Source: Terriglobia bacterium (GTDB lineage: Bacteria > Acidobacteriota > Terriglobia > JAIQFV01). Taken from it: a DNA stretch of 35,998 bases. Numbering within the stretch: position 1 is the stretch's first letter; each line of letters starts with the position of its first letter. Positions 1 to 35,998 of this stretch are shown here, one piece after another. The position numbers were made by a program, and so were the translations under genes. The notes under the pieces are model-generated. The model was given only the letters and a program-made list of their open reading frames with translations. It was not told the origin of the DNA and ran no database searches. The stretch is from NCBI GenBank assembly GCA_020072965.1, contig JAIQFY010000010.1, positions 1 through 35,998 on the forward strand. The letters run 5' to 3'.

Positions 1-2270
1 GAACCATCGGATTGGAGAACATAAACGCCCCCAGGTTGAATCGCATATGCAAAGGAAGAATCCGGGTTCCCTCCAACGGGTGCGATAGTGAGCGGTGATC
101 CATCGTTCTTAAAGATTCGAAGAGTGCCTGTCTCCCGAGTCGTAGAGGTGTTCAACAAGATCAGCGTGGTTTTATATCCGCCGCCATCGACCACATGGGG
201 AAAGTAAAGAGGATCGGAATTCAGTGGCTTGGTTTCATCCGCAATGGGAGTACTCGTGATAAGGGTTTCCTCTCGCTGGTTTGTGGTGAGACGTAAAGCC
301 ACAACCGAAAGGGGGTGGCTATTGGAGCTTTTGAGTTCGAGTGATCCAAACCGGGTGGTACTGGAGAAATCCGCCGGCAAAATGAAATCGGGTGCGAGGT
401 CGCTGAGCTGATCGATAAATTTGGCTCGATGGGCTCCGGGCGCGAGGGTCCCATTTCCGATGGCCAGGATCCCCCCGTTTGTGTCGCGTAGAGCGTAAGT
501 AACATTCGAAGTGGTGCTGCCCAGATTGACAACTGCAAAGCCCGTATTGACGTCAGTCGTGCCGACCTGAATCGCGTCGGACTTCGCAGCAATGCCACGG
601 CGATAATCGATGAAGATTCGGGCTGCGGGAGTGGGCGGTGAAGCGGGGACTCCGACCTCACTGACCACAGCGCCACTTTGTGTGAGACTGAACACTGCGG
701 TCCCATAGGGCGTACTTCCCGCTTCGACGTTCAACTCAGCATAGCCGGCCTGAGTAAGACCAGTGCTCCCGATGGTCGACATAAAAGAAGCTCCGCCTCC
801 TGACACGGATAAGCGGAGTGAGGAGTTGCCACTGCTCCTTCCGATCCTGAGAGAGTAGTCGTGAATCCCGGTGCAACCGATGATATCCATCGCCGTGACG
901 GAGAAAGAAAACGTTCCCCCCAAAAGAGGCGTCCCTGAGAGGGTGCCGGTCGATGAGAACGAAAGACCGGGTGGCAAGAAACCCTGGGAGAGGGCGAAAC
1001 GATAAGTGCCTACACCGCCACTCGCACCAAGGGATTGGTTGTATGCGGCCCCTGACATCCCGTCCGAAAGGGTGGCCGGCTGTAGAATGATACTTGGACA
1101 AGACAAGGAGCACATATTAATCATGAGGGATGAGAGGCGAAGGCTACCGCCGATCACCACAAGGTCCGTCCTGCCATCTCCGGTGAAATCACCTGCCAAA
1201 ACGAGCGCGGGAGCAGATACTGTGGGGAATCCAACCGCAGCCTGGAAGGATCCATCGCCATGACCCAATAAAATCGATAAGCTATTGGAGTCAGAATCTG
1301 TCACTGCCAGATCCAGCACTCCGTCGCTATTGAAGTCCCCAACGACAACAGTATTCGGCCCCGCTCCTGCAGGATAATTCACAGGGGCCTGGAAGGTTCC
1401 ATCGCCATTGCCCAAGAGGATTGAGACATTATTAGAGCCAGTGTCCACTACAGCCAGATCAAGCCTGCCGTCGCCATTGAAATCTCCCACGGTAATGGAA
1501 TGAGGTCCTGATCCCACCGGGTAGTTCGCAGGGTCCTGAAAGGTTCCATTCCCTTTGCTAAGAAAAATGGACACATTTTCAGACTGAAAATCTGCCGCAG
1601 CAAGATCAGCCTTGCCGTCCCCACTGAAGTCCCCCACTGCGAGTGCATATGGAGTAGCTCCCAGCGGATAGCTTGCAGTTCCCTGAAACGTCCCATCCCC
1701 CCTTCCAAGCAAAACCGTTACTCCCCCAAAGCTCCCCCTTGCAGCCGTTATTGCTAAATCGGCCCCGCCGTCCAAGTTGAAGTCCCCCACTTGAACTGCA
1801 AAGATAGGATGGACGTGGGGAGAATTGTCTGTAAGGAAATCCACTGGAGGCTGAAAAGTTCCGTCGCCATTTCCGAGCAGCACCGCCACGCCGAAGGGCA
1901 TACTATGGCCTATCGCTAAGTCGGCCTTGCCGTCATTATTGAAGTCTCCAACGGCGATCGGCCCCAAGAATCCTTGCATGGCATAACTTGCGCCGGTTTG
2001 GAAGGTGCCGTCCCCGTTCCCCAGCAGGATCATCACTTCCCCTCCTCCTAATCCTGCCAGATCCGCCTTCCCATCTCTGTTGAAATCGCCTACCGCGAGA
2101 GGGCCGAAGTTAGCGCTCAGTGTGGTCACCGCAAAACTCGGGGTGGGGCAACCGGCGCTTGCTTCCAAAGCAGAAATGAAACTGAGGCAACATACGACGA
2201 CAAAAAGAACCCATCTCCAAAGCGATAAGAGAAGATTGGCGCCCACGCCGGCTTTCTTGATTATGATCAT
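1..2270 (-). CDS. Secreted FG-GAP/VCBS repeat protein, C-terminus beyond window
   Basis: The frame is open from ATG 2270 to the window edge (at least 756 codons), so the gene is partial. An AGGAGG sits 10 nt before the start. Residues 1-45 are a basic, hydrophobic signal peptide. Six full FG-GAP-type repeats follow, each with a VGDFNxDGxxDLA calcium-loop motif and ending near GDGTFQ, plus one degenerate seventh; such repeats usually build an extracellular beta-propeller. Next comes a putative Ig-like domain (PATLSDG to FSVTA), then a region with ALRLTTNQRE and FPHVVDGGGYKTTLILLN. That last region resembles a module also present in the secreted protein at 10065. The protein is probably exported to the cell surface or medium. 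Its ligand is unknown; adhesion or glycan binding would be a guess. The domain calls are firm, the function is open. Confidence 0.88.
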   Translation of the reverse strand, partial: MIIIKKAGVGANLLLSLWRWVLFVVVCCLSFISALEASAGCPTPSFAVTTLSANFGPLAVGDFNRDGKADLAGLGGGEVMILLGNGDGTFQTGASYAMQGFLGPIAVGDFNNDGKADLAIGHSMPFGVAVLLGNGDGTFQPPVDFLTDNSPHVHPIFAVQVGDFNLDGGADLAITAARGSFGGVTVLLGRGDGTFQGTASYPLGATPYALAVGDFSGDGKADLAAADFQSENVSIFLSKGNGTFQDPANYPVGSGPHSITVGDFNGDGRLDLAVVDTGSNNVSILLGNGDGTFQAPVNYPAGAGPNTVVVGDFNSDGVLDLAVTDSDSNSLSILLGHGDGSFQAAVGFPTVSAPALVLAGDFTGDGRTDLVVIGGSLRLSSLMINMCSLSCPSIILQPATLSDGMSGAAYNQSLGASGGVGTYRFALSQGFLPPGLSFSSTGTLSGTPLLGGTFSFSVTAMDIIGCTGIHDYSLRIGRSSGNSSLRLSVSGGGASFMSTIGSTGLTQAGYAELNVEAGSTPYGTAVFSLTQSGAVVSEVGVPASPPTPAARIFIDYRRGIAAKSDAIQVGTTDVNTGFAVVNLGSTTSNVTYALRDTNGGILAIGNGTLAPGAHRAKFIDQLSDLAPDFILPADFSSTTRFGSLELKSSNSHPLSVVALRLTTNQREETLITSTPIADETKPLNSDPLYFPHVVDGGGYKTTLILLNTSTTRETGTLRIFKNDGSPLTIAPVGGNPDSSFAYAIQPGGVYVLQSDG

Positions 2271-2286
2271 TTAGAACACACCTCCT

Positions 2287-3052
2287 GAAAGAAAGTCCTC
2301 CGCTCCTGGGAAATCCATTTCAATAGTGAAATCTCGGATGTAAACAAGCATTCTTGTGAAGATGGGAAGCCTGGGGCTGGGGAATTATCTTGCACCCGAA
2401 AAATCAGGCATAACCTAAAGGTTCATTTCTCATATTGCCTCTCCCAATGAAGATAGCAAGACGAGTTCAGGCTGATGTCAACATGAGGTCTGGTCTGAGC
2501 GGGGGATCTCTGGCAAAAATCAGATGGGATGTCCCTGAGCTGCCGCTCTGGACGGACCATCTCCGGCGCTGAAGCCTCAACATCGCCGGCTTTAAGACTC
2601 AATTGTAAGAGAGTGCTGAATCAAAGTCAAAGCCTTCGTCCATCCAAGGGTAATGCTGACGTTAAGTGCCGGCAAGCAACAAGAGAGTGCCCCGCAATAC
2701 TGTCTTCCAAATTGATTCAGAATTGTGGGAAGAACGATCGACATCTGAAGGCGTGGAAGGAACGAACAGCTGCAGCTTTGTTGGAATCGGCCCTTCTGAA
2801 AGAAAAGAACAAGGGCGGTCCGTGAATATTAGTGTCAGTCACGGACGGTACGAATTTAAGACCGCTGCTGGAACAAGGGACTACATCCCCTCGCGGCGGG
2901 ATTTGGATAATTCAGAATGTCATGCCCTTAACTTCGTGCAAGTCGGGACAATCGCCCGTCTCGGATCAGAACACCTGTCTACTGCGCGAATATGATTAGA
3001 GCGTCAGCCTGCGGGAAATAGAGGGAGATGCTCTGGAAGCCGGGTGGATGTC
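2287..3052. other. Gene-free stretch between secreted protein and hairpins
   Basis: About 770 nt in which I see no convincing gene. The short open frames have no Shine-Dalgarno sequence, no domain and biased, low-complexity translations. The part next to 2287 should hold the promoter of the leftward FG-GAP gene, but I cannot name clear -35 and -10 boxes. Confidence 0.5.
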
Positions 3053-3093
3053 GGGTGGCGCACACATGCGGTCTTGGCATGTGTGCGCCACCC
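3053..3093. repeat. Perfect 17-bp inverted repeat, 7-nt loop
   Basis: The left arm GGGTGGCGCACACATGC (3053-3069) is exactly complementary to 3077-3093, with a 7-nt loop. The core of the stem recurs at 11271-11301, and one arm recurs at 26134-26148, so this is a dispersed REP-like palindrome and not a unique terminator. There is no T-tract on either side. Confidence 0.85.
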
Positions 3094-3129
3094 AGCGCAG
3101 CACGGGCTTTTTCAGACCGGCCGAATGCA

Positions 3130-3160
3130 CCGGGATGAATCAAAGAGCGATTCATCCCGG
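3130..3160. repeat. Perfect 12-bp inverted repeat, 7-nt loop
   Basis: CCGGGATGAATC (3130-3141) pairs with 3149-3160 around a 7-nt loop. It lies 37 nt after the preceding palindrome and has the same loop length but an unrelated stem. It sits about 190 nt before the sigma-LRR gene and has no T-tract. Confidence 0.8.
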
Positions 3161-3349
3161 CTACCAATCTAATCCGCCGCCTCCAAGTGTCATTTTCATG
3201 CCCTCGACACCCCCGGTCCTCGGGCGACGGACGACTCCCTCCGGTTATTTAAAGGCATGAAAACTGGTATATTCCTTAGCGAGTCATCACACCCTCGTCT
3301 TGCATTCCGGGTCTTTATTCATGGAGGGCTCTTGCCGGGCAAAGAACGA

Positions 3350-5455
3350 ATGATGTCGTTAGTGCGGGCGGCACAAGCGGGTGATGACCTCGCTTTCGCG
3401 GAGCTGGTTCGCTCGTACCAGAACATGGCGGTGGCTTATGCCAATTCTATCCTGGGGGATTACCACCTCGCCGAGGATGCGTCGCAGGAGGCCTTCGTAG
3501 ATGCCTATCGAGAATTGTCGTCATTGCGCGAGCCAGCCGCATTCGCGGCTTGGTTTCGCACTATCCTCTTTAAACACTGCGACCGTTTGACGCGCCGCAA
3601 GCGACATCCGATCACCGGCCTAAATGCTGCTTTTGAAGTGGCGTCTCCACATCCCTCGCCACACGAAACCCTGGAGTCGCAAGATGCACAAACCCTTGTC
3701 CGGGACGCCGTCTCGACTCTCTCCGATTCCGAGCGCGCTGTCGTATTGCTCTATTACATGAGCGAACATTCGCACGCGACGATCGCCGAATTTCTGGGAG
3801 TGACCTCCAACACTGTCAAGACCCGGTTATACTCGGCGCGCCAGCGATTAAGAAAACACATGAGATACCTCGAAGAAGACTTCGAAGCAGCCCGGCCGTC
3901 GAGCAACCCGCGTTTTGCAGGGCGCGTCTTGAGCGCCACCTTGCCGCTGCAGCTCTATTTCATCGACGACGACGGCAGCAAACAGGCAGCCGGGAGCACC
4001 GTGGCTTCCCGAACTGCGGATGTGCCCGCTTCCGAAACCTGGTTGATTGAGCCTCGTCGGACGCTGAATGGTAAAGACTGGGACACGATCATTGGCTTAG
4101 TGAAGGATATGCACATTCCGGGCCTGGGCGCTACGGAGCAGATGACTGATGCCCTACTTGAACGCATCTCGAAGCTCGACCACCTGACCTATCTCGACCT
4201 GCACGATTCCGGAGAACTGACCGATACTGGTCTGCGGCACCTGGCGCGCCTGCCGCAGTTACAGCATCTCAATTTGAGTTGTCACCAGATCACGGATCAC
4301 GGTCTCGAGGTCTTGCGTCACCTGCCACAGCTTAAGTCATTTGAGATTTATCACCAGGGACAAGTGTCAGACGCAGGCTTGGCCAATCTGGCGCACTGCG
4401 ATCATCTGGAGCGCGTGAATCTTATGGGGACCGAGACCGGTGACGGCGTCATCCAAGCCCTGACTGGAAAGGCGCAACTCAGGGAGTTCTTTGCGGGGAC
4501 CAAGGTTACCGATGCCGGCCTCAAACTGTTCCACCAGTTTCCCGTGTTCAAGACGTGGAGGGGTGGCCGGGCGGCGATGTCTCTAATGTCATTCTTGGCC
4601 CACCCTAATTATCTCTGGCTGAACCTCAAAGCGCCGCTGACGAACAAGGGACTTCAAAATCTGGCGGGCCTCGAAGGACTTTACGCGCTGAACCTTTTTG
4701 GAACGACGGGACATGCACCCTTCGAAGCCAGCAACACTGCGATTACTCCTGCCGGCTTGAGTCATCTGGCGGGTCTTCCTAATCTGGGCTGGCTCGCCTG
4801 TTGCGCCCAGCTTTGTACCGATGATGCGATGAGACACATCAGGGGAATGCCCCGCCTTCGATTCCTGATGTGCCAGGATGCGGTAGCGGGCGACGACGGC
4901 TTTTTGGAATTGGGGCGCTCGCCCTCCATTGAATACATTTGGGGACGCCGCTGCTACAACCTGACGGGGCGAGGTTTTGCCGCCCTGCGGGCGATGCCGT
5001 CGCTGCGCGGACTCGCGGTGAGCTGCAGGAACGTCGATGACGAGGGATTGTCGGCATTGCCCCGCTTTCCCGCGCTGCGGGAATTCATGCCGATGGACGT
5101 CGCCGACGATGGATTTCGTCATGTGGGCCGATGCCAGCAACTCGAAGCATTGCACTGCATGTATTGTCCCGGAATGACCGACACGGCGACCGGGTATCTC
5201 GCCGGCTTGTCCAACCTGAAATCGTATCAAGTCTGGGGCGCTCAGATTACGGATCGCAGTCTGGAGATTCTGGGAAGGATGTCATCACTCGAACATCTGC
5301 GTTTTTATAGGTGCGATGGCATCACCAATGGAGGCCTGGTTTCCCTGGCTGACCTCCCGCGACTGCGTGAAGTCGATCTCGAGGGATTAAGAAGCATTAC
5401 ACCGGAAGGGGCTGCAGTGTTTCCCGCCCAAATCCACGTGAACTATTCGGCGTGA
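3350..5455 (+). CDS. ECF-type sigma factor fused to a C-terminal leucine-rich-repeat domain
   Basis: Residue numbers count from the upstream in-frame ATG at 3257. Sigma region 2 spans about 45-115, with a DASQEAFVDAYREL core and AAWFRTILFKHC. Region 4 spans about 145-202, with LSDSERAVVLLYY and the helix-turn-helix TIAEFLGVTSNTVKTRLYSA. After a linker (about 205-270), some 460 residues form LRR units of the LTDTGLRHLARLPQLQHLNLS type, as in amphipathic RNI-like LRRs. No transmembrane segment is visible, so the protein is probably cytoplasmic. I infer that the LRR part binds a partner or ligand that controls promoter recognition. I chose ATG 3350 (codon 32) because ECF proteins normally start just before the LVRAAQAGD segment. 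ATG 3257 has AAAGG only 1 nt away and cannot be excluded. The length of 701 aa compares with about 180-200 for a plain ECF factor. Confidence 0.85.
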   Translation: MMSLVRAAQAGDDLAFAELVRSYQNMAVAYANSILGDYHLAEDASQEAFVDAYRELSSLREPAAFAAWFRTILFKHCDRLTRRKRHPITGLNAAFEVASPHPSPHETLESQDAQTLVRDAVSTLSDSERAVVLLYYMSEHSHATIAEFLGVTSNTVKTRLYSARQRLRKHMRYLEEDFEAARPSSNPRFAGRVLSATLPLQLYFIDDDGSKQAAGSTVASRTADVPASETWLIEPRRTLNGKDWDTIIGLVKDMHIPGLGATEQMTDALLERISKLDHLTYLDLHDSGELTDTGLRHLARLPQLQHLNLSCHQITDHGLEVLRHLPQLKSFEIYHQGQVSDAGLANLAHCDHLERVNLMGTETGDGVIQALTGKAQLREFFAGTKVTDAGLKLFHQFPVFKTWRGGRAAMSLMSFLAHPNYLWLNLKAPLTNKGLQNLAGLEGLYALNLFGTTGHAPFEASNTAITPAGLSHLAGLPNLGWLACCAQLCTDDAMRHIRGMPRLRFLMCQDAVAGDDGFLELGRSPSIEYIWGRRCYNLTGRGFAALRAMPSLRGLAVSCRNVDDEGLSALPRFPALREFMPMDVADDGFRHVGRCQQLEALHCMYCPGMTDTATGYLAGLSNLKSYQVWGAQITDRSLEILGRMSSLEHLRFYRCDGITNGGLVSLADLPRLREVDLEGLRSITPEGAAVFPAQIHVNYSA

Positions 5456-5719
5456 ATTCCTCTACAATCCTCGGCGGGCCAACTCCATCGGATAGAATTG
5501 TGGAAGGGGGCTTCGTGTTCCGATGCAGGCCCCAAGAACCGGCCAGCGTCGGGCTTTGTGACGGAGCGCCTTCATCCCGGGAACTGCGAGAAGCAAGAGG
5601 GCTACACAACACCGGTCGATTCAATTACAATTGGGAAACGATATCTCCTAGTGATTGCGGATGTCCATTCGGACATACGGTCTTCAAGGGAAAGACCAAT
5701 TCGGAGGGAGACTAGTGAC

Positions 5720-6247
5720 GTGATCGAGAGGCCTGCTGATAAGGAATATGCCCCATTCTTCGCCGGCTACGTCGCTCTGGTCACCGAGCCGGATGTGATG
5801 GGAATCCTCGGAAATCAGCCCGCGGAGTTGACAGAATTGGCCGGACGGGTTTCGGCGGAGCGGGAGAGATTCCGCTATGCCGACGGCAAATGGAGTATCC
5901 GCGAGGTGTTCGGTCACCTGGTGGATGCCGACCGGGTATTTGGCCATCGAGCCTTTTGCATCGGCCGGGGAGAGCAAGCTGCCCTTCCCGGATTCGAGGA
6001 AAATCAATACGTGGCACTGTCGCATTATGATGAACGGACGCTCGCGGAATTGGCCACTGAGTTTACGGCGGTGCGCAAGGCGAACCTCATTTTTCTCGAC
6101 GCGCTGGATGACGAAGCGTCGGCGCGCACCGGCGTCGCCAACAATAATCCGGTGTCTGTGCGGGCCCTGGCGTTCATCATGGCGGGGCACCTTCGGCATC
6201 ACTTCAGCATGCTGCGATCCCGCTACGGCGTCTCAGCCGGGATATGA
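5720..6247 (+). CDS. DinB-like (DinB_2) four-helix metal-binding protein
   Basis: This 175-aa protein has the pattern of the DinB/YfiT superfamily. It contains KWSIREVFGHLVDADRVFGHR in the first helical pair and a C-terminal GHLRHHFSML, giving the histidines that normally bind one metal ion. Members act as thiol-dependent transferases or are uncharacterised; the substrate cannot be read from sequence. The start is GTG 5720 with a GGAGGGAG 9 nt upstream. The open frame extends further back to about 5498, but that part has no domain and poor composition. The gene lies 264 nt after the sigma-LRR gene on the same strand, so co-transcription is possible but not shown. Confidence 0.8.
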   Translation: MIERPADKEYAPFFAGYVALVTEPDVMGILGNQPAELTELAGRVSAERERFRYADGKWSIREVFGHLVDADRVFGHRAFCIGRGEQAALPGFEENQYVALSHYDERTLAELATEFTAVRKANLIFLDALDDEASARTGVANNNPVSVRALAFIMAGHLRHHFSMLRSRYGVSAGI

Positions 6248-6333
6248 CTGATCCGTATGAGTCCATACAGATGTTGGAAATGACGGGAGCCCCGCCGGCG
6301 CCCATCCCGAGAATTGGGGCTGACACTCCAAAG

Positions 6334-6498
6334 TCAGCTTTTCTTAGAGGTGACGACGTAGCACTCCTCGACTACCTGTTCAACTTGCTTGCTCCCACAC
6401 TTGGGACACTCGGGCTTCTTCTTTTCGTATTCGGACAGCGGGATAACAAGCGAGAATATCTTTTTGCACTTCAGACATTCGAATTCGTATATGGGCAT
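6334..6498 (-). CDS. FmdB-family putative regulatory zinc ribbon, 54 aa
   Basis: A small protein beginning MPIYEFECLKCKK and ending in TSKKS. Two CxxC knuckles (CLKC and CPKC) form one zinc ribbon, and the MPIYEFxC start is the signature of the FmdB family, first seen as a regulator of formamide/amide metabolism genes. A GGAGG lies 6 nt before the ATG. The opposite strand carries a longer open frame (6244-6555) with no domain; the zinc ribbon is clearly the real gene. It is tail-to-tail with the DinB-like gene. The role in this organism is unknown. Confidence 0.88.
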   Translation of the reverse strand: MPIYEFECLKCKKIFSLVIPLSEYEKKKPECPKCGSKQVEQVVEECYVVTSKKS

Positions 6499-6573
6499 GG
6501 GGACCTCCGCAGAATTCTCAGCTTTGTTGAGGTCTATTATACGGCATTTGTCTGATGGATGGAATCTGCCTAA

Positions 6574-6753
6574 TTAGTTTGACGAGGGGGGTTGGGAATA
6601 CAACTCCTCACGGCGAATGGTATCCAATGCAAAATCCCGGGGGCACAGTGTAGGGATTCCTGAGTGGGCGACACCACGGAGGCACCCGGTGTGAGCCGCA
6701 GTCCGGCAGGATTTGACGCATTGTGGGCAAATCGAACTAAATGCCTCTGACAT
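6574..6753 (-). CDS. Small Cys-rich hypothetical protein, 59 aa
   Basis: The translation starts MSEAFSSICPQCVKSC and contains further Cys and His residues (HTGCLRG, LCPRDF), a plausible zinc-binding pattern. It lies 20 nt downstream of the receiver-like gene on the same strand and just upstream of the FmdB gene, which suggests a three-gene leftward cluster. No strong ribosome binding site is visible before ATG 6753. I do not recognise the family. The Cys spacing is the only reason to prefer it over chance. Confidence 0.42.
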   Translation of the reverse strand: MSEAFSSICPQCVKSCRTAAHTGCLRGVAHSGIPTLCPRDFALDTIRREELYSQPPSSN

Positions 6754-6772
6754 TCTGACACCGGTCAAATTA

Positions 6773-7234
6773 TTACTGCCAGTCTGGAAAATGCAATGAA
6801 GCTTGTCTAGCTTTTCGAAGGGAATTGATCGACCCCCCCTTCTCCAGCTCATCGACGGCTGCTCCTAATGTGTCTTCGATCTCATTTCTCGGCACCGCAA
6901 TAACCAATTCTTCGCGTGTCCGGCCCAACTCTCCGTTTTCGGTTTGAAATCCCGCTTTCGGAATAAAAATGCAGCAAGGTAAGAGGTCGGGAAGGTACGG
7001 AAGCCCTTCGGGCATGAAACTCAGGTACCTTGCGAGATCTTCCGGTTCATTCAGGCTCAAAATCATCAGATCAAAATCGGCTCCAGAGAGATTTGCATGG
7101 AGGCCGTCGTCTCTCAGGCTGATGTGCCGAACCGTGCAGCGATACTTGAAAAACAAGTCAACCCAGAAAAGCGAAGGGTGGGGGTCACAATTAACCAGAA
7201 GGACCTTGATGCGGTTGTCTAAAAGGTGAGTCAT
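6773..7234 (-). CDS. Degenerate receiver-like hypothetical protein, 153 aa
   Basis: The N-terminal half resembles a response-regulator receiver fold. IKVLLVNCDPHP gives strand 1 with an acidic residue, and GADFDLMILSL gives the strand-3 aspartate. CCIFIPKAGF could be the strand carrying the conserved lysine. The intervening helices are poorly conserved and no output domain follows. The ATG is preceded by GGTGGA at short spacing. It could be a stand-alone or pseudo-receiver, or an unrelated alpha/beta protein. It has no neighbouring histidine kinase. Confidence 0.55.
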   Translation of the reverse strand: MTHLLDNRIKVLLVNCDPHPSLFWVDLFFKYRCTVRHISLRDDGLHANLSGADFDLMILSLNEPEDLARYLSFMPEGLPYLPDLLPCCIFIPKAGFQTENGELGRTREELVIAVPRNEIEDTLGAAVDELEKGGSINSLRKARQASLHFPDWQ

Positions 7235-7863
7235 GATCCACCGTCTAATCCAGGGTCCGGGGTTCTCTAGTTGATCAAAATACTACTTGACGGGGTATAC
7301 AAACAGCCTCGAGTCCTCTGAATCTGAGGCCATCAATGAACCGCAGAGAGAGGGGGCACCTATACAACGATTGCAGCACACTGGAGACCAATCAGCTCAC
7401 AGGCGTCGAGACCAAATAACAGATGCACTGTCGCGTCGGCGGGGCGCAACAGATCAGGCCTCCTCATAACTCCTATCATCGTTCGGAAAATTAAATGGTG
7501 CCTTAACTACGAACCAGTTGTCCTTTCGGCCAACATTCGAGTTTGCCATGTTGCGAACCCTCTTGCCCTTCTCCAACGAGGGAGAGTTCGCATCCTAGCA
7601 ATTACAAAAGGCCTTGAAGAAACACTCTTGTTCTTCCGATTAACAAAAAGACTTAACATTCCTCCCGGTGGGGGTCGCTACCCTAGGAAGAGTATACGAA
7701 TCCCGTCTTAAAGATTCAAGTGGTTTGATCCAAACGAAATATTTCACAATACGGACGCACCAAACTGTTACCATTGAGATAAGCAAAAGACGAGGACACA
7801 CGACTCCCGGAGATGCTCCAACAAATCGAAGCACGCAGTCCTTAAATCCCACCGCCAACATTC
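7235..7863. other. Gene-free, AT-richer stretch
   Basis: About 630 nt with no convincing coding frame on either strand, no tRNA and no recognisable terminator. Base composition is visibly less GC-rich than in the flanking genes. Confidence 0.45.
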
Positions 7864-7877
7864 AGAGGGCCGAGCGA

Positions 7878-8059
7878 AGGGCGGCCCTGCCGCCCTTTAT
7901 TGCGGAATGGCTCCGCTTTTCCGGGTAGGCCCTCTTCCTCCCTCCAACTCCTACCGCTCCGTCGAGGCTAAGCCTCGTCGGAAAAGCAAGAGTAAGCAAT
8001 GTGGTTCGACTATTCACGGAAAGCCACAGGCTTCCCAAAATAATGGGCGGCAGGGCCGC
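7878..8059. repeat. Palindrome-rich non-coding element bounded by an inverted repeat
   Basis: GCGGCCCTGCCGCCC at 7881-7895 recurs in inverted form at 8045-8059; extended to 7901/8039 the match is 20 of 21. Inside lie further small stem-loops: AGGGCGG/CCGCCCT at 7878-7896, GCGGA/TCCGC at 7902-7916, CGAGGCT/AGCCTCG at 7963-7977, and an imperfect one at 8018-8035. The translated frames are low-complexity and do not look like proteins. The element is probably a dispersed structured repeat; whether it is mobile cannot be told from one copy. Confidence 0.6.
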
Positions 8060-8263
8060 TTCCACCTCACAGATGTGCTGACGCGTGTTCCGATTCACCT
8101 GTCAAATTGTTTTCTCCAGGACCAGAATTCCGGGGTTCGAAGAACGTGAGGTTCAAAGCTCGGTTTCGAGATTCCCTTTAAACCGGAAGCGGTGGTAGGA
8201 TTAACGTGATTTCACAGGGCCCCCTCAAGTTGAGGACAATTTCCTGGTTCGGAGGTTGGATTG

Positions 8264-9595
8264 ATGAGACGCGCCTGCCTGTTGATCATTTTCATTGCTT
8301 CCACATTTTGCCTCAGCGCGCAACAGCATCCCGTTGATGCGCTCAAAGTCATTCAGGAGTTCGATCGGATCGCTGCTCGAGACCTTTGGCCGGGATTCGA
8401 GCCTGCAAAGACGCCAATTGAATTCTACGACGGAATAAGTACTTATCTTTGCAACCACCCTTCCCCACCGGATGGATTCCGGCCGGTTCCCGGTCGAAGA
8501 AACGTTTATCTCTATGCAGGCCAGCATGAAACCGTGCGCGCCAACACCGGCACGGAAGTCAACGGCATCCCCACCGCCACGGCAGATGTTTCCAACCCGA
8601 GGAATTCTTCGGCGGAGGAACTCGCCGCTTTGCTGCTTCACGAGGCATTCCATGTTTTTGAGCACCAGCGCTACCCGAAATGGGGCGCCAATGAAGTGGA
8701 TCTGTTCACTTATCCCGTGGACAATCCCGCGCTGCTGGCCGAGAGGCGGCTTGAGAGTGCTGCGCTGGTTCGGGCGTTGGGCGCGAAGGACGACAAGGAC
8801 GCAAATTGCTGGGCCAGGAGAGCACTCGAAATTCGCGCCAAGCGCTTCGGGGCGATCCCGGCGAATGCCGCAGCTTATGAGCGGCAGGTGGAACTGTTTG
8901 AAGGGCTGGCGCAGTATGTTCAGTTCCGCTCCATCGGGAAGTCGGCCGCCCTCACGGCCGATGACTTTCCACCCGACCAGGGACAGGTTCGCCAGCGCGG
9001 GTATGCAACCGGACAGGCGCTCGGGTTACTGCTCGAGCGCTTCGATCCCGCTTGGAAATCAAAGCTTGGCGCCGAGCAGGGTGGATCGTTGGATGAGCTT
9101 CTCAGCGACCGCTTGCGTGGAATGACAATTCATGCCACATGCGACTTTGCTGCGGAGGAATCCGACGCCGCCGTGGCGCGGGCCCGACGTGATATTGCCG
9201 AATCGGCCGCCAACCGGAAGCGGCAGAAGCAGGAGTTTCTCGACGCCCGGGGAACCCGCATTGAAATCGTCGCGGGCAAAGAACCTCTCTGGCCGAATGC
9301 TTTTGACCCTTGGAATGTCATGATTCTCGGCAACAACGAAATCCTGCACACACGCTGGATCAAGCTGGGCAACGGCAGCGGCACCATTGAAGTCCTCGGG
9401 CACTCAGCCTTGACAGAGGCGGCGGGCACTCACCCTCTTTTCAACGGGGTTCATCGGCTGATCGTTACCGGTCTGGCCGACCCCAAGGTTTCCGTCAGCG
9501 AAGGCAAGGTGACCCTCACGGCCAGTGGCGTCAAGGCCACCTTTACCGGAACGGTTCAACGAGAACCGAACGTCGTTCGCATTGTCCTGCCATGA
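8264..9595 (+). CDS. Secreted HExxH zinc metalloprotease-like protein
   Basis: The 443-aa precursor has a signal peptide (RRACLLIIFIASTFCLSA, then QQ) and should be exported. LLHEAFHVFEH (HExxH at about residues 126-130) is a zinc-binding helix, and ELFEGLAQYVQ about 80 residues later supplies a plausible third ligand, Glu 213, as in gluzincins. The last 110 residues are rich in beta strands and may be a separate domain. GGAGG at 8251 is 8 nt before ATG 8264; a TTG at 8261 is less likely. I do not recognise a named peptidase family. Activity is inferred from the motif alone. No partner gene is adjacent. Confidence 0.78.
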   Translation: MRRACLLIIFIASTFCLSAQQHPVDALKVIQEFDRIAARDLWPGFEPAKTPIEFYDGISTYLCNHPSPPDGFRPVPGRRNVYLYAGQHETVRANTGTEVNGIPTATADVSNPRNSSAEELAALLLHEAFHVFEHQRYPKWGANEVDLFTYPVDNPALLAERRLESAALVRALGAKDDKDANCWARRALEIRAKRFGAIPANAAAYERQVELFEGLAQYVQFRSIGKSAALTADDFPPDQGQVRQRGYATGQALGLLLERFDPAWKSKLGAEQGGSLDELLSDRLRGMTIHATCDFAAEESDAAVARARRDIAESAANRKRQKQEFLDARGTRIEIVAGKEPLWPNAFDPWNVMILGNNEILHTRWIKLGNGSGTIEVLGHSALTEAAGTHPLFNGVHRLIVTGLADPKVSVSEGKVTLTASGVKATFTGTVQREPNVVRIVLP

Positions 9596-10064
9596 AGTCA
9601 TATTGTACAGACTCCCCCCAGCCCGTGACAAAGATGTGACATTCTCCTCTTATATTACCAGCGTTGAATGTTTGTGATTTTTCTTGCCAGCAAGATCTAT
9701 GGCTTTCGGGGGCGGGCATTTACGGTGAATGACAGACAGAATCCTACCTCACTGTATGACTTGGCTTCCTTTCCGCCAAAATCTTTCCCGAATCAAACCC
9801 CTTCAAATGAGGATGGCAGAGGAGCCTAAGTGCTTTTCAAAACCCTCCTATCGTCAATCGACCTAAAAACAATTTCCGGGAATTCGTTTCGCTCTTCTTC
9901 TTACGATATGAGGAGAAGAATACCGAGCAGGTTCGCCCGGGGCATGGTGAGCAGGTTTTCAAGCAATTACAGCAGCTTGGGCTTGCGAGCATGGATTTCA
10001 CGTTTCTGTTACGTACTGTGATGGCCGAGAGGTCCTTGTGCCGATCACAGAACATGGAGGCAGT
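9596..10064. other. Intergenic region upstream of secreted beta protein
   Basis: About 470 nt with no credible gene. Small open frames here have no ribosome binding site or domain. The promoter for the gene at 10065 must lie here, but I cannot single out boxes. Confidence 0.4.
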
Positions 10065-11216
10065 ATGCGGATTAAGATGATTTTAGTGTTAGCACTTTTG
10101 GGACTACTTGTCATAAGCACCTCAATGTTCGGCCAAACTTTTTGGACGCATAAAGACCTGGTATTCGGTCAGGTGGCTGCCGGCGGCGGGTATGAGACGG
10201 TTCTCAACGTCACCAATCGAGGCAGTGCCGCCTATACCGGGACAATGTATCTCTTCACGGGCAACGGCGACGCTTGGACACCATTCGTCAATGGCGTTCT
10301 AGCAAACGGGACCATGAATGTTTCCATCCCCCCGGGCGTCACGCAAAGCTTTCATATTACGGTGAACGGGGGTGTTCAAGCCGGAACGGTGTTCATTTTC
10401 ACTGGTAGCACTGCAAACAACAATTTCCTGGAGGGAAATCTCACCTACTTCATTCGTTCAGGTTCTACGATTACGGATAGCGTCGGGGTTCCTCCCTCGA
10501 ATGAGCTCTATTTGTCTACGGTGGCTTTTGAGGACTTCTCAACAATCGCACTCGCCCTGAACAATGGAGATGCCACTCAAAGCCACATCGCGCACCTTAC
10601 CCTGAGACTTTTCAATGAGAGCAATGCCAATGTGGCAACCAAGACCTTGGACCTTTGTGGTCATGCGTGCCATATGGCACAGTTCCTGAGCGAAATTTTT
10701 TCAGGAACCAGTTTAGGTCGCGGCCGACTTGAGATTTCAACTGCTGACTATCCCGTCTATGGAACCGCCCTGACATTCGTAAACAATCAGTTCTCCTCCC
10801 TGCCGTTAGGGGGTTCCCCGCGCGCTTACACGTTTACCACCAACACCCCTGCATTTGGTATCACGACGACGGGAGATGCCAGTCTGTGGGTGGATGGCAT
10901 TTATGTCAGGGGCTACGTGCGATTCACCAGTCTCAACGGCTCTTCCCTCACTACTCCGGAAACCTATTTCCTGGGGGGCCGGTTAATCGGAACCGCCTTG
11001 AGAGTGTCTTTTTACGCCGACGGAGGTAACCAGGTCTTCGGGGGTCCAGCAGCGAATGCCTACATAAGAATTCCCAACTTCACTTTCGGAGCAAATTCCC
11101 TGAATGATGCTAATAATATATTTGTGGTGACTTGGGTGGATCCCGCATTCCCGAGTGGCACTTTCGCGTACGGCACCACCCGGACAGGGACGATGACGAT
11201 GACCCGGACCAACTGA
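10065..11216 (+). CDS. Secreted beta-rich hypothetical protein
   Basis: The 383-aa precursor starts with a clear signal peptide (KMILVLALLGLLVISTSMFGQ). The mature part is rich in Thr, Ser, Asn and Gly and has alternating beta-strand patterns. It contains GGGYETVLNVTNRGSAAYTG and a later segment (ELYLSTVAFEDFSTIALALNN to GRGRLEISTADYPVYGTAL) that parallel modules near the visible end of the FG-GAP gene at 1-2270. GGAGG lies 4 nt before ATG 10065, which I prefer over an in-frame GTG at 10038 because the signal peptide then begins correctly. It is probably an exported surface or matrix protein; the function is not known. Confidence 0.75.
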   Translation: MRIKMILVLALLGLLVISTSMFGQTFWTHKDLVFGQVAAGGGYETVLNVTNRGSAAYTGTMYLFTGNGDAWTPFVNGVLANGTMNVSIPPGVTQSFHITVNGGVQAGTVFIFTGSTANNNFLEGNLTYFIRSGSTITDSVGVPPSNELYLSTVAFEDFSTIALALNNGDATQSHIAHLTLRLFNESNANVATKTLDLCGHACHMAQFLSEIFSGTSLGRGRLEISTADYPVYGTALTFVNNQFSSLPLGGSPRAYTFTTNTPAFGITTTGDASLWVDGIYVRGYVRFTSLNGSSLTTPETYFLGGRLIGTALRVSFYADGGNQVFGGPAANAYIRIPNFTFGANSLNDANNIFVVTWVDPAFPSGTFAYGTTRTGTMTMTRTN

Positions 11217-11270
11217 TCCTGTTTCTCAACACGGGGAGAGTTGCTCGTTGACTGGGTAGAGGACGGGGAG

Positions 11271-11301
11271 GCGCACACATGCGCGGTTGGCATGTGTGCG
11301 C
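11271..11301. repeat. 12-bp inverted repeat, 7-nt loop (copy of the 3053 family)
   Basis: GCGCACACATGC at 11271-11282 pairs with 11290-11301 around 7 nt. The same stem core and loop length occur at 3053-3093. It lies between convergent genes, so it could also help end transcription, although no T-run follows directly. Confidence 0.8.
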
Positions 11302-11318
11302 AACGCCTGTTTTTCTAT

Positions 11319-11348
11319 CGTAGGGGCGCATAGCTATGCGCCCCTACG
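11319..11348. repeat. 30-bp perfect palindrome between convergent genes
   Basis: The half-site CGTAGGGGCGCATAG is followed immediately by its exact reverse complement, with no loop. It sits 18 nt after the previous inverted repeat and 42 nt from the stop of the leftward oxygenase gene. It may be a dispersed palindrome or a bidirectional transcription barrier. Confidence 0.85.
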
Positions 11349-11390
11349 GTAAATCCTGTCGGTCTTTTGACATTTTCAATGACGTTCGTA

Positions 11391-12026
11391 TTAGTAATTC
11401 AGGAATCGGGCAATACGATCGCGAAACCAATTATGTTTTTTCCCCAGTTCATCAAAAGTGAAAACCATGAGCACCCTTTCCCCGCCTTCCTTTGGCGTGA
11501 CTCCTCGATGGAGCATGCGTCCTCCAGACATGAACAACAGGTCTCCCGGCCCCAGGGAGATTCGCTGATGAGGGAAAACTGAAAACACCTGGGGAATGAC
11601 ATAAAGCGGATAGAGGAGAAATTTCAGGAATCGCGTGAGTCGTGGAGAGATCACATGGATCTGGCCGTCATTGCTGTTCATCAGTGCGAGAAGGATGACC
11701 CAGGTGTGCCCATCCAGATGCCACCGAAAACCATCCCCCCGGCGCGTGTAACGCTGGACGCGCATGCTCCGCCGCGGGCTGTCCAACCACTGCAGGCGTT
11801 GGCCTGCCATCTCTTCCGCCCTCGCGAGAAGGCGCCGTTCGCCGAATGAGAAGACTTCCGGCAGGCGAGTCCGGATGACTTCCCCATCAATGACCTGATA
11901 TCGCGGACCGAGTCCCCATCGACCCAGGGTCTCGACGAATAGTCCCTTGTTCCCCTGAATTAATTCCAGGAAGTGGTGGACCTCTTCCGTAGACAGGAAA
12001 TTCTTGACCAGAATATACTGCTCCAC
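11391..12026 (-). CDS. 2OG-Fe(II) dioxygenase (prolyl 4-hydroxylase-like)
   Basis: This 211-aa protein carries the iron facial triad HxD at 103-105 (RWHLDGH) and a distal His 173 (MLHRG), followed by Arg 184 (GERVLMVF) for 2-oxoglutarate, on a double-stranded beta-helix pattern. Enzymes of this fold hydroxylate proteins or small molecules using O2 and 2-oxoglutarate. The frame is open to ATG 12116. However, GTG 12026 has GGGAGG 7 nt upstream and starts right at the conserved VEQYILVKNFLS segment, so I use it. The gene is divergent from the SDR gene, with about 210 nt between. The substrate is unknown. Confidence 0.82.
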   Translation of the reverse strand: MEQYILVKNFLSTEEVHHFLELIQGNKGLFVETLGRWGLGPRYQVIDGEVIRTRLPEVFSFGERRLLARAEEMAGQRLQWLDSPRRSMRVQRYTRRGDGFRWHLDGHTWVILLALMNSNDGQIHVISPRLTRFLKFLLYPLYVIPQVFSVFPHQRISLGPGDLLFMSGGRMLHRGVTPKEGGERVLMVFTFDELGKKHNWFRDRIARFLNY

Positions 12027-12177
12027 CTGCGGTCCTCCCAAATTGGCACTTTGATGTGCGACTCTACAGTGATGTACCCGACTCACGCCCTTTGGGGGCG
12101 GCGACAAAAAGACCATCCAGGTCAGATTGGGAAATAAGACAACCCGAAAACAAATTGAGGATTGTCCACTTCGCGTA

Positions 12178-12198
12178 TGGGAGTTTAATTTAATCCCA
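12178..12198. promoter_or_regulatory. Imperfect AT-rich palindrome in the divergent promoter region
   Basis: TGGGA (12178-12182) and TCCCA (12194-12198) flank an AT-rich 11-nt centre. It lies 42 nt before the SDR start and 152 nt before the oxygenase start. It could be an operator; nothing else supports it. Confidence 0.3.
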
Positions 12199-12239
12199 AT
12201 TCATGTAGAATAACAAATATCAGGTGAGAATGCCTTTCG

Positions 12240-13256
12240 ATGAAATACTTCATTACAGGGGCGACTGGATTTATCGGCTCTCACGTGGCTGCCCAGCTGA
12301 TTGAGTCCGGGCACGAGGTTGTGGCCCTGGTCAGAGACCGGGAGCGCGCACGAGTTCTCTCCGCGCTGGGAGTGAAGCTCTTTGAGGGAGACGTTGTCAA
12401 CCGGGAGAGCCTGCTCGCCCCCATGACCGATGTCGACGGGATTTTTCATCTGGCGGCCTGGTACAAGATCGGGGCGCGTGATAAAGGTACCGCTTATTGG
12501 ACCAACGTCATTGGGACTCGTCACGTTTTGGAGGTGATGAAGGAATTGTCCATTCCCAAGGGTGTTTATACCAGCACCGTCGCGGTCTTTTCGGATACCC
12601 ACGGCGCCCTTCCGGATGAATCTTTTCGCTACGAGGGTTCCCACCTCAGCGAGTATGACCGTACAAAATGGTTGGCGCATTACACCGTCGCATTACCGAG
12701 GATGCGAGCAGGCCTTCCCCTGGTCATTGTGCAACCCGGCGCAGTGTATGGCCCGGGGGACCCGAGCATCCTGGGCAACACCTTGCGTCAATATCTGCGA
12801 CGGCGGCTTCCTATGATCCCCCGCGCCAGTGCGTTTTGCTGGGCGCACGTGGACGATGTCGCGAGAGGTCATCTCCTGGCCATGGACAAGGGGCGGCCGG
12901 GAGAAAGCTATATCCTTGCCGGGCCGAAACACAGTCTGGTCGAAACGTTCGAGATGGCAAGCTCCATAACCGGAATCAAGCCTCCACCGGTTCGCGTTCC
13001 ATCGGCCCTGATGAAGGGAATGTCCTTCCTTGTTCGCCCATTTGAGCCGTTCATCCCGCTGCCCGAGGCTTATACCTCGGAAGGGTTGCGGGTGGCGGCG
13101 GGCGTGACCTACCTGGGTAACAACGAAAAGGCGCGGCGCGAGCTGGGTTATGACCCACGGCCCTTAAGGGATGGGCTGCCCGAAACGCTGCGCGGGATGA
13201 TGAACGAACTGGGAATCAAACCTGAAGCTGGAGTCTCAATGAACAAAGGAGTGTGA
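12240..13256 (+). CDS. NAD(P)-dependent extended SDR (epimerase/dihydroflavonol-reductase-like)
   Basis: This 338-aa protein has the Rossmann glycine motif GATGFIGS at residues 7-14 and the catalytic YxxxK (YDRTK, about 139-143). An upstream TSTVAVFS supplies the Ser/Thr, and VQPGAVYGPGD is typical of extended SDRs. The overall pattern is closest to HpnA/dihydroflavonol-4-reductase-like members, which act on sugar nucleotides or carbonyl compounds; the substrate cannot be assigned. AGGTGAG lies about 11 nt before ATG. The stop is 2 nt from the next start, so the two genes should be one transcript. Confidence 0.85.
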   Translation: MKYFITGATGFIGSHVAAQLIESGHEVVALVRDRERARVLSALGVKLFEGDVVNRESLLAPMTDVDGIFHLAAWYKIGARDKGTAYWTNVIGTRHVLEVMKELSIPKGVYTSTVAVFSDTHGALPDESFRYEGSHLSEYDRTKWLAHYTVALPRMRAGLPLVIVQPGAVYGPGDPSILGNTLRQYLRRRLPMIPRASAFCWAHVDDVARGHLLAMDKGRPGESYILAGPKHSLVETFEMASSITGIKPPPVRVPSALMKGMSFLVRPFEPFIPLPEAYTSEGLRVAAGVTYLGNNEKARRELGYDPRPLRDGLPETLRGMMNELGIKPEAGVSMNKGV

Positions 13257-13258
13257 TC

Positions 13259-14047
13259 ATGATCATCTCAGTAATAAACCACACGAACGGCCAAATCCTC
13301 GATGAGGAGATCCAGCGGGTGATTCAAGCGATCAATCGCCAGATCGCCCAGGATTTCGAACCGTATTGGAGCCTGGGAGCCAGGCTGCGGCTGGAAGGCC
13401 GTAGCGGCAAAAAGCCAAGCAAGGTGGACCTGGCCGACATGCGGGGCGATGCCGTCCTCTACCTCTGGAGCGGGGCCGATGTATCGGGCGCCCTGGGCTA
13501 TCACGACACCAACAACCGCGGCATCCCCTATGGCTTTGTTTTCACTAAGCTCTCAAAGGAGCTGGGCGAGAACTGGACCGTCACCCTTTCCCATGAAGCG
13601 CTGGAACTGATCGCCGATCCCGAGGCTAATCTGCTGGTTCAAGGTCCACATCCCACCGATCCTGATCGGGCCGTTTTCCACTGGTATGAGATGTCAGATG
13701 CGGTGCAGGGTGACACCTACAAGATCGATGGAGTGGAAGTTTCCAATTTTGTGTTGCCGTTGTACTTTACAGGCGGGGACGAACTAGGCAGTCGCAACGA
13801 CTTTCTGGGCCGCGCCCACAAGGGCAAGACATTGCAGTCGTTCGGCGTGAACCCGGGGGGCTACATCGGCTTTTTCGACCCCCACACCGGCAAACACAGC
13901 ACGTTTTCGATGAAGGGCGACGCCAGGGCGGCAAAACGCCTTGCCCTGAAGCTCAAGACCAAAAGCGCCCGCAGCTATCGCCATCAGTACTTAACTTCAA
14001 GCCGGAACAAGACAGCGGACTTGATTGCGGTTAACAGGAATCGGTGA
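13259..14047 (+). CDS. Hypothetical protein with HExxE motif, co-transcribed with the SDR
   Basis: This 262-aa soluble protein contains TVTLSHEALELIADPEANL. The HExxE arrangement could bind a metal as in some peptidase-like proteins, but I do not recognise an established family. Other conserved-looking pieces are GIPYGFVFTKLSKELGENW and GVNPGGYIGFFDPHTGK. AAAGGAG (13245-13251) is 7 nt before ATG 13259; GTG 13253 is too close to it. There is no signal peptide. The gap to the SDR is 2 nt, so the two probably serve one pathway. The tail is basic. Confidence 0.72.
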   Translation: MIISVINHTNGQILDEEIQRVIQAINRQIAQDFEPYWSLGARLRLEGRSGKKPSKVDLADMRGDAVLYLWSGADVSGALGYHDTNNRGIPYGFVFTKLSKELGENWTVTLSHEALELIADPEANLLVQGPHPTDPDRAVFHWYEMSDAVQGDTYKIDGVEVSNFVLPLYFTGGDELGSRNDFLGRAHKGKTLQSFGVNPGGYIGFFDPHTGKHSTFSMKGDARAAKRLALKLKTKSARSYRHQYLTSSRNKTADLIAVNRNR

Positions 14048-14077
14048 GAAGCCCTGCACCCCGTCAAGATGGCTTCG

Positions 14078-14497
14078 CTACTTCTTAAATAGGTTCTCGA
14101 AGGCCTTGCGGGGATCGTCGGAGCGGGAGGAGGCATGAGAGGTCTCGCGCTCGATGGTCACGCGGGGCGAATAAAAGGTACATTCGTTTCGCGCATCTTT
14201 CTTCGCCACGCGCTCTTCGATCGGGCGACTGCACTCGAAATGCGCCGTGGGTTCAAAGTAATTGCACTGCTTGCAACTGTGCAGTTCGAAGCCGCAACGC
14301 GGACACTTCCCGGCGTAATCCGGCTCGCCGGGAAGGATGGCGCCACATCCGGCGCAGCGGACCACTGAATGCGTCGCGGGCATATTCGGCGTTCGCGGCC
14401 CAAAAATATCGGGCCTTGCAGCAGGCGACTGTCCTGGACGCTTTTCACCCCGGTCAGTATCCTGATAGCCTCGCTGTCGGTATTTGCGGTCTCCCAT
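14078..14497 (-). CDS. Multi-CxxC zinc-ribbon hypothetical protein, 139 aa
   Basis: The central part has RCAGCG, KCPRCG and SCKQCNYF knuckles, then further Cys in FECSRPIEER and ECTFYSPR. This gives a zinc-ribbon pair that may bind two zinc ions. The ends are charged and disordered-looking. AGGAG lies 5 nt before the ATG. It is tail-to-tail with the HExxE gene. I cannot name the family; the repeated CxxC spacing and good start site make it a real gene. A nucleic-acid or protein-binding role is only a guess. Confidence 0.72.
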   Translation of the reverse strand: MGDRKYRQRGYQDTDRGEKRPGQSPAARPDIFGPRTPNMPATHSVVRCAGCGAILPGEPDYAGKCPRCGFELHSCKQCNYFEPTAHFECSRPIEERVAKKDARNECTFYSPRVTIERETSHASSRSDDPRKAFENLFKK

Positions 14498-14822
14498 CGG
14501 TTCTCCTGTTTTGCCCGGCCACGGACCCGGGGAATTGAATAATCAACTGACTAAATTCGCGCCGAGCTTCTTCCCAAAGAAGAGTCCGCCAGTCCACCAG
14601 GCTCCACCGCGGCGCGGGCTTGAAGAAAGTGTAGAACCGGAGAGGGGCGAATTCAAGGAGAATGTATCATGGATTCCGCATCCAAGATAGTTTGGTGGCG
14701 AGACGGTTTAACACTTGCGCCCTCTCGACGAGATCATTAGATTATGAGTCCTCACACTGCTCCGATCAGACTTCTCAGGCAAAAGGTAATTGCCCGACAC
14801 CCGGCAAGGGAGAGATCAACAT
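14498..14822. other. Divergent intergenic region without genes
   Basis: 325 nt between divergently transcribed small genes. No coding frame here has support. It must contain both promoters, but no clear -10/-35 pair stands out. Confidence 0.4.
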
Positions 14823-15281
14823 ATGCCATCTGTTTTTGACAAGCTCAATTTCAAAGGGCAGCAGGAAATCCTGGTGGTGAATGCACCTCCCAGCTTTGAG
14901 CGGGAGTTGTCACGCCTTACCGGCGTAGTTATCCACCGTGTCCCCGGCGCGCTGAAGGAGGTTCCCTTCTCGCTGGCGTTCGTCACCAGGAAGCGGGAAG
15001 TTGACGCGCTCGCCAAGGCGGTGGCTTCCAAAACAAAGGGTGACGTCATTGTGTGGTTCGCCTATCCCAAAGGAACCTCGAAGAAGTACCGATGTGATTT
15101 CAACCGCGATTCCGGCTGGGACGCACTTGGCGCAGCGGGTTTCGAGGGGGTGCGGATGGTTGCTATCGACGAAGATTGGTCTGCTCTGAGGTTTCGGCGG
15201 ACTGAGTTTATCAAGTCGATCCGCCGCGATCCAAAACGGGCCATGTCCCCTACCGGGAAAAAAAGAGCCGCACGGAGGTAA
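14823..15281 (+). CDS. Conserved hypothetical protein, 152 aa
   Basis: The protein reads as a compact alpha/beta domain: FDKLNFKGQQEILVVNAPPSFE, then GDVIVWFAYPKGTSKKY, DFNRDSGWDALGAAGFEGV and AIDEDWSALRFRRTEFIK. The same architecture occurs in many bacterial hypotheticals that I know only as uncharacterised. The start at ATG 14823 follows GGGAGAG at a good distance. An in-frame upstream ATG at 14790 lacks such a site. The C-terminus is very basic. No signal peptide is present. Confidence 0.7.
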   Translation: MPSVFDKLNFKGQQEILVVNAPPSFERELSRLTGVVIHRVPGALKEVPFSLAFVTRKREVDALAKAVASKTKGDVIVWFAYPKGTSKKYRCDFNRDSGWDALGAAGFEGVRMVAIDEDWSALRFRRTEFIKSIRRDPKRAMSPTGKKRAARR

Positions 15282-15399
15282 TAGGGGAAACGATATTCGC
15301 CCGACGCGCACCTCCCACGGACAAAGAAGTCCAGCGGCGGCTATAGATTGACTTCAGAGACGCACCCGGAGGTGGCGGAGGCATGGACGGAGGTCAACA

Positions 15400-15846
15400 G
15401 TGAAGATATTCAATTCATTCGGGCGTTTGCGACGGCTTGTCTTGTTCTTCGTTATTCCAGCTTTATGGTTCACAGCCACCTCATGGGGCGATACCGTGCG
15501 AGATCGGATCATCGGGACGTGGCGTGGTTCTTCTACGTGTATCAATCGGGAAGTAGCTCCCGCGTGCAAGGACGAACAGGTCATCTATCGAATCAAAGGG
15601 ACGGCCGGGAAACCGGATGCGGTGACGGTTGAGGCGGATAAAATCGTGGACGGGAAGGCCGTGCCGATGGGCGTCCTCGAATTCGCATACCAATCCATGG
15701 ATGGCAGCTGGACGTCAGAGATTGAGACGGCTCGCTTTCATCAGCTGTGGAGACTTGTGGTCCGCGGGGCCACAATGACGGGGACTCTGAGCCTGTTGCC
15801 CTCGAAGACCATCGTGCGGAAATTGGAGCTCCACAAGGAAAAGTGA
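15400..15846 (+). CDS. Secreted hypothetical protein, 148 aa
   Basis: GTG 15400 is preceded by GGAGG at 6 nt. The protein begins with a basic stretch and a hydrophobic core (LVLFFVIPALWFTATSWG) that fits a cleavable signal peptide. The mature part, about 120 residues, starts RIIGTWRGSSTC, has two Cys close together and is rich in beta strands, reminiscent of small lipocalin-like periplasmic proteins. I do not recognise the family. Confidence 0.65.
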   Translation: MKIFNSFGRLRRLVLFFVIPALWFTATSWGDTVRDRIIGTWRGSSTCINREVAPACKDEQVIYRIKGTAGKPDAVTVEADKIVDGKAVPMGVLEFAYQSMDGSWTSEIETARFHQLWRLVVRGATMTGTLSLLPSKTIVRKLELHKEK

Positions 15847-15927
15847 TCACCACCCGGCCCGATGAAGATGATAATTCAAAGAGTCATCCCGTGACATGAT
15901 GTCCTCAGGGCGGAGGGAATGCATTCT

Positions 15928-16857
15928 TCACACAATCGTATATGGCGGATTGAACTCCGGCACCCCTGCATGTCTCTCTGCGATCCATCTCAAAACATAG
16001 ATTGTCTTCGGGTTGGTCAGCCCGCCCGTTAACGTATTTGGAACTACTTCCAGGAGGGCGTGGCTGGCCGGATCCTTGTAATAATCCATATCGGGTTCGA
16101 CCAGGACACAATCCTTTCCATCAATGACCTTCCCATCGTTTTCATGAAAAGTCAGTTGGACATTCGCCTCCCCGAACTGGATCTGCTTGAAGCTGAGTGT
16201 AGCTCCGGGATGGAAAAACCCTGATCCGATCTCCGGCTTAAAATGCCCTTGCTCGGCAGCGGCCTTGACTTGATTGACGAGGGCCACGTCCGCATACGCA
16301 AAGAACCGGTCCTGCGCTACTTTCTCCCACACGATCTGCTTCAAATAATCCAGCGGACTCCCCTCGGGCAGGAAGATCTGGCTCATCGCAGTCGTGATGT
16401 TGAGCAGGGAAGCAAGCGTTTCGGGCCTTCTTTCCATCCACTGGTCATAGCGCTCCCTTGCTTCGGTTCCTGCTACACCACTGGCAAGAAATGGCAAACG
16501 CTGTGAAATGGCGTCCCATCGCGCTTCACTAAAATCGAACTTAGCTTCCTTGGGCAGCAGCATCAAACCAAGCTGTGCCTCCTTCTTGGGAGACAAACGC
16601 AACGGATGAAAACCTGCTTGATCCTTTCCAGTTGCAGAGGCAATCACAGTATAGTCATCGCCGAAGTTGTCATAAAAGGGAAGGTCAGGAAAGCGGACGC
16701 TCGGTTTCGTTTCGAAGGGTGCCCGTACCTCCTTCTGGTTGCCGTCGATCACTCGATACAGGATCTCCGCTCCCTCTCTCATCAGCTGCCGGGTTCCGTC
16801 GTAGATGTTCACGACCAGGATCGAGGATTGACCGGAGGAAGATTTCTTCGTGGGCAT
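15928..16857 (-). CDS. Hypothetical protein, 309 aa, unrecognised family
   Basis: The ATG at 16857 follows AAAGGAG at 5 nt; the frame opens 10 codons earlier at 16887 without a site. After a Ser/Lys-rich start, ILVVNIYDGTRQLMREGAEILYRV suggests a beta-rich domain. A helical middle follows (ETLASLLNITTAMSQIF), then a beta-rich C-terminal half. There is no signal peptide, membrane segment or catalytic motif that I can identify. It stands alone, tail-to-tail with the small secreted protein. Codon use and length argue for a real gene. Confidence 0.68.
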   Translation of the reverse strand: MPTKKSSSGQSSILVVNIYDGTRQLMREGAEILYRVIDGNQKEVRAPFETKPSVRFPDLPFYDNFGDDYTVIASATGKDQAGFHPLRLSPKKEAQLGLMLLPKEAKFDFSEARWDAISQRLPFLASGVAGTEARERYDQWMERRPETLASLLNITTAMSQIFLPEGSPLDYLKQIVWEKVAQDRFFAYADVALVNQVKAAAEQGHFKPEIGSGFFHPGATLSFKQIQFGEANVQLTFHENDGKVIDGKDCVLVEPDMDYYKDPASHALLEVVPNTLTGGLTNPKTIYVLRWIAERHAGVPEFNPPYTIV

Positions 16858-17718
16858 GACTTCTCCTTTCTTGTTTGGGCGCACCATTACGGCTCTTCCA
16901 CTTCTCAGGATCTGCTGAGCGAACCTGACCGAGCCTCAGCTCCCCCCGCCTCCCGTTCGTCCTCCATGAAGACGGTCAAATACGTCATGACAGGGTAGTC
17001 GACGAAAGAGGGGCCAAGGTTAGATGACCGTGCAGGAATAGATAAGGAAAGGGACCCTATCGAGGTCCCTTATCCGAAACTCATCCGCCGAACTCCGAAA
17101 AGGAAACTGGCAGGCCTCAAAAGATCTTGCTACGCCGATGGGTGATGCGCGTCAAGCTGAATCTCGAGGTCCCGATGTTGGCGAGCAATCCCACACGAGC
17201 AGTATCGATAATCTCAGAATAAGGTGACAAGTGAATTCGGAATTCAGAGTCACCTTCAGGATTGGAGCACAGCCGCATACGTCACTCGAAATCGCCCTGA
17301 CTCCCTCTTTTCTTGACAACGCCGTACGGCCGGCGTACACATGAATCAACTCGTCCCGTGTGCACGAGTCTAAGGCGGCGGAGGGGGCACTGAAGCACGC
17401 GGACTGGATCTGAGGAGGCGCGAGGGATTCTGTTGGGATCTCTGGTATAGCTACGAGAAGTTTCATAGCCTTGTTTTTTGAGAATGCCCTCCGTTTTTGC
17501 TCCCCTCTTTCATCAGAGAATTCGTGGGTTCCTGTAGTCACAATGAGGTCCTCCTCCAGTTTTCTTCGGGCAATGGATTTGTAAGCGGCCTTGCGGAACC
17601 CTGATCCGAGCGCGATTCCATTCCCGCCCGTGTACGCGGCAATGCCAAACGTTTACCTTTTAATTTGAATATTGATTGCTTTTGAACCGATGCGACATGT
17701 TCTCAGGGAGAAATGGCG
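16858..17718. other. Long upstream region of the glycyl-radical operon
   Basis: About 860 nt. An 8-bp inverted repeat, AAGGGACC (17049-17056) and 17064-17071 with a 7-nt loop, is the only clear structure. A leftward open frame at 17152-17541 has GAGGAGG upstream of a GTG but an unlikely, Ser/Cys-rich translation, and I leave it out. The 100 nt before 17719 are AT-rich and should carry the operon promoter; no exact FNR box (TTGAT-N4-ATCAA) is seen. Confidence 0.45.
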
Positions 17719-20253
17719 ATGACCACCCTAATTAACCGAGATCTTTCCCTCCGGGACATCAAGCTTACACCTCAACTGGAGGCCTTGCGCGAGGCCTATT
17801 TCCGAGCTGTGCCCGAGGTTTGCTCCGAACGACCGGCATTGATCACAAAATTCAGCCGGGACGCAGGCCTATTTGGCCGCGAGAAGATTACTGTTCTGGA
17901 GAAGGGCCGACTCTACCGAAAGGTACTGGAGCACCGGACCCCCATCGTATGGCACAAAAAGGCCCACCAGCAGACCACTGAGGGGATGAAAGAGTTTTTC
18001 TTCGAAGACAGCTCCCCTTTTGCCGGCTCCACCACCAGTAAGTTCAAGGGGGTGCCGATGTACCCGGAATTCATGGCCCTGTCCCTGTGGCCGGAACTTT
18101 GGACGGTGTCCCGGCGTAAAAGCAATCCTTACTACATCAGCGATGACGACGTGCGGAGGTTCAACCTCGATGTCTTTCCTTACTGGATGAAAGAGAACAT
18201 CGTGGAACTCGCACGCGCCCGGGGAGGCGATGCCGACCGAAACCGGATCCAGCTCTTGCAGAAGTTTGTTCTCTTTCTCGCCAGCAAGCCCAATTGCATT
18301 TCGCACACGATCCCCGACTTCTCCCGCGCCCTGAATGAAGGCCTGCGGGCGGTGATCGATGACGCCCTGGGACGACGGGACCACACCGAAGATGAATCCC
18401 GGAAGGAGTTCTACCAGGCCATAATCGAGGTAATGGAAGGAGTGATTGCATACGCGCACAGGTTGGCTGATGCTGCAGTTGTGATGGCGGACGAGGAAAC
18501 CGATCCCGGAAGGAAGACGACCCTGGAGGAGATCGCACGGATTTATCGCCGCGTCCCGGAGCATCCCGCCGAATCGTTTCGAGAAGGATTAACCACGGTC
18601 TGGATCTGCTGGACAGCACTTCACCTGGAAAATCCAAATGTCGGATTAAGCCTGGGGCGGCTGGATCAGGTCCTTTATCCCCTCTATGACCGGGACATTC
18701 AATCCAACCGCCTGGCCGAGGAGCAGGCGGTCGAACTGCTGGGTTATCTGTGGTTGAAGATTGGCGATCACGTCCCAATGATCCCGAGCGCCGGGGAGCA
18801 ACTGTTTGGGGGGACCGGCTCGAACCAGGCGATTACCATTGGCGGCGTGGATGCGGACGGCCGCGATGCCGTCAACGATCTCACATATGTGATGCTCCGG
18901 GCCATCGAGTTGATGATGCTGCGGGATCCCAATCTCAATGCCCGCTACCACCCCGAGGTCAATGAGGACGCCTACCTCCGGAGGTTATGCGAAGCGAACC
19001 TGAACACCCGGGCCACGCCCGCGTTGCATAACGATCGGGCCGTCATTCTCGCCCTGACCCACAGTGGGCACACCCTGGCGCAAGCCCGCGACTACGGGGT
19101 CATTGGGTGCGTCGAACCCGGGAGCAACGGACGCTTTTATGGTCACTCGGGCGCTCTTTTGCTGAACCTTCCGTCAGCCCTGGAGTTGGCGCTGTTCAAT
19201 GGCCGGCATCGGCACTTTGGCATGGAAACCCTCGTCAGCCTGGAAACCGGCGCTCCGGCGACCTTTACCTCCTTCGAGCAATTCAAGCAGGCCGTCAGGA
19301 AGCAGATTCTCTGGGTTGTTGACCAGGCCGTGGCCCTCAACGAGCTGCTTGGAAGGACTCATCAACTGTTCTACCCGACCCCGACCCTCTCGGCTCTTTT
19401 TGAAGGTCCGATGGAAAAAGGCAAGGACTTGATCGAAGGAGGCGCCACCCTCAATGCGTCCGGAATCGCGGTCATCGGGCTGGCCGATGTCGCCGATTCC
19501 CTGAATGCGATCGAAAGACTGGTTTACCAGGAGGGACGGATCCAGTTCTCCGAGTTTCTCAATGCCCTCTGCCGCAACTATGAAGGATACGATTGGCTCC
19601 TGGCGCGCTTGAGAGATCCGGAGAAAACACCCCGGTTCGGCAACGACGATCCCCAGGCAGACAGAAACGCCCTCTGGTTGACCGAGACGCTCCATGAGTC
19701 TGTAAAGGACAGGCAGAACTACCGGGGGGGCAAATACCGGGTTGGATACTGGACCATGACCAATCATGCCGGGTTTGGCCGTCTCATCGGGGCCACACCG
19801 AATGGGCGAAAAGCCGGGGAGAACTTCTCGAGCGGCCTAACTCCCAACTCCGGAGTCACCCCCTCTTTAACGGCAACGCTGCATTCGGTGGCCAAGTTGT
19901 CGCCACAGTTCATCACCAATGGCATGGCCGTGAACCTCAAGTTCACGCCCAACGATGGTAACCCGGAGAAGATGCTGGACACCTTCGTCGCCTATGTCAA
20001 AGGCTATTTCGATGCGACTGAAGACGAGCCCGCCGGCGGAATGGAGATCCAGTTCAACGTCACGTCCCACCAGGACTTCCTGGAGGCAGTCAAAGATCCC
20101 GGCCAGTTTGACAAGCTCCTGGTGCGCGTCTCCGGCTACACGGCTTACTTCAAGGACCTGAACCCGCAGATGCAGAAAGAGATTATTGATCGGACGGAAT
20201 ATCTACTCTCGACCGGTCGGGCAGTACCGTACGAACCATTCCAACTGCCCTGA
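17719..20253 (+). CDS. Glycyl-radical enzyme of the PFL/glycerol-dehydratase superfamily
   Basis: Residues are numbered from ATG 17713. The thiyl cysteine sits in YGVIGCVEPGS (Cys 466, Glu 468), and the glycyl radical in VRVSGYTAYF (Gly 808). Both are hallmarks of oxygen-sensitive enzymes that break C-C, C-O, C-N or C-S bonds by radical chemistry. The GCVEP form matches the glycerol/diol dehydratase, choline lyase and decarboxylase branch, not classical PFL, which has Cys-Cys. The Asp that diol dehydratases have 14 residues after the cysteine appears to be Gly here (FYGHSGALLL), so a dehydratase is not assured. ATG 17719 has GGGAG at 8 nt and is preferred; 17713 is only 2 nt away. The activase follows two genes on. 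The substrate is unassigned; an arylacetate decarboxylase is one alternative. Confidence 0.92.
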   Translation: MTTLINRDLSLRDIKLTPQLEALREAYFRAVPEVCSERPALITKFSRDAGLFGREKITVLEKGRLYRKVLEHRTPIVWHKKAHQQTTEGMKEFFFEDSSPFAGSTTSKFKGVPMYPEFMALSLWPELWTVSRRKSNPYYISDDDVRRFNLDVFPYWMKENIVELARARGGDADRNRIQLLQKFVLFLASKPNCISHTIPDFSRALNEGLRAVIDDALGRRDHTEDESRKEFYQAIIEVMEGVIAYAHRLADAAVVMADEETDPGRKTTLEEIARIYRRVPEHPAESFREGLTTVWICWTALHLENPNVGLSLGRLDQVLYPLYDRDIQSNRLAEEQAVELLGYLWLKIGDHVPMIPSAGEQLFGGTGSNQAITIGGVDADGRDAVNDLTYVMLRAIELMMLRDPNLNARYHPEVNEDAYLRRLCEANLNTRATPALHNDRAVILALTHSGHTLAQARDYGVIGCVEPGSNGRFYGHSGALLLNLPSALELALFNGRHRHFGMETLVSLETGAPATFTSFEQFKQAVRKQILWVVDQAVALNELLGRTHQLFYPTPTLSALFEGPMEKGKDLIEGGATLNASGIAVIGLADVADSLNAIERLVYQEGRIQFSEFLNALCRNYEGYDWLLARLRDPEKTPRFGNDDPQADRNALWLTETLHESVKDRQNYRGGKYRVGYWTMTNHAGFGRLIGATPNGRKAGENFSSGLTPNSGVTPSLTATLHSVAKLSPQFITNGMAVNLKFTPNDGNPEKMLDTFVAYVKGYFDATEDEPAGGMEIQFNVTSHQDFLEAVKDPGQFDKLLVRVSGYTAYFKDLNPQMQKEIIDRTEYLLSTGRAVPYEPFQLP

Positions 20254-20263
20254 GGAGGCGATC

Positions 20264-20752
20264 ATGGCTACAACTTTCCGGAAACTCGCCCTTCGTCTTG
20301 TTTCCGCCGTCTCTCCCGAGGGGGCTCAGAACTCGCTGGTGCGGCGGTTCTCGAAACCCCTCACGGACCAGTTGTGCGGGAAGGTCACTGATGACTTCAT
20401 GGAGCTGCTCCTCCGAGGCATGGAATTTTCGTTCTCCCTCTCGAAGGGGTACCGGGAGAATATCAGGGACTTCGCGGGAACTTACGTTTTCAGGACTGAC
20501 GATGGAAAGGTCGGTTGTTCAGCGGTGTTTCACGACGGCGATATGGAGGTCGAGTCGGATGTCTGTTTTCCATATGAGGTTCGTGTCTCCTTCAAGGACC
20601 CCAGGGCACTCTGGAAATTCCTGTTGGGGGAAAACCAGGATATTCTCGATTCCATCCTGGCTAATGAAGTCGAGGTGGATGGAAACCTGAATTACATCTA
20701 CAAATTTGGGTTCTTGGCGAGAGACCTCCAACATCGACTGGGAGTGGCATGA
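20264..20752 (+). CDS. SCP2-like small protein inside the glycyl-radical operon
   Basis: This 162-aa protein has GAGGAGG 6 nt before its ATG and starts 10 nt after the glycyl-radical gene. The middle and end (VGCSAVFHDGDMEVESD, VSFKDPRALWKFLLGE, ANEVEVDGNLNYIYKFGFLARDL) follow the strand-helix rhythm of sterol-carrier-protein-2-like domains, which bind hydrophobic molecules. This is a pattern judgement, not a motif proof. Its place between enzyme and activase suggests a dedicated role, such as substrate delivery or enzyme protection, which is inference. It ends directly against the next start codon. Confidence 0.7.
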   Translation: MATTFRKLALRLVSAVSPEGAQNSLVRRFSKPLTDQLCGKVTDDFMELLLRGMEFSFSLSKGYRENIRDFAGTYVFRTDDGKVGCSAVFHDGDMEVESDVCFPYEVRVSFKDPRALWKFLLGENQDILDSILANEVEVDGNLNYIYKFGFLARDLQHRLGVA

Positions 20753-21736
20753 ATGGAAACCCGTCGTCCACTTATTGTCGATGTTAAACGCGACAGCCGG
20801 GAGGATGGCCCGGGAATTCGCAGCGTGGTGTTTTTCAAGGGGTGTCCCCTACGCTGCGTCTTTTGCCATAACCCCGAAGCGCAACAGTCGGGGCCCGAGG
20901 TCGCATTTGCTGAGGAGCATTGCATCGGGTGTGGGGCGTGCAAGAAAGCTTGCCCGCGCATGGCCATCGATCTTAACCGCGCTTCGCGCATCGACCGGAC
21001 GAAGTGCGATTATTGCGGACGATGTACCGATGCCTGCCGCGGCGGCGCATTGCGGATGATCGGCACGTACTGGCCCGTGGAAGAACTGGTACTACTGCTG
21101 CTGCGAGACGCCTCCTTTTATCGGCATTCCGGCGGCGGTGTCACGCTTTCGGGAGGCGAATGCACAATGTTCCCCGATTACGTGCGTTCCCTCTTGCAGA
21201 GACTCAAGGCCCACGGAATTCATACCGCCCTGGAGACTTCAGGCTATTTCGATTACGAGGTGTTTGCCCGCAAGATTCTTCCTTACCTGGACCTGGTCCT
21301 CTTTGACCTCAAGATCATTGACCGCGAAGAGAGCCTCAGGTATTTGGGACGATCGAACGAAAGCATTCTCAACAACCTTCGCAGGCTCCTGGCGCAGGAC
21401 ACCGTAGAGGTCCGACCCCGGGTGCCGATTATTCCGGACATCACCGATACGCGCGACAATTTCAGCGCAGTGGTCAATTACCTTTGCGAAGCCGCGGCCA
21501 GGGAGATTTCTCTGGTTCCCTATAATCCTCTCGGCGCAGCCATGTACACTCGTCTCGGCAGGGCGATTCCCGATGTGCCATCCGGCTTCATGAAACCTGA
21601 GCGCGAGGAACAGACCTTCAAAATGTTCCGCGAGATCATTGAGAGAAAGAGGGGGCAACGCCGGCAAACCGAAGAGGCTGAACTTCCGGGCGTCCAGACG
21701 CCCCTCACGCCTAAGACAGAAGAAAATCATCTCTAG
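20753..21736 (+). CDS. Glycyl-radical enzyme activating enzyme (radical SAM)
   Basis: This 327-aa protein carries the radical-SAM motif CPLRCVFC near residue 30, binding the [4Fe-4S] cluster that cleaves S-adenosylmethionine. A ferredoxin-like insert with two four-Cys clusters follows (CIGCGACKKACP and CDYCGRCTDACR), as in activases of the glycerol dehydratase/decarboxylase branch. GGGVTLSGGE is the usual SAM-contact strand. It would install the radical on the Gly of the enzyme two genes upstream. ATG follows the previous stop with no gap, so translation is probably coupled. The C-terminal 30 residues are charged and extra. Confidence 0.93.
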   Translation: METRRPLIVDVKRDSREDGPGIRSVVFFKGCPLRCVFCHNPEAQQSGPEVAFAEEHCIGCGACKKACPRMAIDLNRASRIDRTKCDYCGRCTDACRGGALRMIGTYWPVEELVLLLLRDASFYRHSGGGVTLSGGECTMFPDYVRSLLQRLKAHGIHTALETSGYFDYEVFARKILPYLDLVLFDLKIIDREESLRYLGRSNESILNNLRRLLAQDTVEVRPRVPIIPDITDTRDNFSAVVNYLCEAAAREISLVPYNPLGAAMYTRLGRAIPDVPSGFMKPEREEQTFKMFREIIERKRGQRRQTEEAELPGVQTPLTPKTEENHL

Positions 21737-21897
21737 ACGAGCTCGCGTGGCGGAAGCGTGTCTTCATCCTTACTTGGGGATTGCAGTGCGGCGTATCCCC
21801 AGTCCGCAGGCCCCGCCGCGTATGCTCGGGCCAGTCATCCCCTCCCAATTGGACCCATTCTGAGATTCATCGGGCGTGAGATCCATCCTTTTGCCCA

Positions 21898-23859
21898 TCA
21901 GGGCAAGCTGAAGTTCACATCCACCGTGGTCACGACCTCGACCGGCGTGCCGTTGAGCAGGGTAGGTCTGTATTCCCATTGCTTGACAGCATCTGTCGCC
22001 GACTGCACCAACAGCGGGTGACCACTGACCACCTGGATATTGACAACCTTCCCATTGCGATCAATGAGGACGCCCAGGACCACCGTGCCTTGAATGCGCG
22101 CCTGCTTGGCGAGCGGGGGGTACTCGGGTGGAACCTCTTGGATTATATTGTGCGCCTGCACAATGCCACCGACTCGGATGCGCTGGACTCCAGGTGCCGC
22201 TGGCGGAAGACCTTCTTCAGGTCGCGCCGTTGTCATGGGGGGGATCTCGGCGGCTGAGAGTTCTCCCCTCCCCGGTCCGGGCAGGTAAATTCGAACCACC
22301 ATGACGTTCTGCCCACCGGGGGGGAACAGGGCGATGCGTAAATGCTCGTCGAATTCCCGCACGACCTGCAGCAGGCGGTCCATCTCTCCAAATGTTGCCA
22401 AGCTGCCTGCATGAATGGGCAGTTTGCTGAGCAGCGCGTCGCGTGCTGAATCAGTCAATCCTTCAACAACGATGTGACTGACGGTGCGAGGGGTTCCGAT
22501 AGCACTGTCTGGAGCAGCGGGAGGGTGTGGCGGTAGCTCACCCTTCGATGGTGCAGTAGGGGGAGGGGGTGGCGCCGGGACGGCTTCAGACTTGCCAGGT
22601 CCGGGAACACTCGGAGGTGGAGGCTGACTTAACTGAAACTGGATCGAGACTTCGACCTTCTTTCCCTCCATACCCCGGGCATAGTGCCATTGCAGGACGG
22701 ACTGCAGCGCGGTGCGGCGCAGCTCCGAGGGTCCGCTGATGATGGTGGCGTCATTCACAGTGCCGTCGTTGCCGACGAGGACGTTAAGAACCACCGTGCC
22801 CTGGATTCCCTTCTCTCGCGCTGCCTGGGAGTATTCAATACGAGCGCGATGGATGAGGTTGGCCTCGCCACTCATCACCTTGACTCCCTCCGAATCCGCC
22901 ACCAACCGGGGCGTAGCCTTGAGCGGCAGCGACCCGACGACCAACCATCCGCCGACAGCGAGCGCGCCAACGCCCGCGGCGAGCGATAACCACCACCTTC
23001 GTTTGGACATTTCAACCTCCTTGACGATACTCGCGACGCGCGCGGCGAGGTGGTGCTTTTTCAGAAACGACGGCGCGGGCGCCAGGTTGAGTCGTTCCCG
23101 GACCCCCGAAACGGCCAACAAAGCATCGACATAACGATCGCGCGCCTGAGTGCACCGGATCACGGCGCGATCGACGGTCTGCTCACGGGAAAGCTGGATT
23201 TGCGCAAGGAGCCACCACAGGGCGGGATGGAACCAAAACACGGTGGATACACATTCTTCAAACACCGTTTGTGGCCAGTCCCGCCGCCCGACGTGGACCA
23301 ACTCGTGCCAAACTACCAGGGCCTGCATCTTCGGCTCCAGTTCCTGGAACCCGCGAGGAAGAAGCACCACCGCTTTGTTGAGCCCAAAGGTGACTGGTCC
23401 CGTCAGCTCTGGACAGACCCTCAGTTGGGTCCAATTGCGTAAGCGGAACTGAACGGCCCGAACGGATTCGGGAACCGGATCCAGCAGAACCGAGACGAGC
23501 CTCAACCGGCGCAGACGATAGAGGCCCAAGATCAACCACCCCGCCCGGATCCCCATGCCGGCAATTAGCACCGCAAGAATGAGAGGGCGCGTCGGGAACG
23601 GCGGAGGTGGCGGATTCACCGGCGCGGGCACACTCATGGCTACTCCCGATCCCATTTCGCCTGAAACAACCACAATTCCGCGCTGCCATGGTTGAATCAG
23701 GGGGAGAAGCAGGCAGGCGACCAATGCGATCTGCCAGTAGACGAGGCGGGCGCGCGGGTCGTGCATTTTGAACACGAACGGAGCCAGCCCGACGACCCCC
23801 ACCAGCAAGGCGATTTGCCCGCTGTAAGACCACAAATTGCTCCACGCCAGTTCGGTCAT
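21898..23859 (-). CDS. M56 (BlaR1/MecR1-like) membrane protease with two TonB_C domains
   Basis: This 653-aa protein has N-terminal membrane helices (about 12-30, 40-57, 92-113) and the M56 zinc motif VVWHELVHVGRRD (HExxH at 185-189). A further helix lies near 291-310. The periplasmic part holds a first TonB_C-like domain (about 335-410), a Pro-rich linker and a POTRA-like segment (SHIVVEGLTDSARDALLSKL, about 460-525). A second TonB_C domain (about 565-653) ends the protein. BlaR1 relatives sense a signal outside and cleave a BlaI repressor inside; here TonB-like domains replace the penicillin-binding sensor. The start overlaps the BlaI stop by 4 nt (ATGA), so the two are an operon. Confidence 0.9.
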   Translation of the reverse strand: MTELAWSNLWSYSGQIALLVGVVGLAPFVFKMHDPRARLVYWQIALVACLLLPLIQPWQRGIVVVSGEMGSGVAMSVPAPVNPPPPPFPTRPLILAVLIAGMGIRAGWLILGLYRLRRLRLVSVLLDPVPESVRAVQFRLRNWTQLRVCPELTGPVTFGLNKAVVLLPRGFQELEPKMQALVVWHELVHVGRRDWPQTVFEECVSTVFWFHPALWWLLAQIQLSREQTVDRAVIRCTQARDRYVDALLAVSGVRERLNLAPAPSFLKKHHLAARVASIVKEVEMSKRRWWLSLAAGVGALAVGGWLVVGSLPLKATPRLVADSEGVKVMSGEANLIHRARIEYSQAAREKGIQGTVVLNVLVGNDGTVNDATIISGPSELRRTALQSVLQWHYARGMEGKKVEVSIQFQLSQPPPPSVPGPGKSEAVPAPPPPPTAPSKGELPPHPPAAPDSAIGTPRTVSHIVVEGLTDSARDALLSKLPIHAGSLATFGEMDRLLQVVREFDEHLRIALFPPGGQNVMVVRIYLPGPGRGELSAAEIPPMTTARPEEGLPPAAPGVQRIRVGGIVQAHNIIQEVPPEYPPLAKQARIQGTVVLGVLIDRNGKVVNIQVVSGHPLLVQSATDAVKQWEYRPTLLNGTPVEVVTTVDVNFSLP

Positions 23860-24230
23860 GACTTCTTCCCGATCAACCGCGAAATCTCCTCCAGGTCCCG
23901 AGAGGTCAGTTTCCGGTCTTCCACCAAATGAAGGAGCAGGGGGGCGGCGGAGCCGTTAAAGACCCGTTGGAGGAACTCCCGCACCATCGCCCGCACGACC
24001 TGCCGCTGCGGCTGGGCCGGGCGGTAGAGGTACGCCCGATCGACCAGGGTTTTCTTCAGGTGATTCTTTTGTTCCAGGATCTTCATCATGGTCATCACGG
24101 TGGTATAGGCCACCTTGCGACGCTCCCGCAGGGTCTCGTACACGTCACGGACGGTCGCCTGCCGGCGCCCCCACACGATCTGCATGATCTCCAGCTCCAG
24201 GTCGGTCAATGTCAATTTCTTGGGTTTCAT
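23856..24230 (-). CDS. BlaI/MecI/CopY-family transcriptional repressor
   Basis: This 124-aa winged-helix protein reads LTDLELEIMQIVWGRRQATVRDVYETLRERRKVAYTTVMTMM, the DNA-binding half of the family. It then has KILEQKNHL and a C-terminal dimerisation and protease-sensitive half (REFLQRVFNGSAAPLLLHLVEDRKLT). Family members bind operators in their own promoter and lose affinity when cut by the M56 partner, which is the next gene. No ribosome binding site is visible right before ATG 24230; the palindromic operator abuts the start codon, so the message may be leaderless. Confidence 0.93.
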   Translation of the reverse strand: MKPKKLTLTDLELEIMQIVWGRRQATVRDVYETLRERRKVAYTTVMTMMKILEQKNHLKKTLVDRAYLYRPAQPQRQVVRAMVREFLQRVFNGSAAPLLLHLVEDRKLTSRDLEEISRLIGKKS

Positions 24231-24266
24231 ACTAATACTTTAGTACTAAATAATAGGTAATGTCAA
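24231..24266 (-). promoter_or_regulatory. blaI promoter and operator with overlapping palindromes
   Basis: The sequence directly before the BlaI start contains TTTAGTACTAAA (24239-24250), a perfect 12-bp palindrome. A further ACTAA/TTAGT pair (24231-24244) makes three half-sites in a row. On the minus strand a perfect -35 box TTGACA lies at 24266-24261, with a TACTAA -10-like hexamer about 15 nt on that overlaps the operator. Repressor binding here would block RNA polymerase. The operator identity is inferred from position and from the known self-regulation of this family. Confidence 0.72.
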
Positions 24267-24319
24267 GAACACAATGATTTCCCCGTTGGGTCTGTTCAAT
24301 TGTATAAAAGTTCAGACCT

Positions 24320-24351
24320 GACCCGAGGAATTGTTGACCCGAGGAATTGTT
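24320..24351. repeat. Perfect 16-nt tandem duplication before the higB remnant
   Basis: GACCCGAGGAATTGTT occurs twice head-to-tail (24320-24335 and 24336-24351). It lies exactly where the missing N-terminal part of HigB would be expected, and it creates an in-frame stop just upstream of the remaining reading frame. Confidence 0.85.
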
Positions 24352-24358
24352 TGATGAC

Positions 24359-24529
24359 ATGCAAGACCCCCAGGAATTACGCTCGCTCCCAGCGTGGAAG
24401 GTGCACACACTGACCGCTTACCGCAAAGACACATGGAGCCTCAGCGTCACCCGTAATCGCCGCTTGACGTTACGTATCGACATTGCAGAACGCGAAATCT
24501 GCGACCTGAATTTGGAAGACTACCACTAG
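24359..24529 (+). pseudogene. higB: HigB-type toxin, N-terminally truncated
   Basis: The remaining 56 codons match the C-terminal two thirds of RelE-fold HigB toxins. LRSLPAWKVHTL corresponds to the usual PPG-x-LxxL segment, and DTWSLSVTRNRRLTLRI to the wSI-x-N-xxRi-x-F strand pair. NLEDYH is the conserved DYH end, whose His is catalytic in HigB mRNA interferases. About 35 N-terminal residues are absent, and the three upstream frames do not supply them. A TTG at 24347 adds only four codons. Full-length members are about 90-95 aa, so this is probably an inactive relic, though a short active form is not excluded. It precedes higA by 19 nt. Confidence 0.75.
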
Positions 24530-24548
24530 GATAAAAGGAGTCAACACC

Positions 24549-24851
24549 ATGCGTATGAAGAACCCACCCCATCCCGGAGATTTCATTCGGACGGAGATTA
24601 TCGAACCTGCGGGCCTGTCGGTGACGGCGGCGGCTGCCGCGCTTCATGTTTCCCGGCCCGCGCTGTCCAGCCTGCTCAACGGCAAGGCTGGCCTTTCCGG
24701 GGACCTGGCGCTCCGCATCGAGAAAGCCTTTGGGGTGAAGATGGACACGCTCATGCGGATGCAAGTCTCCTACGACATCGCTCAAACCCGCAAACGCGAG
24801 AAACAAATCCATGTGCGGCGCATTCACCCGCTGGCGGACGTTCACGGATGA
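24549..24851 (+). CDS. higA: HigA-family XRE antitoxin
   Basis: This 100-aa protein starts MRMKNPPHPGDFIRTEIIEP, the family signature (HPGxxLxEE), followed by a helix-turn-helix in LSVTAAAAALHVSRPALSSLLNGKAGLSGDLALRIEKAFG. HigA binds and silences HigB and represses the operon. AAGGAG is 8 nt before the ATG. The order higB-higA is the normal one for this system. With its toxin apparently truncated, this antitoxin may now act as a stand-alone regulator or provide cross-protection; that is inference. Confidence 0.92.
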   Translation: MRMKNPPHPGDFIRTEIIEPAGLSVTAAAAALHVSRPALSSLLNGKAGLSGDLALRIEKAFGVKMDTLMRMQVSYDIAQTRKREKQIHVRRIHPLADVHG

Positions 24852-24950
24852 GGGATGTCTTTCTGTTGGAAAGGTCTGACCTGAGGATCTCTTACGCGGG
24901 GGATCTATGATAGAATCCATTCGCAATATACAGGATAAGTGGAGTATTGC

Positions 24951-25157
24951 ATGACTTTTTTGGTTGAGCTGGAACAAGAAGAAGATGGACGCTGGATAGC
25001 AGAGGTTGTAGAACTCCCTGGCGTCCTGGCCTATGGTGGGACTCAACAAGAGGCTCGTGCGAAAGTGCAAGCCCTGGCCCTTCGCGTGGTGGCAGAGCGG
25101 CTTGAGCATGGTGAAATTTCCCCTGAACTAGTAAATGTCTCGTTTGCCGCAGCATGA
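24951..25157 (+). CDS. hicB: HicB-like antitoxin, short form
   Basis: The 68-aa protein TFLVELEQEEDGRWIAEVVE to GGTQQEARAKVQALALRVVAE is the partial RNase-H-like HicB fold, which occupies the HicA active site. It lacks the extra C-terminal DNA-binding domain of long HicB proteins. ATG 24951 has GGAG at 6 nt and is preferred to GTG 24939. It overlaps hicA by 4 nt (ATGA), so translation should be coupled. TATGAT and TAGAAT hexamers at 24906-24916 could be a -10 region. Confidence 0.9.
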   Translation: MTFLVELEQEEDGRWIAEVVELPGVLAYGGTQQEARAKVQALALRVVAERLEHGEISPELVNVSFAAA

Positions 25158-25366
25158 GCCAGTGGCCATCCACCAAAGCGAAACGTGTGTTTTCCGCCCT
25201 TCAGCGGATGGGCTGGAGTATAAAACGCCAATCCGGTTCGCATATCACACTCTCCCGCCCTGGCTGGGCTGATGTCGTGTTTGCCTTTCATGAGAACGTG
25301 GAGATAGGCCCCCGTATGTTGGCACGACTCGCAAAGGCAACCGGCTTACGTCCGCAAGATTTATAG
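25154..25366 (+). CDS. hicA: HicA mRNA interferase toxin
   Basis: This 70-aa protein has the double-stranded RNA-binding-like fold of HicA. VFSALQRMGWSIKRQSGSHITL carries the catalytic His 30 in GSH, and a C-terminal GPRMLARLAKATGL helix completes the fold. HicA cuts mRNA when free of HicB. The length is normal for the family and the key residue is present, so the pair looks intact. The toxin follows the antitoxin, the less common but well-known order. Confidence 0.92.
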   Translation: MSQWPSTKAKRVFSALQRMGWSIKRQSGSHITLSRPGWADVVFAFHENVEIGPRMLARLAKATGLRPQDL

Positions 25367-25403
25367 GTCTTCTCGCCTCGCGGATCCTCGATTTTCTGGG
25401 GGG

Positions 25404-25452
25404 AGGTCTCAAAATTCAACATGTAGACTCGTTGATTTCTGAGGCCAGGCAC
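25404..25452. repeat. 49-nt hairpin-forming direct repeat, copy 1
   Basis: It begins AGGTCTCAAAATTCAAC and continues with a 10-nt loop and GTTGATTTCTGAGGCC. The outer arms pair at 13 of 16 positions. Copy 2 at 26061-26109 matches at 41 of 49 positions in the same orientation, 657 nt further on. The two copies frame the orphan gene at 25527. Confidence 0.82.
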
Positions 25453-25526
25453 GATCGTTTAATGATCGCCGGCAGTGGCGCGACCAAGGCGACTCAATCG
25501 CACGTCGCTAGGCCCAATTGAAGAAA

Positions 25527-26084
25527 ATGAACGAGCAAAATCAACGATTTATTTGCAATGAACTGTTAGAGTTGGTAGTTCAAGCTACGCTTCAACGTTC
25601 TCCAACGTACGCAGAAAAGGCATCAGCAAAAAGAAAGGGTGAGTTTCGTGAAGGATTGCGACGCCAACTGGAGACAATTGCGAATCAGTACTCGGGAAAA
25701 GTTAGTGAAGACAAACACATTGAAAACATAAGGAGACTTTCGGACGAACTCCGCAAGAATTTTTCTGATTGTCTAGTCAATGGTCGCTTTCGGATAGGGA
25801 GTGCCCAAAAGGCTCTGAACCTCCACTTGAAATATCTTTGGCGTCTTGGGAGGATAAGCACACCTCCGCATTGTCCCTTTGACTTTTTTGTCATTAACAA
25901 GCTATCCCTCGATTCGCCAATAAGCTGGACTAAACTCGATGACATCGAGGGCTACAAGGAACTTGTAGAAGACGCAAAAAGAAAAGCCAATGGCGTCAGC
26001 TTGGCAGAGTGGGAATACGAAGAGTATGAGAAGGAGCGCGAAAAGGCCCGCGAAAGGGCCAGGTCTCAAAATTCAACAAGCTGA
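25527..26084 (+). CDS. Orphan hypothetical protein between hairpin repeats
   Basis: This 185-aa soluble, charged protein has a helical N-terminal half (ICNELLELVVQATLQR, KRKGEFREGLRRQLETI). It has a central segment GRFRIGSAQKALNLHLKYLWRLG followed by STPPHCPFDFFVINKL, and ends in a Glu/Arg-rich helix. Similar segments occur in uncharacterised orphan proteins I have seen, but no function is known to me. Its base composition is clearly lower in GC than its neighbours, a sign of transfer. The last seven codons (RSQNSTS) and the stop are made by the second repeat copy, so the C-terminus depends on the repeat. There is no strong ribosome binding site; TTG 25518 is an alternative start. Confidence 0.7.
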   Translation: MNEQNQRFICNELLELVVQATLQRSPTYAEKASAKRKGEFREGLRRQLETIANQYSGKVSEDKHIENIRRLSDELRKNFSDCLVNGRFRIGSAQKALNLHLKYLWRLGRISTPPHCPFDFFVINKLSLDSPISWTKLDDIEGYKELVEDAKRKANGVSLAEWEYEEYEKEREKARERARSQNSTS

Positions 26085-26109
26085 GTCGTTGATTGTTGAG
26101 ACCGGGCAC
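26061..26109. repeat. 49-nt hairpin-forming direct repeat, copy 2
   Basis: The arms GGTCTCAAAATTCAAC and GTTGATTGTTGAGACC pair at 14 of 16 positions around a 10-nt loop. It overlaps the 3' end of the orphan gene and could also work as its terminator. The changes between the copies fall in the loop and in paired arm positions. Confidence 0.82.
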
Positions 26110-26133
26110 CAACAACTCTGTTCAGAACGCGCG

Positions 26134-26148
26134 ATGTGTGCGCCACCC
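26134..26148. repeat. Single arm of the 3053-type palindrome
   Basis: ATGTGTGCGCCACCC is identical to the right arm at 3079-3093. The left arm is missing, so this is a degraded copy. It lies 25 nt after the second hairpin repeat. Confidence 0.65.
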
Positions 26149-26208
26149 GTCGTCCCCCTTCACCGCGTTTTAGGGCGGCCCGCAAGGAAAAATGTGACCT
26201 CACAACCC

Positions 26209-26598
26209 CTATTTCTTGCCCGGCAGCGAGTCTGCTATCTCAGCGATCCGCCATTGTGTTTCTTTGATTTCCTTCATCATTTCGAGCCGGAAACGGATGA
26301 TGTGATAGCGTAGAACAATGGGGACCCAAATTAATGCAATGAATAGGGCGCATAGCGCGAACCAGAGCCTCTGTTCAAAGCTCTTGGAGAAGGCTGCAAG
26401 GAGAAAGAAGGCAGTACTAAAAAGTATCAAATAAATGCCGATCGGAACAGAGGTCCATTTTTCCCGGCGGATTGCTCGGCTCTGTGATTCGAGCATGGCT
26501 TCGATCTCCTTCCTGTATTTCCCGTGCAGAGAAGGGGCGTGCTGTTCCTGCAATAAAAGATTCTTCCCAATTGAACTTTGATCTTTCGTCTCAGACAC
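26209..26598 (-). CDS. Two-TM membrane protein overlapping the ECF sigma gene
   Basis: Started at GTG 26598 (129 aa), whose GGAGG lies 9 nt upstream, the gene overlaps the sigma stop by 8 nt. The frame extends back to ATG 26640, but that would lie wholly inside the sigma gene. After an N-terminal charged region, two hydrophobic helices (PIGIYLILFSTAFFLLAAF and LWFALCALFIALIWVPIVL) span the membrane. A cytoplasmic amphipathic tail (RLEMMKEIKETQWRIAEIAD) follows. Its position is that of an anti-sigma partner, but no zinc-binding anti-sigma motif (HxxxCxxC) is present. It may be an unusual membrane anchor for the sigma factor or simply a co-expressed protein. Confidence 0.7.
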   Translation of the reverse strand: MSETKDQSSIGKNLLLQEQHAPSLHGKYRKEIEAMLESQSRAIRREKWTSVPIGIYLILFSTAFFLLAAFSKSFEQRLWFALCALFIALIWVPIVLRYHIIRFRLEMMKEIKETQWRIAEIADSLPGKK

Positions 26599-27142
26599 CT
26601 TTGTGTGCCTCCATGGCCTGACGTAGAGCTTCTTTTGCATTGAAGAGGCGAGACTTCACGGTGCCCACTTCGCAGCCCACAACTTGAGCAATCTCCTCGT
26701 ATTTCATTTCCTCAAGGAAGAAAAGAGTCAGGACCTCGCGGTGAAGGGCATTCAACCTAAGCATGTGCCAATGAATTTCCTCGGCTGCTGTGCGATCCCA
26801 CCCGATATCAGAGGACTCGCAGGATATGACCTCTCGGTAGCCATTTTCGGCGCGCTCGCGCGCCATTTCCCGGCGTATGTGCGTCACTACCTGGTCGTGC
26901 GCGATACGATAGATCCAAGGGCGAAAAGAGCCCGCGTCTCGAAGATTCCGTATCTTGCGGAATATGGTAATCCAAACCTCCTGGAGGAGATCGTATGCGG
27001 AACCTTCGTCGTGCACGAAGCGCCGGACGTAATAGAATAGTCTATCTTCCATAAGGTCCACCAACTCCCGAAAGGCTTCTGTCTCCCCGAGTTGGCACCT
27101 CAGCACAATGACCTGTTCCCGAATTCTGCCGGCGTCGCTCAT
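26591..27142 (-). CDS. ECF sigma-70 family RNA polymerase sigma factor
   Basis: This 183-aa protein contains region 2 (about residues 22-92, DLLQEVWITIFRKIRNL and FRPWIYRIAHDQ) and region 4 (about 128-178, LNALHREVLTLFFLEEMKYEEIAQVVGCEVGTVKSRL). It is the normal length for an extracytoplasmic-function factor. GAGG is 4 nt before ATG. It is co-transcribed with the two-TM gene and divergent from the PD40 propeller gene. A GAACATTT sequence about 40 nt upstream resembles an ECF-type -35, so autoregulation is possible but unproven. Confidence 0.93.
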   Translation of the reverse strand: MSDAGRIREQVIVLRCQLGETEAFRELVDLMEDRLFYYVRRFVHDEGSAYDLLQEVWITIFRKIRNLRDAGSFRPWIYRIAHDQVVTHIRREMARERAENGYREVISCESSDIGWDRTAAEEIHWHMLRLNALHREVLTLFFLEEMKYEEIAQVVGCEVGTVKSRLFNAKEALRQAMEAHKGV

Positions 27143-27304
27143 TGAACCTCATCTGTAGGTCGTCTCTCGGGGCGGAAATGTTCACTGAGGATTTAGCAGG
27201 TTACGTTCAAATTATAGCCAATCCCTTCAGGACGTGGCGGAGAAAGATTTCCAGTCTCAATGCTTCATCCGATTCTCTCATCGTGGAATGTCATGGAATT
27301 TGTT

Positions 27305-27310
27305 TATAAT
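27305..27310 (+). promoter_or_regulatory. Consensus -10 box upstream of the PD40 propeller gene
   Basis: TATAAT is perfect and lies 39 nt before the start codon. The sequence at the expected -35 position is weak, so an activator or extended contacts may be needed. Confidence 0.45.
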
Positions 27311-27348
27311 GGGCCGAATCAAGCCTGACCTTGAACCCGGAGAGAATA

Positions 27349-28413
27349 ATGAAAGCACTCCTTGCTGTTCTTTTCGTTGGAGGGGTTATTCTCGCGACTC
27401 TCGTGGCATCGCGGCCCTCCGCGATCCCCTCTGATCAGGATCCCCTCCGATTGCCGGACGAGAGACATTTGCACAACATTCGTCAGTTGACCTTTGGGGG
27501 TCAAAACGCCGAGGCCTACTTTTCGGCGGATGACAAGAAACTGATCTTCCAGTCCACACGTGACGAATATCCGTGCGACCAGATTTACACCATGAATATC
27601 GATGGATCTGACGTGAAAAGGGTTTCCACCGGCCATGGGCGCACTACCTGTGCCTACTTCTCTCCGGATGGAAAGCGAATCACCTTTTCATCGACCCATC
27701 TCGCCAACCCGGAATGCCCGCCTCGACCCGACTACTCACGGGGATATGTGTGGCCCGTCTATTCAGGGTATGACATATTCAGCGCTCTGCCCGATGGATC
27801 CGACCTGAAGCAGATCACCCACACCCCGGGCTATGACGCCGAAGGTGTTGTCTCCCCGAACGGAAAACGAATGGTGTTTACCTCCCTTCGGAATGGAGAT
27901 TTGGACATTTACACCATGGATCTCGACGGAAAGAACGTGAAACAGCTCACCCATGAATTGGGATATGACGGCGGGCCGTTTTTCTCATACGATGGCCGAT
28001 GGATCGTCTATCGCGCCTACCACCCGGAGTCCGAAAAGGACATTGCCGAGTATCGCGAGCTGTTAAAACAAAGCTTGATTCGCCCAACGACCCTCGAGAT
28101 CTGGATGATGAAAGCCGACGGGACTGGAAAACGGCAGATCACTCACAACGGCAAGGCCAATTTCGCCCCGTGTTTCTTTCCGGACGGAAAGCGAATCATT
28201 TTTTCTTCAAATATGCAGGATCCCAAGGGAAGGATCTTTAACCTGTATTCCGTTAGAGTGGACGGTTCCGGCCTCGAACGCGTCACCTACAGTGACGCCT
28301 TCGACAGCTTTCCGATGTTCAGTCGAGACGGGAAGAAACTGGTCTTCGCCTCGAATCGGAACGGCAAGGTCCCGCATGAGACGAATGTGTTCATGGCGGA
28401 ATGGGTTGAGTGA
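27349..28413 (+). CDS. TolB-like PD40 beta-propeller protein, N-terminally anchored or secreted
   Basis: The 354-aa precursor starts with a hydrophobic segment (ALLAVLFVGGVILATLVA), so it is exported or membrane-anchored. Six PD40 repeats follow, with cores such as SPDGKRITFSS, SPNGKRMVFTS, SYDGRWIVYRA and FPDGKRIIFSS. Each pairs with an IYTMNxDGS-type blade, as in TolB and the propellers of prolyl oligopeptidases. There is no catalytic domain after it. GGAGAG lies close to ATG 27349, which I prefer to the in-frame TTG 27331. It probably binds protein or peptidoglycan-associated partners in the periplasm. It is divergent from the ECF sigma operon, which could control it. Confidence 0.85.
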   Translation: MKALLAVLFVGGVILATLVASRPSAIPSDQDPLRLPDERHLHNIRQLTFGGQNAEAYFSADDKKLIFQSTRDEYPCDQIYTMNIDGSDVKRVSTGHGRTTCAYFSPDGKRITFSSTHLANPECPPRPDYSRGYVWPVYSGYDIFSALPDGSDLKQITHTPGYDAEGVVSPNGKRMVFTSLRNGDLDIYTMDLDGKNVKQLTHELGYDGGPFFSYDGRWIVYRAYHPESEKDIAEYRELLKQSLIRPTTLEIWMMKADGTGKRQITHNGKANFAPCFFPDGKRIIFSSNMQDPKGRIFNLYSVRVDGSGLERVTYSDAFDSFPMFSRDGKKLVFASNRNGKVPHETNVFMAEWVE

Positions 28414-28467
28414 AGAAGAAGTGGCCAGTTACCAGTTCTCAGTTGTCAATTGCCGGTTCCTCGCTTT

Positions 28468-28539
28468 CATTCCGCACTCCGAAATCTGCAATCCGAAATC
28501 CGCATTCGGCATTCCGCACTCCGCAATCCGAAATCCGCA
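28468..28539. repeat. Degenerate short repeats between propeller gene and aconitase
   Basis: CATTCCGCACTCCG occurs at 28468-28481 and 28510-28523, and GCAATCCGAAATCCGCA at 28488-28504 and 28523-28539. The units are interleaved, with offsets of 42 and 35 nt. The 50 nt before it also have a repetitive CAGTT pattern. No gene is here. Confidence 0.75.
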
Positions 28540-28559
28540 ATCAAGATGAGCTGCCGCGT

Positions 28560-31427
28560 TCAGGCCTGGACGATCAACTGCCGCAACATGTAGGGGAGAA
28601 TTCCGCCGTGCTGGTAGTACTCGACTTCGATAGGGGTATCGATGCGCGCGGTGACGGGAACATCCTCCTTCCGGCCACTGGCGCGATGAATGGTCAAGGT
28701 CACTTCCTGGCGTGGCTTGAGGCCTCCTTGAAAACCCGTAATATCGAATGTCTCTGAGCCGTCGAGATGAAGAGACTGAGGGCCCATGCCTTCCTTGAAC
28801 TGACAGGGGAGGACTCCCATCTGGACCAGGTTGCTGCGGTGAATGCGCTCAAAGCTCTGTGCGATCACCGCACGGATGCCCAGCAATCGCGTCCCCTTGG
28901 CCGCCCAATCGCGGGAGCTTCCGGTACCATATTCCAGGCCGGCGATCACGACCAGCGGGTTGCCCTCGGCCTGGTATTTCACAGCGGCGTCGTAGATACT
29001 CATCTCTTCCCCATCGGGCTGATGGACGGTGACGCATCCTTCCGTCCCCGGTACCATCAAGTTTTTGATCCGCACGTTCGCGAATGTTCCGCGCGTCATC
29101 ACCCGGTCATTGCCGCGGCGCGAGCCATAGCTGTTGAAGTCCTCCACGGAGACGCCCTGTTCATTCAGGTATGAACCTGCCGGAGAATTCGGTTTGATCG
29201 CCCCTGCAGGGCTGATGTGATCAGTAGTCACCGAATCACCAAAAATGGCCAGTGCCCACGCCCCGTGGATCTCTGCGATGGGTCCAGGCACTAACCCAAG
29301 ACCCAAGAAATAAGGCGGCTCCTGGATATACGTGGACTCCGGATCCCACTTGTAGACCTCGCCGCGCGGGCTGGGGATCTCGTTCCAGAGGGGGTTCTGC
29401 CCGCCAAAGTCGCTGTAGAGCCTTTGGTAGGTTTCAGGATCGACCGCTGTGCGCATAGTGTCTCGTACCTCTTCGAGGCTGGGCCAAACATCCCGAAGGT
29501 AAACACTCGTGCCGTCCTTGCCCTTTCCAATGGGCTCATTCGTCATATCGATCGCCACCGTGCCGGCCAGCGCAAAAGCGACCACCAGCGGCGGGCTCAT
29601 CAAGAAGTTTGCTTTGATGTTCTGGTGAACCCGCGCCTCAAAATTGCGGTTGCCGCTCAGAACACTGGCGGCGATCAGATCATTACGCGTGATCACCTCC
29701 TCGAGGCGTGGCTCCAGGGGGCCGGAATTTCCAATGCAGGTCGTACATCCATAGCCGACAAGATGGAACCCCAGGCGGTTGAGATAGGGTTGGAGTCCTG
29801 TCTTTTGAAGATACTCCGTGACCACCCGGGAACCGGGAGCCAGCGAGGTCTTTACGGCGGGACGGACGGAGAGTCCTCTTTCGACAGCCTTCTTTGCCAA
29901 AAGCCCCGCAGCCAGCATCACGCTCGGGTTGGAGGTGTTGGTGCAAGAGGTAATCGCAGCGATGAGGACGTCTCCATGGCGGAGGTCTACTTCAGCATTC
30001 GGAAACTCCTCTTCGGGCACTTCCTCCATCCGATCCGGTGTGGGATGCTCGTTGATCATCTCCACTTCGTCCAGCGTAGCGGCGGCGCTCAGGTTGGAGG
30101 CCCCGCCGGGGGCCAATTCCTGCACTCCGGCCGCTGCCACAGGGTGAGGGATTCGCTGTGCTTCGCTGCCCATTGCTGTGCTGAACCGGCGATTGATCTC
30201 CTCACTGGATTTGTTATAACCGCCCTCCTGGACCGGTTTCCGCATTAGCTCGAGGAACCTCTCCTTGATCTTCGGCAGATCGATTCGATCCTGGGGCCGC
30301 TTCGGCCCTGCCACCGCGGGAACGACCTCATGGAGGTCCAGTTCGAGCAACTTACTGTATTGGCAGTCACCTTTCCCCGGTATGCCAAACAGTCCCTGCG
30401 CCTTGAAGTAGTTCCGAACCAACTCCACCTGCTCAACGCTTCGACCCGTCGCGCGATAGTAGGCGCACGTCTCTTCGTCGACAGGAAAGAACCCCATCGT
30501 CGCCCCGTACTCCGGCGACATGTTCGCAATCGTAGCGCGGTCGGGCACCGACAGCCTCGCAGCCCCCTCGCCGTGATATTCCACAAATTTCCCCACGACC
30601 TTGGCCTTCCGCAACATCTCGGTGACATGAAGAACCACGTCGGTCGCGGTCACGCCCTCATTCAACCGTCCGCTCATATGGACGCCGACCACGTCGGGCG
30701 TCAGGAAGTAGACAGGCTGGCCCAGCATGCCGGCCTCGGCTTCGATCCCTCCGACACCCCATCCGACGACGCCTAACCCGTTAATCATCGTGGTATGGGA
30801 ATCGGTTCCCACCAGGGTGTCAGGATAATAAACTCCTTCTTTCTCGAGCACCCCCTGGGCCAGGTATTCCAGATTAACCTGATGGCAGATCCCGATGCCC
30901 GGGGGAACGACTTTGAATTTATTGAATGTCCCCATGCCCCATTTCAGGAATTGGTAGCGCGCCCGGTTGCGTTTGAACTCCATCTCCATGTTGAGCTGGA
31001 GGGCTTCAGCGATTCGGGCCACATCCACTTGCACGGAGTGGTCAACCACGAGATCGACAGGCACCAACGGTTCGACCCTTTTCGGGTCCTTGCCCAGCCG
31101 GGCCACCGCCGAGCGCATCGCCGCCAAATCGACAAGAAGAGGAACGCCCGTAAAATCCTGCAAAAGAATCCGCGAGACGACAAAGGGAATTTCTTCGGTG
31201 CGTTCGGCAACAGGGCGCCAATGGGCGAGGGCTTTGACGTCTTCCTCCACGATTCGCCGGCCATCGTAGTTGCGCAGGATGGATTCGAGGATGATGCGGA
31301 TGCTCACCGGCAGACTCGAAATCGGACCCACGCCTTCCCTTTCAAGCTGAGGCAACGAATAAAATTTTCCGGTTCGATCACCGGCTATTTTAAAGGTCTG
31401 GAGTGAATTGAAAAGATTGTGAGTCAT
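28560..31427 (-). CDS. acnA: Aconitate hydratase A
   Basis: This 955-aa enzyme interconverts citrate and isocitrate through cis-aconitate in the TCA and glyoxylate cycles, in the cytosol. The [4Fe-4S] ligands are the Cys in SCTNTSNP (about 495) and the two in [14 protein letters not shown] (about 561 and 564). [22 protein letters not shown] and the C-terminal swivel [16 protein letters not shown] are typical. It is longer than the usual 890-900 aa owing to an extra stretch (about 425-480) before the third domain. ATG 31427 follows GGAGG at about 10 nt; the frame is open further upstream without a site. It starts 22 nt after the phosphatase stop, so the two may share a transcript. Confidence 0.96.
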
Positions 31428-31449
31428 TGACTGTGAGCCTCCTACCATG

Positions 31450-32430
31450 CTAATTCGAGCGGCGAACGGCCAGCAGGGCCAGGTCGTCCGTCTTGGGTGC
31501 TCTGGCCCGGAATACCGACAGGTCTTTAAGACAGGCACTCACCAGGTCCCTCACCCCAAGCGAGCAATTGTCGGAAGCCAGGCTCGACAACCGTTCAATT
31601 CCATATTCATCGCCCGCTTCATTCTGCGCTTCTGAGACTCCATCCGTGAAAAGGAGGAGGGTGTCGTTGGGAACAAGGCGCAGCCGGGCCGATGAGAATT
31701 GCTGGTCACAGAAGACCCCGACCGGGAGGCCCGTAGCGCTGATGCGGGTGACGTCGCCGCCATGTATCAGCAAAGGGGGTAAGTGCCCTGCATTGCACAT
31801 TTCAACCTCTCCGGAATTGCTGGCTCTTCCACAGACCAGGGTGGCATAGTGTGTCGGGAGCGTGGTCTCGCAGAAAACACGACTGGCCCGCTCGACGAGT
31901 TGATTAAGAGGCAATCCCACGGAAATCAATGTGCGAAACATCGCGTGGAGTTGGGCCATGAGCATCGAGGCCGCGACTCCTTTTCCCGACACGTCCCCCA
32001 GGATGAAATAGAGGTCACCCCCTTCGACGTTCACCAGGTCACAATAGTCACCGCTGATCGCACCGGCAGGCTCATAGTGATAGGAGGCCTCCCACCCATC
32101 AAAATTCATGCTTTGCTTCGGAAGTAATCCACTTTGGATGCGCGCCGCCAACTCGAGGTCCTTTTCCAGGGCGCGCTGCTGGACCGGGGTGAGGTGATCC
32201 ACGCAAAACTGGACCAGTGGATCTGCCACCAACCGATCCGTTTCAATGGGGTCATGACAGACTTCACACAAGCCATAGGATCCCGCGCTGAGGCGCTCCA
32301 GGGCAGCATCAACCTGCCTTAAAAGATTCGAAAGGTTTTCCGGCGCCGGGGCCGCCAGCGTCGCGGCCTCCAGTTTGTGACGGCGATCGAGCAATTGCCC
32401 CCTCATCATATTCTCTAAGTTGGTAGTCAT
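31450..32430 (-). CDS. PP2C/SpoIIE-type phosphatase with N-terminal DksA/TraR zinc finger
   Basis: The 326-aa protein opens with a coiled helix and a DksA/TraR-like finger ([18 protein letters not shown] to VQFCVDHL, ligands Cys 55, 58, 76 and His 79). After a helical linker ([14 protein letters not shown]) comes a PP2C domain of the RsbU/SpoIIE type. It has [49 protein letters not shown] and a final KTDDLALL, giving the metal-binding acids. It should dephosphorylate an anti-sigma antagonist in a partner-switch pathway; no such partner is in the window. ATG 32430 is used; the TTG at 32445 is weaker. Confidence 0.9.
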
Positions 32431-32828
32431 AGTGTTCCCGCTCAACCCGGATTAACAATCGGTGATGGATTAACCTTCCGGAGAGACTGCGGCTCTCCAG
32501 TTCAACTCGGACACACGCTTATGAGTGTCTTTCCGGACACGACCATCAATTCGTCAGTGTTCTCTTGAGATGCCAGTTCAGTAGAAAGCACCCCGCCAGG
32601 CGTCTTCAATGCCATCAAGAACCACACAGAGTGCATCGGTTCTGCCCGCCTTGACCAATTGAACAGCAGAGTATACCCCTGCCGGGCGGAGGCGACAAGA
32701 TGACTGATCCAAAAAATCAGCGCTGCGGTTATCGGGGGTATGACTTCATAAACTACGGGCAGAGTAGTTCTGCAACAGAGGCAAGGCACTGCAAGGACAG
32801 TGAATTCGTCAGACCTTTCAGGACGCCT
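32431..32828. other. Intergenic region between RND permease and phosphatase genes
   Basis: About 400 nt with no gene I can support. A 95-codon leftward frame (32502-32789) has a hydrophobic middle but no ribosome binding site. In another leftward frame, 37 codons ending near 32588 read like an ordinary protein (AVQLVKAGRTDALCVVLDG), but no start codon with a site exists. This may be the tail of a lost gene. Confidence 0.4.
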
Positions 32829-35800
32829 TCAGCGCTGGGTCATGGACGGAGCCTCTTCCACCGGCAACGATTCCTCTCCGGTGACGGATTCCATCACGGG
32901 GTGTGGCCGCACATGGAACAATCTCCCCACCCATGATCGAAATTCTTCAAGATAGAGGAAGTAGACCGGCGTGATGTAGAGGGTCAGGAGCTGAGACACC
33001 ACGAGTCCGCCCACCACGGCAAGGCCCAATGGCCGGCGTGATTCCGCTCCCGCGCCCACTCCCAAGGCAATCGGCAGCGTGCCCATCAAAGCCGCCATCG
33101 TGGTCATCATGATGGGGCGGAACCGGATCAGGCATCCCTCGTAAATTGCTGCGAAGGGGTCCTTTCCTTCTTTCCTTTGTGCCTCCAGAGCAAAATCAAT
33201 CATCATGATGGCGTTCTTCTTGACAATGCCGACCAGCATGATGATTCCCACAAAGGCATAAATACTCAGGTCCACCTTGAAGATTATCAGGGTCAGCAAG
33301 GCTCCAAATCCTGCGGAAGGGAGTCCGGAAAGAATCGTCAAGGGATGGATAAAACTCTCATATAGAATTCCCAGCACAATGTAAATCACGAGAATGGACA
33401 TGATCAACAGAAGACCCAGGCCTTTGAACGAGGCCTCAAAGGCCTGCGCGGTCCCCTGAAAGCTCGTGCTGATGGTGGCGGGCAGGGTTTCTCGGGAGAC
33501 CCGGTTGACATCAGTAACGGCATCTCCCAGCGAGACCCCCGGCTTGAGGTTGAACGAAAGCGTAACGGCGGGGAGCTGCCCGAGGTGATTGACTGTCAGG
33601 GGACCCAGATCCTTTGTCAAATCGGCGACGGCATTCAACGGAACCAGTTGTCCGCCGGAAGACCGCACATAGAGCAATGAGAGGGCCCCAGGATTTCTCT
33701 GGTACTGCGGCTCCAGTTCCATGATGACCTGGTACTCATTATTCGGAGCAAAGATCGTGGAAATCTGGCGGGAACCGTAGGCAGTATAGAGGGCATCCTC
33801 GATCTGTTGGGCCGTAACCCCGAGAGCTGACGCCTTGTCCCGGTTAATCACGACATTCAGCTGAGGGTTTTTGATCTGCAGGTCGCTGGCAATGTCCTGG
33901 AGACCCGGCAGTCTGCGCAACTCCGTCTCCAGCCGCGTGGCGCCCTGATAGAGCACCTCAGTATCCGGGCTTTGAAGGGTAAACTGGTACTGGCTCTTGG
34001 TAAGCTGCCCTCCGATCCGGATGGGAGGGAGATTCTGCAAGTACGCGCGCATCCCGGGCACAACGGCCAGCTTCGGGCGCAATTCTTCGATCACCTCATC
34101 GGCGCTGAGCTTTCGATCCTTGCGTGGTTTCAGGCGCATGAAGAGCCGACCCGTGTTGCCGGCGGTGTTGGGGCCTCCGGCTCCGACGCTCGACATAAAT
34201 GAATCCACATTGGGATCCTGGGCCACAATGGCGGCCACGATCTTCTGATGCTGCGCCATGTCGTCAAAAGAAATCCCCTGGGCCCCTTCAGTGAATCCAA
34301 AAATCTGGGAGGTGTCTTCACTGGGGAGAAAGCCCTTGGGAACGATGACAAAAAGATATCCCGTCGCAACGAGCAGGACGAGGGACACCACCAGGGTGAC
34401 CAACCGGTATCTTAAGACTTTCTTGAGGCTCCAATTATAGACTTCACGCATGCCGTCGAACACCCGCTCCGACGCCATGTAAATCCGGTTGTGTCTTTCT
34501 TCGCGGGGAGGCCGGAGGAAACGGCTGCACAACATCGGGGTCAGGCTGAGGGAAACAAAACCCGAGACCAGAATGGCCGCAATGATTGTCACCGCGAATT
34601 CATGGAGGAGCCGCCCGACGATGCCGCCCATGAAGAACACCGGGATGAACACAGCGGCGAGGGACAACGTCATGGACACAATCGTAAATCCGATCTCTTT
34701 GGCGCCGCTCACCGCCGCCTCACGGGCGCTTTCCCCCATCTCCATGTGCCGTACAATGTTTTCTAGCATGACGATGGCATCATCCACCACAAACCCGACC
34801 GAGAGGGTCAACGCCATCATGGAGAGATTGTCGAGACTGTAATCCAGAAGATACATCACCGAGAAAGTCCCGATGATCGACATCGGGAGCGCCAAGCTGG
34901 GGATGATCGTCGCCGAAACGTTACGCAGGAATAGAAAGATGACCAGGACCACCAGGAAGACGGTGAGCTTCAAAGTGAATTTCACGTCATTGACCGAATC
35001 GCGGATGGAAAGAGACCGGTCGTAAAGAACGCCCAAGTCCACAGAAGCTGGCATCAGCTCACGGAAGCTGGGCATGAGGCTCTTGATGGAATCCACGACC
35101 TCGACCGTGTTGGTCCCCGGCTGACGCTGGATGGCCAGCACCACGGCCCGGGTGTTGTTGAACCAGCTGGCCACCTTGTCGTTTTCCACACTGTCGATCA
35201 CTCGGCCGAGTTCATCCAGACGGACGGGCGATCCATTGCGGAAGGCGACAATGATGGGCCGATAGGCGGCCGCATCCGTGAGTTGGCCATTCGCCTGAAC
35301 CACGAAGGCCTGATGAGTCCCCCACAGGGTTCCCGTGGGCAGATTCACGTTGGCCTTCTGCACGCTGCTGGAGACCTCGTCGATCCCGATTCGACGGGTG
35401 GCCAGGGCCTGCGGATCCACTTGAACGCGAACCGCATACTTCTGCGAGCCAAACACCTGCACTTGCGCGACCCCGCTGATCATCGAGATCCGCTGGGCGA
35501 TGAAAGTCTCGGCATACTCATCCACTGTGGAGAGGGGCAGGGTGGGTGAACTGAGCGCCAGGTAAATAATGGGCTGGTCTGCCGGGTTCACCTTCTGATA
35601 GATCGGCGGTGTCGGCATATCCGGCGGGAGCTGCCGGGAGGCCTTCGTAATCATGGACTGCACGTCCTGCGCCGCGGCGTCAAGGCTTCGACTTAGATTG
35701 AACTGCAGGGTAATTGAAGTCAGTCCCTGGGCATTGGTCGAAGACATCGAATCCAATCCCGCGATCGTGGAGAACTGACGTTCGAGCGGCGTTGCCACCG

Positions 35801-35984
35801 CCGAGGCCATGGTCTCAGGACTGGCGCCCGGCAGACTCGCAGTCACTTGAATGGTTGGAAAATCCACATTGGGGAGATCGCTCACCGGCAACAATCGATA
35901 CCCGATGAATCCAAACAACAAAATCGCCAGCATGACCAGGGTGGTCATGACCGGCCGATGAATGAAGATTCCAGCAATACTCAT
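32829..35984 (-). CDS. RND multidrug efflux permease, MdtB/MdtC-like (HAE1 family)
   Basis: The 1051-aa protein is full length for an inner-membrane RND proton/drug antiporter. The first helix follows IFIHRPVMTTLVMLAILL. The proton-relay Asp pair lies in TM4 (VGFVVDDAIVMLENI, Asp 401-402), and LPGASPETMASAVATPLE is the classic N-terminal porter motif. The duplicated half ends with YITPVYFLYLEEF. It resembles MdtB/MdtC more than AcrB. A GAGGT lies 9 nt before the ATG near the window edge. The membrane-fusion protein or a sister permease is probably upstream, outside the window; no outer-membrane factor follows downstream. Confidence 0.95.
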   Translation of the reverse strand: MSIAGIFIHRPVMTTLVMLAILLFGFIGYRLLPVSDLPNVDFPTIQVTASLPGASPETMASAVATPLERQFSTIAGLDSMSSTNAQGLTSITLQFNLSRSLDAAAQDVQSMITKASRQLPPDMPTPPIYQKVNPADQPIIYLALSSPTLPLSTVDEYAETFIAQRISMISGVAQVQVFGSQKYAVRVQVDPQALATRRIGIDEVSSSVQKANVNLPTGTLWGTHQAFVVQANGQLTDAAAYRPIIVAFRNGSPVRLDELGRVIDSVENDKVASWFNNTRAVVLAIQRQPGTNTVEVVDSIKSLMPSFRELMPASVDLGVLYDRSLSIRDSVNDVKFTLKLTVFLVVLVIFLFLRNVSATIIPSLALPMSIIGTFSVMYLLDYSLDNLSMMALTLSVGFVVDDAIVMLENIVRHMEMGESAREAAVSGAKEIGFTIVSMTLSLAAVFIPVFFMGGIVGRLLHEFAVTIIAAILVSGFVSLSLTPMLCSRFLRPPREERHNRIYMASERVFDGMREVYNWSLKKVLRYRLVTLVVSLVLLVATGYLFVIVPKGFLPSEDTSQIFGFTEGAQGISFDDMAQHQKIVAAIVAQDPNVDSFMSSVGAGGPNTAGNTGRLFMRLKPRKDRKLSADEVIEELRPKLAVVPGMRAYLQNLPPIRIGGQLTKSQYQFTLQSPDTEVLYQGATRLETELRRLPGLQDIASDLQIKNPQLNVVINRDKASALGVTAQQIEDALYTAYGSRQISTIFAPNNEYQVIMELEPQYQRNPGALSLLYVRSSGGQLVPLNAVADLTKDLGPLTVNHLGQLPAVTLSFNLKPGVSLGDAVTDVNRVSRETLPATISTSFQGTAQAFEASFKGLGLLLIMSILVIYIVLGILYESFIHPLTILSGLPSAGFGALLTLIIFKVDLSIYAFVGIIMLVGIVKKNAIMMIDFALEAQRKEGKDPFAAIYEGCLIRFRPIMMTTMAALMGTLPIALGVGAGAESRRPLGLAVVGGLVVSQLLTLYITPVYFLYLEEFRSWVGRLFHVRPHPVMESVTGEESLPVEEAPSMTQR

Positions 35985-35998
35985 GAGCTCTTGACCTC

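Follow-up and report, generated by a model that had tools for sequence, protein, structure and literature searches.

Most ECF sigma factors receive their signal from a separate anti-sigma protein. Repeat modules such as leucine-rich repeats (LRRs) and ankyrin repeats typically bind proteins, and ribonuclease inhibitor holds its enzyme. At least 26 ECF groups carry regulatory extensions, which include TPR, WD40, SnoaL, cysteine-rich and anti-sigma-like forms (PMC8999054). Among these, the extensions of ECF41 (SnoaL) and IutY are known to be inhibitory, control of ECF42 by its TPR extension is proposed to act via protein interaction, and the WD40-like repeats of the ECF57 extension are thought to bind proteins (PMC8999054).

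Here we analyze a gene from a soil-type acidobacterium, lying in a stretch of 35,998 nucleotides (the window), in which a sigma factor and a large LRR horseshoe form one protein. Its closest described mechanism is that of ECF42: both are soluble ECFs with a large C-terminal repeat domain and no anti-sigma factor, but ECF42 carries TPR helices (~200 residues) rather than LRRs, and the fusion has no TPR match and no YCII-type gene among the neighbors examined. ECF57 likewise joins an ECF to a C-terminal repeat domain; its repeats are WD40-like (in some members), its model member comes from a planctomycete and it has a conserved sigma2–sigma4 cysteine pair, whereas the fusion has no WD40 match and one cysteine in its sigma half. 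ECF41/SigJ is also a one-component ECF, in which a fused SnoaL domain modulates activity, and ECF41 is marked by a WLPEP motif in the sigma2–sigma4 linker (PMC3426412); the fusion has neither this motif nor a SnoaL match in Pfam. In CorE/ECF238, too, the protein's own C-terminal domain sets activity, but that domain is small, cysteine-rich and metal-binding, with a CXC motif that occurs nowhere in the fusion.

The original prediction knew of no characterized system of this kind, a claim that holds in part. We found no described ECF family with an LRR or ankyrin extension in the literature searched, the 2021 ECF classification lying outside its scope, and the 2022 ECF review mentions neither leucine nor ankyrin; ECFs with other regulatory extensions are, however, known. 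An LRR on a sigma factor is possibly new, and the 2021 classification may mention one.

One conserved frame joins sigma factor and LRR

As first reported, sigma regions 2 and 4 and the LRRs lie in one uninterrupted frame (Table 1). The forward strand is open from 3257 to 5455 with zero internal stops, codon-position GC is coding-like all along the fusion frame, and Pfam finds Sigma70_r2, Sigma70_r4_2 and LRR_14/LRR_6 (1e-11/1e-9), every match exceeding its own curated cut-off. PF04542, PF08281 and a TIGR02937 score of 84 bits (cut-off 42.9) identify an ECF sigma-70 factor, and the domain search returned no sigma domain beyond regions 2 and 4 (no region 1.1 or 3). The fusion also lacks a membrane helix, in line with the original prediction, its best 19-residue Kyte–Doolittle mean being 1.05.

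The only other genome of the genus, G001, encodes an ortholog (L013) that is 80% identical across all 707 residues, with an identical junction and no stops. Between the two genes dN/dS is 0.14 in the sigma part, 0.21 in the linker and 0.19 in the LRR, so every part of the fusion is under purifying selection. Because the same fusion recurs at this identity and with these ratios, an assembly join or frameshift, a worry voiced in the original prediction, or a decaying fusion is extremely improbable; we found no support for an artefact in the source genome, a draft of 108 contigs, and the intact second copy would mislead only if one error were common to both assemblies.

The fusion is missing from the single sister-genus genome examined in the family. 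Within the source genome the fusion protein has 28 matches, nearly all of them ECF-like sigma factors, and just two, judged by open frame, far exceed 300 residues: the fusion and an ankyrin paralog on contig C24. Among the Acidobacteriota genomes sampled (up to G714, not exhaustive), the LRR form is confined to the window's genus; the only wide scan beyond Acidobacteriota used patterns derived from the fusion protein alone.

Table 1. Coordinates of the fusion gene, its parts and its surroundings in the window.
Feature	Position	Strand	Details
FG-GAP repeat protein, divergent, upstream	3-2270	-	
12-bp perfect inverted repeat CCGGGATGAATC-N7-GATTCATCCCGG	3130..3160	+	identical in G001
Putative promoter, conserved block, TGAAAAC-N16-GAGTCA (ECF-like) overlapping TGGTATATT (extended -10 like)	3258..3286	+	conserved in G001
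Shine-Dalgarno-like GGAGGG	3323..3328	+	conserved in both genomes of the genus, ahead of TTG 3332
Whole gene, ECF sigma–LRR fusion, 707 aa	3332..5455	+	likely start TTG 3332; alternatives ATG 3350, ATG 3257
Sigma-70 region 2 domain	3404..3604	+	Pfam PF04542 2.7e-10; helices H19-41, H44-64, H68-90, pLDDT mostly high
Sigma-70 region 4 domain (helix-turn-helix)	3695..3850	+	Pfam PF08281 1.2e-12
Acidic sigma–LRR tether, mostly disordered	3884..4021	+	pLDDT <50 at residues 185-204, 219-230; pI 4.4
Clade motif RPSxxxxF[AS] (here RPSSNPRFA), directly after region 4	3893..3919	+	14/14 clade members, 0/24 other ECFs
LRR module, 470 aa, ~17-18 repeats, horseshoe, including N-terminal cap (IEPR...DWD)	4043..5452	+	Pfam, alignment, AlphaFold2
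Insert of about 9 residues (near 457-466), only in sigma-fused LRRs	4700..4729	+	alignment; low pLDDT 458-464
Best-conserved LRR family stretch (residues 514-636): Q515, W537-G-R539, C541, RGF, MPMD, C609-M-Y-C612	4871..5239	+	
DinB-like gene (DinB_2), downstream	5498-6247 (alternatively about 5700-6247)		absent at this place in G001

Start site, upstream DNA and neighboring genes

The gene had been taken to start at ATG 3350, which is not conserved, L013 having ATAACG at that place. ATG 3257 was rejected as a start: from there to 3331 the DNA does not evolve as coding, with substitutions between the window and G001 of 6/4/6 over the codon positions, against 25/10/65 in the sigma part. The conserved GGAGGG makes TTG 3332 the likely start, and residues of the fusion are numbered from it.

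The promoter-like block was read by eye both as ECF-type and as extended -10, and a consensus promoter scan did not flag it. No intact copy lies elsewhere in the source genome, where the sole other near match has two mismatches, so we propose no regulon. The inverted repeat has an RNA fold z-score of -3.7 and no match in Rfam. We considered it as an operator of the fusion gene and set this aside: a two-mismatch copy sits in a Tol-type operon of the source genome, between ExbD/TolR-like and TolA-like genes, and G001 has one copy with one mismatch at another place, so the repeat may be a dispersed hairpin.

No anti-sigma gene adjoins the fusion, as predicted: the HxxxCxxC zinc-anti-sigma motif is absent from the first 12 kb of the window, the upstream part of this search spanning 3.3 kb because the window begins at a contig end. 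In the G001 region the motif has a single match, within a frame of 74 codons that overlaps the sigma gene. Among the neighbors examined there is neither an anti-sigma factor nor an evident partner for the fusion. The DinB_2 gene, given its absence from the sister species, appears to be a recent gain or loss; upstream genes differ between the two genomes, and gene order is the same from 6773 on. There, at 6773–7234 on the minus strand, lies a gene for a small receiver-like protein, with no Pfam match and at the same place in G001.

The sigma half belongs to a clade with varied extensions

In a tree, 14 extended ECFs form one clade (support 100/99), to which the fusion belongs by position, by the RPSxxxxF[AS] motif and by its C-terminal extension. 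Every usable clade member, 14 of 14 after exclusion of the fragments L065 and L066, carries such an extension. The modules are LRRs in the window's genus, ankyrin repeats (L056–L060, L002 and L024), tandem GNAT plus DUF3471 (L062 and L067; L063 ends at a contig edge) and a DUF3471-like domain alone (L064 and, by sequence likeness only, L061); reading of the sequence is the basis for calling L060 ankyrin-bearing and the GNAT part tandem. At least three module changes fall within the clade on the tree. The search for sigma 2–4 plus LRR architectures urged by the original prediction returned the G001 ortholog; with ankyrin, GNAT and DUF3471 versions on the same clade, this fusion does not stand by itself.

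The window's sigma half and that of its genus mate form a separate branch, whose nearest relatives by path length are the ankyrin forms. These ankyrin-ECFs share the sigma clade and its motif with the fusion but have ankyrin repeats on a much shorter tether. A sigma-part profile found close relatives in 12 of 162 genomes of the class to which G436, a more distant genome, belongs. Their scores of 141–388 bits, and those of 379–385 in the window's genus, compare with ~110 for the next-ranked match within the window's class, which sets these close relatives clearly apart from ordinary ECFs. Plasmid searches with the sigma half returned nothing, or only distant ECFs that share no more than about 35% identity.

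The LRR half belongs to a family otherwise free of sigma factors

The LRR, 470 residues long, represents a distinct family whose members in distant Acidobacteriota share ~50% identity; records labelled Acidimicrobiia and Nevskia supply two more. None of the sigma-free members has a sigma factor as its fused partner. Most carry, ahead of the LRR, one or two copies of an N-terminal domain marked by LRKQAKELL and YGFxSW motifs; some members are short or cut, and in part of the family the LRR stands alone. The YGFxSW–LRR proteins of Acidobacteriota thus have the same LRR module as the fusion but a helical domain where the fusion has its sigma factor. This unnamed domain precedes the LRR in L014–L016, L020–L022, L027, L028, L071, L072 and L074, with a weak Pfam Glyoxalase_8 match in some.

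On the tree, the window LRR lies inside this sigma-free family (100/99 with L073, L019 and L020), so a domain swap at about residues 199–207 would be the simplest history; the LRR cap (YxID...IxPR) starts just past the sigma clade motif. The window LRR keeps 137 of the 151 positions that are at least 85% conserved among sigma-free members. Several of its 14 departures cluster at 613–637, and R613P, T615M, Y633Q and G635W are changes unique to sigma-fused LRRs at otherwise conserved places. The LRR half does not appear to have been built as a sigma inhibitor. Concave LRR positions show no greater overall conservation than polar helix positions (p 0.74), which leaves the binding surface without a clear location. 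PADLOC revealed no meaningful tie between the LRR fusion and defence.

Predicted structure

An AlphaFold2 model of the fusion (38 sequences; mean pLDDT 88, pTM 0.72) is confident in sigma2, sigma4 and the LRR, with low confidence at residues 91–104 and 185–230. The LRR, with pLDDT mostly >90, is modeled as a rigid horseshoe of the FBXL/ribonuclease-inhibitor fold, a curved strand–helix solenoid by both Foldseek (E 6e-16) and VIA (Z 22–27). Its nearest folds, FBXL2 (Z 27), RipG4 (Z 27), FBXL17 (Z 26), ribonuclease inhibitor (Z 23) and also TIR1/COI1, are mostly partner-binding LRRs, a likeness of fold that does not mean like function. It had been suggested that the LRR arc might pack on region 2 or 4; the model instead has a disordered tether and no confident sigma–LRR contact, an absence that proves little, as just two input sequences span both domains. 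The model of the ankyrin paralog (pLDDT 86.5, pTM 0.59) has a near-continuous helical joint from sigma4 to the ankyrin region, where confidence merely dips.

How the LRR might control the sigma factor

We give slightly better than even chances to a one-component ECF in which the LRR binds a cytoplasmic protein partner or ligand and so gates the sigma factor. A complete and presumably functional sigma2–sigma4 unit would be joined by a flexible acidic tether to the LRR horseshoe, which in the cytoplasm would act as a sensor or as a dock. The LRR would most likely bind a protein partner (or small ligand) via a conserved surface common to its sigma-free relatives, and binding would alter the ability of the sigma half to associate with RNA polymerase. 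We infer that the LRR binds something, that this binding gates the sigma factor and that control requires a partner and is not simple autoinhibition, because sigma2 and sigma4 are intact with no adjacent anti-sigma gene, both genomes of the genus retain the fusion with purifying selection acting on all its parts, the whole clade is extended and has exchanged its modules, the LRR family is elsewhere sigma-free with its conserved positions largely kept here, and the model combines a disordered tether and no confident packing with nearest folds that mostly bind partners. The neighbors weaken this reading by giving no clue, DinB being absent at that place in G001 and the upstream genes differing. 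Self-contained control, as originally proposed, fits these data, its strongest support being that the whole sigma clade carries C-terminal modules. Of the roles first offered for the LRR, that of inhibitor gained no particular support, and a ligand sensor or partner dock is likelier because the LRR family predates the fusion and also exists free of sigma factors.

We rank this gating ahead of pure intramolecular inhibition, and tethering last. In the former alternative, which we consider unlikely, the resting horseshoe would hold sigma2 or sigma4 until a signal or a protease frees the sigma factor. The inhibitory extensions of ECF41 and IutY offer precedent (PMC8999054), and the four substitutions unique to the sigma-fused LRRs, with the extra loop near 457–466, could form a sigma dock; however, the model lacks confident packing, the LRR mostly keeps the residues of a family that has no sigma partner in cis, and the other modules of the clade (ankyrin, GNAT and DUF3471) have unrelated folds, which makes a shared inhibitory surface seem improbable. 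It is less probable still that the LRR serves only to anchor the sigma factor, to a partner or at some cellular site, with no gating and with activity set by transcription of the gene. Conservation of the promoter-like block and inverted repeat between the two genomes would suit such a tether, as would the flexible linker of the model, but both upstream elements are putative, and extensions across the whole clade suggest a regulatory need.

The clade's differing plug-in C-terminal domains probably detect ligands or partners and directly gate the switch. One sigma unit with unrelated binding modules shows how new signals could reach transcription in one step, and the clade offers a natural set of proteins in which to test how an extension communicates with sigma2 and sigma4. 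With the LRR comes a fold for protein recognition, of which the literature searched gave no earlier report on a sigma factor; if the LRR gates sigma, it would make a compact, swappable switch. A bolder proposal, which we hold to be doubtful, is a plug-in platform in which the sigma unit and its fixed joint (RPSxxxxF[AS]) take unrelated sensors (LRR, ankyrin, GNAT, DUF3471) and the horseshoe, on binding a cytoplasmic protein, directly takes hold of or lets go of the sigma domains in its own chain; were it true, the sigma factor would be LRR-gated and would follow the logic of ribonuclease inhibitor or NLR receptors.

Loci of related proteins

The ankyrin-ECF paralog L002, at G000:C24:171.9–173.3 kb, falls in the same clade as the window's sigma half, and in G436 a second ankyrin protein gene comes after the ankyrin-ECF gene. 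At L062:289–2133 and L067:292–2142 (minus strand), an ECF is joined to tandem GNAT acetyltransferase domains and DUF3471, and these fusions could acetylate a partner or sense acyl-CoA. An ankyrin gene lies ~18 bp after the YGFxSW–LRR gene in L027, and in L018 a YGFxSW–ankyrin frame overlaps the LRR frame. In L018 the sigma-free LRR gene is followed directly, at 7522–9071, by an ECF-type sigma gene and then by a small gene with a CxxC-containing N-terminus, a possible anti-sigma factor.
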